DNA of 64,000 bases, taken from contig NZ_FXTP01000004.1 of NCBI RefSeq assembly GCF_900182705.1, positions 186,001-250,000 of the forward strand, given 5' to 3'. The position numbers and the translations under genes are program-made. Position 1 is the stretch's first letter. Every line of letters begins with the position of its first letter. The notes under the pieces were generated by a model. It was given only the letters and a program-made list of their open reading frames with translations, was not told the origin of the DNA and did no database searches. This document shows, piece by piece, positions 1-64,000 of the stretch. Origin of the DNA: Gracilimonas mengyeensis. GTDB lineage: Bacteria; Bacteroidota; Rhodothermia; Balneolales; Balneolaceae.

Positions 1-1763
1 GGAACCGTAGCCCGAACGATATTCTCAAGTTCTTTCAGGTACAGGTTTTGAACGGCAATGTTGGTTCCATCGGCCATCTCCAGGTCGATGTCGATTTCGT
101 CGGCATCGGTTTGAGGTGCTAACTCAACAGGAATAATGGGTAAGAGCAGAAAGCTGGCAACAACCAGCACACCTGTAATCCCAAATACCCATGACTTACG
201 GTTCAAGATTTTCTCCAGCATAGCGGAATACTTGAATTCCATCTTCTGGAAAAACTTCTGGAACTTTCCCTTTTTAGAATTTCCGCCTTTTTTAACTGTC
301 AGGAATTTGCTGGAAAGCATTGGGACCAGGGTCAGTGCTACTAGCAGAGAACAGACCAGGGAGAATACAACAACCAGCGCCAGTTCCTGAAACATCAATC
401 CTGAAATAGTTTGCATAAACATCACCGGTAAAAAGATTACACAGGTGGTAAGGGTGGAGGCCACAATAGCACCGGCCACTTGTTTAGTCCCGATCAACGC
501 ACTTGCTTCCAGTTCTTCTTCCTCTTCTTCCCGAAGCCGTATAATGTTCTCTAACACCACAATGGCGTTATCTACAATCAATCCAACCCCGAGGGCCAAC
601 CCTCCAAAACTCATTTGGTTTAAGGTAAGATCATTGAAATACAGCAGGGCAAAAGTGGCAATGATGGATATGGGTATCGCAACAGCAATAATAAAAGTAG
701 AGGACCCATTCCTGAAAAACACATATAAAACCACTACAGCTAATAGAGCTCCCCAAATGGCTGAGCTTTGCACATTATCGATAGAGCTTTGAATAAACTG
801 GCTTTGGTCGATGGTTACAAAAAGCTCAAGGTCATTGCGTTCACTGTTAATCTGCTCTACCTGTTGCCGGATATCTTCAGCTACCGCTACGGTATTGGCT
901 CCGGTCTGCTTGCGAATGCCAAAGCGTACCATAGGTTTCTCATCAATATATACCACGCGGTCCAGATCTTGGTAGCCAAAAGAAACTTCAGCGACATCTT
1001 TAACACGGATGGGTTTATTATCGATGGTTGTGATGACCGTATTGGCAATTTGATCTATCGATTCATACTCACCAAGCGTTCGTACATACAATTGCTGCAG
1101 GCCGGAGTTTACATTCCCTCCCGGCAGATTGGCATTTTCTCGAGCAATAGCTTGTTGCACTTCCGCCGTAGTAAGGCCACTAGCAATGAGACGGTCTCGC
1201 TTAATATCTACCTTAACTTCACGCTCAATACCGCCCCAGATGTCGATAGAGCCCACACCATTAATTTGCTCAAAGCGTTTGGTTACTTCCCGGTCCAATA
1301 GATCGGTCAGATCGGCCAGGTTCATATCCGAATTGGCACCCACGATTACAATGGGGAAGTTATTAGGGTCAAACTTCCAGATTCGCGGGGGCTCGGCTTC
1401 CGGGGGAATGTCATCACGAACACGGTCAAGGGCAGCACGTACATCATTGGCGGCTACATCTACATCCACACTTTGGGCAAATTCCAGGGTAACCCGGCTG
1501 CCGCCTTCTTCCGATCTGGAACGAACGCGTTCTACGCCCGGTACGCCGGCAAGTGCATTTTCAACGGGCTCTGTAATGATTTGCTCCATTTCCTCGGGGC
1601 CCACATTGGCATAATCCGTAGCTACGGTAAGCTGGGGATATTCAATAGGAGGAAGTAAATCAACCGGGAGAAACCGAAAACCAATAACTCCCAGGGTTAT
1701 GATGATCAGGAAGACCATCGAAGTCGCAATAGGGCGCTTAATCGACGTTTCAGTGATAGGCAT
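1..1763 (-). CDS. RND efflux transporter permease (AcrB/MexB type), 3' end outside window
   Basis: Inner-membrane permease of a proton-driven tripartite efflux pump that exports drugs or other small molecules. The visible 587 residues begin MPITETSIKRPIATSMVFL, the usual RND N-terminus with TM1 at about 13-31. They continue through the porter domain (LPPIEYPQLTV, VENALAGVPGVERVRS, LPGGNVNSG) into the TM2-TM6 block, where GLALGVGLIVDNAIVVLEN is the RND signature. Family members are about 1030 residues, so roughly the C-terminal 40 percent lies beyond position 1. The ATG at 1763 is 11 nt after the adaptor stop, so the two are one operon; an outer-membrane TolC-type partner may follow outside the window. 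The substrate cannot be told from sequence. Confidence 0.95.
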   Translation of the reverse strand, partial: MPITETSIKRPIATSMVFLIIITLGVIGFRFLPVDLLPPIEYPQLTVATDYANVGPEEMEQIITEPVENALAGVPGVERVRSRSEEGGSRVTLEFAQSVDVDVAANDVRAALDRVRDDIPPEAEPPRIWKFDPNNFPIVIVGANSDMNLADLTDLLDREVTKRFEQINGVGSIDIWGGIEREVKVDIKRDRLIASGLTTAEVQQAIARENANLPGGNVNSGLQQLYVRTLGEYESIDQIANTVITTIDNKPIRVKDVAEVSFGYQDLDRVVYIDEKPMVRFGIRKQTGANTVAVAEDIRQQVEQINSERNDLELFVTIDQSQFIQSSIDNVQSSAIWGALLAVVVLYVFFRNGSSTFIIAVAIPISIIATFALLYFNDLTLNQMSFGGLALGVGLIVDNAIVVLENIIRLREEEEEELEASALIGTKQVAGAIVASTLTTCVIFLPVMFMQTISGLMFQELALVVVFSLVCSLLVALTLVPMLSSKFLTVKKGGNSKKGKFQKFFQKMEFKYSAMLEKILNRKSWVFGITGVLVVASFLLLPIIPVELAPQTDADEIDIDLEMADGTNIAVQNLYLKELENIVRATV

Positions 1764-1774
1764 AGTCTTCGCTC

Positions 1775-3103
1775 TTAAAGGTTGATGTTATTGGATTGAT
1801 CTTTCTCCTGCATGATCTGTCGCAGCAAGTCTTCACGCTGAAGCTGTTGTAGCCTTACAATACGTTCCCAGCTCATAGCACGCACGCGTGCCTCGCCACG
1901 TCCCTCACTTAGTAAATCCTGTCCAACCGTTACTACCCATTGTCCGCTTTCCAGACCTCTGACGCCTACTTCCATACGTCCCTCAGCTACCACATTAATG
2001 GGTTTAAACTGAACCGGAGTTGGTTCTGTGAGGGTTGAGGAGGACCCGGTATTGCTGGAGTCGCCGGGATCGTTGGCAGGCTGAATTTCGCTGCCCAGAG
2101 ATGAGGCTACATAAATGCCTTCCTGACCAGAGGTAGGATCGGTATAAATAGCACTGGTTGGGATAAGCGTTGCCTGCTCACTTTCTCCAAAATAGATATC
2201 CACAGGAACGAACATTCCGGGCCGTAGTAGTCCGCTGTTGTTACTTACATCAATTTCTGCTTCGGTGCTGCGGGTTTGTTGGTTCAGGAAAGGAGAGATT
2301 CGTGAGAGTTCAGCTTGAATGGTTTGTTGTTCGCCGGAGGCATCTTCAACCAAAATCTCTGCACGCTGACCTACCTGAATACGATTGAGCATGGTTTCCG
2401 TAAGTACAATTTCTACTCTAAGTCTGTCAAGATCACCAATAAGAAACAGTTGGGTATTTGGGGATGCCTGCATGCCAATCTCAGCATTGCGTTGTCCTAC
2501 AGTACCGGATATCGGGGCACGAACCACCGTTCGATCCAGTTGTTCTTGTCGCTCTTCTACTAGTGCCTGGGCTTGCTCTACACGCGCTTCGGCCAGCTCT
2601 ACATCGGCTTCGGCCGTTTCCAGTTCTGCTTCAATCTGTTCCAGTTCCAAGTCACTGCTCAATTCCCGATCGGAAAGCTGCTTGATGCGGCGGTATTGGG
2701 ATTCAACTTCCCCAAGTTGTGCCTTGGCCTGACGTAGTTCGGCTTGATTGATTCGAAGTCCGGCTTCCGCTTGCTGCAACTGCTTTCGAAGCTGGGTGGT
2801 TTCCAGCTGAACCAATCTTTCTCCTTTTTCAACATATTGTCCGTTTTCCACATAAACGGCTTCTATGGTACCGGTAATTTCAGGATACAGCGGCACCTGA
2901 TTCTCGGAGCGTACGTTGCCACTGAAGCGTTCCACCAGGGGAAGCGAGCCATAACGGGCCTGTACGGCTTCCACCGAGGGTATTACCGATGATTCCGGAT
3001 TGCGATTGTTTTGAGAAGTTTCCTGTTCACTACTACATGAAATCAACAAGAAGAGTGAGATCGTTAACAGGCTGGTTTTAAAGAGCGTATTTGATGTATT
3101 CAT
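1775..3103 (-). CDS. RND efflux periplasmic adaptor (MFP/HlyD family) lipoprotein
   Basis: Membrane-fusion subunit that links the inner-membrane RND permease to an outer-membrane channel. I chose ATG 3103 rather than the in-frame ATG 60 nt upstream because it directly begins a lipoprotein signal (MNTSNTLFKTSLLTISLFL, then LISC with the lipidated Cys at 23). The order is lipoyl-like half (EAVYVENGQYVEKGERLVQLE), a long alpha-helical hairpin rich in Glu, Gln and Ala (about 105-190), second lipoyl half (VVRAPISGTVGQR), beta-barrel and membrane-proximal domain. The C-terminus (about 410-442) is charged. It is followed after 11 nt by the permease gene. Family call is firm; substrate unknown. Confidence 0.93.
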   Translation of the reverse strand: MNTSNTLFKTSLLTISLFLLISCSSEQETSQNNRNPESSVIPSVEAVQARYGSLPLVERFSGNVRSENQVPLYPEITGTIEAVYVENGQYVEKGERLVQLETTQLRKQLQQAEAGLRINQAELRQAKAQLGEVESQYRRIKQLSDRELSSDLELEQIEAELETAEADVELAEARVEQAQALVEERQEQLDRTVVRAPISGTVGQRNAEIGMQASPNTQLFLIGDLDRLRVEIVLTETMLNRIQVGQRAEILVEDASGEQQTIQAELSRISPFLNQQTRSTEAEIDVSNNSGLLRPGMFVPVDIYFGESEQATLIPTSAIYTDPTSGQEGIYVASSLGSEIQPANDPGDSSNTGSSSTLTEPTPVQFKPINVVAEGRMEVGVRGLESGQWVVTVGQDLLSEGRGEARVRAMSWERIVRLQQLQREDLLRQIMQEKDQSNNINL

Positions 3104-3308
3104 TGCTGCATATTTAGTTAGACAGAAAATAACCCTTATTTGGGAGAAAGCGCTCCCGTCCAATTGTTAAATGCTATTAAAGGGATTGGAGATAGGGACT
3201 TACCGGACTTCTCAAGGGATTTCAGAGATTTCAGTTACATTTTTTAACTGTGAAAATGATGCTTAACTAAATCAATTCGGCAAGAATATTCGGCTTACCA
3301 GATATATC

Positions 3309-3323
3309 ATGCACACAATGCAT
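3309..3323. promoter_or_regulatory. short inverted repeat upstream of RND operon, possible operator
   Basis: ATGCA-CACAA-TGCAT is a perfect 5-5-5 inverted repeat about 205 nt upstream of the adaptor start. Efflux operons are often controlled by TetR- or MarR-type repressors binding such palindromes, but no regulator gene is in view and arms this short occur by chance. Confidence 0.2.
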
Positions 3324-3412
3324 AAAATCTCTTCTTATTAGTACAAAATTAGAGATGCTATCGTTTTAGAGATATGAAATAAAATTATCTGAGTGAACAA
3401 ATACGGATTAAA

Positions 3413-3444
3413 GCAAAAAAGGAAGCAACAGAATTATACTTCCT
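3413..3444 (-). terminator. probable rho-independent terminator of the beta-helix lipoprotein gene
   Basis: Read on the minus strand, AGGAAG (3444-3439) pairs with CTTCCT (3425-3420) across a 13-nt loop and is followed by a run of T. It lies 55 nt after the stop of the gene ending at 3499. Confidence 0.45.
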
Positions 3445-3498
3445 GATACTTCCCTTTAAATAAGATGAAACGACTATAGTACTAGATTATATATCGTG

Positions 3499-5268
3499 TT
3501 AGTTGCAAGTTTCACCAGCAGCCGTTCCCCATCTAAGGCTGTTTGGGTCTGTACTTATGTAGACTTCTTCTTGTGCGTTTTCTGAAGAACCCGGCAACTC
3601 ATTTCCACAGGTTGGAGAGGCTGAACCATTGGACCAAGTATTTCCAATAGCAGGTATCTCTCCTGCAACATCATCGCTGCCTCGGCCAACAAGTACATCA
3701 AAGCCGTCAATATCCTGGAAGGTGTTTTGTCCCGGTGTATTCTCTTTACCCAGATCAACTATAAAGTCATCGTCGTTGGGGCTTACGGGACCATCTATAG
3801 TTATAGCATTTCCATTACTGTTTCGGATGGTAGTTCCCCGTAGAATCAGGGTGCCGTCAAGTTGATCAATTCCGCTGCGGGCTAAGTCAGCACCATCGGC
3901 GGTACTTTGTGTGTGAACTCCTTCAATCACACTGTCATTAATTTGAAATACAGAGGCATACATTTCAATGGCTGACCACAGTGTGTATTGTAGGGTTGAG
4001 TTTTGGATATCAACATTGGCGCCCGGGTGATCGGCGTCCATATCAATGGCAAACTTAAAGCGGTTGCCCGATTCCGTTCCGTCGCTGCTGGTGATAGTGG
4101 TATTGTCAAGCAGTACCGTTCCGGGGCCTCCAATATTTATAGCAGCATTGTTTTGGGAAGATTCCGCACCGGGTTTAATCGTGGAATTGATCAGATATAA
4201 ATTTCCATTGCTGGCCGCTTCCAGGGCAAAAGCATCATCATTCCCAATGCCCATAATGTCGGTGTTTTCCATATCCACGCGTACATTAGAGGTGTTGAAC
4301 CGGTGCGTGTAGGCCCGGCCGATTCCTTTTGCATCCAGGGTGCTTCTGCTTCCGTTTATACCGTTAACTTCCACATTGATATTTGAACCGGTGGACATAA
4401 TGTAGCCGTTGTTATTATTAGTACGCAGTGTGACGTTTTCAAGCGTAACATAAGAGCTTTCTGGTGAACTGCCGCTTTTAACAAACACAGCATCCGGATC
4501 GCCGTTAAAAGTGCCCCCGGTATATCCGTTTTCAATGTGCAGGTGACGTATCGTTACCCCTTCTCCGAGATAGACAGCCGGGTCACGGTCCACATCTGGG
4601 CTAAGGATATGCACGTCTTCCCGGGCAGCTGTTTCTTCTCCAATCACCAGTAGTTCACCACTGAAGTCCAGCGGGAAGTTTTCCCCATTCGCCTCATCAT
4701 ACAATCCCTGGTCTACAAAGATGGTATCGATATCCAAAAAATCGTTATCCGGATTTTCTTCATAGAGTGATAGTGCACTGGAGATGGTCTTTAGTGAACT
4801 TTCTTCAAGAAAGCCGTAGATGTCGCCTTCGGTGCCATCGTTGGCATCAACAAAAATACGCTTGGCAATAGCGGAATAGGTGACCGTGTCGGTTTCACTT
4901 TCATCGCCGGAGCTGACTTCAAGTTCCAGTGAGTATTCCCCGGGTAAATCAGGAGTGAACTCCGGATTTTCTGTTTCTGCATTAGCAAGAGAAGCCGTGC
5001 TATTTTCCGGTGTGTTGATGAAACTCCAGGAATAACTGAGGGTACCGTCTCCATCCGAATCAGAACCATCAGCGGTAACGAGAAAACCAACTATTTCATC
5101 GGTGTCCTCACCAGCGTCGGCAGTTAAAGTAGTGGCAGGAGGGTTGTCTCCGTCATCATCACCGTCTGGATCGTTGGGGCCGGTGCCATTCTCGCTACAT
5201 CCCCAAATGAGCATTACAGGTATTAGCAGGTAGAATAATTTGATCTTTGACCTCATCTTTCTTTCCAT
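3499..5268 (-). CDS. surface lipoprotein with PKD-like and right-handed beta-helix domains
   Basis: Probably an exported carbohydrate-binding or polysaccharide-active protein. A lipoprotein signal ends in LIWGC (Cys24), followed by a Gly/Asp/Pro-rich linker. An Ig/PKD-like domain follows (about 44-137; VTADGSDSDGDGTLSYSWSF is the typical core). Then comes a DUF1565/pectate-lyase-type parallel beta-helix (about 140-560) with rungs such as IRHLHIENGYTGG, LENVTLRTNNN and LYLINSTIKPG. Two Cys near the C-terminus may form a disulfide. ATG 5256 is an alternative start that leaves the signal intact. It stands alone between terminators. No catalytic triad or lyase motif is recognisable, so enzymatic activity is not claimed. 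Confidence 0.75.
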   Translation of the reverse strand: MERKMRSKIKLFYLLIPVMLIWGCSENGTGPNDPDGDDDGDNPPATTLTADAGEDTDEIVGFLVTADGSDSDGDGTLSYSWSFINTPENSTASLANAETENPEFTPDLPGEYSLELEVSSGDESETDTVTYSAIAKRIFVDANDGTEGDIYGFLEESSLKTISSALSLYEENPDNDFLDIDTIFVDQGLYDEANGENFPLDFSGELLVIGEETAAREDVHILSPDVDRDPAVYLGEGVTIRHLHIENGYTGGTFNGDPDAVFVKSGSSPESSYVTLENVTLRTNNNNGYIMSTGSNINVEVNGINGSRSTLDAKGIGRAYTHRFNTSNVRVDMENTDIMGIGNDDAFALEAASNGNLYLINSTIKPGAESSQNNAAINIGGPGTVLLDNTTITSSDGTESGNRFKFAIDMDADHPGANVDIQNSTLQYTLWSAIEMYASVFQINDSVIEGVHTQSTADGADLARSGIDQLDGTLILRGTTIRNSNGNAITIDGPVSPNDDDFIVDLGKENTPGQNTFQDIDGFDVLVGRGSDDVAGEIPAIGNTWSNGSASPTCGNELPGSSENAQEEVYISTDPNSLRWGTAAGETCN

Positions 5269-5519
5269 TTTCTTGATAAAAATTATGAATCTCTTTCACT
5301 TGGTAATACGAAAGTGAGATGGGAATCAGGTCAGAGTCACGGTAATGGTAGTTTAGCCAGAATGTTAGAAACCAAAGGAATGAGAAAAGCTATGCTATCT
5401 ATTGGTATATAAAGTATTAGCAGACAATCTTTTAAGAGGAATTGAAAATTTGAAAAGCAATTATGCTGAAAAATCACTCGAGAGTTGGTTGGACCTCACC
5501 ACCAATGCTATGGTTGCCC

Positions 5520-5566
5520 AAGCTTCGCCCTACATTTTTCTCTTTTTTAACCAATGTGCGAAGCTT
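5520..5566. repeat. long intergenic inverted repeat
   Basis: AAGCTTCGC (5520-5528) and GCGAAGCTT (5558-5566) are perfect 9-bp inverted arms. A second inner pair, ACATT and AATGT, extends the stem. The region 5269-5741 contains no credible gene; this hairpin and the REP-like unit that follows account for most of its structure. Confidence 0.7.
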
Positions 5567-5582
5567 GTTTTTATCTGGCCTG

Positions 5583-5648
5583 GAACCTCGGGTTGCGCCT
5601 GTTCAGGCTTACTCGGGGCTATTAATATCTAACCCCATTCGGGGTTCT
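5583..5648. repeat. REP-like palindromic unit (RAYT-associated type)
   Basis: A GC-rich unit runs from ACCTCGGGTTGCGCC through GGCTTACTCGGGGCTATTA to AACCCCATTCGGGGTT, which folds as one hairpin with a terminal AACCCC/GGGGTT stem. The same order of blocks (CGGGG-TGC, GGCTATT, CCCC-TTCGGGG) recurs at 55397-55440 (inverted, partial) and 55797-55868. Such units are the REP class mobilised by REP-associated tyrosine transposases; none is encoded here. Confidence 0.55.
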
Positions 5649-5741
5649 TAAGGTCGGATGCGTTCATCACCATATTGTGCTTAACCAATTCCCAAGATGC
5701 TTTTCTGGCTATTTACGTAATGTGTAGACGCTGAGTAATGA

Positions 5742-7472
5742 CTACTTAACTTCAAAAGAAGGATTCTGCGCTTGCCCTAAACGCTCCTGATTCAATTTTT
5801 CCTCAAACAGCCGTTCCACATCTTTGAGGGTATCTACATCATCGGGGGACAAATCCCAGCGTATGGCTTTAAACCGGGGAAATCGCAGCGTGTAATTGGC
5901 TTTGGTTCGTTTATTCACCTGGATGTCATCGAACTCCAGCTCAATCACAATGTCTGGATATAAGCCCAAAGTAGGCCCATATTTTTCAGCTGTGATTTCT
6001 TTAATGCGGGCATTCAGCTTCTTGAGCTCATCATCCGTATACCCGCCGTATGCTTTTCCAATGGGGATGAATTCCTCCTCATATCTTTCATCTTCCCGGA
6101 CCGAGACCCCCAGGGTGAAATCAGAGTAAGTACCGCCTCGTTTACCACTGCCGGCGTGGGCATACATCATAATGGTATCCAGGCTACCCCCCGGTTGTTT
6201 TACTTTTAACCATGATTTTTTGCGCTGACCATATTCATAAGCTGAGTGCTTATGCTTCAGCATCAACCCCTCATTTCCATGTTCCAGCGCCTGTTTGAAG
6301 AGCACATCCACATCTTCTTCTGCGGTGATGGCTTTCTGGATGGTAACCGGCAACTGATATTCCCCGGATAATTCGTTCAGTAGTTTTCGGCGTTCGGTGA
6401 GCGGCTTGGCAAACAAAGTTTCTTCATTATGATAGAGCACGTCAAAAGAAATAAGGGCCACGGGATACTCTTTCTGTATCTTTTTAGATGGCTTTTTAAC
6501 GCCCATCCGCTGCTGCAAAAGTTGAAAAGGCTGAATGGTGTCCTCTTTATACACACATATTTCGCCATCCAGAACGGTACCCGGCAACTCTTTGGCTGCA
6601 AATTCTTTGATGATTTCTGGGAAGGAACCGGAGATATCGTTTAAATCACGGGAAAAGATTTTAACCTCATCACCTTTGGCGTGGAGCTGACAACGCATGC
6701 CGTCAAATTTTTCTTCCGCAACATAGGCTTCAAAATCTTCAACCGAACGACTTTCCACCGGTGATGCCAGCATAAAAGCGACCGGCTGAAAAAGCTGGAA
6801 ATCGGCCTCGTGCAGCTGATTGTTTTTCGCCATGACCGCCGTTTTACCAATGCTGCCGGTCAACATGTGCACATGGCGAATATCCTTTACGGGATGATCA
6901 AAAGCTTTAGCCAGTGCCGAGGTTATACTTTTGCTTTCAAAGCCAATGCGAAGAGAGCCCCGTCCCATTATGCGGATGAAATACTTTACTTCCAGTGGTG
7001 TCATCTGCTCCCAGCTTTCCTGCAGGATCTGTTGCTTGTCGTTTCGGGAAGAAACCTCATACAGCCGGTCATAAATATTTTTGACTTCCTCCAGGCTTAG
7101 TCCGCGTCCCGACCACTTATCTTTTGCCTCCTGTATATTAGTGAAGAGCTTTTCGATGGTTTCGGAGGCACTTCCGGTGGCCGTTTTGCATGGTTTAAAA
7201 ACCAGGTCGTAATCAATCTCACAGAAGTCAGCAGCCAGGGTAGAGGTCGTACGGCTGCCTACGGAAGCCCGTTTCCCGGAAACATCAGAAAAAGCGCCCT
7301 CACCTAAAAAACAGGCGGCTAAGTCCAGATCACGGTCGTTTTCCAAGGTAGAAAAGTATTGGGAACAGCGGGCAATTTTGGCATTGCTGCCCCGGGTTTC
7401 GGCAATAGCTTGGGCCGTTTCCGCCAGTTTTCTAAAAGTGTTTGGTTTCGAAAGGGTATGGGACAATGGCAT
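5742..7472 (-). CDS. ATP-dependent DNA ligase (LigB-like bacterial/archaeal type)
   Basis: Seals DNA nicks using ATP. The adenylation lysine is Lys255 in EEKFDGMR, the KxDG motif; later motifs are SRDLNDISG, LDGEICVYK, EGLMLKHK and SWLKVKQ. An N-terminal helical DNA-binding domain (about 1-225) precedes the nucleotidyltransferase core (about 230-430) and the OB-fold domain (about 435-555). At 576 residues it is slightly long for the family. Its ATG overlaps the TGA of the exonuclease gene by one base, so the two are translationally coupled. This pair belongs to the ligase-associated DNA damage response set, which often also includes a DEXH helicase (Lhr) and a phosphoesterase (PdeM); neither is adjacent. 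It is separate from the NAD-dependent replicative ligase. Confidence 0.93.
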   Translation of the reverse strand: MPLSHTLSKPNTFRKLAETAQAIAETRGSNAKIARCSQYFSTLENDRDLDLAACFLGEGAFSDVSGKRASVGSRTTSTLAADFCEIDYDLVFKPCKTATGSASETIEKLFTNIQEAKDKWSGRGLSLEEVKNIYDRLYEVSSRNDKQQILQESWEQMTPLEVKYFIRIMGRGSLRIGFESKSITSALAKAFDHPVKDIRHVHMLTGSIGKTAVMAKNNQLHEADFQLFQPVAFMLASPVESRSVEDFEAYVAEEKFDGMRCQLHAKGDEVKIFSRDLNDISGSFPEIIKEFAAKELPGTVLDGEICVYKEDTIQPFQLLQQRMGVKKPSKKIQKEYPVALISFDVLYHNEETLFAKPLTERRKLLNELSGEYQLPVTIQKAITAEEDVDVLFKQALEHGNEGLMLKHKHSAYEYGQRKKSWLKVKQPGGSLDTIMMYAHAGSGKRGGTYSDFTLGVSVREDERYEEEFIPIGKAYGGYTDDELKKLNARIKEITAEKYGPTLGLYPDIVIELEFDDIQVNKRTKANYTLRFPRFKAIRWDLSPDDVDTLKDVERLFEEKLNQERLGQAQNPSFEVK

Positions 7473-8458
7473 CAGCTGGCCTCCGCGTAGGCTTCCAATG
7501 AAATGGCATCAATATTCCGTTGCGTTAGATAATGCTGCACTACATTTGGGTTTGGCGTGTGGGTGATGAGTACTTTCCTCGGCTGCAAGTTTTCACAAAG
7601 ACGAATGAGTTCGAAAAAATCAAGGTGGTCGGAAAGGGGAATCAGTTTATCCACGGTAAGCTGACTGCGTCGTGCCTCCATAGCGGCCCATCCCGAACAA
7701 TAGGCGATTTTCTTCTTGCGCACATTGGAGGCAAAACCATTGGACAGGGCGGAAGAGGGACAAATCAGAATCTTTCCCTCACAGCTTTCACGATCATAGG
7801 TCTCGTAATCTCCCAAACTCATCCCGGAATCTTCATACACCTGGCACAGTTTATAGCCGGCACCGTGTATTTGTTTGGGGTGATCATAGTCCTTCATTAA
7901 ATACAGCAGCTCTTGTGCTTTCCCCAAATTGTAGGCGAGGAAAACCGGTGTCGCATCGGCTTCGAGGGCTTCCTTTACAAAACCGGTTACTTGATCCTGC
8001 AGCTGATTGTGAGGCGCCCACTTGTACACCGGCAGACTGAAGGTAGCTTCCGTAATGAAATAATCGACCGGCTTTACCGGCAGCTCAAATCCCTCGGTGG
8101 CGGGAGAGGGCGGGGTACGGTAATCGCCAGTGTACAGCAGGTTGCCCTCCTCACTTTCCACGAAGACCATAGCCGAGCCCAGGATATGTCCTGCCGGATA
8201 TAGCGTCACCGTGGCATCTGTGGTTTGTATAGGGATGCCGAAATCCAGCGATTCAACCGGATAGCTTTTTCCACGCAGCCGCATGAACTTTTTGGTGGGT
8301 TCGGTGGCATACACTTTTCCTGAAACCTTCCAGGGAATATGATCGGCATGCCCGTGCGATACAAAATTGAAGTGTGCATCAGGACCGGAGTAATCCAGGC
8401 CAATGCCCAAATCGGGTAGCAAAATTCCGTGATTTCCGGTTTTGGTGATTTTTAGCAT
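7472..8458 (-). CDS. ligase-associated DNA exonuclease, metallo-beta-lactamase fold
   Basis: Predicted Zn-dependent nuclease of the MBL/beta-CASP-related, SNM1-like group that works with the downstream ATP-dependent ligase in DNA repair. The metal motif SHGHADHIPW (HxHxDH) is near residue 35. GHILGSAMVFVE, LLYTGDYRT and a late HTPNPNVV supply the other ligands expected for the fold. Its 328 residues match the ligase-associated exonuclease family. The stop codon overlaps the ligase ATG (TGATG). The biochemical role is taken from the family, not shown here. Confidence 0.9.
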   Translation of the reverse strand: MLKITKTGNHGILLPDLGIGLDYSGPDAHFNFVSHGHADHIPWKVSGKVYATEPTKKFMRLRGKSYPVESLDFGIPIQTTDATVTLYPAGHILGSAMVFVESEEGNLLYTGDYRTPPSPATEGFELPVKPVDYFITEATFSLPVYKWAPHNQLQDQVTGFVKEALEADATPVFLAYNLGKAQELLYLMKDYDHPKQIHGAGYKLCQVYEDSGMSLGDYETYDRESCEGKILICPSSALSNGFASNVRKKKIAYCSGWAAMEARRSQLTVDKLIPLSDHLDFFELIRLCENLQPRKVLITHTPNPNVVQHYLTQRNIDAISLEAYAEAS

Positions 8459-8699
8459 TTATCTATGGTAAAGTCATCCCTGGCAGGCAGGAATCTACAT
8501 TTTATTGAAAGTTCATTAACTAAACTAAGAAGAGAGGGTGACAGTTCGTGTCATCTATATTTAAGAATTATGTGGGTCAACTTGGGAGCTTAAACTGTTA
8601 TTAAGTATGATGTAATTGATGTTCTGTGATGTTAATTTCACAAATCACACTGCATCAAAAAAATCACAGTTATATAGCAATTTTAATAAAAGCAGATCA

Positions 8700-8904
8700 G
8701 GCTTTGCCACCAACACCTCTCACGCCCAATGCGGGAACAGCCGCATTAGGCGATCTCTCCTCAAGGAGAGACTTCTGGAGTTTGGATAATAGGTTGGAAG
8801 TTGAATTTAGGATTTAGTTATTGAATTCCACTTCGGAGAAGTCCTCCCTTGAGGGAGGTGCCGGGTTTTGATTTATCAAAACACGCGGAGGGTGTGAGTG
8901 CCAT
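8700..8904. repeat. MITE-like intergenic repeat, family A copy 1
   Basis: The ends are imperfect inverted repeats: left TTTGCCACCAACACC, right GGGTGTGAGTGCCA. Inside are hairpins CTCTCC/GGAGAG, CTCCC-TTGA-GGGAG and a conserved GTTTTGAT-TT-ATCAAAAC. A second copy with the same layout is at 12322-12532. No ORF or transposase is inside. The rest of 8459-8960 shows nothing I can support. Confidence 0.7.
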
Positions 8905-8963
8905 GGAAAATCTTGTTTGTGCAACCTGAATACCCATCATCCAAAAAAATCAAAACGCAGAGG

Positions 8964-8995
8964 TTGGATAAGACTGCAAAAAAAGCGTATCTTTG
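8964..8995 (+). promoter_or_regulatory. Bacteroidota-type promoter of the rpsF operon
   Basis: TTG at 8964-8966 and a perfect TAnnTTTG box, TATCTTTG, at 8988-8995 are separated by 21 nt, as expected for the primary sigma factor of Bacteroidota. Transcription would begin near 9001-9003 and give a leader of about 70 nt before the rpsF ATG. This also argues against the upstream in-frame start at 8993. Confidence 0.7.
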
Positions 8996-9003
8996 GCTTC
9001 TCT

Positions 9004-9048
9004 GTTGCTCGGCAAAGTGCCAGGGCGACTGTTTTCATCTCTGAAAAC
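9004..9048 (+). promoter_or_regulatory. structured leader of rpsF mRNA, candidate ribosomal-protein autoregulatory site
   Basis: Two consecutive hairpins fill the leader. The first is GTTGC-TC-GGCA-AAG-TGCC-AGG-GCGAC, an outer 5-bp stem (one wobble), an asymmetric internal loop and an inner 4-bp stem (9004-9029). The second is GTTTTCA-TCTC-TGAAAAC (9031-9048), 7 bp with a tetraloop. rpsF leaders in many bacteria bind the S6:S18 complex, so a similar feedback role is plausible, but I cannot match the published motif with certainty. Confidence 0.4.
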
Positions 9049-9070
9049 AACCAAAGAAACACATACCGAA

Positions 9071-9457
9071 ATGAGTAAAAACTATTACGAGTTTACCTAT
9101 ATCATAAATCCTGTTCTCGAAGAGGATAAGTTTAAAGAAACCGTTGATAAAGTTAACAAGCTTATCGAAGACAACGGTGGCGAAATTGAAGAAGTTGACG
9201 AGTGGGGCCTGCGTCCGTTTGCATACGAAATGGACAGCAAAGGCAACGGCTTTTACGTGAACATGTACTTCACTGCTCCCGGCGAAGCGATTGCTGAGAT
9301 TGAGCGCCAACTGCGCATCGACGACAACGTTATGCGATACCTCACCTTAAAGTACGACGCAAAAATGCTGCGTCACCGTGAGCTTCAGAAGAAAAATGAA
9401 GTACCGGATATCTTTGCTATTGAAGATGAGGAAGATAACGAAGAAGACGACGATTAA
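9071..9457 (+). CDS. rpsF: 30S ribosomal protein bS6
   Basis: Small-subunit protein that binds 16S rRNA as a heterodimer with bS18. At 128 residues from ATG 9071 it starts MSKNYYEFTYIINP, the normal S6 N-terminus. The longer in-frame start at 8993 would add 26 unrelated residues and overlaps the promoter, so it is rejected. ALFAYEMD-like (LRPFAYEMDSKGNGFYV) and LRIDDNVMRYLTLK are S6 hallmarks. The acidic tail (EDEEDNEEDDD) is typical of the group. It heads the rpsF-rpsR-rplI operon, and rpsR follows after 30 nt. Confidence 0.97.
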   Translation: MSKNYYEFTYIINPVLEEDKFKETVDKVNKLIEDNGGEIEEVDEWGLRPFAYEMDSKGNGFYVNMYFTAPGEAIAEIERQLRIDDNVMRYLTLKYDAKMLRHRELQKKNEVPDIFAIEDEEDNEEDDD

Positions 9458-9487
9458 ATTTAACCTCCCTACTAAAGAACTTATATT

Positions 9488-9739
9488 ATGATTAAGAATC
9501 CATCACACCCGAAGAAAAACCAGCGCAAGGTAAAGCAATGCAAGTTTACCCGCGCAGGTCTTGAATATATCGATTACAAAGACACAGAAACCCTGCAGCG
9601 TTTCACCAACGACCAAGGCAAGATTCTGCCCCGTCGTGTGACCGGAACCAGTGCCAGACATCAGCGACAGTTGACGATCGCCGTTAAGCGCGCCCGTTTT
9701 CTTGGCCTGATGCCATATGTAGCAGATAACCTCCGATAA
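9488..9739 (+). CDS. rpsR: 30S ribosomal protein bS18
   Basis: Small-subunit protein paired with bS6 on the platform of the 30S subunit. The 83 residues contain the S18 core: [38 protein letters not shown] and the C-terminal [19 protein letters not shown]. The length is normal. A single Cys (CKFT) remains from the ancestral zinc-binding set, as in many non-zinc S18 proteins. It lies between rpsF and rplI in the usual order with short spacers and no Shine-Dalgarno sequence. Confidence 0.97.
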
Positions 9740-9757
9740 TTAAAAGCTGACAGAACG

Positions 9758-10204
9758 ATGAAAATTATTTTAAGAGAAGACGTAGAAAAATTAGGCAGTG
9801 CCGGTGAAGTGGTTGACGTGAAAGACGGCTATGGCCGCAATTACCTTATTCCGCAGGGCAAAGCTGTAATGGCTACCAAAGGTGCGATCCAGGAACTGGA
9901 ACGCCTGAAGAAGCAGGCCGCCAAACGTGCCGAGCTTACCGTACAGGAAGCCAAAGATCTGGCTCAGCTGTTGGAAGTTACTTCCCTCACTATCTCCGTT
10001 ACCACGGGCGACGAAGATCGTATCCACGGTACCGTAACCAACGCCGATATCGCCGATGCGCTTGAAGAGCGTGAAATCCTTGTAGACAAGCGCGATATCA
10101 GCCTGGATCAGGAAGTGAAAGGATTGGGTGAATATACTGCCACGGTTGACCTTGTTGGCGACCTGAATCCTAAAGTGAAATTCTGGGTAGTTAAGGACGA
10201 ATGA
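9758..10204 (+). CDS. rplI: 50S ribosomal protein bL9
   Basis: Large-subunit protein that binds domain V of 23S rRNA at the base of the L1 stalk and helps maintain reading frame. Its 148 residues show the N-terminal rRNA-binding domain (MKIILREDVEKLGSAGEVV, VKDGYGRNYLIPQGKA), the long connecting helix (about 45-75) and the C-terminal domain (SVTTGDEDRIHGTVTNADIA). It is the third gene of the rpsF operon. No replicative helicase gene follows, unlike in many Proteobacteria and Firmicutes. Confidence 0.97.
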   Translation: MKIILREDVEKLGSAGEVVDVKDGYGRNYLIPQGKAVMATKGAIQELERLKKQAAKRAELTVQEAKDLAQLLEVTSLTISVTTGDEDRIHGTVTNADIADALEEREILVDKRDISLDQEVKGLGEYTATVDLVGDLNPKVKFWVVKDE

Positions 10205-10358
10205 TCCTTTTTTGACCTGCGAATTCTGAATTAATTTCACTTATTTTGAGTTCGGAAATATGATATATTTATACCGGACGTTGAAATCACGAAATGCTAC
10301 AATCGGTCAATAAGGCCGGTTGATTTAGCCGCCGGAGATTCGATATACTTTCAGCCGA

Positions 10359-12308
10359 ATGCAATCCATGAAATTAATGTCAATGAATTCAGTGAAATAT
10401 CTTTTAATGGGGATGATCATTTCGATGATGTCCCCATTTTTTTTGCAAGCCCAAATCCCTGATCCGGTTTCGTTTAGCGTATCCAGCTCCCCGGATACCG
10501 TACTTGCTGGGGAAACCTTCGAGATTGAAATTGAAGCCTCTATAGAAGGTGACTGGCATCTTTATTCTATCCTAAATGCCGAGGATGCAGGGCCTTTTCC
10601 TACCGAGTTTTCTGCCAAATCCAACAATTTTGTACTGACCGGTGAGGTCACTGAGTCTGATGCGGATGTAGAGTATGATCCCAACTTTGAAACAGAACTG
10701 GGTTGGCACAGCAGTTTTGCCTCTTTTGCGGTTCCGATAGCCATTAAAACCGACCGTGAAGGCAGACAGAACTTGGATATTGAAGTGTATTACCAGGTTT
10801 GTGATGACAAAGTTTGCTTGCCTCCCAAAACCAAATCTATCATTGCAGCTGTAGAAGTGGCCGGTGTTTCAGAGAATCCGGTTGAAGCCGCTATTACTTC
10901 TGCCAGCTCAAATAGTGAAGCAGTCAATGATGGAAACAGTGGCTCTACTTCAAGATCAGGTCTGGGCGGGGATGGAATTTTTGGGTTCATCTGGCTTGCC
11001 ATTTTAGCTGGTTTTGCCGCACTTTTAACACCTTGCGTATTTCCCATGGTGCCGCTTACCGTTTCCTATTTCTCTAAGCAGGACGGAGAAGGTAAAAGCG
11101 TGGGTAAAGCCTTTATGTTTGGCATCGCCATTGTAATTACTTTTACACTACTCGGGGTGTTGCTGGCTGCTATTTTTGGGGTTTCCGGGGCTCAAAACTT
11201 TGCTTCTAATCCCTGGGTGAATTTGTTTATAGCCTTGGTGTTGATTCTCTTTGCGTTCAGTTTGTTGGGCATGTATGAACTACAATTGCCCCATCAATTA
11301 ACCAACTGGCTAAATCGTCAGAGTAATCAAAGTTCCGGCATTGCAGGAATTTTGTTTATGGCATTAACCATCAGCGCGGTTTCCTTTTCATGCACGGCCC
11401 CATTTGTAGGAGGCGTATTTGCCGCTACCACCGGGGGCGAATGGTTTTATCCTATTATTGGAATGATTGGGTTCTCGGCTGCTTTTGCAAGTCCATTTGT
11501 GTTTTTTGCGGCATTTCCCAGCTGGCTGGAGTCGTTACCCAAAAGTGGTGCCTGGATGAATATCGTGAAAGTACTGCTCGGTTTTATCGAACTGGCGGCA
11601 GCTTTCAAGTTTCTTTCCAATGCCGATTTAGTCTGGGAATGGGGACTGGTATCACGCCCGTTCACCATTGCTGCCTGGATTGCCATTTTCCTGCTTACCG
11701 GACTCTATCTTATCGGAAGCTTTTCGCTTAAGCACGAAACCAAGCCAGACCATATTTCTACCGGTCGCATGTTGTTAGCTATTCCGTTTTTCCTGTTTAG
11801 TTTTTATTTGATCCCGGGATTGCTTGGTTCTTCACTGGGAATCTGGGATGCTTTTCTTCCCCCAAAACAAGCCACGGATGTAAGCTTGGTGGCTTCTATC
11901 GGTACAGTGGGCGGAACAGCGGCTGCAACCAGTGCGGATGAAGGCTGGTCGGATGATTACGAAGCGTCAAGAGAAGTAGCTGCAGAAGCAGGCAAACCCG
12001 TTTTCATTGATTTCACCGGCTATACCTGTACCAACTGCCGGGCCATGGAATCGAACGTATTTCCACTGGCCGAGGTACAATCCCGGTTTGAGCAAATGGA
12101 GCTGGTGAAATTATACACCGATGGAGGCACAGATGGCCCAGCCAATCAACGCTTCCAGTTTGAACTTACGGGTAATGTGGCATTGCCTACCTATGCCATT
12201 GTAGATCCCGAAAGCGGACGGCTGATTACCCAAAAACTGGGCTACACCAAGAAAGATGATTTCGTGGCTTTTCTGGATGAAGGATTGGCACAGTTTGATG
12301 GGGAATAA
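10359..12308 (+). CDS. dsbD: DsbD-like thiol:disulfide interchange protein
   Basis: Moves reducing power from cytoplasmic thioredoxin across the inner membrane to periplasmic thiols, for cytochrome c maturation and disulfide repair. A signal sequence is followed by the N-terminal DsbD domain (about 35-165). The membrane domain (about 210-480, eight predicted helices) carries redox Cys226 (LLTPCVFPM) and Cys345 (SFSCTAPF). A C-terminal thioredoxin-like domain has CTNC at 557-560 (GYTCTNCRAME). The three-part layout and 649 residues match the family. Several Met codons (1, 4, 7, 9) are possible starts. Monocistronic in appearance, after a 154-bp spacer. Confidence 0.93.
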   Translation: MQSMKLMSMNSVKYLLMGMIISMMSPFFLQAQIPDPVSFSVSSSPDTVLAGETFEIEIEASIEGDWHLYSILNAEDAGPFPTEFSAKSNNFVLTGEVTESDADVEYDPNFETELGWHSSFASFAVPIAIKTDREGRQNLDIEVYYQVCDDKVCLPPKTKSIIAAVEVAGVSENPVEAAITSASSNSEAVNDGNSGSTSRSGLGGDGIFGFIWLAILAGFAALLTPCVFPMVPLTVSYFSKQDGEGKSVGKAFMFGIAIVITFTLLGVLLAAIFGVSGAQNFASNPWVNLFIALVLILFAFSLLGMYELQLPHQLTNWLNRQSNQSSGIAGILFMALTISAVSFSCTAPFVGGVFAATTGGEWFYPIIGMIGFSAAFASPFVFFAAFPSWLESLPKSGAWMNIVKVLLGFIELAAAFKFLSNADLVWEWGLVSRPFTIAAWIAIFLLTGLYLIGSFSLKHETKPDHISTGRMLLAIPFFLFSFYLIPGLLGSSLGIWDAFLPPKQATDVSLVASIGTVGGTAAATSADEGWSDDYEASREVAAEAGKPVFIDFTGYTCTNCRAMESNVFPLAEVQSRFEQMELVKLYTDGGTDGPANQRFQFELTGNVALPTYAIVDPESGRLITQKLGYTKKDDFVAFLDEGLAQFDGE

Positions 12309-12321
12309 GTAAGCTGTTCGA

Positions 12322-12532
12322 GGCTTTGGCACCAACACCTCTCATCCCGAATGCTCGGGAGAACAGCTGTTTTGTTTGATTTCTCCTCGGGGAGAGACTT
12401 TAACGAGATTAAATCAAGATCAAGAAGTTTAAAAGTTTTGGAAATAGAAGCCTGCCTCGAATAAGTCCTCCCTTGAGGGAGGTGGCGGGTTTTGATTCAT
12501 CAAAACATGCGGAGGGTGTTCGTGCCAAGGCT
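12322..12532. repeat. MITE-like intergenic repeat, family A copy 2
   Basis: The left end TTGGCACCAACACC (from 12326) and right end GGGTGTTCGTGCCAA (to 12528) form terminal inverted repeats with about one mismatch. Internal hairpins TCTCC-TCGG-GGAGA, CCTCCC-TTGA-GGGAGG and GTTTTGAT-TC-ATCAAAAC are shared with copy 1 at 8700-8904. The element sits 14 bp downstream of the dsbD stop and may also serve as its transcription end. Confidence 0.72.
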
Positions 12533-12804
12533 TCTCAGCCTGAAAATTTATAGCCTGTTTCCGGGCTGGTTCAAGCATCCGCTTTGACCTTTTTGGTTAC
12601 TGCTCGTTCCTTTAATCATCCAAAAGCGGAAATAACTGGTTACTTGATCGATCTATATTTCCCGGCCTAATAAAACGGGACAACCAATTCTGAGACTTAT
12701 CAAAGCGTTTGTATAATAAATAGGCTATCAAAAAGCATGGATATGGAATCCATTCCTCACACTTCGATATTCCATATTCAATGTTCCTTGTTCGATATTC
12801 AGAC
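12533..12804. other. non-coding remnant with short GAATATCGAA repeats
   Basis: No gene is supported. Minus-strand reading shows GAATATCGAA twice (12800-12791 and 12772-12763) separated by a related AT-rich stretch, a style of low-complexity intergenic sequence common in Bacteroidota genomes. The 70-codon open frame over it has no family resemblance. Confidence 0.4.
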
Positions 12805-14541
12805 TCAGTTCTGCAAGCTTTCAATCATGGTCTCAATGCGCTTATCCATGGTGGCAACAACCTGTGGGTAGTCTTCAGGACTCATTAGATTGGTATTCAC
12901 ACTGCAATAGAATTTGATTTTGGGTTCGGTCCCGGATGGACGGGCAGATACAATAGCTCCGTCTTCAGTGATAAACTGCAGCACATTAGACTTGGGTAAA
13001 TCAATATCGGTGATTTCCCCGGTGGCAATATTTTTTTCTTTGGCGGATTGATAATCTTTGATGGTTACCACTTGTGAGCCACCCAGTTTTTTAGGAGGTT
13101 CGGCGCGGAAGTTGGCCATCATTTGTTGGATTTCTTCTGCCCCGGCTTTCCCTTCTTTTTTCACAGATACCAGGTTTTCCCGGAATAATCCATATTCAAC
13201 ATACATATCCAGCATGGCCTCGTACAAGCTGCTGCCTATATCTTTATAATAAGCGGTCATTTCGGCGATGATGGCACAGGATACCACAGCATCTTTGTCG
13301 CGAACGTGTTCGCCAATCAGGTAGCCATAACTTTCTTCACCGCCGGCAATAAACTGTTTCTTGCCTTCCAGTTCGGTCATTAGTTCGCCGATGTATTTAA
13401 AACCCGTTAGCGTGTTGAAGCACTCAACGCCCTTTTCATCGGCAATGCGGTCGATCAGGTAAGAAGTAACAATGGTTTTTACGATATACTCGTTGCCTGT
13501 CAATTTGTCTTCCTTCTCCCAGGCAGTCAGCATGTAGTTGATGATCAAGGAGCCCGTTTGATTTCCATTCAGCAATACAAATTCACCATCCAGGTTTTTA
13601 ACAGCGATGCCTACGCGATCGGCATCGGGGTCGGTGGCCATAACGAGATCAGCATCTATTTCCTTGGCTTTATCCAGGGCCATGTTCAGGGCCTCTTTTT
13701 CCTCGGGATTGGGATATACCACGGTAGGGAAGTCGCCGTCGGGCGTCATCTGCTCTTCCACTACGGTTACATTTTCAAACCCGTATCGCTTCAGAATTTC
13801 AGGCACCAGCTCCCGCGAGGTTCCGTGGATGGGAGAGAAGACAATCTTCAAATCTTTTTGCCGCTTGATGGCTTCTTCCGAGACGGACAGTTTCTTCAAT
13901 TCCTCCAGGTACCGCTCATCAATTTCTTCCCCGATGGTTTCCACCAAGTCATCATTTCGATCAAACTTCACTTCGGATACATCAGAAATCTTCTGGACTT
14001 CATCCATCACCATTTTGTCGTAAGGGGCCACCAGTTGTCCACCATCGGCGCCATAGGCTTTATAGCCGTTGTATTCTTTTGGGTTGTGGGAGGCAGTCAG
14101 CATCACCCCGCTTTTGCAGCCCAGTTCGCGAATGGCAAAAGAAAGCTCGGGGGTGGGACGCAGTGCATCAAAAAAGAACACCTTGATGCCGTTTGCTGAA
14201 AACACATCTGCAACCACGTTCGCCAGCGTGTCGGAGTTATTGCGGCAATCGTGGGCTATCACCACTTTAATGTCTTCATCGGGGTATTGCTTTTTCAGGA
14301 AGTTGCTGAGTCCCTGCGTTGCCATCCCGAAGGTATATTTGTTTACACGGTTAGAGCCAATCCCCATTATACCGCGCAATCCACCGGTACCAAATTCCAG
14401 ATTTTTGTAGAAAGCATCCGTGAGCTCGTCGTATTTTTCATCATCCAGTTTTTGTTGGATGGCTTGTTTGGTTTCTTCGTCATAATTGCCGTTCAGCCAC
14501 TCGTTAATGTTCTTTTCTACAGAGGAGTCTAATGCGTTCAT
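12805..14541 (-). CDS. phosphoglucomutase/phosphomannomutase family protein
   Basis: Interconverts hexose 1- and 6-phosphates, feeding nucleotide-sugar and storage-glucan synthesis. The 578-residue length and N-terminal ELTDAFYKNLEFGTGGLRG place it in the long PgcA/PGM2-like branch. The phosphoserine is Ser151 in MLTASHNPKEYNGYK; the metal loop is ATDPDADRVG; the sugar loop is AGGEESYGYL; and the phosphate-binding loop near the C-terminus is SARPSGTEPKIKFY. It stands alone on the minus strand and ends near the family A repeat. A second phosphohexomutase, GlmM-like, is at 48921-50270. Substrate preference is not decided by sequence alone. Confidence 0.92.
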   Translation of the reverse strand: MNALDSSVEKNINEWLNGNYDEETKQAIQQKLDDEKYDELTDAFYKNLEFGTGGLRGIMGIGSNRVNKYTFGMATQGLSNFLKKQYPDEDIKVVIAHDCRNNSDTLANVVADVFSANGIKVFFFDALRPTPELSFAIRELGCKSGVMLTASHNPKEYNGYKAYGADGGQLVAPYDKMVMDEVQKISDVSEVKFDRNDDLVETIGEEIDERYLEELKKLSVSEEAIKRQKDLKIVFSPIHGTSRELVPEILKRYGFENVTVVEEQMTPDGDFPTVVYPNPEEKEALNMALDKAKEIDADLVMATDPDADRVGIAVKNLDGEFVLLNGNQTGSLIINYMLTAWEKEDKLTGNEYIVKTIVTSYLIDRIADEKGVECFNTLTGFKYIGELMTELEGKKQFIAGGEESYGYLIGEHVRDKDAVVSCAIIAEMTAYYKDIGSSLYEAMLDMYVEYGLFRENLVSVKKEGKAGAEEIQQMMANFRAEPPKKLGGSQVVTIKDYQSAKEKNIATGEITDIDLPKSNVLQFITEDGAIVSARPSGTEPKIKFYCSVNTNLMSPEDYPQVVATMDKRIETMIESLQN

Positions 14542-14711
14542 AGTATTCCTGAATGATGTTTTATTACGATTAATACGCTCTTAATGACGGTTGTGAATAT
14601 AAATAAAACAGGCTGCTAATTCACAGCGCAAGTTCAAGATGATAACAATTTAACGCTGGGCAGGGTTTGGTTTTTTTTGCTGAGTTTGGACTACAAAAAC
14701 ACTTGTACCTC

Positions 14712-15317
14712 CAATGGATCTTTTAAGTCTGAGACTTAAAAGTACAAGCAAATGATTGGTTGACATGGCATGATGTGAAAACTCTGCAAGTCTGTGACTT
14801 GCCTTCCATCTCGAAATATTGACATGATTTTGTCAATGAACAGGCCTGCTACCACTTGGCACCATTTACCCACCCCTTAATCCCCGCCCAAGCGGGGAAA
14901 CTCTTTGGCGGAGTGTGATGTGGAATAAACGGGTAAAGCCAACGATAAAATATTCTCAATGGATCTTTTAAGTCTGAGACTTAAAAGTACAAGCAAATGA
15001 TTGGTTGACATGGCATGATGTGAAAACTTTGCAAGTCTGTGACTTGCTTACAACCCCGAAATGTTGACATGATTTTGTCAATGAACAGGCCTGCTACCAC
15101 TTGGCACCATTTACCCACCCCTTAATCCCCGCCCAAGCGGGGAAACTCTTTGGCGGAGTGTGATGTGGAATAAACGGGTAAAGCCAACGGTAAAATATTC
15201 TCAATGGGTCTTTTAAGTCTGAGACTTAAAAAGTACAAGCAGATGATTGGCTGACATGGCATGATGTGAAAACTTTGCAAGTCTGTGACTTGCTTACAAC
15301 TCCGAAATGTTGACATG
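14712..15317. repeat. 245-bp tandem repeat, 2.5 near-identical copies
   Basis: Units start at 14712, 14957 and 15202, so the period is exactly 245 bp twice. The third copy breaks off at 15317, after 116 bp. Copies differ by only a few substitutions. Each full unit carries four perfect hairpins: CTTTTAAGTC-TGA-GACTTAAAAG, GCAAGTC-TGT-GACTTGC, TTGACA-TGATTT-TGTCAA and TCCCCGC-CCAA-GCGGGGA. No ORF is conserved across units. The flanks 14542-14711 and 15318-15450 hold only the promoter regions of the pgm-like and sigma factor genes, with no clear consensus boxes. Confidence 0.9.
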
Positions 15318-15450
15318 CTCCGTTTGGTGAAACTGGCCCCGATAATTCAAAGGGCTAACAAGTCTTTTCTACATCACCCAAAAAAAGTGTGTAACCTTTT
15401 GAATGGGCATCAGTGTATAAGGGTGAAAACATAAAGCCCGGGATTACAGC

Positions 15451-16017
15451 GTGAATTCAAATTCGGATAAGGCACTAATGATGAAGGTTAAAAATGGCGA
15501 CCTGGATAAGCTGGGATTGCTGTTTGAGCGCTATCACCGTCCGCTATTCGGTTATTTTTACCGGATGAGCAAAGAGCAGGAAGTAAGCGAAGACCTGGTT
15601 CAATCTGTATTTGAACGCTTGCTGAAATACCGGCAAACCTACAGTGGCGATGGCAAGTTTAGTACCTGGCTGTTTAGCATTGCACGTAATGCACACATCG
15701 ATCATTACCGGAAAGAGCAGCGAAATGGCGTAACGCTGGAAATTGACGAAAACCGGTTGGAAGCTGAAGACAATGGGCAAGAGCTACTGGTGCGAAACAA
15801 AGCGGATAAAAAAGAAATCCTGGAGAAAGCGTTGGACCTGCTCGAGGAAGAGAAAAGAGAAATCATCATCTTGAGCAGATACGAAGGACTGAAATACAAG
15901 GAAATCGCCGAACTGTATGATACTACTGAGGGAGCAGTGAAAGTAAAAATGTTTAGGGCCATGAAAGAACTCAAGAATTTGGTGAACCAAATCGACAAGG
16001 ATTGCAGCTATGGATAA
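15451..16017 (+). CDS. ECF-type RNA polymerase sigma factor
   Basis: Directs RNA polymerase to a specific set of promoters, probably under control of the next gene product. Region 2 is clear (LGLLFERYHRPLFGYFYRM, EDLVQSVFERLLKYR, FSTWLFSIARNAHIDHYRK), as is region 4 (LDLLEEEKREIIILSRYEG, YKEIAELYDTTEGAVKVKM). The 188 residues are normal for ECF sigmas. Translation probably starts at GTG 15451, with ATG 15478 as an alternative. Its end overlaps the following gene by 8 nt, the typical sigma/anti-sigma arrangement. The regulon probably includes this operon. Confidence 0.93.
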   Translation: MNSNSDKALMMKVKNGDLDKLGLLFERYHRPLFGYFYRMSKEQEVSEDLVQSVFERLLKYRQTYSGDGKFSTWLFSIARNAHIDHYRKEQRNGVTLEIDENRLEAEDNGQELLVRNKADKKEILEKALDLLEEEKREIIILSRYEGLKYKEIAELYDTTEGAVKVKMFRAMKELKNLVNQIDKDCSYG

Positions 16018-16798
16018 AAATTATGAACAACTTATTGCCGATTACCTGGCAGGAAACCTCGACAAGGAGCAAAAAGTCAGGGTAGAAGAATTGATAGCTT
16101 CCGGTGAAATTGACTTTGTGGAATTCCGGGAGCTGGAAACATTGCATGAAGATCTGGGCGCTATTCCCATTCCCAAACCCAGCGAGCAGCAAAGCATCCG
16201 CTTTTATGAGATGTTAGAAGAAGAGAAGCAACAAGTAAGAGCATCCTGGACCAACCGCTTACTGGAGATACCAAGATCAATTTTTGCACTTTTGACGATG
16301 CCAAGACTGGCTTACGCAGCCGTATTATTGATGATCGGCGGATTTGCCGGTGCACAGTTTGGAAGCTCTGACAGTGAAATAGAACAGTTAAGCCGCGAGA
16401 TGCAGCAGATGAAGGAAATGATGATGGTCAATATGCTTGAAGGTGCCTCAGCGGCCGACCGCCTTAAAGCAGTAAACATAAGCACTGAACTCCCGGGCGC
16501 TGATACCGAAGCTATTCACGCTCTGCTTTTTACCCTGAATAACGACCCAAGTGTAAACGTCCGTGTGCAAACCATTGAGGCTCTGAAGCGATGGGGAGAT
16601 AACGAGCGGGTGAGACAGGGGCTGGTGCAATCTATAGCCAAGCAGCAATCACCCATTGTAATCGTGGAACTGGCCGATGCCATGCTTGAACTGGAACTGA
16701 AAAACTCGGCGCCGGAATTTCAAAGATTGCTTCAAGAGCGTGAGCTCGATTACACCGTGCAACAGAAATTACAAACCAGCATCGCCATGCTAATGTGA
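16010..16798 (+). CDS. putative membrane anti-sigma factor with C-terminal HEAT-like repeats
   Basis: Likely keeps the upstream sigma factor inactive at the membrane. An N-terminal helical domain (about 1-60, YEQLIADYLAGNLDKEQ) resembles anti-sigma domains but lacks the zinc-binding His/Cys set. One transmembrane helix follows (about 105-125, LAYAAVLLMIGGFAGAQFG), then a short coiled stretch and an alpha-helical HEAT-like region outside the membrane (about 160-262, DPSVNVRVQTIEALKRWGD). It overlaps the sigma gene by 8 nt and the next gene by 4 nt. The signal it senses is unknown; the anti-sigma role rests mainly on position and topology. Confidence 0.7.
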   Translation: MDKNYEQLIADYLAGNLDKEQKVRVEELIASGEIDFVEFRELETLHEDLGAIPIPKPSEQQSIRFYEMLEEEKQQVRASWTNRLLEIPRSIFALLTMPRLAYAAVLLMIGGFAGAQFGSSDSEIEQLSREMQQMKEMMMVNMLEGASAADRLKAVNISTELPGADTEAIHALLFTLNNDPSVNVRVQTIEALKRWGDNERVRQGLVQSIAKQQSPIVIVELADAMLELELKNSAPEFQRLLQERELDYTVQQKLQTSIAMLM

Positions 16799-17730
16799 GG
16801 AATATGATGAAGAAGCCAATGAACCTAAGACAATTTGTAAACCTGAAAGGATTAATCTCCGCCACCTTATTACTTATGTTTGGGGTGATGCCGGTTGTTG
16901 CCCAAAACTTGAGTGATAAACGCCATTTTGAAGAAGACATTGATATGCGTATCCCGGCAGGGGAGTTTGATGCACGAACGGTATTTCACCTCCAAAACAT
17001 CAATGGGGAAATTGAAACTGTAGGATATGACGGCGATGATATTCTGATAACAGGCACCAAGCGGATATCAGGTAAGGCTCGGTTTTTTGATAAATACGGC
17101 CCCGAAGATTTTTATATGGATCGCCTGAGTGGAGATTACAGCCTGTTTGTGTTTGTGCGCCAGCCATGGGCCAAGGTGGAAGTAAAGGGAGATGAATTGC
17201 ATTATCGTTCAAATCGTAAGGACGACTGGGATGACTATCATCTTGAATTCGAATTTACGCTGAAAGTAAAGGTGCCCCGGCATTTAATGGCTGATATATC
17301 TACTATAAACGGGGGCGAGTTAAAGGTAAAAGGTATGCGCAGCGGTATTGAGGCTGGTAATGTAAACGGAAATATTGTGATTGAAGATATACGCGGTGCG
17401 GTTACGGCAAAGACGGTAAATGGAGATATTAGCGTGGATTTTGATAAACAACCCAGCGAGAATACGGACCTGCATACTGTTAATGGAAATATAGAAGTGA
17501 CTGGCCCAAAAAGTTTATCAGCCCTTGTAACCTTTAAAAGTTTACACGGTGACTTATATACCGATTACGAAAACATATCATACAAACCGAATCGGACAAC
17601 AAAGATAAAGGATGGGATGAATTCATTTAATATCGGAACCTCGGCTCCTATACAGTTTGGAGAAGGTGGTCCCGAGATGCGTATCCGCCTGTTAAACGGT
17701 AACGCATACATTAAACAAAGTAAATCCTAA
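16795..17730 (+). CDS. exported DUF4097-family beta-solenoid protein, paralog 1
   Basis: A secreted or periplasmic protein of unknown function. A signal peptide (LISATLLLMFGVMPVVAQ) leads into short beta-strand repeats of the DUF4097 type. Recurrent NGxI blocks (LQNINGEIETVG, NVNGNIVIEDIRG, TVNGDISVDF, TVNGNIEVTG, SLHGDLYTDY) build the solenoid. GTG 16795 overlaps the preceding stop (GTGA); ATG 16804 is equally possible. The next gene is a paralog, and both follow the sigma/anti-sigma pair, so they may be regulated by it. DUF4097 proteins are often found beside envelope-stress regulators, but no activity is established. Confidence 0.75.
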   Translation: MRNMMKKPMNLRQFVNLKGLISATLLLMFGVMPVVAQNLSDKRHFEEDIDMRIPAGEFDARTVFHLQNINGEIETVGYDGDDILITGTKRISGKARFFDKYGPEDFYMDRLSGDYSLFVFVRQPWAKVEVKGDELHYRSNRKDDWDDYHLEFEFTLKVKVPRHLMADISTINGGELKVKGMRSGIEAGNVNGNIVIEDIRGAVTAKTVNGDISVDFDKQPSENTDLHTVNGNIEVTGPKSLSALVTFKSLHGDLYTDYENISYKPNRTTKIKDGMNSFNIGTSAPIQFGEGGPEMRIRLLNGNAYIKQSKS

Positions 17731-17736
17731 AAGAAT

Positions 17737-18555
17737 ATGACCATGAAAGCATTAATACCCTCAATACTATTTGCAGTACTTGCCAACTTAATCACATTAC
17801 CTGTACTGGCTCAAGGCGATATCGAAGTTCCGCTAACCAATCCCGGTCAGCCCGGCAAGCTGATCATAAACGCTATGTTCTCTGATGAGATAGAAATCAG
17901 AACGCACAACCGTGACAATGTTATTATCAACTATGACGGCGATATAGAAGATCATGATAATGAAGCGGTAAGAAACGGCATGCGCCGAATTTCCGGAGGC
18001 GGATTCGGAATGGAAGTCACTGAAGACGATAACGAAGTACGCATTGAAACCGGCCCTATTTCGCAAGGAGATTTGGAAATGGTGGTGTTTGTGCCACGCA
18101 ATTTTTCCTTGAAATTAAGCACCGTACAGGGGGATGTCTTAGTAAATGGTTTGCAAGGAGAATTGGAAATAAGTGCCGTGAATGGCGACATCGAACTGAT
18201 GGAAGTGAGTGGTACCGTATTAATCAATAGTGTGAATGGCGATATGGATATCGAGTTTATTGATGTGAAACCGGATGCACCTATGTCTTTCACAGGAGTA
18301 AACGGGGATATTGAAGTTGCCTTTCCCGGAAATGCTCGTTTTACGGCCAAGATGAAAACGGAGTGGGGCGATGTGTATTCTAACTTTGATATGGATATAG
18401 AACATAGCAACACGCGTTCTAACGAAGATGATAACGATGGTCAATATCGGGTAGCTATTAATAAATGGGTGATTGGTAAAGTAAACGGTGGCGGACCAGA
18501 GTTTCTTTTCAAGACATTGCACGGCGATATTTATATCCGAAATAAGGATAAATAG
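17737..18555 (+). CDS. exported DUF4097-family beta-solenoid protein, paralog 2
   Basis: Second member of a tandem pair with the gene just upstream (6-nt spacer). A signal peptide (ALIPSILFAVLANLITLPVLAQ) is followed by strand repeats with the same NGDI signature (STVQGDVLVNGLQG, SAVNGDIELMEVSG, NSVNGDMDIEF, GVNGDIEVAF, KTLHGDIYIRNK). The C-terminal segment (GKVNGGGPEFLFKTLHGD) mirrors paralog 1 (GEGGPEMRIRLLNG), which supports duplication. Unlike paralog 1 it has an acidic middle (DNDGQ region). Function unknown; likely in the envelope. Confidence 0.75.
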   Translation: MTMKALIPSILFAVLANLITLPVLAQGDIEVPLTNPGQPGKLIINAMFSDEIEIRTHNRDNVIINYDGDIEDHDNEAVRNGMRRISGGGFGMEVTEDDNEVRIETGPISQGDLEMVVFVPRNFSLKLSTVQGDVLVNGLQGELEISAVNGDIELMEVSGTVLINSVNGDMDIEFIDVKPDAPMSFTGVNGDIEVAFPGNARFTAKMKTEWGDVYSNFDMDIEHSNTRSNEDDNDGQYRVAINKWVIGKVNGGGPEFLFKTLHGDIYIRNKDK

Positions 18556-18665
18556 GTAACTTTTATTGCTTCATTACGTGTACGGTTGAAATATTAACCG
18601 GAGCTGTAACTCAAAGATATTTAGAGGATTACAGGGATAGGACTCCACCTAAAACGAGTGTAATT

Positions 18666-21392
18666 ATGAAATACCTGTTTACTATCCTGGCCATAGCATT
18701 CCTTTGGGCGAATGCTGACCTTTTCGCCCAAAACTCATACCAAAAGAAAGGCGATTCCATCAATGTGGAAACTCAGAAAACCAACCTTGGTACTGTAGAA
18801 AATCCATTGATGCAGGCTGAGCGTTTAGCCCAAGAAGAAAGTATACGGCTGGACGGCTGGCTTTCAGAAGTGGTATGGAAGAGGGCAGCGATAGCCACTC
18901 AATTTACCCAAAACCGACCTGTTGACGGAGCACCTTCCACCCAAAAAACACAGGTACAATTACTTTATACTGATGCCTACATTTATGTGGGAATCACAGC
19001 CTATGATTCTGCTCCTGACTCTATCAAGGCTCCACTATTTCGGCGTGATGGAGGAGAAACCAGCGACTGGGTATTTGTAAGTTTTGACAGTTATAATGAC
19101 CGGCGTACTGCTTTTACTTTTGGGATCAATCCAAGGGGGGTACAGCGTGATATTTTGATGTACGATGATACCGAAGAAGACCTTTCATGGGATGCGGTAT
19201 GGGAAGGAAAGGCCAATATCAAAGAATATGGGTGGGTTGCAGAATTAAAAATTCCCCTTTCACAACTGAGATTTAGTTCGCGGGAGGCAAAGCAGGTTTG
19301 GGGAGTCAACTTTGCCAGAGAGATTTCGAGAAATGGGGAAACCTCATTTTGGGCCCCAGTATCACAAAACGATAACGGGATGGTGTCAAGATTTGGACGT
19401 CTGGAAGGAATTCAAGACCTGGATGAACCCCGCCGTTTGGAAGTCATTCCCTATGTTTCTGCAGAACTTACCCGTGTTCCAAATTCAGAAACTGAAAGTC
19501 CTTATATAAGCCGGAATGCAACTTCTTCTCGAGTTGGAGGGGATATTAAGTACGGGCTGACATCAAACCTTACCCTAACGGCTACGATCAACCCGGATTT
19601 TGGACAAGTAGAAGCTGACCCTGCCGTGATTAACCTGACGGCCAACGAGAATTACTTTTCTGAAAAACGTCCTTTCTTTTTAGAGGGTAATGATATTTTT
19701 CAATTTGGAAATACGCGGACGTTCAGTCGGTTTGGCAATCCTATCACCTTTTACTCCCGCCGGATAGGGCGCGCGCCACAAGGCAGCCCTGGTGATGCCG
19801 ATATTGATACCGAGTATGAAGATGATCCCGGATTTACCACTATTGCAGCAGCGGCTAAGGTAAGCGGCAAAACCCAGGATGGCTGGTCTATCGGTTTCTT
19901 AGATGCATATACGCTGGATGAAAAATTAAATTACCGGGTTGAAAGCGGTGAAGAAGGGACCTTAAGGGTAGAACCGGCATCCAATTATATGGTAGCCCGT
20001 ACCAAAAAAGACTTTAATGATGGAAACACCTATCTGGGTGGATTTGGAAGTGCAGTACATCGAAGCCTGAATGGCGGATATTTGGAAGACTATTTGCGGT
20101 CTTCGGCTTACCTGGGCGGTGTGGATTTTGAGCATAATTTTCTGAACAGAAACTGGGTAGCTAGCGGTACTGTCTCATATAGTACTATAAATGGCAGCCG
20201 TAAAGCGATTGAAAGAGCTCAGGAATCGTCTGTTAGATATTATAATCGTGTCGACTCAAAAGGATTATCAATTGATTCCACGCTAACCAATCTGTCTGGT
20301 TTTGCTACTGAAATAAGCATACAAAAACAGGGTGGAGATGACCACTGGCTTACCTCATTGACATACTCTGAAGTTAGCCCCGGTTATGAAACCAACGATA
20401 TAGGATTTCAAAACAGGGCAGACTACCGTTCTGTAAATGCTGGATTGGTCTATCGTGAAACCGATCCAAAACGACTACAGTATTTTGAGCATTGGTTCTT
20501 TAAAGGAACGGCATGGAATTATGACGGGGATATGATCAGCAACTGGTACAATATTGGAGCCTTTGTACGCTTCAAGAACCTGTGGACCTTCAATTATAAT
20601 TCCAATTATAACGGGTATCGTGTATCAGACCGTATTACACGTGGGGGTCCTATCATGGAGCAAGCCAAACACATTAATTTTAACACCAACATCAATAGTA
20701 ACCCGAATAAGCTGATTTCATTTAATATTGGAACCTACCAGCGTAGAGATGCTGCCGGGGAATTTGATAATGATATTTGGGCAGGTATTACTTTTTTGCC
20801 CTCCAGTAATATTCAAATTACCGTTTCTCCCGAGTTTGTCTATCAAAAAGATATTGATCAATACGTTACCACAGAAGATGACGACTTGGCTGATAACCCT
20901 TATGGACAGCGATATGTATTTGCAGATATCAAACAGCATACCCTGGTTACCAGTATTCGTTTGAACTGGACATTTTCACCCACCATGAGCCTGCAAACGT
21001 ACGTACGCCCATTTATAGCCAGTGGAAGTTATACCAACTTTAAGGAGTTTAATGAGCCCGGTACCTACAATTTTGATGTATATGGCAAAGACAAAGGAAG
21101 TATAAGTCGTTCGGATGAGGATGAAGAATATACCGTTGATCCCGATGGAAACGGACAAGCTCCTGCATTTACTTTTGACGACCCGGATTTCAACTTCCGG
21201 TCGATACAAGGCAATGCGGTTTTCCGGTGGGAATATATGCCGGGGTCTACTTTGTACCTGGTGTGGCAACAACAGCGTAGTGGCTCAATTAGTCGCGGTA
21301 ATTTTGATCTGGGACGTGACTTCGATGGCATATTCAATGCCAAACCAACCAATGTGTTTCTGGTTAAATTGAGCTATTGGTTTGGTAGTTAA
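18666..21392 (+). CDS. outer-membrane DUF5916 protein with CBM9-like N-terminal domain
   Basis: A signal peptide is followed by a carbohydrate-binding family 9-like domain (about 50-210; LDGWLSEVVWKRA, VQLLYTDAYIYVGITAYDS). The DUF5916 region that follows is rich in aromatic beta-strands (TINPDFGQVEADPAVINLT, YFSEKRPFFLEGNDIF) and predicted to form an outer-membrane barrel to the C-terminus, VFLVKLSYWFGS. At 908 residues it has the usual length. It follows the DUF4097 pair after 110 nt and may belong to the same sigma regulon. The substrate is unknown; a role in glycan or peptide handling is only suggested by CBM9. Confidence 0.85.
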   Translation: MKYLFTILAIAFLWANADLFAQNSYQKKGDSINVETQKTNLGTVENPLMQAERLAQEESIRLDGWLSEVVWKRAAIATQFTQNRPVDGAPSTQKTQVQLLYTDAYIYVGITAYDSAPDSIKAPLFRRDGGETSDWVFVSFDSYNDRRTAFTFGINPRGVQRDILMYDDTEEDLSWDAVWEGKANIKEYGWVAELKIPLSQLRFSSREAKQVWGVNFAREISRNGETSFWAPVSQNDNGMVSRFGRLEGIQDLDEPRRLEVIPYVSAELTRVPNSETESPYISRNATSSRVGGDIKYGLTSNLTLTATINPDFGQVEADPAVINLTANENYFSEKRPFFLEGNDIFQFGNTRTFSRFGNPITFYSRRIGRAPQGSPGDADIDTEYEDDPGFTTIAAAAKVSGKTQDGWSIGFLDAYTLDEKLNYRVESGEEGTLRVEPASNYMVARTKKDFNDGNTYLGGFGSAVHRSLNGGYLEDYLRSSAYLGGVDFEHNFLNRNWVASGTVSYSTINGSRKAIERAQESSVRYYNRVDSKGLSIDSTLTNLSGFATEISIQKQGGDDHWLTSLTYSEVSPGYETNDIGFQNRADYRSVNAGLVYRETDPKRLQYFEHWFFKGTAWNYDGDMISNWYNIGAFVRFKNLWTFNYNSNYNGYRVSDRITRGGPIMEQAKHINFNTNINSNPNKLISFNIGTYQRRDAAGEFDNDIWAGITFLPSSNIQITVSPEFVYQKDIDQYVTTEDDDLADNPYGQRYVFADIKQHTLVTSIRLNWTFSPTMSLQTYVRPFIASGSYTNFKEFNEPGTYNFDVYGKDKGSISRSDEDEEYTVDPDGNGQAPAFTFDDPDFNFRSIQGNAVFRWEYMPGSTLYLVWQQQRSGSISRGNFDLGRDFDGIFNAKPTNVFLVKLSYWFGS

Positions 21393-21414
21393 AGGAGAGA
21401 ATACATATAAACTT

Positions 21415-21439
21415 TGCATGTTCTGGCTTAGAACATGCA
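21415..21439 (+). terminator. strong hairpin after DUF5916 gene, possible terminator
   Basis: TGCATGTTCT and AGAACATGCA form a perfect 10-bp stem with a GGCTT loop, 22 nt after the stop codon. There is no T-run, so it may be a processing or Rho-linked end instead. Confidence 0.4.
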
Positions 21440-21551
21440 GGTTAATTGTGAAGGGGGAAGAGTCAACTGAAAATTAAAACTTAAGATCTCTATAAGTTTT
21501 TCCTATTAACTAAGGTTAAAATTTCATTAGTCTAAATGAACGATTTGGATG

Positions 21552-21559
21552 TAGCTTTG
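21552..21559 (+). promoter_or_regulatory. TAnnTTTG box upstream of the HU/IHF gene
   Basis: TAGCTTTG is a perfect match to the Bacteroidota -7 consensus, 57 nt before the ATG at 21617. The -33 partner is not clear, so the promoter call is tentative. Confidence 0.35.
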
Positions 21560-21616
21560 TTTTCTTAGTAGTATTTTAAAAAAGCGTATATAAAATAATA
21601 ATCAATCGTTTAGAAT

Positions 21617-21910
21617 ATGACTAAGGCAGACATAGTAGATATCATCTCTTCATCTGTAGGGTTAACTAAAGTAGAAACCGAGGCGGTTGTTAACGGTTTT
21701 ATGGAAACTGTTATAGATGCCATGAAACGCGGAGACCATATCGAATTGCGAGGTTTTGGAAGTTTTAAAGTTGTGAAAAGAGCGCAGCGTGTAGCGCGTA
21801 ATCCCAAAACAAATGAAGAGGTTATAGTCCCTGAACAATATGTTCCGGTTTTGAAAATCTCAAAAGATTTTAAGGAAGAGGTGAATAAATCAAACATGGT
21901 TGAAAATTGA
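21617..21910 (+). CDS. HU/IHF-family DNA-binding protein
   Basis: Nucleoid protein that bends and compacts DNA. The 97 residues contain the dimerisation helices (MTKADIVDIISSSVGLTKVE, VNGFMETVIDAMKRGD) and the DNA-binding beta-arms. The strand core is IELRGFGSFKVVKRAQRVAR and the arm tip is NPKTNEEVIVPEQYVPVLK, which intercalates into the minor groove. The slightly long C-terminal tail is unremarkable. IHF and HU branches cannot be separated with confidence; the Arg-rich arm fits either. It lies 81 nt before the small ribosomal-type gene and likely shares its transcript. Confidence 0.95.
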   Translation: MTKADIVDIISSSVGLTKVETEAVVNGFMETVIDAMKRGDHIELRGFGSFKVVKRAQRVARNPKTNEEVIVPEQYVPVLKISKDFKEEVNKSNMVEN

Positions 21911-21991
21911 TTTAGAAAACCATGCATTTCTTCTTATTTTCAAAGCCGTTCGAACAACAGTAATATATTAAACACAGGTAGGTGAGTATTT

Positions 21992-22084
21992 ATGCCAAGT
22001 GGTAAAAAAAGAAAGCGCTCTAAAATAGCTAAGCACAAGCGTAAAAAGCGTCTGAGAAAAAACAGACACAAGAAAAAGAAATAA
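21992..22084 (+). CDS. 30-residue mS38/COX24 (AURKAIP1)-like ribosomal protein
   Basis: A tiny, extremely basic protein beginning MPSGKKRKRSKIAKHKRKKR and ending in HKKKK. More than half of its residues are Lys, Arg or His. It matches the AURKAIP1/COX24 C-terminal domain, the bacterial counterpart of mitochondrial ribosomal protein mS38, which sits on the small subunit near the decoding region. The ATG at 21992 has a GGTGAG-containing upstream, and a strong terminator begins 7 nt after its stop, so the gene is a defined unit and not chance coding. It is too short for ordinary gene finders. Confidence 0.85.
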   Translation: MPSGKKRKRSKIAKHKRKKRLRKNRHKKKK

Positions 22085-22091
22085 ATTTTTT

Positions 22092-22115
22092 AAAGGCTCC
22101 ATTCGGAGCCTTTTT
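22092..22115 (+). terminator. rho-independent terminator after the mS38-like gene
   Basis: AAAGGCTCC-ATTC-GGAGCCTTT makes a 9-bp stem with a tetraloop and runs into TTTTT. It ends the HU/IHF and mS38-like transcript. Confidence 0.88.
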
Positions 22116-22240
22116 CATTTTAGGAACTTTTTATCAAATAATATTAAAAAGAAGAGGGTAGAGAATGCCAACAGACTCTGCCAGGTGCACAAATAAAAAG
22201 AATTAACTATACTCCGTAAACAAATAAATTGCGGGGTTAT

Positions 22241-23986
22241 ATGGTACATTATTATACACAAGATCTGCCTTTCTATTTTTTAGCTGTTCGGTTAGAGAAC
22301 ACCAAATGGATTAATTGGGATCGAAACGGCACCAGCTTTCGTTTTTTCCTGAATCAACTAAACCTTTCCAAGAATTCGTCCGATACAGAACAATTAATTG
22401 CCGTAAGTCGAGCCTTTTCAGATGTTGAAACGAGTGAAATCGAGCAAATAGCAGAATCCATACAATTTATATGTCAGAAGAAGTTGCCTGCCAATACGAT
22501 TGTAGTTGGACTGAATGCTGAAAACCAAATAGAAAAAACCGGGCAGGTTTCAGAAGCCTCCGGCATCGGGAAAGAAGGAGTCGTTATAGATATTTCCTGG
22601 TCTGAGGAATCTACTCAAGGGAATTTAGAAGAAGGAATCATTGCACTCGATCACGGACCAGGGTTTTTGCTATTGACTACCAGCCAGGTTGATCGACTTC
22701 ATTTTGGTATTGACTTCCTGGATCAAATTGATAGCTCGGTAACCCCGGCTCCAGAAGAATCATTTTTTGAATCAGATTCAGATTATGAAGACATGGATGA
22801 TGCTGACTTTGATTTTCATGAATCGGTACCTAAGGTAATTACTGAAGAAAAAATCGAGCGACAGGCAAAAAAAATTCCGCAGTTTAAAGCTTATCGGCTT
22901 TCAAGAAAACCCAAGCCCTCCTTTGAATTAAGCGAAAGAGAGGAAGAATTCTTTAGAAAAGCACCCGTGAACGAAACAGATTCCAAAAAAGATCCGGGTG
23001 GTGAGGTGTTTGTTTTTTATGGAACTAATCGTGCTAAAACCGGAAACAAGGATTACTATAAATTCTTCGGATCAACACTGGGTGCATTGGAAACGGGATG
23101 GCTCAAAATAAATATACCACCGGGACATGAGGTGGGAAAAATGGAGCGTCCCTTTAAATTTCTATTCATAAAACGAAAGGCGAAGAAGAAAAAGCACATT
23201 CTCATTTCAGACATGCTGGAGACTAATGAGGACCGCTTCTACGAATTGTTAAAACACCGGTTATCCAAGAGTGATAAATCAGCGCTGATTTTTATCCATG
23301 GATACAACAACAGTTTTGCGGCTTGTGCCTGGCGAACTGCTCAGATTTGTTATGATGTTAATTTCAAAGGGGTGGGAGGTTTCTTCAGCTGGCCCTCGGC
23401 GGCCAAGCCACATTTTTATGGTTCGGATATTGAATATGCCGATGCTTCGGTACTGGATTTTGAGACTTTTCTGAAAGGCATCGTCACTAAAACAGGGGTA
23501 GAAGAGATCCACCTGGTGGCACACAGCATGGGGAACCGGATCTTGACATCCAGCATCAGTAGTCTGCAGCAAGATGGTGATTTCAGGGATGAACTCCACA
23601 AAATCTATCAGTTAATTATGGCTGCCCCCGATGTGGATCAGGAAGTGTTTAAAAGAAATATCATGCCCTATTTTCAGCAGGTTGGGCAACGCAGAACTTT
23701 GTATGCTTCTGACCGGGATAAGGCGCTGGCCTTTTCGGAATGGTTGCGTGTGAAACGACCGCGGCTGGGTGATGGCGGGAAATCGGTTTTCGTTGAAAAT
23801 GGCATTGACAGCATCGATGCTTCCAATATTAATCCTCCCAAGTGGCTGGATCATTCGTACGTGTTTGAAACGAAACCGCTCATTTCTGACCTGAAAAGGG
23901 TTATTTACCAGAATGACGGACCCGAGGTCAGGGATTTGAAGCAACGAAAGAAAAATGGGATCGATTATTGGGTGTTTCCGAAGTAA
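22241..23986 (+). CDS. DUF900-family alpha/beta hydrolase
   Basis: A cytoplasmic predicted serine hydrolase of unknown substrate. The C-terminal half (about 245-490) is the DUF900 fold: FVFYGTNRAKTG, the oxyanion region IFIHGYNNSFAACAWR, FFSWPSA and the nucleophile elbow HLVAHSMGNRIL with Ser429. The Asp (AAPDVDQEVF) and a late His (WLDHSYVF) could finish the triad. The N-terminal about 240 residues are unlike the hydrolase and end in an acidic linker (EESFFESDSDYEDMDDADF). I chose ATG 22241 over the TTG 12 nt upstream. It has no signal peptide and stands alone. Confidence 0.85.
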   Translation: MVHYYTQDLPFYFLAVRLENTKWINWDRNGTSFRFFLNQLNLSKNSSDTEQLIAVSRAFSDVETSEIEQIAESIQFICQKKLPANTIVVGLNAENQIEKTGQVSEASGIGKEGVVIDISWSEESTQGNLEEGIIALDHGPGFLLLTTSQVDRLHFGIDFLDQIDSSVTPAPEESFFESDSDYEDMDDADFDFHESVPKVITEEKIERQAKKIPQFKAYRLSRKPKPSFELSEREEEFFRKAPVNETDSKKDPGGEVFVFYGTNRAKTGNKDYYKFFGSTLGALETGWLKINIPPGHEVGKMERPFKFLFIKRKAKKKKHILISDMLETNEDRFYELLKHRLSKSDKSALIFIHGYNNSFAACAWRTAQICYDVNFKGVGGFFSWPSAAKPHFYGSDIEYADASVLDFETFLKGIVTKTGVEEIHLVAHSMGNRILTSSISSLQQDGDFRDELHKIYQLIMAAPDVDQEVFKRNIMPYFQQVGQRRTLYASDRDKALAFSEWLRVKRPRLGDGGKSVFVENGIDSIDASNINPPKWLDHSYVFETKPLISDLKRVIYQNDGPEVRDLKQRKKNGIDYWVFPK

Positions 23987-24150
23987 GTGTTGATAGAAGA
24001 AGGAATTGAACTTGTTGTAGTAAGTAAAAGCCGCCAATATTCATCTGGATTATCAATAACTTTGTAAGCTCTGAAATTAAGATCAAATCGATCTGTGAAA
24101 GTCGGTTGTTGTGGAATAATTTATTCAAGAACTTTATAAAAAAGTAAGCT

Positions 24151-25557
24151 ATGAGTGATATTAAGACTAGTGTGAGTTACAGTTTTACTATGCGTTTGTA
24201 CATTAAAAACAAGCCTGGTATGCTGGCCAAGGTACTAAATACCATCGCTGATAAAGAAGGCGATCCCGGTGCCGTGGATGTAGTAAAAGTAGAGGGCGAT
24301 TACAAAGTGCGGGATTTGACCGTAAGCGCAAGGGATGAAAACCATGCCAGCGAAATCGCGAATGAGATCAAAAAAATTGAGGGTATAAAAGTCCGAAATG
24401 TATCAGACCGGGTATTTTTGATGCATTTGGGCGGTAAGATCAAAATAGAAAATAAAATGCCGGTTGATACCCGCGATGCGCTCTCTATGGCTTACACCCC
24501 GGGGGTAGGACGTGTATGCCAGGCCATTGCCAAAGACAAAGAAAAGGCACATACGCTCACTATCAAACAAAACTCAGTGGCTGTGGTAAGTGACGGTTCT
24601 GCCGTGTTGGGACTCGGTAATATTGGTCCTGAAGCTGCTATGCCCGTGATGGAAGGGAAAGCCATGTTATTTAAAGAATTCGGCGATGTAGATGCCTATC
24701 CCATTTGCCTGGATACGCAGGATGTGGATGAAATTGTGAAAGCCGTAGAGTGGATGTCGCCCGGTTTTGGTGGGATTAACCTGGAGGATATCAGTGCACC
24801 ACGGTGTTTTGAAATTGAAAACCGCCTGAAGGAAAAACTGGATATTCCGGTATTTCATGACGATCAACACGGCACGGCGGTAGTTGTGATGGCTGCTACT
24901 ATCAATTCCCTCAAACTGGTGAAGAAGAAGCTGGAAGATCTACGCATTGTAGTGGTAGGGGCCGGGGCTGCTGGTGTAGCTATCATCAAGATATTGAATG
25001 ACGCCGGCGCCCAAAATATACTCTGCTGCGATAGCACCGGTATTATTAGCGAGAACCGGGAAGGGCTAAACGACAGTAAACAGTGGCTGGCTGAGAACAC
25101 CAATCCTGATAACGAAGATGGTTCTTTGCAGGAAGCTTGTACGGATTCCGATTTATTGATTGGAGTTAGCGGAGCAGACGTGATCCCGGTGGAAGCTGTA
25201 GAAAAGATGGCGAAAGATCCTATCGTATTCGCTCTGGCCAATCCTGATCCGGAAATCAGACCAGAGAAAATAGAATCCATTGCCCGCATTATTGCGACCG
25301 GGCGCAGTGATTATCCCAACCAGATCAATAATGTGCTGGCATTTCCGGGAATATTTCGTGGTGCTCTGGATGCTCGGGCCAGCGATATCAACGAAGAAAT
25401 GAAACTGGCTGCTGCTAAAGCTATTGCTGAACAGATTGATGAAGAAGACCTGGGAGAAGAGTACATTGTACCCAGTGTATTTAATAAACAAGTGGCTAAT
25501 AGGGTGGCAAAAGCTGTTAAGAAGGCGGCTAAGGATAGCGGTGTAGCAAGGAAATAG
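24151..25557 (+). CDS. NAD(P)-dependent malic enzyme with N-terminal ACT domain
   Basis: Oxidative decarboxylation of malate to pyruvate and CO2 in the cytoplasm. An ACT regulatory domain (about 8-85, [19 protein letters not shown]) is fused to the malic enzyme core: [14 protein letters not shown], the catalytic-Lys region [19 protein letters not shown], the metal site [12 protein letters not shown] and the Rossmann loop [13 protein letters not shown]. The 468 residues match the short bacterial type plus ACT, suggesting control by a small ligand, often an amino acid. With PEP carboxylase at 50487-53246 it covers the PEP/oxaloacetate-malate-pyruvate node. Monocistronic. Confidence 0.93.
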
Positions 25558-25566
25558 GCCTACTTT

Positions 25567-25630
25567 GAGGTTTTAGGTGTGAGGTGTTAGTTTTTTTTGG
25601 AGACTACTAAACACTCACACCTTAAAACTC
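25567..25630. terminator. bidirectional hairpin between convergent genes
   Basis: GAGGTTTTAGGTGTGAGG on the left and CACTCACACCTTAAAACTC on the right pair in a long imperfect stem with a T-rich loop, between the convergent malic enzyme and hypothetical genes. It could end transcription from both sides, though the T-run lies inside the structure. Confidence 0.45.
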
Positions 25631-25638
25631 AAAATTTG

Positions 25639-26292
25639 TCAGGCGGCTATTGATTCTTCCAGAATGCTATTGGATACGGAAATCACTTTATTAGCCTTGC
25701 GTAGTAACTCATGGAGGCGGCGGCTTACCAGCTGTTGCACTTCGTTGAGGCTGCGAGGCTCCGACAGGTTGTATTGAAAATAAGAAATGAGGTTGATGGC
25801 CGAGAGGTAGCGTCCGTTTTTATCACCGTCAATTTCAATGTGCCAGCGGGTGATGATATCGTCTTCTGCCAATAATTCGTTTACCTGGTTACTGATAGCT
25901 TCCATCCATTGGCTGGCTTTTTCAATGCGGTAGTTGCCGGTTTGGCCAGGTATTTCCGGCTGGCATTGTTCAATATCAAATAACCAGCTCATTTCCACAT
26001 CAATAGTTGGCGTTACGGAAGATTTGGTAAGCGCTTCAATTTTTAAGAAGGGATGATTTTTCATTCCGTCCAGCTCTTTGGCCATTGAAGTCTCCCGAAA
26101 ACTATCCCAATCAAAATTAATTGACAACGAATCCATGAATTCAGAATTATTTTGCAGGTCAATAAGCAGTTCCAAACCCGTGGCATGAATCTTATTATCT
26201 TCCCATGTTCTGAATTTTGTAGTTTTAACCTTTCTTTTTCCCAATTGTGTTTCTACAGTATTAACAATAGAATTGAATATTGGATAGTGCAT
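25639..26292 (-). CDS. hypothetical protein
   Basis: I do not recognise this 217-residue protein. It has no signal peptide or membrane segment and looks soluble and mixed alpha/beta. An N-terminal region (TVETQLGKRKVKTTKFRTWE) is basic, the middle is acidic with several Trp (MSWLFDIEQCQPE, ASQWMEAISNQVNELLAED), and the C-terminus is helical (VQQLVSRRLHELLRKANKV). It is divergent from rqcH, with only 33 nt between the two start codons, so the promoters must overlap and the genes may be co-regulated. Codon use is like its neighbours. Probably a real gene restricted to a narrow clade. Confidence 0.75.
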   Translation of the reverse strand: MHYPIFNSIVNTVETQLGKRKVKTTKFRTWEDNKIHATGLELLIDLQNNSEFMDSLSINFDWDSFRETSMAKELDGMKNHPFLKIEALTKSSVTPTIDVEMSWLFDIEQCQPEIPGQTGNYRIEKASQWMEAISNQVNELLAEDDIITRWHIEIDGDKNGRYLSAINLISYFQYNLSEPRSLNEVQQLVSRRLHELLRKANKVISVSNSILEESIAA

Positions 26293-26325
26293 GAAAACGT
26301 TATCTTCCTCTCTGAGCAGAATTAA

Positions 26326-27909
26326 ATGAATTTTTACGAATTAATATATCTAAAGCGAGAGCTTAAAAACAAATTAACTGGCGGTAAAATTGAGCAGGCA
26401 GTGAGCCCGCATAAAAATTTTCTGGAATGTTTCGTAGTTACTGAGCACGACAAACACCGACTTGAATTCAGCTCGGCCCCCGGCAACATAGCCTTATATC
26501 TGGATACCTTTCGGGGAGCTAAAAAAAGAAACACCATCAATTTTTTTGAAGCCATCTACGGGGTTGAGATCACCGATGTTACCATCCCCGAAACCGATCG
26601 CTGGCTGTTTCTTCATTTTGCTAACGGGATGAAACTTCATTTTCGCCTGTTCAGTAACCGCGCCAATGCCTTTCTTAGTAAAGACGGCATCATACAGGAA
26701 GTGTTCAAGGAATATGATGAACCGGGTGAAGAAGTACCGGAACCCAAAGAATTAGAGCTTTTTGACCCCAGCGGGGATGTGAGTAAAAAGAGCACCAAAA
26801 ATCAACTTACGGCCTTTAACCTGATGCTACCCCGCCAAAACCTGGAAGATTTGATCGAGATCCATAACCTGGATGACGCTTCCGTGGATGAGGTCGAAGC
26901 CTTTGTGGAAAAAATGGTTCGGGAAATGAAAGAGCGTCCAGTGTATCGCTTGCTGGAAACCGGCGAAACTACCTTGCTGTCCAAAGAGCTGCTTCCCATT
27001 GAAACAGAGCGGGAATATGACAGCGTGAATGACCTGATCCTGGACCGCTATAAAAGTTATGCTCACAACCAGCGGTTAAAGCAGCGGAAATCCTCGTTGG
27101 TGAAAAGCCTGAAACGGAGAGTAAAACGGCTGAATTCCGGGCTGAAGAATTTATACCAGGCTGATAAAAGTCTGGATCGCGCTGAAAAGTATGAGCAGTG
27201 GGGGCACATCCTGATGGCTAATGCCCATTTGGGGGATATTAATGCGGAAGAGATTGAAGTAGATGACTTGTACAATGAAGGCGAGAAGGTAACTATACCG
27301 CTGGAGCAGGATTTGGATATAGCCGAAAACGCCCAGCGATATTACAAGAAATCCAAAGGTGCGGAGCGGTCGTACGAGGAAGCCATGAACCGGATACCGG
27401 AGATGGAAGCCGAGAAAGAGCAGGCCGAGAAGCTGTTGTCGCAGGCAGAGGAAATCAAAAACCTGTGGGATTTCAAAGATTGGGAAAAAGAACACGATAA
27501 AGAACTGGAACCCTTCCGTACTCAGCAGAGCCAAAGTGATGAAGAGAAACTCCCCTTTCATACGCTGGAAGTGCAAGGTTATCCCGTTTGGATTGGCAAA
27601 AGTGCCAAAAGCAATGATGAGTTGGTGCAACGTGCTCATAAAGAAGATGTATGGATGCACGCCCGCGGGGTACCCGGTTCACACCTGGTGATCCGGATGG
27701 GAAATGACAAGGGTATGCCTCCAAAGGAAATGTTGCTGGAGGCTGCTTCTTATGCGGCTTTCAATTCCAAGGCACGGGGTGCCGGACTGGCCCCGGTCAT
27801 CATCACCAAAAAGAAATACGTGCGCAAGCCCAAGGGGTCGCCCCCCGGCGCCGTAGTGGTGGATAAAGAAGATGTAGAAATGGTAAGCCCCAAAAAGCCT
27901 GGCGTATGA
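26326..27909 (+). CDS. rqcH: NFACT-family ribosome quality control protein (RqcH/Rqc2 homolog)
   Basis: Binds stalled 50S subunits carrying peptidyl-tRNA and recruits Ala-tRNA to add a degradation tail to the nascent chain. The NFACT-N domain (about 1-180) carries the Asp91-Arg92 pair (PETDRWLFLHF) needed for tailing. A long coiled-coil middle (about 230-400) and the NFACT-R (DUF814) domain (about 410-527; PVWIGKSAKSNDELVQ, DVWMHARGVPGSHLVI) follow. The 527 residues are a normal length. The stop overlaps the aroK ATG (ATGA). It heads a long codirectional run of six genes. Confidence 0.92.
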   Translation: MNFYELIYLKRELKNKLTGGKIEQAVSPHKNFLECFVVTEHDKHRLEFSSAPGNIALYLDTFRGAKKRNTINFFEAIYGVEITDVTIPETDRWLFLHFANGMKLHFRLFSNRANAFLSKDGIIQEVFKEYDEPGEEVPEPKELELFDPSGDVSKKSTKNQLTAFNLMLPRQNLEDLIEIHNLDDASVDEVEAFVEKMVREMKERPVYRLLETGETTLLSKELLPIETEREYDSVNDLILDRYKSYAHNQRLKQRKSSLVKSLKRRVKRLNSGLKNLYQADKSLDRAEKYEQWGHILMANAHLGDINAEEIEVDDLYNEGEKVTIPLEQDLDIAENAQRYYKKSKGAERSYEEAMNRIPEMEAEKEQAEKLLSQAEEIKNLWDFKDWEKEHDKELEPFRTQQSQSDEEKLPFHTLEVQGYPVWIGKSAKSNDELVQRAHKEDVWMHARGVPGSHLVIRMGNDKGMPPKEMLLEAASYAAFNSKARGAGLAPVIITKKKYVRKPKGSPPGAVVVDKEDVEMVSPKKPGV

Positions 27910-28472
27910 ACTCTGAAGTAAAACAACATCACCCCGAGAAAACCATTTTTCTAAGCGGCTTTATGGCCTCTGGCAAAAGTACGCTGGGGAAAGTGCTGGC
28001 TCAAAAGCTGGAGTGTCCGTTCCTGGATCTTGATGATGTAATTGAGGAAAGGGAGGGAAAAGAAATTCGAGAAATCTTTGATAAAGAGGGAGAACCCTAT
28101 TTTCGCCAAAAAGAACGGGAATACCTGTTGGAGCTGGCTAAAGATTTCGAAGGGGTATTATCTCTGGGTGGTGGCGCATCACAAGATCAGGGGATAATTG
28201 AAAAGCTCAAAGCCGAAGGAATATTGATATTTTTGGATACTCCGATGGAACAAATTGTGGAGAGAGTATTAAACAGTAATGAGCGTCCCATCTTATTCGA
28301 TGAAAACGGCAAAAGAAAAACTAAAGAGGCTCTTTTTGCAGAGCTGAAAGCCTTATATTCCGACCGAGAAAAATTTTATAAACAGGCGCCATTATGCATT
28401 GATACCACCGCTTTTAGCTCGGTGGAAGAAATGGCCGAAGCTACGATTGACAAAATTAACCGGCATGTCTGA
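27906..28472 (+). CDS. aroK: shikimate kinase
   Basis: Phosphorylates shikimate to shikimate 3-phosphate with ATP, the fifth step to chorismate. The Walker A loop is GFMASGKST (18-26), followed by the substrate site FLDLDDVIEEREG (DxD) and the REIFDKEGEPYFRQKE segment. The Gly-rich LSLGGGASQD and the lid with the conserved Arg (NERPILF) complete the fold. The 188 residues are slightly long. It overlaps rqcH by 4 nt and aroB by 8 nt, so translation is coupled to aroB, the second-step enzyme of the same pathway. Confidence 0.95.
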   Translation: MNSEVKQHHPEKTIFLSGFMASGKSTLGKVLAQKLECPFLDLDDVIEEREGKEIREIFDKEGEPYFRQKEREYLLELAKDFEGVLSLGGGASQDQGIIEKLKAEGILIFLDTPMEQIVERVLNSNERPILFDENGKRKTKEALFAELKALYSDREKFYKQAPLCIDTTAFSSVEEMAEATIDKINRHV

Positions 28473-29556
28473 ATTGATACCTGTACAAACATCTACCCAA
28501 GATAAATACAACATCCACACAGGCCTGCAGCTGATGCCTGAACTGGAGAAGTTTGTTGAGCAGTTTCCAAGCCGTTCGGCTATTGTGATGGTGGATGCCT
28601 TTGTGCTGGAACATCACCGGCATTATTTTGAGCCGGCGCTGTCTTCACATTTTAAGAGGTTGCACGTATTTGAGGTGCCACGTGGCGAAAAGGCCAAAAG
28701 TTTTGAAGTGTATAAGCAAGCGGTGGACTTTGTGCTTGAAAAGGGAGTGGAACGTTCTACTCCACTTATTGCTATTGGCGGAGGCGTGACGGGAGACTTG
28801 TCTGGTTTTGTGGCCGCTACGGTACTGCGTGGGTTGCCGCTAATTCATGTGCCAACCACCTTGCTGGCTATGGTGGATAGTTCTATTGGCGGCAAAACAG
28901 GCATTAACCACCAAGTAGGAAAGAACCTGGTTGGCAGTTTCTATCAGCCCCGAGCCGTATTTGCTGACGGTACTTTTTTGTCAACCCTTTCCAGGAAAGA
29001 ATGGGTAAATGGCTTAAGTGAAGTGCTTAAATACGGGATGATCCGTCATCCTGAAATGCTTGACGACATTGCTTTGTTATTAGAAAGCAATCGTTTCACA
29101 GAAGCAGAGGCTTGGTTGCCACTCATACGAAAAAGTGCCCAGACCAAGACCGATATTGTAGCTGAAGATGTATTGGAATCAGGCAAGAGAGCCTTCCTTA
29201 ATTTTGGACATACGTATGCACATGTGATAGAAAGAGAGGGCGGCTATCAGCGCTATTCTCACGGTGAAGCTGTTTTTGCGGGAATGATTGCTGCGGTAGA
29301 AGCCTCGAATGCTTTAGGGGCTTCCATCAACCCAACCAATTTATTGAAGTTTAAACCGTTGTATGAATTGTCTTTGGATGAGATAACATCATCGCCCGCC
29401 GAGTTGACCGAAATCATGAGGAAGGATAAGAAGGTTAAGGACAATCAAATACGGCTGATTTTACTAGAGAAAATGGGCACTCCTTATATTCATGAAGTGA
29501 ATGACACGGAACTGGTTGAACAATCATGGCAAAATATGTTAAACGTTTTTAGATAG
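28465..29556 (+). CDS. aroB: 3-dehydroquinate synthase
   Basis: Converts DAHP to 3-dehydroquinate using NAD and a divalent metal. I take ATG 28465 (MSELIPVQTSTQ) because the longer frame would add residues encoded inside aroK. The NAD loop is IAIGGGVTGDLSGFVAAT; the substrate/metal segment contains VDSSIGGKTGINH. The metal ligands are the Glu in NGLSEVLKYGMI, the His in NFGHTYAHVIE and the His in YSHGEAV. 363 residues is normal. It overlaps aroK by 8 nt, and its TAG shares a base with the tamB GTG start. Confidence 0.95.
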   Translation: MSELIPVQTSTQDKYNIHTGLQLMPELEKFVEQFPSRSAIVMVDAFVLEHHRHYFEPALSSHFKRLHVFEVPRGEKAKSFEVYKQAVDFVLEKGVERSTPLIAIGGGVTGDLSGFVAATVLRGLPLIHVPTTLLAMVDSSIGGKTGINHQVGKNLVGSFYQPRAVFADGTFLSTLSRKEWVNGLSEVLKYGMIRHPEMLDDIALLLESNRFTEAEAWLPLIRKSAQTKTDIVAEDVLESGKRAFLNFGHTYAHVIEREGGYQRYSHGEAVFAGMIAAVEASNALGASINPTNLLKFKPLYELSLDEITSSPAELTEIMRKDKKVKDNQIRLILLEKMGTPYIHEVNDTELVEQSWQNMLNVFR

Positions 29557-32500
29557 TGGCCTACCTGCGCTGGATATATAAAACCTGGAGATACCTGTGG
29601 ACCTTTATTGGGGTTCTGGTACTTGCTATAGCTGTTATTGCGGTAACCAGTTTTGGTATTTTGCAGTTGCAGCCGGTAAAAGACAGGATTGCTACAGAAA
29701 TTGAAGAGCGCTTTAATGAGTCGCGACAAGGCGTTTTAAGTATAGGGAAACTGGATGGCTTACTTCCGGTTCAAATTGAGTTGAAGGATGTAAAGATTTA
29801 TCCTGATTCTTCTTCCTTCAAGCCGGTATTCCAGACCTCGGGTGCTGAAATCGGTATCGATCCGTGGTTCATGCTCAGAGATCAGTTGCGCGTTAACTCA
29901 CTGGAAATTACGGCACCAAAAGCTGTTTTTAATGGAAAAGAAGGTGCTTCTATCACTCAGGCCTTGCAGCGAAGGCAAAATCGGGACACCACTGGTACGG
30001 TATTTCCGGAACTCGGGATTTTGATTCCTTCAGTTAATATCAGTGGCGGACAAATGGTGTTTCGCAATATACAGCCTGAGGTCCGCCGCTACCTGGAGCA
30101 ACAAACAAATAGCCTGCTGGTGCAGGATTTAAACCTGGATATGTTTTTTGAATACTCCAGTGAACAACGCTTCCTGGATATTGACCGGTTGGATTTTCAG
30201 GTGCCACAGTTAACTGCTTCCACTTTTTCTCTATACGGCCAGATTTATAACGATAATCAGTTTTTAGAAATGAATGCCATGAATATGAGGCTGGGCGAGT
30301 CGTTTGCACGTTTTAGCGGAGAAGCGACTAACGTGAATTTAATTCGTGGAAATTTGCAGCAACAATTTTTAAATGCACAGCTGGAATTCGTATTGGATGA
30401 TTTTATGCTAAATCCGGACGAGTTCGTATACATTCAGGAACAGCTTCCTCGCCTGAATGATAACATACGCGGGACTGCTGAAGGCAATGGAAGGATTGAC
30501 TCACTGGTGGTAAGTTCGCTGGAAATATTTATGGGGGATAGCTTTTTTAACCTGAACGGGCATCTTGATAATTTGACTCAGCCTGCAAATCTACAATACG
30601 GTGCCGAACTGGAAGCCCTTATGGTAATGGCAGAGGATTTGAGAAAGATGGGAGTACAGGTTAATGAAACACAGGCGCAGGCTCTTCGCTCAGGCAGGCT
30701 GGAAGGCACGTTTAGCGGGAATATTGATTCGGTATCAACCAAACTGAACCTTATTAGTAACCGGGGCAATGTAAATATTGACGGAACCTTTGGCCTTCAG
30801 CGAGAAAGGGCATTTACTGTGCACTTTGAAACCGATTCCGTTGATATCGGTGGTTTGCTGAATCAAAATATCGCATCTTCGAATCTTACATTAGAAGGGG
30901 ACATCCGTAGTTCTAGTTATGATCTACTGAATAGCAACGGAGGCCTTGCTTTACAGTTGCGTGAAGGAAATATTGACAATTACCATATTGATCAGCTATC
31001 AGTATTGGTAAATTGGAGAGATGGTTATTTTGAACCGGACCTGCGTATGCGATTAAATGGTTCATCCATAGAAAGTGCAGGCTCCATTAACCTGAGAACG
31101 GAGATACCCGAATACAACTTATCCGGAAATGCCGGGCAAGTTGAAATACAGCAAGTATTTCCCAACCAAGGTTTCAGAAATGTTGTAGCTGATCTTGAGT
31201 ATGAGTTGAATTTGAAGGGGAATTCGTTTGATGATTTTTACGGCCAATTCAGTATTGATGTGCCCTTTGCAGTGACTGAAAATGATACCTTGCCCCGTCA
31301 CCAACTCTATGTAGATTTCAACGATCCCAATTCAAATGAACGTATTATTCGATTTACTTCAACCGCCCTGGATGCCACGGCCGAAGGGTCATTTCGTGTT
31401 GGGAATCTCCAGCAACTTGTAGGACACTGGCGAAAGTTTTTTGACTACCGTATAGCTAGCGAATTTACCCTGAATGCTCCTGAAGATGCATTCAATACCG
31501 GCTCACTTCAGATTCCGAATCAGGAGGTGAGCCTGAATGCACGAATAAAAAATCCGGATATTTTACGTGCCTATCTACTTAATTTTCCTGCTATCCAATC
31601 TTCGGCCCGGCTCCAGTCCAGCATCAATGTCAGCTCGGATCGTTTACTGTTAAGCGGCAGTTTTTCGGATATTGAAACCATCTATAATCAAACCAAAGCA
31701 GATTCCTTAAACCTGCAATTCACCGGCAGTTTTCGGTATGACACTCCGTTGAAAGAATTTTCCGGATTCCAGCTGCAGGCCAGTGGTACATCCATAGAAA
31801 CTGAAAATATAAACGGCAGAAGCTTTGAATTTGAAGGTGAGCTGGACCGGGATTCTCTGGCCTTCCGAAATACAATATTGGGACTTAATGAAGATATTAC
31901 CTTCAGAATGGAAGGCGAAGGCGGTTTATATGCAGACTCCCTGATAATAAAAATACCCGAGTTTGTGCTGGGTAGCAGCACTTTGCTATGGCGTAACCAG
32001 GAAGTTCCAGTAATTACTTACACTCGCGGGGAAAAAGTCCGCCTTGATCAGTTTGTATTCCAAAGTGGAAGTCAGGAGATAGACATTGAGGGAACCTACA
32101 GTGAGGATTTGGCCGACTCGGTAAACTATACCGTTCGAAATGTGGACCTCACAAATATCTCAGATATCATTGGCGGGCGCATTGAGTTTGCCGGTGTGAT
32201 GAATGGCATTTTTACGACCCGGACACTTACTTCCGTCCCAACCATTCAGGGTAATATTGATATCGAAGAATTAACCTTGAATGGAAACCTGGCCGGCGAC
32301 GTAAATATTTCAAGCCAGTTAAATCAGGAACTAAACCGGTTTGATACGCATGTGAGTATCAAAACCGATTCGGCCAAATACCCCGAATATTTTGAGAATA
32401 CTGACCGTAAGGGACAAAATTTCGACATCCGGGGATACGTGATGGCCCCGCAGGATGGAGAATTTCCTGAGGCAGATTCGCTATATCGTTTTAAAGCCGA

Positions 32501-34253
32501 CTTTCACAATATTGATCTTTGGATTTTGCCTCTCATAGGCCCCAAAGTGTTTGACGAAAGCTCTGGCCGTGCCGATGGATCCGGTTTATTTTGGGGTAAC
32601 CTTGATACCTATGGATTCGAATCCGATTTTATGGTAGGTACCGAGTCGGCTGCTTATCTGAAACCCCAGTTCCTGGAAACACACTATTATGCTCAGGGAC
32701 CCATTAGTTTTAGCCGCAGCGAAGGTTTTGTTTTTGATGATATTTACCTGCTGGACCCTTCCGGAGGTACCGGCATATTAAGCGGTTATTATAACCTCAA
32801 TGATTTTGGTCCTGTTGACAGCCTGGATATTAGCCTGGAAATGAACGAGTTCCAGTTCTTAAACAGTAGCTTTGATCCAACCGTAGCTTTCTTTGGGGAG
32901 GCATATGGTTCGGGTACGGTTACCATCAGCGGTACCAATTTTGACCCGGTGCTGCGCACAGAAACACCAATGGAGATCACCGATTTCTCCGAAATCTCTA
33001 TTCCACTGCTTGAAGAAACAGAATTCAACGAAGACAATCGCTTCATCCGCTTTGTTGATTCTTTTGATGGCGGGGCTAATACACAATCGGCAAGTTCTTG
33101 GAAATTTAATGGCCCAAATACATCCGGAAATGTGGAGCAGCAGGATTTAACCTTTGCAGAGCGTTTTACGCTGGATCTGCAGTTTGTGGCCGATAACCCG
33201 ATGACGGTACGTCTTATTTTTGATCCTGTAACAGGAGATATCGTAACCGCCCAGGGTACCGGTCGCATGCGTATTCTGCTGGAGGACGAGGAGGTCTCGA
33301 TGTTTGGTCGCTTCAACATAGACGGCGGGCGGTACCAGTTTGTAAGTGGAGATATTTTTACGCGGCGTTTCGAGCTAGAATCGGGTGGTTCCATTACCTG
33401 GGAAGGCGATCCCGCCAATGCGCGACTTGATGTAAACGCCATTTATAGTGCCCGTCCGGATATCAACACCCTAAGTTCTGCCAACCGTGATCCGGCTAAT
33501 GCACAACGAGTTCCAGTCGATTTGGTACTCAATATCAACGGAACCATCTCAAGCATTGAGAATGATTTCTTCTTCAGGTTGCCCAATACTATTGAAACGC
33601 AGCAAAGTTCAACCCTTGCTACCCAAATTGCGACCATCAACCGGGACGAAGATCTGAAGCTTTTGCAAGCAGCTAATTTCATGCTGATGGGGGATTTTAT
33701 ACCCGTTTCATCGGCCGGAACCACACAATCTAATTATTTAACTGAGAATATATCAGGCAGTGCGGCGGTGTTAAATCCTTTGATTTCAAGCCAGTTGATT
33801 AACCCATTGTTATCAAATCAGGTAAATTCGTTATTGAACAGCGATTTAAGTAGTTTAGATGTGGACTTTAACCTGAATACTTACAACCAGGTGGATCTTG
33901 GGGTGGCCCTCAGGCTTTACAACGATAAATTAATTTTTAGAAGAGAAGGCCAAATTACCGGAAGGCAATCTAATATTGGCGATCTTGGAGCAACTTATCA
34001 GATAAACCGAACTTTTGCCGTTACGGCCTTTCACCGGCAAGACCTTACCTTTGGAACTCTTGCCAGCACTGAGCAGTCACAACAATCCCAGGAAATTAAT
34101 GGCGTAGGTGTGGAAGCCAAGGTAAGCTTTAATACGTGGACTGAATTTTTTAACCGATTGATTTCTCCATTAAAGCGCCTGTTTGGTATTCGGGATCAGG
34201 AAGAGGATGAAGCACTCACTGAAAATAATAACAGGGGAGATGCCCCTTCGTAA
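29556..34253 (+). CDS. tamB: TamB/DUF490-family inter-membrane bridge protein
   Basis: A large AsmA-like protein that spans the periplasm, helping move lipids or barrel proteins to the outer membrane. One N-terminal TM anchor (about 17-37, WTFIGVLVLAIAVIAVTSFG) is followed by about 1,500 residues of repetitive beta-strand groove (IEGTYS, GNIDIEELTLNG). The conserved C-terminal DUF490 region (about 1200-1450) contains FIDGGRYQF-like (GRFNIDGGRYQFVSG) and LNINGTISSIENDFFF motifs. It starts with GTG overlapping the aroB stop. No POTRA-containing TamA gene is adjacent; the nearest barrel protein is two genes downstream (36461-39838). Confidence 0.9.
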   Translation: MAYLRWIYKTWRYLWTFIGVLVLAIAVIAVTSFGILQLQPVKDRIATEIEERFNESRQGVLSIGKLDGLLPVQIELKDVKIYPDSSSFKPVFQTSGAEIGIDPWFMLRDQLRVNSLEITAPKAVFNGKEGASITQALQRRQNRDTTGTVFPELGILIPSVNISGGQMVFRNIQPEVRRYLEQQTNSLLVQDLNLDMFFEYSSEQRFLDIDRLDFQVPQLTASTFSLYGQIYNDNQFLEMNAMNMRLGESFARFSGEATNVNLIRGNLQQQFLNAQLEFVLDDFMLNPDEFVYIQEQLPRLNDNIRGTAEGNGRIDSLVVSSLEIFMGDSFFNLNGHLDNLTQPANLQYGAELEALMVMAEDLRKMGVQVNETQAQALRSGRLEGTFSGNIDSVSTKLNLISNRGNVNIDGTFGLQRERAFTVHFETDSVDIGGLLNQNIASSNLTLEGDIRSSSYDLLNSNGGLALQLREGNIDNYHIDQLSVLVNWRDGYFEPDLRMRLNGSSIESAGSINLRTEIPEYNLSGNAGQVEIQQVFPNQGFRNVVADLEYELNLKGNSFDDFYGQFSIDVPFAVTENDTLPRHQLYVDFNDPNSNERIIRFTSTALDATAEGSFRVGNLQQLVGHWRKFFDYRIASEFTLNAPEDAFNTGSLQIPNQEVSLNARIKNPDILRAYLLNFPAIQSSARLQSSINVSSDRLLLSGSFSDIETIYNQTKADSLNLQFTGSFRYDTPLKEFSGFQLQASGTSIETENINGRSFEFEGELDRDSLAFRNTILGLNEDITFRMEGEGGLYADSLIIKIPEFVLGSSTLLWRNQEVPVITYTRGEKVRLDQFVFQSGSQEIDIEGTYSEDLADSVNYTVRNVDLTNISDIIGGRIEFAGVMNGIFTTRTLTSVPTIQGNIDIEELTLNGNLAGDVNISSQLNQELNRFDTHVSIKTDSAKYPEYFENTDRKGQNFDIRGYVMAPQDGEFPEADSLYRFKADFHNIDLWILPLIGPKVFDESSGRADGSGLFWGNLDTYGFESDFMVGTESAAYLKPQFLETHYYAQGPISFSRSEGFVFDDIYLLDPSGGTGILSGYYNLNDFGPVDSLDISLEMNEFQFLNSSFDPTVAFFGEAYGSGTVTISGTNFDPVLRTETPMEITDFSEISIPLLEETEFNEDNRFIRFVDSFDGGANTQSASSWKFNGPNTSGNVEQQDLTFAERFTLDLQFVADNPMTVRLIFDPVTGDIVTAQGTGRMRILLEDEEVSMFGRFNIDGGRYQFVSGDIFTRRFELESGGSITWEGDPANARLDVNAIYSARPDINTLSSANRDPANAQRVPVDLVLNINGTISSIENDFFFRLPNTIETQQSSTLATQIATINRDEDLKLLQAANFMLMGDFIPVSSAGTTQSNYLTENISGSAAVLNPLISSQLINPLLSNQVNSLLNSDLSSLDVDFNLNTYNQVDLGVALRLYNDKLIFRREGQITGRQSNIGDLGATYQINRTFAVTAFHRQDLTFGTLASTEQSQQSQEINGVGVEAKVSFNTWTEFFNRLISPLKRLFGIRDQEEDEALTENNNRGDAPS

Positions 34254-34278
34254 CAGATTTATAATTTAAAATATATAC

Positions 34279-36444
34279 ATGAGTAGAAAAGACAGATTAA
34301 GTAAGTTTGAAGATCTAATTACAGATCTGCTGGCTAATAGCCCAGACGATAAACTTACCAGGGAGCAGATAATAAGTGTGCTCCGTTTAGAAAGTAACAA
34401 AGAAATTAAACGCCTTGACAAGTCATTGAACCGGCTTGCCAATAAAAATGTGATAAGCCGAAAAGACAATTATGTACTTTTAGGTGATAAGAAACAAAAC
34501 AACAACAACCGTTCATCTTCAGATATTATTGAAGGCCGGATGGATGTATCAGCCCGTGGTACCGGCTATGTAATTACCGACAGCCTGGAAGACGATGTTA
34601 AAGTTACCTCCAGAGACATGGAAACAGCCTTGAAAGGCGATCGGGTACGGGTGAAAATTACCGGTTCCGCCAAACGCGGAGGCCAGCCCAAAGGTAAAGT
34701 GCTTGAAATGATTGAGCGTGGTAAAGATTTTTATGTAGGAACGCTCCGTAAAGTGAGCAAAGAGAATTATATCATTGAGACCGATTCAAAATCAGCCCAC
34801 ACCAACTTTTTTGTGCTGCCTGATTTTGTGAATGGAGCTACAGATGGCGATAAGGTAGTTTTTAAGCTTGAAAACTGGGTGCATCCCAAAGCGCTGCCCG
34901 AAGCCAGAATTACATCAATATTAGGAAAATCCGGTTCCAATGACGCCAACATTCTGTCCATTTTGGCAGAAAACGATATGGTTGCGGAATTCCCTAAAGA
35001 AGTGGAAGAGTACGCGGATCAAATTCCGCTGGAAATACCTGAAGAAGAATGTCAGCGCCGCCGTGATCTTCGGTCAGAGAATATTTTCACTATTGACCCT
35101 GAGGATGCTAAAGATTTTGACGATGCCCTGAGTATTGAACGCCTGGATAATGGCAATTACTATCTGGGTGTGCACATCGCCGATGTAACCCATTATTTAA
35201 CGCCAAAATCGGCACTGGATGAAGAGGCTTACAACCGCGGTACCAGCGTATATTTGGTAGACCGGGTAATCCCTATGCTTCCCGAAGTATTGAGTAATGG
35301 AGTGTGTAGCTTGCGTCCTAACGAGGACAAGCTTACCTACAGTTGTTTTATGGAAATTTCGCCTACCGGCAAGCTGGTTGATTATTCCATTGAGGAAACC
35401 GCCATACACTCCAAGCAGCGTTTTACCTACGAAGAAGCCCAGGCCATCGTGGACGGAAAAGACCACAAGCTGGCAGACGAAGTAAATCTTGCTGCCGAAC
35501 TGGCCAAGGTTTTATTGACCAAGCGATTCAAAGAGGGTGCCATCGATTTTGATAATCCAGAACCAAAGTTTGTGCTGGATGATGAAGGAACTCCATTAAA
35601 AGTAGTAGTTAAAAAGAGAATTTTTGCGCACCGTTTGATTGAAGAATGTATGTTGATGGCCAATAAGACAGTGGCATCGCATGTTGAAAACCTTCGTAAG
35701 CAATCGGGCAAGAAACGATCCAAGGATTTATTTCCTTTCTTTTACCGGGTGCACGACAAGCCCGATATCGAAAAATTACAAGGTGTTGCCGAGCAGGTGA
35801 AACCCATTGGGATTAATTTTGAGGCCGATGATAATATCAGCCCTAAAAAAATTAACAACCTGCTTAAGAAAGTGGAAAATACAAGTCTTGAGTATATCGT
35901 TAATGGGCTGACGTTGCGTGCAATGGCCAAAGCTGAGTACTCACCGGATAACATCGGTCACTTTGGGCTTGGCTTTAAACATTACGCGCATTTCACCAGT
36001 CCCATTAGGCGCTATCCGGATGTGTTGGTGCACCGGTTGCTGAAAGGCTACAATGCCGGAGCCAAAGTGTACACTCATAAGCAACTGAAAAAAGACGGTG
36101 AACATTGCAGCGAGAGAGAACGTTTAGCTGTAGATGCCGAACGTGATTCCATCAAACTGAAGCAGGTTGAATTTCTGAGTTCCCGCCAAGGGCAGGTATT
36201 TGACGGTGTGATTAGTGGTGTGATGGAAAGAGGCGTTTTTGTGACATTAAATGATATATTCTGCGAAGGCATGGTTCGCATAAGTGATCTGAAAGGTGAT
36301 TATTATGTGTACAATGCCGACCGACATGCACTGGTTGGCCGTAAAAGCGGCAAACAGTTTCAGCTTGGTGATGAGATAAAAGTGCATGTGAAGAGTACAG
36401 ATCTTGAAAAACGTCAGATTGACTTTGGTCTGGCGCGGAAATGA
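34279..36444 (+). CDS. rnr: ribonuclease R
   Basis: A processive 3'-5' exoribonuclease that degrades structured RNA and defective mRNA. An N-terminal winged-helix-like segment (about 1-70) precedes cold-shock domains (about 85-230) and the RNB catalytic core (about 260-590) with metal Asp residues in TIDPEDAKDFDDALS and the IADVTHYL strand. A C-terminal S1 domain (about 630-715; GQVFDGVISGVMERGVFVT) completes it. The 721 residues match the family; the lysine-rich tail of enterobacterial RNase R is missing. It lies 25 nt after tamB. With rqcH in the same run it gives the operon an RNA/translation quality-control theme. Confidence 0.95.
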   Translation: MSRKDRLSKFEDLITDLLANSPDDKLTREQIISVLRLESNKEIKRLDKSLNRLANKNVISRKDNYVLLGDKKQNNNNRSSSDIIEGRMDVSARGTGYVITDSLEDDVKVTSRDMETALKGDRVRVKITGSAKRGGQPKGKVLEMIERGKDFYVGTLRKVSKENYIIETDSKSAHTNFFVLPDFVNGATDGDKVVFKLENWVHPKALPEARITSILGKSGSNDANILSILAENDMVAEFPKEVEEYADQIPLEIPEEECQRRRDLRSENIFTIDPEDAKDFDDALSIERLDNGNYYLGVHIADVTHYLTPKSALDEEAYNRGTSVYLVDRVIPMLPEVLSNGVCSLRPNEDKLTYSCFMEISPTGKLVDYSIEETAIHSKQRFTYEEAQAIVDGKDHKLADEVNLAAELAKVLLTKRFKEGAIDFDNPEPKFVLDDEGTPLKVVVKKRIFAHRLIEECMLMANKTVASHVENLRKQSGKKRSKDLFPFFYRVHDKPDIEKLQGVAEQVKPIGINFEADDNISPKKINNLLKKVENTSLEYIVNGLTLRAMAKAEYSPDNIGHFGLGFKHYAHFTSPIRRYPDVLVHRLLKGYNAGAKVYTHKQLKKDGEHCSERERLAVDAERDSIKLKQVEFLSSRQGQVFDGVISGVMERGVFVTLNDIFCEGMVRISDLKGDYYVYNADRHALVGRKSGKQFQLGDEIKVHVKSTDLEKRQIDFGLARK

Positions 36445-36460
36445 ATTAACCCAGTTTAAA

Positions 36461-39400
36461 ATGAGATACCCGCGATTTTATCTATTTCTGATTTTTGCTT
36501 TCCTGCTGTCTTTCACTGCACAGCAGGCTTTTGCCCAGTATTATTCCTTTGGGAAGAACCGCGTACAGTATGAGGATTTTGAATGGCGATACATTCAAAC
36601 CACACATTTTGACGTGTATTACTACGGAAAAAAGAATTATGAACTGGCTGATTTTGCTGCCAAAAGTATAGAATCTGCCTACAAGCAGCTTTCGGAAGAT
36701 TTTAACCATCAGATTTCTAATCGCATCCCTCTCATTGTCTATGATTCGCACAACGACTTCTCACAAACCAATGTGGTAAACCTTCCGGTTAACGCCGAAG
36801 GTATTGGTGGTGTGACCGACAAAATGAAGAACCGGATGACGGTGCCTTTTACCGGTGATTATGCTGATTTCCGGCGCACGCTTCATCACGAGCTGGTACA
36901 TGCCGTATTTAACGACATGTTCTACGGTGGTACCATCAATTCCATTATCCGTAATAATATTCAGTTACAGTTTCCACTTTGGTTTGAAGAGGGATTGGCT
37001 GAGTACACTGCTCTTGGCTGGGATACCAACACGGATATGTATATCCGGGATGCGGTGATCAATAACTACCTGCGCCCCATTCCTTATTTGAGTGGTTACT
37101 ATGCGTATCGTGGTGGTCAATCTGTATGGAATTATATCGTTGAGGAATATGGCCGCCAGAAAATTGCAGAAATCCTTCAGAATATTAAAAAGACCAGAAG
37201 TGTAGAAGAGGGAATGCGGCAATCTTTGGGTCTCAATATCGAAGAACTTTCTGAGGTTTGGGATAATGCCCTGCAGGAACGCTATTATCCGGAAGTAGCC
37301 GAACGTGAACGCGCGGATATGATTTCTACACAGCTTACCGAAAGAGGTGAATTTGGAAGTTATAATACCAGTCCCGCTATTTCTCCGCAGGGCGATAAAG
37401 TAGCTTTTATCACCAATAAGCGCGGATATTTTGATGTGGTGGTGATTAGTGCCATTGACGGCCGCAAGTTGAAAACACTGGTAAAAGGACAAGACAACCC
37501 TGAATTTGAAGAACTCAATATTCTAAATCCCAATATGGATTGGTCGCCAGATGGATCCAAAGTGGCCATTTCTACTAAATCCAAAGGACGGGATGATCTG
37601 GCGATTATAGATTATGCCACGGGTAATATCGAGAAAATTCAATTTCCCAATATAGATGCCATTGCTTCTATCGCTTGGTCGCCAGATGGTACAAAGATTG
37701 CTTTTGATGGTAATATTGGAGCTTACCAGGATATCTTCATTTATGATATGGAAACAAGGAACCTTAAAAACCTCACAGGTGACTTTTTCTCTGATACCGA
37801 ACCGGAATGGAGCCCGGATTCCCGTTATGTCTACTTTACGTCCGACCGCGGCGATAAAACCGTTTTTCATACGTTTGCAGTTAATTATTTCTTGCTGGGT
37901 GATCCTTCCATCTATCAAACCGATATTTACCGGGCCAGTGTGGACGGCAACTCTGCAACCAGATTGACCAAAACGGACGGTTGGAGCGAAAAATCTCCCG
38001 AAGTAACCCGCAATGGCCGTATGGCTTTTATATCGGATGAAAACGGTATTCTGAACGTTTATGAATACAATTTCAACACACGTACTACCACACCTTTGAC
38101 CAACCTGCAAACCGGAGCTTCACAAATTTCATTAAGTGCGGATGGTTCACGAATGGCATTTAACTCTATAAACGAAGGATATCTTGATATTTTTCTGCTC
38201 CGGTCACCATTTGATCGCCGTAAAGAGGGAGATTTGTCAAAGAATTATTGGGCGCAGCGCAGGGCTAATGAATCTGAAACGGAACGCGTTCCCGCCATTC
38301 TCTACGCCCGTCAGATGTTTGGATCGGGAGGATCACGCCCAGCAGATAGTGAGGAAGCTGGAGTCACTCCAAATCAGCCGCAGCAGGCTCAACAAGCAGG
38401 GCAAATTGCAGATGCAGCCACCGACACCGTTTCAGCCCAAAATCAGGAAGGGGCAGAAGAGGATAATAATGAAGAAATAGATTTCAGAAACTACGTGTTT
38501 AGCACCGAGGTGATGGAAGACTCTACCATCTACCTGGAAGATGTAGAAAATTTCTCTCCTGAAAATACAACTACGGAAGACGGACGCTTTCAACCCAAAG
38601 ATTACCGCCTGCGTTTTTCCACTGATATCGCATACAGCCCAAGTGTAGTTGCTTCAACCTATGGCACGTACGCGCTTACTCAGTTTGTGATAAGCGATTT
38701 GCTTGGCGATCACCAGATTTCGCTGGGAACCAATTTCAAAACTGACTTACGGAATAGTGACTATTCCATTCAATACGGGTATATGAAAAACCGGACCAAC
38801 TATTTTGCGTCCTATTTCCATACTTCCCGAAGATATCAGACGGTTTACGGTGAGGTGATTCGTTTCCGTACTTTCGGTGGGGGAATAAATGTGCAATACC
38901 CGTTTAATACCTTCAAACGCATTGATTTTAGTTTTGCAGGGATGGGTATCACCCGGGATTACAGTTCTGTAAGTGACTACTATTCGGGTATTTCTGTGGG
39001 CCGAGACCGCACTGCTAACCAGCGCAGCATATTTTTATATCCCGAAGTTATTTTTACCAATGATCGTACCTTGCCCGGCTTTATTACCCCAAGAGGCGGG
39101 CGACGATATTCCGTAGGGCTTTCAGGAAGTCCCGGTTTAGGTGAAAATGCACCACTTTTTGCTTCTGTTTTAGGTGATTTCAGGCAGTATGTAAACCTTG
39201 GAGCCAATTATTCCCTGGCTTTTAGAGGATCGGGAGCCACCTCTTTAGGACGTGACAAGCAAACCTACTTTATGGGGGGACGTTTGGGTTGGATCAACCA
39301 AAGGTTTAGCGATAACGGGTTATCCTTTGACCGGCTAACGGACAGCTTCTTTACTGTTCCTGCACTCCCCGTTCGCGGATATGCCTACAACAGCCTCTAC

Positions 39401-39838
39401 GGAAGTAACTTCGCCTTGGTAAATGCGGAATTTCGATTCCCTCTGTTTGCTGCGGTAGTACCGGGAGCTATTCCCATTCTGCCTTTGTATAACATCACTG
39501 GGGCAGCTTTTCTGGATATTGGTACTGCCTGGGGTCAAACCATTGATTATGGCCTCTATGAAATTTCAGACGGTAGTCCCAATCGAATTGTAAATGATAA
39601 GTCTCTCAATTTTAAAATAGCCAAGGAAAAAACCAGCGATTACGCAGTGAATAGCCAGGGACAGCTGGTGGAGTTTGAAGCGCCCTACTATGAAGGGGAT
39701 ATTCTGATGGGGGCTGGCTTTGGATTGCGTACTATACTGCTTGGTTTACCTTTCCGGTATGATGTAGGATGGGCTTTCGACCGCGATTCCTTCAAAGCCA
39801 AACCTATTCACTACTTTTCTATCGGGATAGACTTTTAA
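36461..39838 (+). CDS. exported metallopeptidase / PD40 beta-propeller / outer-membrane barrel fusion
   Basis: A 1,125-residue envelope protein of unknown role with three distinct parts. After a signal peptide (LFLIFAFLLSFTAQQAFAQ) comes a peptidase MA-like gluzincin domain with HELVH at 143-147 and LWFEEGLAEY near 177, a zinc-site layout. The middle (about 280-620) has TolB-type PD40 blades (MDWSPDGSKVAIS, IAWSPDGTKIAFDG, PEWSPDSRYVYFTSDRGD). After a Gln/Glu-rich linker (about 640-710) the C-terminus (about 730-1125) looks like an Omp85/BamA-type 16-strand barrel (GGRRYSVGLSGSPGLG, VRGYAYNSLYGSN). No POTRA domain is seen. I chose ATG 36461, since the longer frame lies inside rnr. It is two genes from tamB. 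Confidence 0.8.
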   Translation: MRYPRFYLFLIFAFLLSFTAQQAFAQYYSFGKNRVQYEDFEWRYIQTTHFDVYYYGKKNYELADFAAKSIESAYKQLSEDFNHQISNRIPLIVYDSHNDFSQTNVVNLPVNAEGIGGVTDKMKNRMTVPFTGDYADFRRTLHHELVHAVFNDMFYGGTINSIIRNNIQLQFPLWFEEGLAEYTALGWDTNTDMYIRDAVINNYLRPIPYLSGYYAYRGGQSVWNYIVEEYGRQKIAEILQNIKKTRSVEEGMRQSLGLNIEELSEVWDNALQERYYPEVAERERADMISTQLTERGEFGSYNTSPAISPQGDKVAFITNKRGYFDVVVISAIDGRKLKTLVKGQDNPEFEELNILNPNMDWSPDGSKVAISTKSKGRDDLAIIDYATGNIEKIQFPNIDAIASIAWSPDGTKIAFDGNIGAYQDIFIYDMETRNLKNLTGDFFSDTEPEWSPDSRYVYFTSDRGDKTVFHTFAVNYFLLGDPSIYQTDIYRASVDGNSATRLTKTDGWSEKSPEVTRNGRMAFISDENGILNVYEYNFNTRTTTPLTNLQTGASQISLSADGSRMAFNSINEGYLDIFLLRSPFDRRKEGDLSKNYWAQRRANESETERVPAILYARQMFGSGGSRPADSEEAGVTPNQPQQAQQAGQIADAATDTVSAQNQEGAEEDNNEEIDFRNYVFSTEVMEDSTIYLEDVENFSPENTTTEDGRFQPKDYRLRFSTDIAYSPSVVASTYGTYALTQFVISDLLGDHQISLGTNFKTDLRNSDYSIQYGYMKNRTNYFASYFHTSRRYQTVYGEVIRFRTFGGGINVQYPFNTFKRIDFSFAGMGITRDYSSVSDYYSGISVGRDRTANQRSIFLYPEVIFTNDRTLPGFITPRGGRRYSVGLSGSPGLGENAPLFASVLGDFRQYVNLGANYSLAFRGSGATSLGRDKQTYFMGGRLGWINQRFSDNGLSFDRLTDSFFTVPALPVRGYAYNSLYGSNFALVNAEFRFPLFAAVVPGAIPILPLYNITGAAFLDIGTAWGQTIDYGLYEISDGSPNRIVNDKSLNFKIAKEKTSDYAVNSQGQLVEFEAPYYEGDILMGAGFGLRTILLGLPFRYDVGWAFDRDSFKAKPIHYFSIGIDF

Positions 39839-39867
39839 ACTGACTTACTTGGCTTTGCACTTCTACA

Positions 39868-39904
39868 ATAGTCCATGGATATATTCATGGACTATATTTT
39901 TTTT
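39868..39904 (+). terminator. rho-independent terminator of the 26.3-39.8 kb gene run
   Basis: ATAGTCCATG (39868-39877) pairs perfectly with CATGGACTAT (39886-39895), followed by ATTTTTTTTG. It lies 30 nt past the stop at 39838. Confidence 0.8.
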
Positions 39905-39953
39905 GTTCCGGCCCAGCGTTAACCCTGTTGTTCAGTGTAGTTTAATTTAGCCT

Positions 39954-40149
39954 GAGTTCGTGATAGATAAGAAATTAATTGCTCCGGCCTTTAGGCCGGT
40001 GAAAACGTAATCTCTTTTATAAAGAACCCGAATTTTGATGGTATTAAAGTCCTAACGTTTATTGAGGGTTGGCTGGAAAAATGATAGAAGGCAATACATT
40101 TAAAGCTTTGAAAAACGCGTCATATCTGAAAGCCATCCCATTAGGGAAG
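39954..40149. repeat. truncated relative of the 55.5-kb MITE-like element (family B)
   Basis: It aligns with 55481-55680: GAGTTCG, ATAAGAAAT, TTGCTCCGGCC-TTNAGGCCGGTGAAAACGT and a shared core, AAAGAACCCGAATTTTGATGG plus GTATTAAAGTC. Divergence increases to the right, and the right terminal inverted repeat is missing, just before the T9SS plug gene end at 40162. It fills most of the 323-bp space 39839-40161; no gene lies there. Confidence 0.8.
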
Positions 40150-40161
40150 ACTAAATGCCTA

Positions 40162-41466
40162 TTACTCGGAGTAAAAGAAATTTACGTATAGTAGGCGGTC
40201 GTACTGCATATCAGGATCACGATAAAACACAAAGCTGGTGTACTCTTGGTTTTGACGGGTGATGGTATCGCTAAGCGTTAAATCATCTACTTCCTGCCCG
40301 TCTTTGATAGCGTACTTGTAAGTATAAGATCCTTCTTTGATAAGTGAAGTTGCTTCCCAATAGCCGGACTCTTGATTGTAGCTGAGCTTGTTATCTTCAG
40401 ACAAAAGCCACTGATTGAAATCCCCCACAAGGTACACGCCTTGTCGTTCGGTAAAACGGCCTCCATCGGTAAAACGAAAGCGAACTTGCGCATAGCGGGC
40501 ATCTCTTGAGGTTTCCGGCAGTGCAACGTTTGTACCCCAGCCAATGCTGGGTGTAGAGGTGAAATTAAGCACATCCTCCCGAAGTATAATTCGTGGCGGA
40601 GTTATATCTGGCTGATAATCAATGATTTTCTGCCCGTTGGCGGAAAGCTCATCCATGTTCAAGGTGATGAAATCATAATTAGCCGGATAGGCTTTACGCT
40701 CTGATAAATGAAACTCAGCATGTTCATCATCAGAGAAATCATAATTTTCTGACTGTCGAATATCTCCCCAAAAACGATTTTGAGCAAAATAGAAGGACAG
40801 ATAAAACTCAGGAGTCTCTATGGAATCGGGGTAGATGAATTCACTGAATGGACGGTCTAAGGCATTATATCGTTCACCAGCATTGTACTTGGTATCAACC
40901 CAGGAGCGGATGTTGCCTTTATTTTCAGTAACGAAAAAGGGAAGAGAGAAAAGGCGGGTGCCGGTTGCAAAATCAGAGATATGCACCATGTAGTTGCCAC
41001 TTACCGTGAAATTGATCCCGTCGCCGGGAAACTCAGCTTTATAATGATGATAAACCGGAGCTGCAAGCCGGTTACGTTCTCCACCTCCAATGATCAGTTC
41101 ATTCCTGCCTTCCATATGCCAATTTGAGGGCAAGCTGCTAAGGCTCCAGTCGCGGTTATGATGGGTAAAGGTGACCCGGAACTGCCCGGATAGGTCAGAG
41201 AGCTCATCAAAGGCTAACACGAGAGACTGGCTGCCATCAAGTCTTAGAACCGGTGGGTTGGTGGGATTGCCCTTGCGATACAACTGCACACTCTGTATAG
41301 ATTGGGGAGCCGGCAATTGGCCTGGTACCATGGCCCTGCTGGTATATTTTTTGGTTGAATAACTGTTATTAGCCGGACTGGGAAGGTTTGCCGAGCAAGC
41401 GGATAGCAAGACGGCAAAGGCAGTTATCAATAATAATTTATACAAAGATGCTTCCTTCAAATACAA
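40162..41466 (-). CDS. type IX secretion system plug protein (DUF5103 family) lipoprotein
   Basis: In Bacteroidota a plug protein of this family closes the unused SprA translocon pore of the type IX secretion system. The lipoprotein signal ends in LLSACS (Cys24). The N-terminal plug domain (about 50-165; SQSLVLAFDELSDLSGQF, FTHHNRDWSLSSLPSNW) and later beta-rich domains (YFAQNRFWGDIR, GVYLVGDFNQW, a starch-binding-like fold near 345-400) are recognisable. Its 434 residues are typical. The ATG at 41466 overlaps the dapF end by 29 nt, so they are co-transcribed. No other T9SS component lies in the window. Confidence 0.88.
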   Translation of the reverse strand: MYLKEASLYKLLLITAFAVLLSACSANLPSPANNSYSTKKYTSRAMVPGQLPAPQSIQSVQLYRKGNPTNPPVLRLDGSQSLVLAFDELSDLSGQFRVTFTHHNRDWSLSSLPSNWHMEGRNELIIGGGERNRLAAPVYHHYKAEFPGDGINFTVSGNYMVHISDFATGTRLFSLPFFVTENKGNIRSWVDTKYNAGERYNALDRPFSEFIYPDSIETPEFYLSFYFAQNRFWGDIRQSENYDFSDDEHAEFHLSERKAYPANYDFITLNMDELSANGQKIIDYQPDITPPRIILREDVLNFTSTPSIGWGTNVALPETSRDARYAQVRFRFTDGGRFTERQGVYLVGDFNQWLLSEDNKLSYNQESGYWEATSLIKEGSYTYKYAIKDGQEVDDLTLSDTITRQNQEYTSFVFYRDPDMQYDRLLYVNFFYSE

Positions 41467-42268
41467 AATGGGAGGGTCCGGTTAATATTAAATGGTGGTA
41501 CGTGTTGGTATCTTCATTAAAATCAAAAGACACTTCCAGCGTTCCACCTTTCACCGATACCTCGTAGCTGGCAGATTCGCTATTTGTTTTAGATTGAAAG
41601 TGTGTGGCAATGGCCGAAGCAAGAGCTCCGGTTCCGCAGGCCAAAGTAAGGTTTTCAACACCCCGTTCGTAGGTCTGCAGATTGATAGATGTTTCTCCTT
41701 CTTCGTACTGCACAAAATTGACGTTAGTTCCCGGAGGATTTACCTGTTCGTGATAGCGAAGTTTGCGTCCTGTACTTACCAGCTGTTCTTCAGCTTCAAG
41801 GCTTTCTTTATCCACAAAACGGACCAAATGTTCGGTAGCTGCATCTGCTTTGATTAATTCTATGCCGTCCAGCTGTATGGTCTCAGGCTGTACCTCAACC
41901 GGAAAGTGAATGCGAACGCGGTCGTCCATTTTGGTTACTTCTGCCTGGTACATATTATCGTGTACATTAAAACGGTGCGAATGTTTGAAACCATTACGGG
42001 CCGCAAATAAAGCAAGGCAACGGGCACCATTTCCACACATTCCGGCATCGCTGCCGTCGGCATTTCGATAGATCATAGTGTAGTCAACGTCGTCTCTTTG
42101 CGGTTCTTCGAGAACTAACAGACCATCAGCCCCAACACCAAAACGCCGGGTGCATAGCTTTGGGGTAAACTCAATAATTTCGTCAAGAGAAAAGCGGTAC
42201 TGCCGGTTATCCAGCACTACAAAATCGTTTCCGGCTCCCTCCATTTTGTGAAACTTCAAATTGGTCAT
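41438..42268 (-). CDS. dapF: diaminopimelate epimerase
   Basis: Isomerises LL- to meso-diaminopimelate for peptidoglycan and lysine synthesis. It opens with FHKMEGAGNDFVVLDN, the family hallmark. The two catalytic cysteines are Cys78 (DAGMCGNGARC) and Cys211 (TLACGTGAL), and the substrate segment is PPGTNVNFVQ. The 276 residues are normal. It sits between holB (102 nt upstream) and the plug protein gene, which overlaps its end by 29 nt. Confidence 0.96.
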   Translation of the reverse strand: MTNLKFHKMEGAGNDFVVLDNRQYRFSLDEIIEFTPKLCTRRFGVGADGLLVLEEPQRDDVDYTMIYRNADGSDAGMCGNGARCLALFAARNGFKHSHRFNVHDNMYQAEVTKMDDRVRIHFPVEVQPETIQLDGIELIKADAATEHLVRFVDKESLEAEEQLVSTGRKLRYHEQVNPPGTNVNFVQYEEGETSINLQTYERGVENLTLACGTGALASAIATHFQSKTNSESASYEVSVKGGTLEVSFDFNEDTNTYHHLILTGPSHFVFEGSIFV

Positions 42269-42370
42269 TGGATGATATATGCGTTTTTTATTCCTTTACT
42301 TTTGCACAAGATAAGGTACCCGTTAAGCAACTTCTGTGAAAATTATTCAAGAATTGTTCTTGTAAACACA

Positions 42371-43552
42371 CTAACTGCTAAACGCAGGAACATGTTGCCA
42401 ATTTTCTTCTTCCGGAATAAATGGATCCAGGCCACGCATTAAGTTACTAAAGCGCAATGCCAACACGATGAAAACAAGTTTTGGGTTTGTATACTGACGA
42501 ATGGGGGCACGGAACTGATCCAGGTGTTCAATCATTTCTTCAAGCCGGGCATCCTCAAGGGCCTTTACAAATTTCTGAATGGACTCCAGCTGGTCAATAT
42601 TAGTGATAAATTCTTTCTTTCCGGTTTCCCGGTAGACCATCAGATCCCGAATATACATCTCTATGAGATTGGTGAGGGCAATCAGCCCTTCGATGTTATT
42701 AGAGCTCTGCCAGTCTTGCACCAGGGTAGAGAGTCCGGCGGCATCTTGTCCATAAGCCAGCCGCATATATTTTACCACTTCCTCTCGGTTCTCTTTCAGC
42801 TTGGAGATATCAAAGAAACGGGTCATGGCATAATTCCCGTTCGATACGCGGGAGAGATAAGCAGCTTCATCAGGCTGCAGTCCGTCTACTTCTACCAGGC
42901 CCTGTTCAACCTCGCGGGTACTCAGCGAGCCCAGCGGGATATGCTGGCAGCGGGAGGTGATGGTGGGCAACAAGCTCTCATAGCTTTCGGTAGTTAGAAT
43001 AAACATCAGGCGGTCGGAAGGCTCTTCCAGAAGCTTCAAGAAGGCATTGGCGGTTTCCTTACGCATGGTTTCAACCTGCGTGAGAATGATAACTACCCTG
43101 TTGCCCTCATTGGGTTTGAGCTTAGCTATGGGACGTATATCATCCCTGAAATAATCAATGGGATAAAAGGCTTGCAGGTTTTTGGAAGATTCGTCATCCA
43201 GGGAGGGGCGCTGTGAAAATCCAATAATTTCGTAGGGATCTTTTTCCAGCAGCTGCAGCCGATCTCGTAGTTCCTCGGTATTTACTTTTGTTGGTTTGGG
43301 GATGAATACGTGAATATCGGGATGAGTAAACCAAGACGATTTTTTGGAAGATTTGTACTCTCCAAGATCACTAAGATGATCGATGCCGTTTATGGCTTCG
43401 GCAAAAGTTAGGGCAAAAGCTGTTTTTCCTACACCCTTAGGTCCGGAAATTAAGTAGGCGTGACTGATACGTCCGGAATCCAGGATACGCTCAGCTTGCT
43501 CTTTAGCCCTTTTTTGACCAATGATGCGACGGTTTCCAAATTTTATCTTCAT
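42371..43552 (-). CDS. holB: DNA polymerase III delta-prime subunit
   Basis: An AAA+ subunit of the sliding-clamp loader. The P-loop-like segment is SGPKGVGKTAFALTFAEAI, sensor 1 contains FILTTESYESLLPTITSRC, and the HAYLIS N-terminal strand is typical. A helical C-terminal domain (about 240-380) fits clamp-loader oligomerisation. It lacks the four zinc-binding Cys of the E. coli protein, as often in this group. At 393 residues it is at the long end. It is 15 nt downstream of the GH43-like gene. DnaX and delta genes are not in the window. Confidence 0.88.
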   Translation of the reverse strand: MKIKFGNRRIIGQKRAKEQAERILDSGRISHAYLISGPKGVGKTAFALTFAEAINGIDHLSDLGEYKSSKKSSWFTHPDIHVFIPKPTKVNTEELRDRLQLLEKDPYEIIGFSQRPSLDDESSKNLQAFYPIDYFRDDIRPIAKLKPNEGNRVVIILTQVETMRKETANAFLKLLEEPSDRLMFILTTESYESLLPTITSRCQHIPLGSLSTREVEQGLVEVDGLQPDEAAYLSRVSNGNYAMTRFFDISKLKENREEVVKYMRLAYGQDAAGLSTLVQDWQSSNNIEGLIALTNLIEMYIRDLMVYRETGKKEFITNIDQLESIQKFVKALEDARLEEMIEHLDQFRAPIRQYTNPKLVFIVLALRFSNLMRGLDPFIPEEENWQHVPAFSS

Positions 43553-43567
43553 ACAGTGATTCCGTCT

Positions 43568-44518
43568 TTAATTGCTATTCAGTGAATTGCTAATGCGCTC
43601 GAACTCATCGTAATCAACCTTGAACACGGTACCATGTCGGGTTCCCTCAGGGAAATCAAGTTGATCAGAAATATCTTCCCAGTCTTTTAAGTCGGTGGAG
43701 CGGCGGGCCCCCATTTGATGGTCGATGTAACGGTCAAAGTATACTATCCACCCGCTGTCACTTTCAATAGCAGTAGGACCTTCAACCCAATTCCGGGTGA
43801 TGGGCTCGGAAGCGGTAGAGTAAGGACCGGTAAGACTGTCTGATTTTGCAATGCGAATATTCTTTTCGGCTTCAGGCCAGCGGATCTCGTTTTTAAGAAA
43901 CATCACATATTCGCCGTCAATGTGATGGATGGTGGCATCAATAACGTTGAAACCCTGGTCGTAGAGGAGTTTTGTATCGCTGAAGGTTTCAAAATCTTTA
44001 GTGAGGGTGTAATACATGCGGTGATTGTACCCATTGTCACCGGTAGAATCCGTTTCAGGAAATCTTCCCGGGATGGTAGTGGCCCAGTAAATCATATACT
44101 GCCCGGAGGGTTCATCGTAATAGAGTTCAGGAGCCCAGGTATTACGTGCCTCCGGTTCGTGCTCCATCACCGGAATAAACTGCTGTTCCGACCAATTCAC
44201 TAAATCTTCAGAGTGGGCATAACCGATGCCTTTTTCGGTCCAGCCGGCCGTCCAAACCATATGGAATGTACCATCCGGGCCTTTAATGATGCAGGGATCT
44301 CGCATGAGTTTGGCATCGCCCACCTGGGGTTCCAAGATAGATTCGTTGTTATTTAAAGCCGTCCATTCCAGACCATCTTCGCTATAAGCCAGGTGCAAGC
44401 CGTCTTCTCCATTACCCTGGAAATAAGAAAACAAGTACATTTTTTTCTCTTGCTCGGATGAAGAACAACCAAAAGCTAAGAAGAGAATCAATAAAGACGC
44501 ATAAAAAGTTCGAAGCAT
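43568..44518 (-). CDS. GH43-like five-bladed glycosidase lipoprotein
   Basis: Probably a surface or periplasmic arabinosidase/xylosidase-type enzyme or binding protein. The lipoprotein signal ends in LAFGCSS (Cys18). A GH43/GH32/DUF1861-type propeller follows, with the Asp of LMRDPCIIKGPDGTFHMVW as a candidate base, the Glu of NTWAPELYYDEPSGQYMIYW as acid, and GYAHSEDLVNWS repeats. The third catalytic Asp may be in NVIDATIHH. At 316 residues it is short but complete for the propeller. It sits unexpectedly between ccmB and holB. Substrate not inferable. Confidence 0.82.
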   Translation of the reverse strand: MLRTFYASLLILFLAFGCSSSEQEKKMYLFSYFQGNGEDGLHLAYSEDGLEWTALNNNESILEPQVGDAKLMRDPCIIKGPDGTFHMVWTAGWTEKGIGYAHSEDLVNWSEQQFIPVMEHEPEARNTWAPELYYDEPSGQYMIYWATTIPGRFPETDSTGDNGYNHRMYYTLTKDFETFSDTKLLYDQGFNVIDATIHHIDGEYVMFLKNEIRWPEAEKNIRIAKSDSLTGPYSTASEPITRNWVEGPTAIESDSGWIVYFDRYIDHQMGARRSTDLKDWEDISDQLDFPEGTRHGTVFKVDYDEFERISNSLNSN

Positions 44519-44554
44519 AGTAGTAAGTGAATTAAGGCTGGATGTAATTAAAAA

Positions 44555-45220
44555 TTATTCTTCCCAAATGTAATCAAAAAGAAGCACACCGGCGGTGATG
44601 GTTACTCCCGCAAATCCAATTAGGGCGGTGTAGTTATTCCAGGAACCGTCGCCACCGCTTACAAAAGCTGTTTTGCTGATATCGGCCAGCAGCAGCACCA
44701 GCGGCATAAAAAGCGGAATGCTTAATACTGAGAAGATGGCTCCTTTGCGGTCGGCTTGGGAAACAACGGCGGCCGTCATCGTAGCCACGCCTGAGAGCCC
44801 GGCAGTGCCTACAATCAGCATCACTAAAAAAGCCGGCCAGGACTGAATGCTCAGCCCCATCATAAAAATATAACCGGCAAAAGTGGCCACGTTGATCAGC
44901 AGGGTGAACAAGAAGTTATAAAGTAGTTTCCCGGTATAAACCACCGTGCCCTCGGCATAGATGCGAAGCAGGTCAAAGGTACGTTTGTCGGTTTCGGCAA
45001 TAAAACTGCGGCTTAGGGCTGATAAGGCTGCAAATAAAATGATAATCCAGACCAAGCCGGATTTAGGTCCCGGTTCCAGCTGATCGGCGCGAAGGGTAAA
45101 CAATACCAGCAACATGGCGGCGGCTACAAAGGCAAGTACCATGTTAAAGGCAAAGCGCGTGCGCAGCTCAATCTGCAGGTCTTTTTTAAGGATGGTAAGA
45201 GTGCTTCGGATCCATTGCAT
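44555..45220 (-). CDS. ccmB: heme exporter CcmB
   Basis: Membrane subunit of the CcmAB heme/chaperone ABC complex of cytochrome c maturation system I. The 221 residues form six predicted helices. Family marks are LKKDLQIELRTRFAFNMV at the start, ALSRSFIAETDKRTFDLLR and the QADRKGAIFSVLSIPLFMPL core. No CcmA ATPase or CcmC is adjacent, so it must work with components encoded elsewhere. It is followed by the GH43-like gene after 36 nt. With DsbD it implies periplasmic c-type cytochrome biogenesis. Confidence 0.92.
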   Translation of the reverse strand: MQWIRSTLTILKKDLQIELRTRFAFNMVLAFVAAAMLLVLFTLRADQLEPGPKSGLVWIIILFAALSALSRSFIAETDKRTFDLLRIYAEGTVVYTGKLLYNFLFTLLINVATFAGYIFMMGLSIQSWPAFLVMLIVGTAGLSGVATMTAAVVSQADRKGAIFSVLSIPLFMPLVLLLADISKTAFVSGGDGSWNNYTALIGFAGVTITAGVLLFDYIWEE

Positions 45221-45608
45221 GCGCCAAGTTTAAGGATTTTGCAAAGGGAATGCAGTTTTTATTGATGGTGAAATAATATGGCAGAGGAAGCTTCAGAATA
45301 TATCTAAATTTAGGATTTTGTCTTTGGTAGACTGCCCTCCCTGAATTTTTCGCAGCGTGAAGCTGCTCAAAATCCGGTCCCTCCGAAGGGACACATGATT
45401 CGGGGCGTTAGTAGGCAATGAAACATTTAATTAAGCCAGAAACCCTATCAGTGAAACTCAGCGAATAGATCAGGGACCCTCTTAGTGAATTAAAATAGGG
45501 AAGAGCGATACATTCATGAATTTAATAAACCACTAAGGGATTCATCCAGTTTTGAAAGCCAAGTAGTATTACAAATTGGTTATATTGGCAAAAAATATCG
45601 ATCTACTT
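45221..45608. other. divergent promoter region between ccmB and yigZ, with hairpins
   Basis: No gene is visible. Two hairpins occur: GCAGC-GTGAA-GCTGC (45352-45366) and GTCCCT-CCGA-AGGGAC (45377-45392), with a downstream TTCGGGGCG. They resemble the REP-like intergenic units seen elsewhere in the window, but I cannot align them closely to those. A TATATTGG at 45581-45588 is near the TAnnTTTG consensus and would fit a start at TTG 45609. Confidence 0.5.
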
Positions 45609-46217
45609 TTGAAAACCATTACCCAAAGTTACGAATCCAGTTTCAGAGAACGCGGCTCCAAGTTTATGGGCTATCTGTTTCCGGCCGAAACGGAGGAGGA
45701 TTTTGCCGACGAACTGGATCAAATCAAATCCCAATATCCTGACGCCACCCACCATTGTTACGGCTGGCGGATCAACCCTGCTCGGATTCGTGAATTCAGC
45801 TCCGATGATGGCGAACCTTCGGGTACAGCCGGACTACCAATCCTGAATCAGATGAAATCCTACGAAGTGGTAAATGCAGGCATCGTGGTGGTGCGCTACT
45901 ACGGTGGGACCAAATTGGGCAAAGCCGGACTTATTGAAGCCTATGGACGCTCGGCCGAGTTGTGCTTGGATGTGGCAAAACTGGTGACGATCCGTCCGGT
46001 ACAGTTTTTTGAAGTCAAGTATCCCTATCCCGAAGAAAACACTATCAACAAGCTAAAAAATGACTTTGAGTTGAAGGTGGAGGAATCGGAATACATGGAG
46101 GATGTGACCCTCAAAATTGCTTGTCCAAAAGAGGATGCCGAGGCTTTCGAAAATGCATTAAAGCGGTTGGTACACTTAAATATTCGATTTGATAAAAAGG
46201 AAGAGCATTTTGTTTAA
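45609..46217 (+). CDS. yigZ: YigZ/IMPACT family protein
   Basis: A small cytoplasmic protein of the UPF0029/IMPACT family, proposed to act on translation or nutrient stress in bacteria. The signature is SSDDGEPSGTAGLPIL, then VVNAGIVVVRYYGGTKLGKA, with the second domain about residues 135-200. No ATG lies near the N-terminus. Among in-frame TTG codons at 45576, 45585 and 45609 I chose 45609 because translation then starts MKTITQSYESSFRERGSKF, in line with family N-termini. The 202-residue length is normal. Confidence 0.88.
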   Translation: MKTITQSYESSFRERGSKFMGYLFPAETEEDFADELDQIKSQYPDATHHCYGWRINPARIREFSSDDGEPSGTAGLPILNQMKSYEVVNAGIVVVRYYGGTKLGKAGLIEAYGRSAELCLDVAKLVTIRPVQFFEVKYPYPEENTINKLKNDFELKVEESEYMEDVTLKIACPKEDAEAFENALKRLVHLNIRFDKKEEHFV

Positions 46218-46358
46218 CTCTTCTCAAAGAGACGATAAGGGTAGCTAAAGATTTTAAAGCTACAAAGTATTAATCTGCTCCATCAGTTTTAAAAGGTTCA
46301 TCCAATAAATGCACCTTAGTGCTCAAACCCCTATTTTCGAAAAAAAGCTAAAAATTTT

Positions 46359-46904
46359 ATGAAAATATATACCAAGAAAGGCGATACCGGTGAAACCTCA
46401 TTATTTGGAGGGCAAAGGGTTTCAAAAAGCTCCAAACGCATTGATGCCTATGGGACGGTAGACGAGTTGAATTCTATTCTGGGGATGGTAATATCCTTTG
46501 GCGTTACAAAGGAAGGAGCTGAGTGGCTAAAAACGGTACAACAGCAGTTATTTGTACTGGGTGCTGATTTGGCGACGCCGGCTTCCAGAAAAGTGCGCAT
46601 TGACCGAATTAGCGAAGAGGAGGTCAGTTACCTCGAAGAAGCGATTGACGAAATGGATGAATCGCTGGAGCAACTCAAGAATTTCATTCTGCCCGGTGGG
46701 GCACAGGCGGGAGCTACCCTGCATTTTGCACGAACGGTATGCCGGCGCGCTGAACGAACCACGGTTCAAACCCGTCATGAGGAAGAAATTTCAGAGGAAG
46801 CCATTCGCTATCTGAACCGACTTTCGGATTTTCTGTTCGTGCTGGCTCGCTACGAAAACCTGAAGGCGGGAACAGAGGAACAAACCTGGATGCCATCTAA
46901 ATAA
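46359..46904 (+). CDS. cob(I)alamin adenosyltransferase, PduO/MMAB type
   Basis: Transfers the adenosyl group of ATP to cob(I)alamin to make adenosylcobalamin. The ATP site is MKIYTKKGDTGETSLFGG with RIDAYGTVDELNS; the helix with FILPGGAQAGATLHFARTVCRRAER binds ATP and corrin. The 181 residues are normal. It lies 141 nt after yigZ and 2 nt before the SGNH-TPR gene. It suggests the cell uses a B12-dependent mutase or reductase encoded elsewhere. I see no cobalamin riboswitch upstream. Confidence 0.94.
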   Translation: MKIYTKKGDTGETSLFGGQRVSKSSKRIDAYGTVDELNSILGMVISFGVTKEGAEWLKTVQQQLFVLGADLATPASRKVRIDRISEEEVSYLEEAIDEMDESLEQLKNFILPGGAQAGATLHFARTVCRRAERTTVQTRHEEEISEEAIRYLNRLSDFLFVLARYENLKAGTEEQTWMPSK

Positions 46905-46906
46905 TT

Positions 46907-48916
46907 ATGGGCCTCAGCAATAAAGCCAAAAATTACATTCGAAAGCATCACCCCAAAAAAAGCGCCGCTGAAATGGCTGGGGATTTGAATGTTGAGGAGG
47001 CTGAGGTACAGGTATTTATTGACGAGATTAAAGAGCCGTTGCCGCTTAAAAAGAAGATCCTGTTTTATGTGATCACGCTTTCCATCCCCGTGCTGTTTTT
47101 TGTAGCCGTGGAGGGCATTCTGCGCAGCATGGACTATATGGGCAACACCGATTTATTTATTGATCCGGAAATCCCATCCGACCAATATTATATTCCCAAC
47201 CCAAACTTCACCGCCCGCTACTTTTTCTATACCAAAACATTGCCCAGTCCCTCTATAGACGTGTTTTTGCAGGAAAAACCGGAAAATGGATACCGGGTGT
47301 TTGCAATGGGCGGCTCCAGTGCGGCAGGATATCCCTATGGTTTTAACGGGTCGTTTTCCCGGGTAGTAGACGACATCCTGACCGATGCCATGCCCGATCG
47401 TGAAGTGGAAGTCGTTAATGTGGCGACTTCTGCCATTAGCACGTATACGCTCTATGACCAGGTTGATGAAATCATAGCCCAAAACCCGGATGCCATTATG
47501 ATTTATGCCGGGCATAACGAGTTTTATGGAGCACTAGGCGTAGGCTCCAATGAAACCCTGGGCGGTTTTCCCGGCTTTGTCCGCTTTTATTTGGAACTGC
47601 AACAATACAAGACGTTCCTGCTATTGAGGGAAATGATAGTAAGTACCGGTCAATGGCTGGCAGGTGGGCCGGAAAATACCGAAGCCAAACGCACCGGTGG
47701 CACCCTGATGGAGCGTATCATCAAAGACCAGGCCATTCCGCTGAATGGAACTACGCATCAGATGGCTATGAATCAGTTTCAAAGTAATATGTCGGCTCTC
47801 ATCAGCCGGTTTGAGGCCGAAGGCATTCCGGTGTACTTGAGCACAATTGGAAGTAATGAGAAAGATCAGCCACCTTTTGTGAGTTTGGATGATAATAATC
47901 TTCCACCTGCAGAAGAAGTGTATCAAGAGGCACTGACGAGTTACAATCAGGGAGATATTGTGGGAGCTAAAACCGAGTTTACCTATGCCAAAGATTTGGA
48001 CGGGCTTAAATTTCGGGCGCCTTCACAGGTAAATCATCTGATTGATTCGCTGGCACAGAGCTTACAGAACACAAAACTGGTACCGGTTCAGCAGGTGTTT
48101 GAACAGGAATCAGAAAATGGGATTATTGGCAACGGGTTGATGCTGGAGCATCTCCACCCCAACCAGAAAGGCTATTTTCTAATGGGAAGGACTTTCGCAG
48201 AAGCGATCCTGCAAGACCTAGCTGCAAGTGGAACCACAGATCCTGTTAAGCTGGATCTAAACACTTATTTCGAAGAAATGCATATCACCGAGTTTGACGA
48301 ACGCGTGGTGTATCATCAGGTAAAAACACTGAAGCAGGGCTTCCCTTTCGTGACAGATGGAAGCGCAGAGCCCTATCAGGTGGACTACAATCCCACCGGT
48401 GTGATAGACAGCCTGGCATTTGCAATGGTACACATGGACAAACGCTGGGATGAGGCGAAGGTAGAAGTAGCGCGCTATCACATCACCCAAAACCAGACAG
48501 AACGGGCTTTAGCGGAATATTATGGGTTGATTCGAAACCAGCCTTGGAATGAGTCGCCCTACGTATTTGCCGCACGATTGCTGCTGGACCAAAATGATTT
48601 TGACCGTGCTGAACCGCTGCTTGAAAAAGCGTATCAATTGAATCCGCAGGATGCTTTTATCACCAAAATGCTGGGTGCGGTAAATCTGAATCAAGGGAAT
48701 ACTGAAGAGGCGATCCGTTTGCTGGAAGAATCGCGAAGGCTGAATCCACAGGACCCCCAAACTTTATATAACTTATCCGGGGCGTACGGCACTAACCGTG
48801 AATTTGAAAAAGCCCTGAAGGCGGCCAATGAGGTATCTGCCATCAACCCGAATTTCCCGGGTATCCAGCAGTGGAAACAGCAGCTCACAAGAATTATCAA
48901 TTCAAGAAGAAATTAA
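46907..48916 (+). CDS. membrane-anchored SGNH-hydrolase-like protein with C-terminal TPRs
   Basis: Function unknown. A cytoplasmic N-terminus (about 1-48) precedes one TM helix (about 50-70, ILFYVITLSIPVLFFVAVEG). The SGNH fold follows: block I FAMGGSSAAGYPYG with nucleophile Ser137, block III IYAGHNEFYGALG, and block V LEHLHPNQKGYFLMG. TPR-like helices fill about 520-669 (AEPLLEKAYQLNPQDAFI, EEAIRLLEESRRLNPQDP). The 669 residues match a family seen in Bacteroidota and planctomycetes. It starts 2 nt after the cobalamin gene and ends 4 nt before glmM. It may act on an envelope glycan, but that is inference. Confidence 0.8.
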   Translation: MGLSNKAKNYIRKHHPKKSAAEMAGDLNVEEAEVQVFIDEIKEPLPLKKKILFYVITLSIPVLFFVAVEGILRSMDYMGNTDLFIDPEIPSDQYYIPNPNFTARYFFYTKTLPSPSIDVFLQEKPENGYRVFAMGGSSAAGYPYGFNGSFSRVVDDILTDAMPDREVEVVNVATSAISTYTLYDQVDEIIAQNPDAIMIYAGHNEFYGALGVGSNETLGGFPGFVRFYLELQQYKTFLLLREMIVSTGQWLAGGPENTEAKRTGGTLMERIIKDQAIPLNGTTHQMAMNQFQSNMSALISRFEAEGIPVYLSTIGSNEKDQPPFVSLDDNNLPPAEEVYQEALTSYNQGDIVGAKTEFTYAKDLDGLKFRAPSQVNHLIDSLAQSLQNTKLVPVQQVFEQESENGIIGNGLMLEHLHPNQKGYFLMGRTFAEAILQDLAASGTTDPVKLDLNTYFEEMHITEFDERVVYHQVKTLKQGFPFVTDGSAEPYQVDYNPTGVIDSLAFAMVHMDKRWDEAKVEVARYHITQNQTERALAEYYGLIRNQPWNESPYVFAARLLLDQNDFDRAEPLLEKAYQLNPQDAFITKMLGAVNLNQGNTEEAIRLLEESRRLNPQDPQTLYNLSGAYGTNREFEKALKAANEVSAINPNFPGIQQWKQQLTRIINSRRN

Positions 48917-48920
48917 TTTT

Positions 48921-50270
48921 ATGGCACTTATGATTTCCGTCTCGGGTATCCGGGGCATTTTTGGCACCGATCTAACTCCCCAAAACCTTACACAATTTAC
49001 CGCCGCTTATGGAACCTGGCTTAAAGGCGGAACGGTGGTTGTAGGACGTGATTCCCGCGTGACCGGCAAAATTTGTGAGGATATTGTAGCTGCTACGCTG
49101 GCCAGTGTGGGTTGTGATGTGATCAAAGTGGGGATTTCCCCAACGCCAACCGTAGCAATGGGCGTGTTGAAACACAGGGCGGCGGGTGGAATTATTATTT
49201 CTGCCAGCCACAACCCGGCTGAGTGGAATGCGCTGAAGCTGCTCAATAGCAAAAGCGAGTTTCTGGATGCAGAGCAAGGTGAACAAGTAATCCGTCTTTC
49301 GAAAAAGCAGCGATTTGAATACCAAGCCTACGATAAAATTGGAGTGATTCGGGAAGATGTAGACCTGCTGGACGATCACATCCAGAAGATTCTTGAATTG
49401 CCCTACATCGAGGCAGATACCATTGCTGCTCAGAACTTTTCGGTAGCGGTTGATGCCGTAAATGGAGCTGGTTCAGAATCTGTACCCCAACTTCTTGAAA
49501 AGCTGGGAGTGAAAACAATTCACAAGCTGAACTGTGAACCCAATGGTCTGTTTCCTCACAATCCCGAACCTTTACCGGAACATCTGACTGAGATCTGCAC
49601 TTTTGTAAAAGAAAACGATGCCGACTTAGGCGTCGTAACCGACCCGGATGCAGACCGCCTGGCGCTAGTGGATGAGAAGGGAAATTTATGGGGAGAAGAA
49701 TATACCCAGGCCGCTGCTTTTGATTTTATATTATCAAAAAAAGTCGGGGCTTGTGCTACCAATTTGTCCTCTTCACGAGTGGCTGATGATGTGGCAAGGG
49801 AATATGATCAGAAATGTTACCGCTCGGCGGTAGGAGAAATCAATGTGGTGAAGGCCATGCAGGAACACGATGCCGTAATTGGCGGGGAAGGCAACGGAGG
49901 GGTGATTTGTCCTGATTTACATTACGGGCGCGATTCGCTGGTTGGGATTGCCATAGTGCTTCAGCTACTGGCCGAAAGAAAAGTGAGTGCATCCGAATAC
50001 CGGGCAAGCTTGCCGGACTATTTCATGAGCAAGAACAAGATTCAACTGGATGACTTGGGCAAAGATGCCGACGAGGTGTTGGAGATGGTTAAACATCATT
50101 TCTCAAGCCTGCAACCAAACACGGTTGATGGGGTGAAAATCGATTTTGCTGAGGGATGGGTTCATCTTCGAAAATCCAATACAGAGCCTATCATCCGTAT
50201 TTATTCGGAGGGCAGATCACCGGAGGCCGCGAAAGCCTTTGCCAGCAAAATCTTTGATTTACTCAAATAA
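48921..50270 (+). CDS. glmM: phosphoglucosamine mutase (GlmM-like phosphohexomutase)
   Basis: Converts glucosamine 6-phosphate to glucosamine 1-phosphate for UDP-GlcNAc and peptidoglycan. From ATG 48921 (MALMISVSGIRGIFG) it has phosphoserine Ser96 in IIISASHNPAEWNALK, metal loop VVTDPDADRLALV, sugar loop GGEGNGGVI and phosphate loop LRKSNTEPIIRIYSEG. 449 residues match GlmM better than the 578-residue enzyme at 12805-14541. The upstream part of the longer frame lies inside the SGNH-TPR gene and is rejected. A phosphomannomutase role is possible. Confidence 0.85.
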   Translation: MALMISVSGIRGIFGTDLTPQNLTQFTAAYGTWLKGGTVVVGRDSRVTGKICEDIVAATLASVGCDVIKVGISPTPTVAMGVLKHRAAGGIIISASHNPAEWNALKLLNSKSEFLDAEQGEQVIRLSKKQRFEYQAYDKIGVIREDVDLLDDHIQKILELPYIEADTIAAQNFSVAVDAVNGAGSESVPQLLEKLGVKTIHKLNCEPNGLFPHNPEPLPEHLTEICTFVKENDADLGVVTDPDADRLALVDEKGNLWGEEYTQAAAFDFILSKKVGACATNLSSSRVADDVAREYDQKCYRSAVGEINVVKAMQEHDAVIGGEGNGGVICPDLHYGRDSLVGIAIVLQLLAERKVSASEYRASLPDYFMSKNKIQLDDLGKDADEVLEMVKHHFSSLQPNTVDGVKIDFAEGWVHLRKSNTEPIIRIYSEGRSPEAAKAFASKIFDLLK

Positions 50271-50486
50271 TACAGGAAATTATGGTTCAGTTAAGTTTCC
50301 CTGCTTAAGAATGCAAAAAACAAAGTAATAATCTATTTTAGCAAGCCCATCAAGAGGCAGTAACTTGTATATTTATCACAATTTAATTCTGCCGGGACCT
50401 CGGTAATAGGCGGGGAATACACTATCAAATAATCGGTTTTTAGGTTTTAAATCAGAACGTAAGCTCATAAAAAGCACCAAAAGAAT

Positions 50487-53246
50487 ATGTATTTCAGTAC
50501 AACAGATGACGGCATTGAACTAGGTAAAATTCAGGACGACCTCACTTTTTTGCACCGGTGCTATGTAGATATGTTACGGGAGCTTGGGGAAGACCAGGTT
50601 GCCGAAGCCATTGAAGATGGAAAGCATTCCAAAAGCGATTCGGAAAAAATCAGCAAGGCATTTTCTCTGTACTTTCAGCTGATAACTATTGTGGAAGAAA
50701 ATGCGGCAGTGCAACTTCGAAGAAAGCTGGAGGATGAATACGGGCTGGATCGTATTTCAGGGCTTTGGGGTAAAATACTTTCAGAGCTGCGTGACCATAA
50801 ATTATCGGAAGAAGATATTCTGGATAAACTTCCGCAGACAAGAGTAGAACCGGTACTGACGGCTCATCCCACTGAGTCAAAACGCTCAACCGTTATTGAC
50901 CAGCTGCGTTATATTTACTTGTTGATGGTAAAGCGTGAGAACCAAATGTGGACCCATAATGAAGAGCAGCAAATCCGTGATGAAATTATGACGGCGATGC
51001 AGCGGCTTTGGAATACTGGTCAGGTTTTTCTGCATAAACCTTCTATTAGTGATGAGCTGCGAAATGTGATGCATTATCTTACCAACGTGTTTCCACAAGT
51101 GCTGCCCATGCTTGATCAGCGGCTTAGAGATGCCTGGGAATCGGCCGGTTTCAATCCTGACCTGCTGAATGACTACCGGCAGTTTCCCAAGATAAGTTTT
51201 GGTAACTGGGTTGGGGGCGATCGTGACGGTCATCCCTTTGTGACTGACCAAGTGACTTCAGATACTTTGCTGAAATTACGCCGCCAGGCTTTGCAATTGT
51301 TACGTGAAGACCTGTCAAGTCTGGCTCAGAAAATCAGTATTTCTTCATTGGAAGTTGATGTTCCGGAAATCCTCAAAAAAAGGATTACCGGCATGGCCCT
51401 GCGGTGCGAAGAGGATGCAGAGGCAGCTATTTCAAGAAATGTTGATGAACCGTGGCGCCAATATTTGAATCTCATGCAGCTGCTGTTGCCACTGGATGAA
51501 GAGGGGCAGCCCATTGAGGACCTGGAGAAAACACGTTACTATCTTTCAAAAGATGAGGTGCTGGCAGACCTTGATATTTTTATCAAGTCTTTGGAAGAGA
51601 TCAATGCCCATCGTATTGTGAAAATGGATGTTGAACCGGTAGCCCGTAAAGCAGAAACCTTTGGGTTCCACCTTGCCGCTTTGGACATCCGCCAGAACAG
51701 TAAATTTCATGATGCAGCATTGGCATCACTGCTTAAAGCAGCCGGTATTGAAGATGGTGAGAATTTCGCCGACTGGCCGGAAGAGAAAAGAGTGGAATTT
51801 CTGAATGAAGAGCTGAAAACTTCTCGGCCTTTTGTACGGCATCGTTACGGACTAAGCAATGAGTCGGACGCGGTATTGGCTTGCTATCGGGTGATCTACA
51901 AACACATTAAACGTTTTGGGCCCGCTGGCATCGGTTCCTTTATCGTAAGCATGACCCGTAGCCTGTCTGATTTATTGGTGGTGTATATACTTTGCAGAGA
52001 AGCCGGCCTGATGGAACAGACCGATGAAGGTATGGCATGCCGCGTACCGGTGGTTCCTTTGCTGGAAACCATTGAAGATCTTGAAGATGGTCCTGAAATT
52101 CTGGATAGGTTCCTGGCTCATCCCGTTACACAAAGAAGCATGCGTTACCGGGAACAGAAGGACGGAGCTGACCGCTGCCAGCAGGTGATGGTTGGCTATA
52201 GCGACAGCAACAAAGATGGTGGAATTTTTGCCAGTTTGTGGAGCCTGCACCAGGCCCAAAAGAAATTATCGGACGTTGGTGAATCGCATGATATCAGGAT
52301 TCGCTTTTTCCATGGCCGGGGTGGCACCATCAGTCGCGGGGCAGGACCAACTCACCGATTTATAGCCGGCTTACCGTCTAGTACTATTAAAGGTGATTTA
52401 AGATTGACTGAACAAGGGGAGATGATTTCCCAGAAGTATGCCAACACCGTTACTGCTTTGTATAACATGGAACTGCTGCAGGCAGGTACGGCCGGCTTGA
52501 CCTTGGGGGTTAATGATTCCTCTCAAAAGAAACTACATGAGGAGCTGGAGCCGATCATTAACAAAGTGTATGATTACAGTCTGGAAAGCTATCAAAAAAT
52601 GGTTCATTCGGATGATTTTGTACGCTTTTTTGCACAGGCTACGCCCATTGATGTGATCGAATCGAGCCGCATTGGTTCGCGTCCTGCCCGTCGGACCGGT
52701 AAACGATCTTTTGGAGATTTAAGGGCCATTCCATGGGTTTTCAGCTGGAGCCAGGCCCGGTTTTTCCTCACGGGATGGTACGGCGTAGGCAGCGCATTGC
52801 AACGTCTAAAGAAAGAAGACGAAGAGGCTTTTGAGTTGCTAAGTAAGCACGCGATTGATTACATGCCGTTCCGGTATATCATCTCCAATGCCTCTTCCGC
52901 TATCGCTTTAACGGATACGGAAATTATGGAGCGATACGCTTCGCTGGTGGATGATGAAGAACTTGCTGATAGTTATTTGAAGCAAATCAAAGAAGAATTC
53001 ACCCGAACAAGGGAGATGTTGGAAGTTTTATACGGGCACAAGCTCACCGCTCGCCGACCACGTTTGTACCGGATGATTGCTTTTCGTTCTGAACGCCTAG
53101 AGCCGCTGCATGATCTGCAAATTCAGCAATTGAAGAAATGGCGGAAAATGAAGGAGGATGGCAAAGAGAAAGAGGCTGCCGAATTACTCCCCGATATGCT
53201 GCTGGTATTGAATGCTATAGCCAGTGGCCTTGGAACTACGGGATAG
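50487..53246 (+). CDS. ppc: phosphoenolpyruvate carboxylase
   Basis: Carboxylates PEP to oxaloacetate, refilling the TCA cycle. The catalytic His127 lies in LTAHPTESKRST; the bicarbonate/PEP segment GNWVGGDRDGHPFVT and the mobile loop FHGRGGTISRGAGPTHRF are intact. LDIRQNSKFHDAAL and the C-terminal motif ALRRLKKE-like (GVGSALQRLKKE), ending in ASGLGTTG rather than NTG, mark the family. 919 residues is normal. Monocistronic after a 216-bp spacer with no clear promoter box, before the ftsH gene. Confidence 0.96.
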   Translation: MYFSTTDDGIELGKIQDDLTFLHRCYVDMLRELGEDQVAEAIEDGKHSKSDSEKISKAFSLYFQLITIVEENAAVQLRRKLEDEYGLDRISGLWGKILSELRDHKLSEEDILDKLPQTRVEPVLTAHPTESKRSTVIDQLRYIYLLMVKRENQMWTHNEEQQIRDEIMTAMQRLWNTGQVFLHKPSISDELRNVMHYLTNVFPQVLPMLDQRLRDAWESAGFNPDLLNDYRQFPKISFGNWVGGDRDGHPFVTDQVTSDTLLKLRRQALQLLREDLSSLAQKISISSLEVDVPEILKKRITGMALRCEEDAEAAISRNVDEPWRQYLNLMQLLLPLDEEGQPIEDLEKTRYYLSKDEVLADLDIFIKSLEEINAHRIVKMDVEPVARKAETFGFHLAALDIRQNSKFHDAALASLLKAAGIEDGENFADWPEEKRVEFLNEELKTSRPFVRHRYGLSNESDAVLACYRVIYKHIKRFGPAGIGSFIVSMTRSLSDLLVVYILCREAGLMEQTDEGMACRVPVVPLLETIEDLEDGPEILDRFLAHPVTQRSMRYREQKDGADRCQQVMVGYSDSNKDGGIFASLWSLHQAQKKLSDVGESHDIRIRFFHGRGGTISRGAGPTHRFIAGLPSSTIKGDLRLTEQGEMISQKYANTVTALYNMELLQAGTAGLTLGVNDSSQKKLHEELEPIINKVYDYSLESYQKMVHSDDFVRFFAQATPIDVIESSRIGSRPARRTGKRSFGDLRAIPWVFSWSQARFFLTGWYGVGSALQRLKKEDEEAFELLSKHAIDYMPFRYIISNASSAIALTDTEIMERYASLVDDEELADSYLKQIKEEFTRTREMLEVLYGHKLTARRPRLYRMIAFRSERLEPLHDLQIQQLKKWRKMKEDGKEKEAAELLPDMLLVLNAIASGLGTTG

Positions 53247-53404
53247 GCTTAGTAAATCTTTATATTGTCTTTCAAGGTTATCAGTTCTATAATATCAAAA
53301 TGGTTAAACCTAAGTGAAACTATATCACCACTTAAAACTGTTAGGATATTGCATGAATTGATTTATGTGCCTAATTAGAATTTCTCATCCAAAGTAGACG
53401 AATT

Positions 53405-55330
53405 TTGGCTGACAAGGATAAGAAGAGAGATAACAATAAAAAGGTACCTCCCAAAGGTATAGGCAATAAGGGAGGCGGAAAGAAGCCCGGATTTTCATCC
53501 TGGTCGAGCCTGCTAATTTGGATATTTGTAATAGCTCTTGCTTTAAATTGGTTTTTGACCTCAGAGAATGGGTTATTTGAACCCACGCCAAACATAGAAT
53601 ACACCGAGTTCCGACAAGAAATCAGGGAGGATAATGTTTCCCGGATACAAGTAGAGGGGCAAAATGTGCAAGGCGAGCTTAAGAATCCCAAAACACTTAA
53701 AGCAGCGGAAGGCGATACCGTACGATACGACCAATTCACCACCTACATCCCAAATTTTGAGGATGAGAACCTTTCCAGTCTGCTCGAAGAACACGATGTG
53801 ACCGTAGCGGCCGAACCCGAGTCGCAGTTTAACTGGTGGTACATCATTATGATTGTCCTGCCCATTATTTTCTTCATTTATATAGGGGTGATGTTTTACC
53901 AGCGCATGAGCGGGCAGAATCAAGGACTATTCAATATTGGCAAAAGCACAGCTAAACTGCAGGAACCTGAAGAACAGGATACGACCTTTGAAGATGTGGC
54001 TGGACTGGATAATGCCAAGAAAGAGCTGGAAGAGATTATTGCCTTCTTGAAGGAGCCAGAGCGGTTTGAAGAGATTGGGGCTAAACTGCCTAAAGGCCTG
54101 CTGATGGTAGGTCCGCCCGGAACCGGAAAAACCTTACTTGCCCGGGCTACCGCGGGAGAAGCAAATGTGCCTTTCTTTACCATTACGGGTTCTGATTTTA
54201 TGGAAATGTTTGTGGGTGTAGGTGCCAAAAGGGTAAGGAACATGTTTAAGAAAGCTAAGGAGATGTCGCCCAGCATTATTTTTATTGATGAGCTGGATTC
54301 CATTGGTCGCCGGCGCGGTGCAGGTTTGGGGGGAGGCCACGATGAACGTGAGCAAACACTCAACCAATTGCTTTCAGAGCTGGATGGCTTCGAACCCACG
54401 GAAAGCGTGGTGGTGATTGGTGCTACAAATCGTCCCGATATTTTAGATAAAGCGTTACTTCGTCCCGGAAGATTCGACCGGCGCATTACTGTAGATGTGC
54501 CAACTAAAAGTGCACGGCACGAAATATTGAAGATCCATGCCAAAAATAAGCCGCTTCATGATGATGTAGAACTTGAAGTTATTGCCAAGAGTACGCCTGG
54601 TTTTAGTGGGGCAGATTTAGAGAACCTTTTGAATGAGGCTTCACTATACGCCGGGCGGAATAAGCGTAAGAAAATAATCATGGATGACATCGACAAGGCG
54701 CGGGACAAGGTAATGATGGGACTTGAACGTGAAGGCATGCAAATCGATGACGAAGAGAAGAAGTTGCTGGCCTACCACGAAGCCGGACATGCCTTGGTGG
54801 CTTCCGTATTGCCACACTCTGATCCTATCCATAAAGTTTCCATTATACCCCGTGGCAAAGCGATGGGGGTAACGCTTCAGTTGCCTGAGAAAGAGAAATA
54901 CCTCTATAACAAAGAATACCTGTTGGATCGCCTTGCTGTAGTGATGGGAGGTCGTGCAGCCGAAGAGTTGATTTTTGAGACAGCAACCAGTGGTGCCCAG
55001 GACGATCTGAAAAAAGTAGCGAAGTTATCACGCAAAATGGTTACCGAGTGGGGCATGAGTGATCGCTTTGGTCATATTTCTTTCGGGAGTGATGAAGAGG
55101 AAGTATTCCTTGGTCGCGATATGAGTCGCAAGCAACAGTACAGCGATTCAACAGCTCGTGAAATAGACGAAGAGGTTCAAAAGATAACTAAGGAAGCATT
55201 TGACCGTGCCCTCTCAACTATCAAGGACAACCGTAATGTGCTGGATAAGGTAGCTGAGATGCTGCTCGAAAAAGAAGAAATACCCGGGAAGGAAGTTAGC
55301 AACTTATTAGAGGAAAAAGAGCAAGATTAG
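53405..55330 (+). CDS. ftsH: ATP-dependent zinc metalloprotease FtsH
   Basis: A membrane-bound AAA+ protease degrading misfolded membrane proteins and regulators. The order is TM1 (about 32-51), a periplasmic domain, TM2 (about 140-162), AAA domain with Walker [13 protein letters not shown], Walker [13 protein letters not shown] and SRH region, and a protease domain with HEAGH at 458-462. The 641 residues are normal. The only plausible start is TTG 53405, giving [13 protein letters not shown]; the first in-frame ATG is far inside. The N-terminus is strongly basic, typical of cytoplasm-facing tails. Monocistronic. Confidence 0.95.
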
Positions 55331-55395
55331 AGATGAGAATGAGTTAATAATTAAGCAGGTCACCGCTGTAGATGTCAACCAATTCGGCGACAAAA

Positions 55396-55440
55396 TTTAA
55401 TAAGTTGGCCCCGAATGGGGGCAAGCAACAATAGCCCCAA
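55396..55440. repeat. partial REP-like unit, inverted relative to the 55.8-kb copy
   Basis: Contains GGCCCC-GAAT-GGGGGC and, on the minus strand, TTGGGGCTATTGTTGCTTGC. These are the second half of the REP type seen at 55797-55868 (CGGGCTATTGTTGTTCG) and 5583-5648. It lacks the first hairpin. Confidence 0.5.
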
Positions 55441-55480
55441 ATGCCTTTTTGTATAACCCTCGGCAGGTATTCCTATCTTG

Positions 55481-55753
55481 ACGTCAGTTCGAGATAAGAA
55501 ATAAGTTGCTCCGGCCTTCAGGCCGGTGAAAACGTATTCCTTTTATAAAGAACCCGAATTTTGATGGTATTAAAGTCCATACGTTTGGCGAGGGTTGCTG
55601 CAAAAATAGTAAAAGACCATAGTGCCAAAGCTTTGAAGAACGAATAATTTTGTAGCTCCATTGGGGCAAAGCTTTATTTTTCTTTTCATTCTCCACCGGC
55701 CTGAAGGCCGGAGCAATTACAGTGAAAGTTGAGACTTTATCTCGAACTGACGT
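55481..55753. mobile_element. non-autonomous MITE-like element with perfect 17-bp terminal inverted repeats (family B)
   Basis: ACGTCAGTTCGAGATAA (55481-55497) is exactly repeated in inverted form as TTATCTCGAACTGACGT (55737-55753). Inner palindromes CCGGCCTTCAGGCCGG and CCGGCCTGAAGGCCGG lie near each end, each next to TTGCTCCGG/CCGGAGCAA, so both ends can fold. TATCTT occurs immediately outside both ends (55474-55479, one base before the left TIR; 55754-55759), a possible target-site duplication. The 273-bp element has no coding capacity. A truncated relative is at 39954-40149. Confidence 0.8.
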
Positions 55754-55796
55754 TATCTTAATATTCTACAAGTCTCGGGTTCTTCTTTGTGTGATA

Positions 55797-55868
55797 AACA
55801 ACCCGGGGCTGCATCCACTTGCGTGGATTTATCCCGGGCTATTGTTGTTCGTCCCATACGGGTACGTG
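55797..55868. repeat. REP-like palindromic unit
   Basis: AACCCGGGGCTGCATCC-ACTTGCGT-GGAT and ATCCCGGGCTATTGTTGTTCG-TCCC-ATAC-GGG form two adjacent hairpins of the REP type associated with tyrosine transposases in Bacteroidota. Related units are at 5583-5648 and, inverted and partial, 55396-55440. Confidence 0.6.
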
Positions 55869-55991
55869 AAAATTGTCCTAGAATTAGCTAACATCTTCAG
55901 CAATGACGGGTCCTAGACCGAACACAGATTAATGTAGTTCTCAGGCAGCTTTCTTTAGAGAGATATTGCAAAAATTGAATTTCATGATTAG

Positions 55992-56013
55992 TTTAAGACA
56001 ATAAACTCTTAAA
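55992..56013. promoter_or_regulatory. candidate operator, site 1: upstream of Rrf2 gene
   Basis: TTTAAGA-CAATAAAC-TCTTAAA is a perfect 7-8-7 inverted repeat, 93 nt before the regulator start. Nearly the same arms with the same 8-nt spacer precede the RIC gene (56596-56617) and the membrane protein gene (57434-57455). This suggests autoregulation by the Rrf2 protein; binding is untested. Confidence 0.5.
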
Positions 56014-56106
56014 TAGGCTGTGGCAAATCTAAGATTCCTTTTGGCATTGTAAGTAGTTGTTGCTGGTTTACCGTCATGGTCTGATAACCTCCACAAATAG
56101 AGAAGC

Positions 56107-56559
56107 ATGTTGTTATCAAAATCATGTGTGTACGGGCTGCGGGCGGCGCTTTACCTGGCGGCAAAAAGGGATGGGAGCTATTATTCTATCCGCACAATGA
56201 GTGAAGAACTCGATATTTCCTTCCATTTTTTGACCAAGATTCTGCAGCAGTTAACGGCAGACAGCCTGCTGGAATCATACAAAGGGCCGAATGGGGGAGT
56301 GCGGTTATCAGCAAAAGGGAAAAAATCTACCCTTTTTGATTTAGTGATTGCTATAGATGGGCCGGGCTTGTTTACTGAGTGCGCTTTAGGCCTGCCTGGT
56401 TGCGGATCAGAGGAACCATGTCCTTTGCACAATAGCTGGATTGATACCCGGGCTTCTATTGAAAACATGCTGAAGCGCACTAACCTCACTAAAATTGCGG
56501 AAGAGGGAAAAGAAAAACATTTTCGTCTTACTGCTGACGGCCACTTCTCCTGGAGTTAG
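56107..56559 (+). CDS. Rrf2-family regulator with three-cysteine Fe-S motif (NsrR/IscR-like)
   Basis: A winged-helix transcription factor likely sensing nitric oxide or Fe-S status. The DNA-binding part is SKSCVYGLRAALYLAAK plus SIRTMSEELDISFHFLTKIL and the wing KGPNGGVRLS. Cysteines 92, 99 and 105 (ECALGLPGCGSEEPC) match the positions and spacing of the Fe-S ligands of NsrR and IscR. The 150 residues are normal. Next to a RIC gene and NO-type membrane proteins an NsrR-like role is more likely than IscR; no isc or suf genes are near. A palindrome upstream suggests self-control. Confidence 0.9.
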   Translation: MLLSKSCVYGLRAALYLAAKRDGSYYSIRTMSEELDISFHFLTKILQQLTADSLLESYKGPNGGVRLSAKGKKSTLFDLVIAIDGPGLFTECALGLPGCGSEEPCPLHNSWIDTRASIENMLKRTNLTKIAEEGKEKHFRLTADGHFSWS

Positions 56560-56595
56560 AAATTTTTTTTCATCGATTCATAAAGAATTCATATA

Positions 56596-56617
56596 AATAA
56601 GATAAAATACTCTTAAA
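56596..56617. promoter_or_regulatory. candidate operator, site 2: upstream of RIC gene
   Basis: AATAAGA-TAAAATAC-TCTTAAA sits 15 nt before the RIC ATG. The right arm is identical to site 1, the left arm matches 5 of 7, and the spacer is again 8 nt. A repressor here would block the transcription start or the first steps of elongation. Confidence 0.45.
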
Positions 56618-56632
56618 ACTAAAATAGTTGTT

Positions 56633-57328
56633 ATGCAAAATTACTCACAAACACCTGTTGGCCAAATTGTGGCCAAAGATTACCGAACTGCACAGATATT
56701 ACGATCTCATGGCTTAGATTTTTGCTGTGGGGGAGGACGAACGCTTGAAAAAGCCTGTGCTTCCAAAAATATTGAACTAGAACAAGTGATATCGGAGCTG
56801 GAAGGTTTACAGACATCCGATAGCCTCACGGAAAATTATAATGAATGGTCGCTGGATTTCCTGGTGGATTACATCGTGAATAATCATCACGGCTTTGTAC
56901 AAAAGGCTTTACCGGAAATTAACTTCTATGCCGAGAAAGTAGCTCGCGTGCATGGCGAAAGAAATCCAAACCTGTATGACATCCTCCAAAAAGTACGTCT
57001 GCTGAGTGATGAAATGCTTGGTCATTTGCAAAAAGAGGAAGAGGACCTGTTTCCACAGATTAAAGAACTGGTTAGAGAGCACAAAAAAGGGTCGGTTAAG
57101 GAAGCACTGATAGAAGCGCTGGAAGATGAGCACGATAAGGCCGGCCAGTTAATGGCTGAGATAGAAGAGCTGACCGAAGGATTTACTCCTCCTGAAGACG
57201 CATGCGCATCGTACCGGGTGTTATTCCAAAACCTGGAAGGCTTCCAGCAAGACTTGCACAAACATGTGCATTTAGAGAATAATATCCTGTTTCCCAAGGC
57301 ACTGAATCTTGAACAGCGCTTGAACTGA
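56633..57328 (+). CDS. ric: iron-sulfur cluster repair di-iron protein (RIC/ScdA/YtfE)
   Basis: Repairs Fe-S clusters damaged by nitric oxide or peroxide. The N-terminal ScdA_N/DUF542 domain (about 1-60) has VGQIVAKDYRTAQILRSHGL and DFCCGGGRTL with two adjacent Cys. The hemerythrin-like domain (about 75-225) offers di-iron ligands in YIVNNHHGFVQ, MLGHLQKEEEDLFP, EDEHDKAGQLM and HKHVHLENNILFP. The 231 residues are normal. It is 73 nt downstream of the Rrf2 gene and ends at a strong terminator, so it has its own transcript, probably from a promoter near the palindrome at 56596-56617. Confidence 0.95.
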   Translation: MQNYSQTPVGQIVAKDYRTAQILRSHGLDFCCGGGRTLEKACASKNIELEQVISELEGLQTSDSLTENYNEWSLDFLVDYIVNNHHGFVQKALPEINFYAEKVARVHGERNPNLYDILQKVRLLSDEMLGHLQKEEEDLFPQIKELVREHKKGSVKEALIEALEDEHDKAGQLMAEIEELTEGFTPPEDACASYRVLFQNLEGFQQDLHKHVHLENNILFPKALNLEQRLN

Positions 57329-57348
57329 GGCAGGTTTTTAGCATGCAT

Positions 57349-57385
57349 AAATCCGCCTGGTATCAAAACCCGGGCGGATTTTTTT
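57349..57385 (+). terminator. rho-independent terminator after RIC gene
   Basis: AAATCCGCC pairs with GGCGGATTT around a 15-nt loop and is followed by a T-run, 20 nt past the stop. Confidence 0.85.
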
Positions 57386-57433
57386 ATGCCAATAAAAGAG
57401 GAATAAGTAACTATTTCACTGCCGTTATAGATT

Positions 57434-57455
57434 TTTAAGACAAAATCATCTTCAT
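57434..57455. promoter_or_regulatory. candidate operator, site 3: upstream of NO-type membrane protein genes
   Basis: TTTAAGA-CAAAATCA-TCTTCAT has a left arm identical to site 1, a right arm conserved in its TCTT core, and the same 8-nt spacer. It lies 37 nt before ATG 57493 and between the RIC terminator and this gene, where a promoter must be. Confidence 0.45.
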
Positions 57456-57492
57456 CTAACCTTAATTAAATAAAACTATTGTGTATTGAAAA

Positions 57493-58749
57493 ATGTCAGA
57501 GGATGCACTAAAAATGAAATCACTGTCTAAAGATTCCGGTATTTGGCAATGGGCTATGTTCAGCTTTGTGCTGGCCGGCCTAACCGGTTTCCTATACAGG
57601 TTGGGTCTCGTTTTTCCTCTGCCTATCGATTTTTCGTTTGAAAACATTCGGCACGGACATTCACATCTAATGTTCTTTGGTTGGGCTGCACTGTTGCCTA
57701 TGTACCTGATAAAGCTGGATTCTATTCCAGGCTACCATGCAGCTTTTGGTCCTCGTCTGATGAAAGCCTCATTATGGTTTTCTGTGGTGTTTACTCTTTT
57801 ATCCTATCCGGCTTTCTTGATGTGGGGCTATCAACCGGTGGCAGCGGGAGAGGCTTACCTGCCGTTGTCAGCAATCCTTTCTGGTATGGTGATGATAGGT
57901 TGGTACGGCTTCATGATTGGCTATCTCATCACCCGCTATTTCAAAAAGGATTTCCAGCCCAATATCTGGTTTGAAAGTGCACTGATTATGCTTTTTATAA
58001 GCTCTCTGGGAGCATGGGGCGTTGGTTTTGTTGAATTGATGGGCATAGGCGGACCTATGTTTGGTAAGGCTCTTACGCATTTTTTCCTGGCCACTTTTAT
58101 GGAAGGCTGGGTGATTCTGGTACTTTTAGGTTTGATTGCAAAGGTTTTAAAAATAGGGGAAAAAGAGCTGGTGGTATCACCACTGGTGCTGGTTGGTCTG
58201 ATCACCATCGGAGCCCCGCTTACTTTCCCGTATGGAATTCCTGAATCGATGGTGAGTCTGAACTTGTCGGTGGCAGCAAGAATGGGCGGCTTCCTCATTG
58301 CAGAAGGCATTTTGTTATTTGCATTTTCAGCCTTTAGGTCACGAAAAAAAATGATGGCTATATGGGTATGGCCCCTGATATTCCTGGTGGCCAAGGCCTT
58401 TATGCAATTGGTCGCTTCCGTCTCGCCGGCCGACCTCTGGCTTTCAGACCACGGCATCCGGATACTGTACCTGCATGTAGTTTTATTAGGTGCCCTCACT
58501 ACCGGTTTGGTAGCTTACCTGAACAGAGACCTCGATATCCGTGCGGGTTACTTCTATGCGGTTCTTGGGTCCGTCATCTTTGTGATTTTAACCCTTGTGT
58601 TGCTCACCAGCTTATGGCCGGCATTTTTAAGTGGCATCTGGATTTATGATGTACTTGCCCTTGCGGCCATTTTCCCGGTAATAGCCGTGATGTTGTTCTG
58701 GCTAAAACTGTATCTCACCGTTAAAAAAGATGTCAAACAGTTTCCTTAG
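57493..58749 (+). CDS. polytopic membrane protein, NnrS/heme-copper-oxidase-like
   Basis: A 418-residue inner-membrane protein with about 12 predicted helices. ENIRHGHSHLMFFGWAALLP places several His at a helix start, as in NnrS and heme-copper proteins, which bind heme and protect against NO. Further His in KALTHFFLATFMEGW and in SDHGIRILYLHVVLLGALTTG are consistent with heme binding. It follows a terminator, so it starts its own transcript, and two small paralogous membrane proteins follow. Placement beside RIC and an NsrR-like regulator supports a role in NO handling. A firm family name is not possible from sequence by eye. Confidence 0.7.
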   Translation: MSEDALKMKSLSKDSGIWQWAMFSFVLAGLTGFLYRLGLVFPLPIDFSFENIRHGHSHLMFFGWAALLPMYLIKLDSIPGYHAAFGPRLMKASLWFSVVFTLLSYPAFLMWGYQPVAAGEAYLPLSAILSGMVMIGWYGFMIGYLITRYFKKDFQPNIWFESALIMLFISSLGAWGVGFVELMGIGGPMFGKALTHFFLATFMEGWVILVLLGLIAKVLKIGEKELVVSPLVLVGLITIGAPLTFPYGIPESMVSLNLSVAARMGGFLIAEGILLFAFSAFRSRKKMMAIWVWPLIFLVAKAFMQLVASVSPADLWLSDHGIRILYLHVVLLGALTTGLVAYLNRDLDIRAGYFYAVLGSVIFVILTLVLLTSLWPAFLSGIWIYDVLALAAIFPVIAVMLFWLKLYLTVKKDVKQFP

Positions 58750-58794
58750 GTTTACATCTGTAAGACAAGCTAATTTTGAAAATCAATCAAAGCT

Positions 58795-59232
58795 ATGCCT
58801 TTAATTACTCGGTTGTTTATTAAAACAGGTTTAGTCTATTTCGTGATTTCACTGTTGATAGGAATTAGCAGTCAAATACCTTCTCTTCACTTTCCTGCTA
58901 TCACACCATTATTCTGGCATATGTTAATGCTGGGATGGATCACACAAATCATCATCGGGGTTTCACTCTGGATGTTTCCCGGTCGTAAAAAAGAGGAAAG
59001 CTTTCAAAATCAGCGGTTGGGCTGGATTGCTTATGCGGGATTGAATTCCGGGCTGTTTTTACGCGTAATCAGTGAACCCTTGATCTATGCGTATCCAAAT
59101 ACTATTTGGGGTGAACTGTTGGTAGTATCCGCTGTACTGCATTTTGTGGGCATCGGGAGTTACGTACTGGAAATCTGGCCCAGGGTGATGTCGCGCAAGC
59201 AACGTCTGAATCGCCGAAAAAAACGGAAATAG
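58795..59232 (+). CDS. small four-helix membrane protein, heme-copper-like, paralog 1
   Basis: A 145-residue inner-membrane protein with four predicted helices and a very basic tail (MSRKQRLNRRKKRK). ITPLFWHMLMLGWITQIIIG followed by SLWMFPGRKK resembles one helix pair of NnrS/cytochrome oxidase subunit I proteins, including a conserved His at the helix start. Its neighbour (59237-59650) has the same layout, and both begin MPLI[ST]R. It is 45 nt downstream of the larger membrane protein. No independent function is known; it may form a complex with the neighbours. Confidence 0.7.
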   Translation: MPLITRLFIKTGLVYFVISLLIGISSQIPSLHFPAITPLFWHMLMLGWITQIIIGVSLWMFPGRKKEESFQNQRLGWIAYAGLNSGLFLRVISEPLIYAYPNTIWGELLVVSAVLHFVGIGSYVLEIWPRVMSRKQRLNRRKKRK

Positions 59233-59236
59233 TGCC

Positions 59237-59650
59237 ATGCCTCTGATCTCCCGCTGGATGATTCGTCTTTCACTGGTTTACCTACTGCTTGGGCTTACGG
59301 CCGGCAGTTTGATGCTCATCAATAAGGCATGGATGGTACATCCATTGCTTTGGGCCGCACTACCTGCACATATTGAATGGATGATCTTTGGCTGGATCAT
59401 ACAGTTCACCCTTGGAACAGCCTATTGGATATTGCCCCGGTTTCTGGATTCAAAAAGCCGTGGAAACGAGCCGATGGCCTGGACGATGCTACTCTCCCTG
59501 AACCTGGGCATCTGGTTTATCATTGCTGACGGTTTTAGCTTGATACCTTATGCTGGTCTGTCAGGCAGAGTGTTGGAAACACTGGGCGTGGTTCTATTTG
59601 CCCTGCTGCACTGGAAGCGAATTGTAACCTACGGGGATCACGAGCATTAA
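59237..59650 (+). CDS. small four-helix membrane protein, heme-copper-like, paralog 2
   Basis: A 137-residue membrane protein, second of a tandem pair 4 nt after paralog 1. Helix 2 (AHIEWMIFGWIIQFTLGTAYW, then ILPRF) matches HMLMLGWITQIIIGVSLWMFP of paralog 1 in spacing and in the H, GWI-Q, G, W and P positions. A His-containing end (YGDHEH) replaces the basic tail. The pair may be a split or duplicated half of a larger NnrS-like fold. It ends the module; repeats follow. Confidence 0.7.
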   Translation: MPLISRWMIRLSLVYLLLGLTAGSLMLINKAWMVHPLLWAALPAHIEWMIFGWIIQFTLGTAYWILPRFLDSKSRGNEPMAWTMLLSLNLGIWFIIADGFSLIPYAGLSGRVLETLGVVLFALLHWKRIVTYGDHEH

Positions 59651-59660
59651 ATAATCATAG

Positions 59661-59823
59661 CTTTCTGGCTCCACCATTTCGACCTCCTCTGTCTCCTCCT
59701 TCAGTAAGGAGGAGGACGCTAGAAAAGCAACTGAATCAGGAATAGAGCTGAGATGCTTTTACATGTCTCGGAAAAGTCCTCTCCTTTTGAAGGAGAGGAT
59801 TTAGGTGAGGTCGAAGTTCAAGG
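59661..59823. repeat. MITE-like intergenic repeat, family C copy 1
   Basis: TTCGACCTC (59778-59786, outer part of the element also includes GGCTCCACCA) has its inverted form GAGGTCGAA at 59807-59815 in the right end of the unit as printed. Internal hairpins CCTCCTT-CAGT-AAGGAGG and CCTCTCCTT-TTG-AAGGAGAGG are strong. A second copy follows at 59898-60030. The coordinates of the outer ends are approximate. No gene lies in 59651-60085. Confidence 0.6.
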
Positions 59824-59897
59824 CTTGGCGTGTGGGGAAGCAGCAAAAAGACTTTCAGGTTAGCGGTGACTACGCCTGATGTCGTATTAAATTTTGA

Positions 59898-60030
59898 CTC
59901 TTGGCTCCACCATTTCGACCTCCTCTGTCTCTTCCTTAATCAAGGAGGAGGACGCTTGAAAAGCAACCAAATCGTAAATAAGTCTGAGAGTTTTTATACG
60001 TCTCGAAAAAATCCTCTTATAGTTGAGGTC
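59898..60030. repeat. MITE-like intergenic repeat, family C copy 2
   Basis: It shares with copy 1 the block CTCCACCATTTCGACCTCCT, then CTGTCTC, GGAGGAGGACGCT, GAAAAGCAAC and GTCTCG-AAAA-TCCTCT, in the same order and orientation, 230 bp away. It is shorter and more diverged at the right end, where it abuts the DUF302 terminator. Confidence 0.65.
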
Positions 60031-60033
60031 AAA

Positions 60034-60070
60034 AAAAAAGCCTCACGAAAATGAATTCGTAAGGCTTTTG
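60034..60070 (-). terminator. rho-independent terminator of the DUF302-OsmC-thioredoxin operon
   Basis: On the minus strand AAAAGCCTTACGAA pairs with TTCGTGAGGCTTTT (one wobble) around a 6-nt loop and runs into nine T. It is 15 nt after the DUF302 stop. Confidence 0.85.
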
Positions 60071-60085
60071 CGCAAATGTACTCCC

Positions 60086-60472
60086 CTAAAGATTCTCAAT
60101 TACTTTCTTGAGCATAGACTGCACTTCATTGGCAACTTCGCCTAATTCCTCGTTTTCAATAGCCTGCATAGAAGCCACAGGGTCTACCGCTGATACTTCT
60201 ACCTTGCCGTCTTCGTGTTCCTGTACAATAACATTGCAGGGCAGCATCAGGCCAATATGTCCCTCTGCTTGCAGCGCTTTGTAAGCGTTTGGGGGATTGC
60301 AAGCACCAAGAATCTGGTAGTTCCGGAAATCTACATCCAGTTTCTTTTTCAGAGTACTTTTGATATCGATTTCTGTGAGCACTCCAAAGCCCTCTTCCTT
60401 GAGAGCAGCGGTGGTTTTTTCAATGGCTTCATCAAATCCAATGTTAAGTTTCTTACTAAAATGATAAGACAT
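60086..60472 (-). CDS. DUF302 family protein
   Basis: A small cytoplasmic protein of unknown function. The 128 residues cover one DUF302 domain: a GFDEAIEKTTAALKEEGFGV first helix, LTEIDIKSTLKKKL, the ILGACNPPNAYKAL segment with the conserved ACNP, and GLMLPCNVIVQE with a second conserved Cys. The two Cys could form a redox or metal site. It is the last gene of a minus-strand operon with OsmC, thioredoxin and a small membrane protein, which supports a redox-stress context. Confidence 0.92.
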   Translation of the reverse strand: MSYHFSKKLNIGFDEAIEKTTAALKEEGFGVLTEIDIKSTLKKKLDVDFRNYQILGACNPPNAYKALQAEGHIGLMLPCNVIVQEHEDGKVEVSAVDPVASMQAIENEELGEVANEVQSMLKKVIENL

Positions 60473-60545
60473 GGTATGTAATATTTAAATTCGAATTATT
60501 GGTTGTGATGACTGAGATAGTTAAAAAAACAATTGCAAACGGCAA

Positions 60546-60995
60546 TCAGTTCATGGCTCCAACTACCACCTTTCCATCCAATGAAATAGTGGTTTTTACC
60601 GAGCGACTGATCAGGCAAGCCGATTCGGCCTTTTCCATGATTCGGTGTGCTTTATCAACATATTTTTCATCCTGAATAATCAAAGTTGGCTTGAGTACTA
60701 TTTCGGTCATTGCAAACTTACCGTCAACTTTTGCCATGGTTCCGATTGCTTTCACGCTCAGGTTCTCGAACTTCAGTTTAGAATATTCGGCTATGGCAGT
60801 GAAGGTGGTCATAAAGCAGCTGCTCACAGAAGCCACAAACAAATGCTCCGGACTCCAAATGCCTTCAACTCCGCCGGGAAATTCCGGTGGGGTAGCTACT
60901 TCAATTTCAGTTTCCAGTTTATCGGAACTGAGTGTGCCTTTGCGGCCTCTGGTCCAGTCTAAATCAACCTGGTAGTTGTGTTCTTGGTCGCTCAT
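60546..60995 (-). CDS. OsmC/Ohr family protein
   Basis: A predicted thiol peroxidase of the OsmC fold acting on organic hydroperoxides or reactive sulfur. The two conserved cysteines are in VASVSSCFMTTF and KAESACLISRS. PEHLFVASV is the usual active-site approach. The 149 residues are normal. Its ATG overlaps the thioredoxin stop by 4 nt, so a thioredoxin-linked reduction is likely. Whether it is OsmC, Ohr or YhfA-like is not decided. Confidence 0.92.
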   Translation of the reverse strand: MSDQEHNYQVDLDWTRGRKGTLSSDKLETEIEVATPPEFPGGVEGIWSPEHLFVASVSSCFMTTFTAIAEYSKLKFENLSVKAIGTMAKVDGKFAMTEIVLKPTLIIQDEKYVDKAHRIMEKAESACLISRSVKTTISLDGKVVVGAMN

Positions 60996-61321
60996 TGGGC
61001 CTGCTCCAGTTTCTCTTGAATGATTTGCTGTAATTTAGGCATTTGTATAACACCGGCTTGTTGCCATAGTACTTGCCCGTCTTTGAAAAGAATGAGATTC
61101 GGAATACCCCGTACTTGGTAGCGAATGGCTACATCGGGATTCTTTTCGGTGTCAATTTTGATGATGGTTAGATCATCGCCCATCTGGCTTTTTAGTTCTT
61201 GCAGAATAGGGGCCATCATACGGCAGGGAGCGCACCAGTCGGCGTAGAAGTCTACCAGTACCGGGGTGTCGCTGTTAATTAACTCCGTAAAGCTTTTGCT
61301 TTTAGTCTGTGTGTTTTCCAT
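60992..61321 (-). CDS. trxA: thioredoxin
   Basis: A cytoplasmic disulfide reductant. The active site is WCAPC (29-33) in VDFYADWCAPCRMM; the cis-Pro loop is VRGIPNLILFKDG. 109 residues are standard, with no signal peptide. It overlaps OsmC by 4 nt and follows the small membrane protein by 4 nt. It may be a dedicated reductant for this operon rather than the main thioredoxin. Confidence 0.94.
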   Translation of the reverse strand: MENTQTKSKSFTELINSDTPVLVDFYADWCAPCRMMAPILQELKSQMGDDLTIIKIDTEKNPDVAIRYQVRGIPNLILFKDGQVLWQQAGVIQMPKLQQIIQEKLEQAQ

Positions 61322-61325
61322 CGGT

Positions 61326-61595
61326 TTATGATTCTTTTATTTCTGAAAATTCTACCTCGCTGTGCGTCGACTCCTGTGTTTTTCTCGAAGCCGGTACGCC
61401 GCAACTTTGTGACACCATACAACCGGTGTTCGTTAAGGCCTGAAACAGAAAAAAGGCGCTAAAAAAACCGGTCAGTACATCTTGATAGAGTACCCCCATT
61501 GCGGCAAAAAATACACTTATTGCTAGGGCAACCCAGCGCATGGTATGCCAGTTGGTAAACAGTCGGTTTTTTATACGTGTTGCTACAGCTTTCAT
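61326..61595 (-). CDS. small two-helix membrane protein with Cys pair (DUF2892-like)
   Basis: An 89-residue protein with predicted helices at about 19-36 (MRWVALAISVFFAAMGVLY) and 38-55 (LTGFFSAFFLFQALTN), then TGCMVSQSCGVPA with Cys separated by five residues, and a hydrophilic tail. DUF2892-like proteins with this layout are often linked to sulfurtransferases or rhodanese domains. First gene of the operon with thioredoxin, OsmC and DUF302; function unknown. Confidence 0.75.
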   Translation of the reverse strand: MKAVATRIKNRLFTNWHTMRWVALAISVFFAAMGVLYQDVLTGFFSAFFLFQALTNTGCMVSQSCGVPASRKTQESTHSEVEFSEIKES

Positions 61596-61710
61596 AGGTC
61601 TCTTTTAATGTGAGTCCTATGTTAGGTATTCCCAGCACTAAACTCAGTGACATTTATCACAGAGCCTCATGAGGTAGTGTTAAAGGTATAGCCCGGAAAT
61701 GAAGCGCTTA

Positions 61711-62664
61711 TTAAGACACGCTGCTATGGATTTCTATCTTTTGAGAAAGCCAGGAAAACATTTTTCGAAAAGCAGTTTGACGAACCTCAGGCTTGGAGAG
61801 GAATACGTCATGAATGGCCCGTGGGATTTCAGCAAAGCTGACATCAGATCCCAGCTTGCGCCCGAATTTTTTCATATGCTCTACATTCAGGACCATATCT
61901 GTTTTGAGCACAATGTTGTTCCATCTTTTGGGGCGGCTGGAAGCATCGGAATGCAAAATGAGGACGGGCACTGAAATATCGGAGGCGAGATGAAGTTTCT
62001 TTTGAGCCCGGTTCACCGCGTAGATCCATTGGAGGTAGGCTGGAAAGCCATTGAGTGGTTTCCATTCGGTATTAAAATGCCATTCGCCTTTTTTTTGATT
62101 GGAAACACTGGCCCCGTACACGTGTGACAACGGCTTTCTGCGGGCGGCATAAGGGGCAAAAAAGGAGATGACGCCGGCCATGGGCAGTAACAGCCATCTT
62201 TGCCACGGGGTGATGTTAAACTCCAGGAAAGGCGAGTTCAATATCAGTCCATCCACTTGGTCACGGTACTCTCCGGTATTCTGGTATACACTGGCAATCA
62301 GGCCTCCGGTAGAATGCCCAAGGATAAGCAACTTCTCATCCGTATCTGTCTCGGAGCGAATGATCTCAATGGAGCGGTCAATTTCTTCAAAATACTCGGT
62401 GATAGACCGGCAATAATTGGGATGCTGATGGGCAAGCAGGGAGCGGCCATATTTTCGCAGGTCAAGAGCATAGAAATTATACCCCTGTTCATGAAAAGCT
62501 TCCGCTACATGTTCATGAAAAAAATAATCGTTAAAACCGTGAAGATAGAGGATAGATGGCCTGTCGGGCACATTCTTATCAGATCGTACAAGAGTAGCAA
62601 TCACGCGTCCTTCATAATCCTCACCCATTTCCAGGGTTTGTTCTGTAAAATTATCTGAAACCAT
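61711..62664 (-). CDS. alpha/beta hydrolase, monoacylglycerol-lipase-like
   Basis: A cytoplasmic serine hydrolase of the serine-aminopeptidase S33/lysophospholipase group. The oxyanion loop is LYLHGFNDYFFHEHV, the nucleophile elbow ILGHSTGGLIA, the Asp lies in VPVLILHSDAS and the His in PRAIHDVFLS. The 317 residues are normal; no signal peptide. It starts 5 nt after ywbE. Likely acts on a carboxylic ester, but the substrate is unknown. Confidence 0.9.
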   Translation of the reverse strand: MVSDNFTEQTLEMGEDYEGRVIATLVRSDKNVPDRPSILYLHGFNDYFFHEHVAEAFHEQGYNFYALDLRKYGRSLLAHQHPNYCRSITEYFEEIDRSIEIIRSETDTDEKLLILGHSTGGLIASVYQNTGEYRDQVDGLILNSPFLEFNITPWQRWLLLPMAGVISFFAPYAARRKPLSHVYGASVSNQKKGEWHFNTEWKPLNGFPAYLQWIYAVNRAQKKLHLASDISVPVLILHSDASSRPKRWNNIVLKTDMVLNVEHMKKFGRKLGSDVSFAEIPRAIHDVFLSKPEVRQTAFRKMFSWLSQKIEIHSSVS

Positions 62665-62669
62665 ACTGC

Positions 62670-62864
62670 TTACTTAATCTCTTTCACTCTTCCGATATCG
62701 CCGCTGCGCAGGCGTACTTTAATGCCATGGGGATGGGTAGCACTGTTGGTTAAAATATCCTGAATGGTACCGTAGGTGATATTTCCTGAGCGTTGGTCTT
62801 TTTTTAGCACAATGCCCACGTCCATACCGGGAGAGAGCTCGCTGCGTTTTTGGCCGTCTTTCAT
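62670..62864 (-). CDS. ywbE: YwbE family protein
   Basis: A 64-residue protein of the YwbE/DUF2196 family, function unknown. RSELSPGMDVGIVLKKDQRS, GTIQDILTNSATHPHGIKVR and the ending GDIGRVKEI are the family pattern. It lies 9 nt after the DUF1801 gene and 5 nt before the hydrolase, so it is in one operon with both. Short for a gene but fully conserved in length. Confidence 0.93.
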   Translation of the reverse strand: MKDGQKRSELSPGMDVGIVLKKDQRSGNITYGTIQDILTNSATHPHGIKVRLRSGDIGRVKEIK

Positions 62865-62873
62865 GGAGTAAAT

Positions 62874-63290
62874 TTATTTGTATCGTTGTTTGATCTTTTC
62901 AATGGATGAGGCAATCATCTCGCGAAGAACAGATTCTTCAATGTCTTTAAGCTTGTTGATATACAGGCAGGATTTCCCCGTTTTATGTTTTCCGAGTTGC
63001 CCCAGCAGGCTGTCAAATGCATCAAAACCAGACATGATGTACAGGCTAATATACCGTTTTCGGTTGCTGAAACCCACCAGCATCCAATCTCCTTCGCGCC
63101 CACTTTCATATTTGTAGTGATAACTGCCATAACCGACGATGTTGGCACCCCACATCGTACCTGGGGCTCCGGAAACTTCCTGCATTATTTGATGGATGGA
63201 TCGGCAGTCTTTAGCCCGCAGCTCATCTTTAATGGAGCCGAGATAATCTTCCACAAGTTGGTCTGTAGGTTGCGTTTTTAAAGTAGCCAT
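62874..63290 (-). CDS. DUF1801 domain protein
   Basis: A small cytoplasmic protein of the YdhG/DUF1801 fold, possibly an iron or small-ligand binder, function unknown. Over 138 residues it shows APGTMWGANIVGYGSYHYKY, MLVGFSNRKRYISLYIM and GKSCLYINKLKDI, the usual blocks. First gene of the operon with ywbE and the hydrolase; it is divergent from the Nramp-like gene. Confidence 0.88.
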   Translation of the reverse strand: MATLKTQPTDQLVEDYLGSIKDELRAKDCRSIHQIMQEVSGAPGTMWGANIVGYGSYHYKYESGREGDWMLVGFSNRKRYISLYIMSGFDAFDSLLGQLGKHKTGKSCLYINKLKDIEESVLREMIASSIEKIKQRYK

Positions 63291-63512
63291 AGGTCAAAAG
63301 TTTTAAATCCAAAATCCGCAAGTAGCAGAATATGAACATTGTAACAAAAGAGTTTTTAAATCGAAAATGACAGGAGTGGTTGAAATTACGACAATGCTAA
63401 ACTGTTTGATGTTATAATAAATACCTCTTAAAACCTGTTAAAAGCTTAAGTATTGCTATTATAAGTCATTTCTCATTTGGGATTCTGTCCTTATGATACT
63501 ATATACCCTGCC

Positions 63513-64000
63513 ATGACAAATCCTTTTCGAAAATACTTTGGACCCAGCACCTTGGTTGCTGCTGCTTTCATTGGTCCGGGTACCGTTACTGTTTGTACGC
63601 TTGCCGGTGTACGATCGGGCTATTCGCTTCTTTGGGCCCTGCTGTTCTCCATTATTGCTACTCTTGTTCTACAGGAAATGACCGGCCGCCTCGGCATTGT
63701 AACCCGCAAGGGACTTGGAGAAGCCATTTACAGCCAGCTTTCACATCCGTTAGTAAGGGGTATTGGGATACTGTTGGTTCTAAGTGCCATTCTCATTGGA
63801 AATATTGCCTATGAGGGAGGGAATATCTCTGGTGCTGTTTTAGGACTTGATGCTTTTTTCCTTTCTCTGGATGTTTCAATAAATGGGGTCCAGTTTTACC
63901 CACTTTCATTTGTGATTGGAGGGATTGCATTCTGGCTGTTATTCTCCGGGAGCTTTAAACGAATTGTACAAGTGATGACGGCCTTGGTCGGATTGATGAG
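63513..64000 (+). CDS. Nramp-related divalent metal transporter, 3' end outside window
   Basis: The first 162 residues of an Nramp-fold (COG1914) membrane transporter. It starts MTNPFRKYFGPSTLVAAAFI with TM1; TM2-TM3 include LLWALLFSIIATLVLQEM and GIGILLVLSAILIGNIAYE. The canonical TM1 metal motif DPGN is replaced by GPGT (21-24, FIGPGTVTVCT), seen in a divergent branch of the family whose metal may differ from Mn or Fe. The full length is probably about 400 residues. It is divergent from the DUF1801 gene across 222 bp. Metal specificity cannot be told. Confidence 0.85.
   Translation, partial: MTNPFRKYFGPSTLVAAAFIGPGTVTVCTLAGVRSGYSLLWALLFSIIATLVLQEMTGRLGIVTRKGLGEAIYSQLSHPLVRGIGILLVLSAILIGNIAYEGGNISGAVLGLDAFFLSLDVSINGVQFYPLSFVIGGIAFWLLFSGSFKRIVQVMTALVGLM

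Follow-up and report, generated by a model that had tools for sequence, protein, structure and literature searches.

Introduction

The closest described counterpart of the regulator considered here is NsrR, an Rrf2 protein with three conserved cysteines whose regulon is known from E. coli, Neisseria, Bacillus and Streptomyces. Several of its features recur in the locus described below: RIC (ytfE/dnrN) is a target, nirK and other denitrification genes are targets in some species, and the protein regulates its own gene in Streptomyces. The classic survey of NsrR found the regulon in gamma- and beta-Proteobacteria, Bacillus and Streptomyces, and for Bacteroides named HcpR alone (PMC1274295). Outside Proteobacteria, NsrR of Thermus thermophilus is likewise an Rrf2 Fe-S regulator of nitrite and NO reductase genes, and it lacks the usual fourth ligand (PMC5748679). 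The authors of a study on coastal sediments considered the role of Rrf2 proteins hard to predict beyond Proteobacteria and Firmicutes, and in clade II nos clusters NosR is missing and NnrR-like genes are rare (PMC6264515). An rrf2 - cytochrome c - nosZ neighbourhood like the one reported here has been seen on the Ushuaia sediment scaffolds (PMC6264515) and in Melioribacter roseus (PMC3534657).

Organisms with clade II nosZ, many of them Bacteroidota, carry an N2O-consuming NosZ, and the switch that controls their nos genes is poorly known. N2O is a greenhouse gas, and genes that destroy it are among those found here behind a regulator and its site. We analysed a window of 64,000 nucleotides from Gracilimonas mengyeensis (contig NZ_FXTP01000004.1; positions below count from the first letter of the window), which carries three copies of a palindromic repeat. 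We think it likely that the repeat serves as operator for the adjacent Rrf2 protein, a putative Fe-S regulator resembling NsrR that would repress its own gene together with nitrogen-oxide genes until NO lifts the repression. We found no description of the operator or of the regulon in the open-access literature. A first-pass annotation, made from the sequence, had put the system forward as a candidate for an undescribed one; for operator and regulon this agrees with the literature searched, but an Rrf2 gene beside clade II nos had already been noted (PMC6264515, PMC3534657).

Results

Three palindromic sites and the genes behind them

The sites and genes are as follows.

55992..56013, no strand: site O1, TTTAAGA-CAATAAAC-TCTTAAA (full sequence TTTAAGACAATAAACTCTTAAA), upstream of rrf2 (putative autoregulation), exact palindrome arms
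56107..56559, + strand: Rrf2-family transcription regulator, 150 aa (PF02082, TIGR00738)
56596..56617, no strand: site O2, AATAAGA-TAAAATAC-TCTTAAA (full sequence AATAAGATAAAATACTCTTAAA), upstream of RIC
56633..57328, + strand: RIC/ScdA/YtfE di-iron Fe-S cluster repair protein, 231 aa (TIGR03652; ScdA_N and Hemerythrin)
57434..57455, no strand: site O3, TTTAAGA-CAAAATCA-TCTTCAT (full sequence TTTAAGACAAAATCATCTTCAT), before the gene of the 418-aa membrane protein; at most lineage-specific
57493..58749, + strand: 418-aa membrane protein, about 12 TM, predicted heme-copper-oxidase subunit I fold
58795..59232, + strand: 145-aa membrane protein, weak COX1 similarity (E 7e-5, under cut-off), probably same operon
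59237..59650, + strand: 137-aa membrane protein, weak COX1 similarity (E 7.6e-7, under cut-off), probably same operon

All three sites have the 8-bp spacer and the intact AAGA/TCTT core that the first-pass annotation had described. They lie 93 bp (O1; rrf2, start codon at 56107), 15 bp (O2; RIC, 56633) and 37 bp (O3; 418-aa gene, 57493) before the genes. A plain consensus count over the window, with 3 mismatches allowed, gave 8 matches against 6.9 expected, which is not significant; since this count is at chance, we built a weight matrix instead, using only the rrf2 upstream regions of other Balneolaceae genomes. In a matrix scan of the window, O1 (27.3 bits), O2 (21.9 bits) and O3 (19.3 bits) took ranks 1-3, and the fourth match scored 8.8. 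The best matrix score in 640 kb of shuffled control was 13.0, and 4 Mb of first-order Markov sequence with the same dinucleotide make-up had no position at 17 bits or above. The exact pattern TTTAAGA-N8-TCTTAAA occurs 4 times in the whole 4.67-Mb genome, while the reversed control pattern does not occur. The three sites are thus far above chance, and for those before rrf2 and RIC the refuting case named beforehand, a frequency like that of random DNA, does not apply. The proteobacterial NsrR box, gATGyAT-N5-ATrCATc, was rejected as a description of these sites: the window holds 6 matches at 3 mismatches against 8.3 expected and none at 2 or fewer. One of these 3-mismatch matches, at 56575, falls immediately upstream of O2.

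Conservation in Balneolaceae and co-occurrence with rrf2

The earlier expectation that the motif is conserved before orthologues of all three genes holds for two of them. Upstream of rrf2, a site with at most 2 mismatches is found in 39 of 52 distinct Balneolaceae regions (2 of 52 for the reversed control), in relatives of Balneola, Gracilimonas, Fodinibius and Rhodohalobacter. Upstream of RIC, it is found in 25 of the 28 loci fetched. For the 418-aa gene, none of 17 orthologues has an upstream site, including those 57-69% identical (an extra match listed for this gene at L109 is spurious and stems from contig truncation). Therefore O3, which scores far above chance, is at most lineage-specific. 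The site also precedes the cytochrome c gene that starts the nosZ operon (29/39) and the close nirK orthologues (5/5). It is absent directly before nosZ, inside the operon (0/37); promoter sites are expected only at operon heads, which accounts for operon-internal genes without one. These sequence comparisons strongly support the reading of the palindrome as a conserved operator.

An rrf2 orthologue is present in 36 of 57 genomes of the family. The 36 genomes with the gene hold 32 copies of the exact motif and the 21 without it hold 1 (Fisher test over genomes, p = 4e-4), and the reversed exact pattern occurs 3 times in all 57. With a relaxed motif, the counts are 78 against 17 for the control in genomes with rrf2 and 8 against 10 in genomes without. 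By these counts the motif goes with this Rrf2 gene; neither the lineage nor the presence of other Rrf2 paralogues accounts for it. Some rrf2 orthologues have no clear site, including second copies in Fodinibius relatives, and some exact sites stand before unrelated genes (e.g. L077, L090). In one genome (G026:C10:29295-29732), the rrf2 orthologue has an in-frame TAA stop and the flanking operators are still there, possibly a natural loss of the regulator.

Further sites in the same genome

Among the matches that genome-wide pattern searches listed, at 2 mismatches for contigs up to C16 so that weaker targets may be missing, several lie before genes of nitrogen-oxide metabolism. A nirK-like gene has two exact sites, 26 and 95 bp before its start and 69 bp apart, and is followed by a SUMF1-domain gene, SCO1 and a cupredoxin-like gene; its product scores 188 bits against TIGR02376 (copper nitrite reductase), under the cut-off of 296. 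A cytochrome c gene followed by nosZ has a near-match (20.2 bits) 24 bp upstream; at 937 bits against TIGR04246 (cut-off 625), this NosZ belongs to the Sec-dependent clade II type. The content expected of a nitrogen-oxide regulon is thus borne out, with nirK, cytochrome c-nosZ and RIC behind sites both here and in related genomes. Genes of the suf/isc or iron-uptake kind were not recognised before the sites found. An MCP gene and an ABC1-kinase gene also have a site in front (19.0 and 24.5 bits, respectively), but we do not claim either gene as a target.

Another exact site lies between an operon of P450 and COX1-like genes and a divergent 197-aa gene. In that operon (L019:4497-7059, contig C7), a cytochrome P450 gene and then a 465-aa COX1-like gene stand behind the exact operator. 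The P450 gene is found in no other genome among the 57 family members; it therefore looks recently acquired and seems to have joined the regulon. The P450 was also considered as a fungal-type NO reductase, and this was rejected because its best PDB matches are ordinary bacterial P450s. A 599-aa protein without Pfam or NCBIfam match (L018:2525-4324, contig C2) is conserved at about 61-75% identity beside RIC or nirK in many Balneolaceae.

Distribution beyond the family

Orthologues of rrf2 occur throughout the phylum Bacteroidota and, at about 50% identity, in Calditrichota, Ignavibacteria, Kapabacteria, Gemmatimonadota and one verrucomicrobial contig. In distant Bacteroidota, Calditrichota and Gemmatimonadota, they are preceded by a drifted operator, TTTMRGAY-N6-RTCYKAAA; examples are TTTAAGATAAAATACTCTTAAA, with exact arms, on a Gemmatimonadetes contig (L156) and TTTCAGACAAAAGAGTCTTAAA in Calditrichota (L154). 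Split-half held-out tests put 72% of the regions upstream of distant rrf2 genes at 13 bits or more, and 0% of reversed ones, with a matrix for distant operators trained on similar data. A matrix trained on reversed sequence still gave 19 of 66 apparent matches (29%), so that the score alone is no proof. In distant lineages a second site is often found right behind rrf2, where the next gene is RIC, that of cytochrome c-nosZ or one for a NapH-like ferredoxin, and on the verrucomicrobial contig sites precede a true NnrS gene. In another Bacteroidota family (L257:5571-10303), rrf2 and an operator head genes for NapH-like ferredoxin, HHE, NrfH and NrfA, that is, ammonia-forming nitrite reduction; this NrfA scores 646 bits (cut-off 595).

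RIC and the downstream membrane proteins

The product of the gene behind O2 reaches 246.6 bits against TIGR03652 (cut-off 204.7) and is therefore the Fe-S repair protein that had been proposed. The 418-aa protein had been taken for an NnrS-like membrane protein, which we reject: there is no match to PF05940 even at E <= 10, nor to any other Pfam or NCBIfam family. Its AlphaFold2 model (pLDDT 87.7) resembles CcoN of cbb3 oxidase (Foldseek E 1.4e-7; VIA Z 32.9 over 396 residues at 11% identity) and NorB (Z 31.1), and six histidines are invariant (54, 56, 58, 196, 320 and 328). Judged by this model, it is a member of a diverged, unnamed family with a predicted heme-copper-oxidase fold. The 418-aa gene is linked to rrf2 in many Balneolaceae. 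The 145-aa orthologue comes after the 418-aa gene in close relatives (L091, L092, L093, L094, L098), and orthologues of the 137-aa gene are likewise adjacent.

The Rrf2 protein and its candidate effector

The regulator scores 95 bits against PF02082 (cut-off 30) and 92.6 bits against TIGR00738 (cut-off 73.3), and its nearest named relatives are in Balneola (85%) and Gracilimonas (79%) genomes. It carries Cys7, Cys92-X6-Cys99-X5-Cys105, His40 and His108. In alignments of 20 and 36 orthologues, all of these residues are invariant except Cys7, which is kept in nearly all, and residue 8 is Val or Ile. The invariant set fits an Fe-S cluster site, in agreement with the earlier description of the protein as an Fe-S-type Rrf2 regulator. 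The AlphaFold2 model of the monomer (pLDDT 91.2) has a winged-helix fold with a long C-terminal dimer helix. Its best PDB matches are all Rrf2 proteins (CymR, RsrR, IscR and NsrR; Z 13.4-16.2).

By the curated cut-off (NF008240, 43.6 against 182 bits), the fourth ligand (Asp8 is absent) and the operator, the protein is not NsrR. It is also below the IscR cut-off (TIGR02010, 57.6 against 207.55 bits). In a tree that includes an E. coli NsrR row, the NsrR pair separates from the clade of our protein at 100/100, though the branches are very long. The genome encodes two further Rrf2 proteins. A sibling with the same C-X6-C-X5-C spacing (contig C2, L244:9067-9534; C2:284105) heads an operon of a P-type ATPase and cbb3 oxidase (ccoNO), and in some Ignavibacteria-like genomes (L276, L278) an orthologue of the window's Rrf2 occupies that place, which suggests that regulators were exchanged between nitrogen-oxide and cbb3 operons.

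IscR, RirA and RsrR are sensors of Fe-S cluster supply, iron or redox state. The same operator and regulator might thus respond to one of these signals instead of NO, with the nitrogen-oxide genes affected indirectly. The profile scores lean this way, since the protein is nearer to the IscR model than to NsrR, although far under both cut-offs; the structural matches to CymR, RsrR, IscR and NsrR lie close together, and the Asp8 that serves as fourth ligand in Streptomyces NsrR is absent. We nevertheless regard an effector other than NO as unlikely, because the targets are specific to nitrogen oxides (RIC, nirK, nosZ, nrfHA) and suf/isc or iron-uptake genes were not recognised before the sites found.

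Proposed mechanism and position at the promoter

NO-relieved repression would work as follows. A dimer of the Rrf2 protein would bind TTTAAGA-N8-TCTTAAA (TTTMRGAY-N6-RTCYKAAA as the family consensus), which overlaps the -10 region or follows it directly, and so repress rrf2 itself along with RIC, the operons of nirK and of cytochrome c-nosZ, and a small number of lineage-specific genes. An Fe-S cluster would most probably sit on Cys92, Cys99 and Cys105, and Cys7 or a histidine might supply the fourth ligand. Nitrosylation of the cluster by NO, or by NO derived from nitrite, would free the DNA and thereby induce together the enzymes that produce or consume nitrogen oxides or repair their damage. 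The operator, its position and conservation, its genomic link to the Rrf2 gene and the nature of the targets can be read from the DNA; binding by the Rrf2 protein, its Fe-S cluster and the NO signal are drawn from the family and the targets, and we infer that the protein represses rather than activates.

The distance from operator to start codon is mostly 7-25 bp. At 35 of 114 sites a -35-like TTG is found 26-27 bp before the operator when read toward the gene, against 11 of 114 in the opposite direction. By this spacing and the nearness to the start codon, both the -10 region and the start of transcription would fall within the operator. A scan for sigma-70 promoters (at least 9/12) found 54 toward the gene and 50 away from it. 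These scores are nearly direction-neutral and mildly informative at best, so the case for repression by promoter overlap depends chiefly on where the operators lie and is of moderate strength.

Could the Rrf2 protein be a dual or activating regulator and not a plain repressor? NsrR of Thermus activates some promoters (norC/nirJ) (PMC5748679), and the tandem sites 69 bp apart before nirK could be seen in this light. Operators at or downstream of -10 and this close to the start codon are, in contrast, in a repressor position, and we judge dual or activating control to be rather improbable.

Other regulators and chance

A different protein might bind the palindrome, either a CRP/FNR-type regulator (DNR/NnrR) or another Rrf2 of the genome. 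DNR/NnrR proteins do govern nir, nor and nos genes in proteobacteria (PMC1274295), but FNR-type boxes are at chance (120 against 117 expected), with none exact in these promoters. As to the two other Rrf2 proteins, one of which shares the C-X6-C-X5-C spacing and heads the cbb3 oxidase operon, genomes with only distant Rrf2 paralogues (best E 1e-26 to 1e-20; G005, G007, G010, G016, G023, G034, G043) have no exact site, and across several phyla the site accompanies the rrf2 gene itself. Binding by another regulator is therefore very improbable. That the sites are chance AT-rich palindromes, as the 3-mismatch count in the window would allow, can be dismissed in view of the matrix scores, the whole-genome control counts and the conservation, which rules chance out for O1 and O2, score only doing so for O3.

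Discussion

Our data point to the adjacent Rrf2 protein as the likely regulator that acts through this operator. With an operator and a likely regulator in hand, N2O reduction in these bacteria can be put to direct test and their genomes can be scanned for regulons, and the practical interest lies there, because the regulation of clade II nosZ becomes testable. In addition, the different cysteine spacing, with Cys7 in place of Asp8, makes this Rrf2 protein a useful comparison for how Fe-S clusters gain effector specificity.

What we describe resembles NsrR-type control by an Rrf2 protein, but both the operator and the protein lineage are distinct. The NsrR operator is gATGyAT-N5-ATrCATc (PMC1274295), whereas the family consensus here is TTTMRGAY-N6-RTCYKAAA. 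The cysteines are spaced C-X6-C-X5-C here and C-X5-C-X5-C in NsrR, and Cys7 and Val8 stand where Streptomyces NsrR has Asp8. Compared with the NsrR regulon, no Hmp target was recognised among the sites examined here, and clade II nosZ and nrfHA are added. NsrR of Thermus thermophilus differs in its operator, CTTGACC-N2-GGTCATGG, in acting as both activator and repressor, and in its nirS and norC targets. IscR, RsrR and CymR share the fold (Z 13-16), but their ligands, operators and targets differ. The Ushuaia and Melioribacter papers reported linkage only, to which the operator, the regulon and a wider distribution are added here. Whether the protein belongs to a separate, anciently diverged NO-sensing Rrf2 family, with its own Fe-S ligands and operator class, that would serve throughout Bacteroidota and the neighbouring Calditrichota, Ignavibacteria and Gemmatimonadota as the long-missing transcriptional master regulator of NO-damage repair and of clade II nosZ, nirK and nrfHA, we consider evenly balanced.
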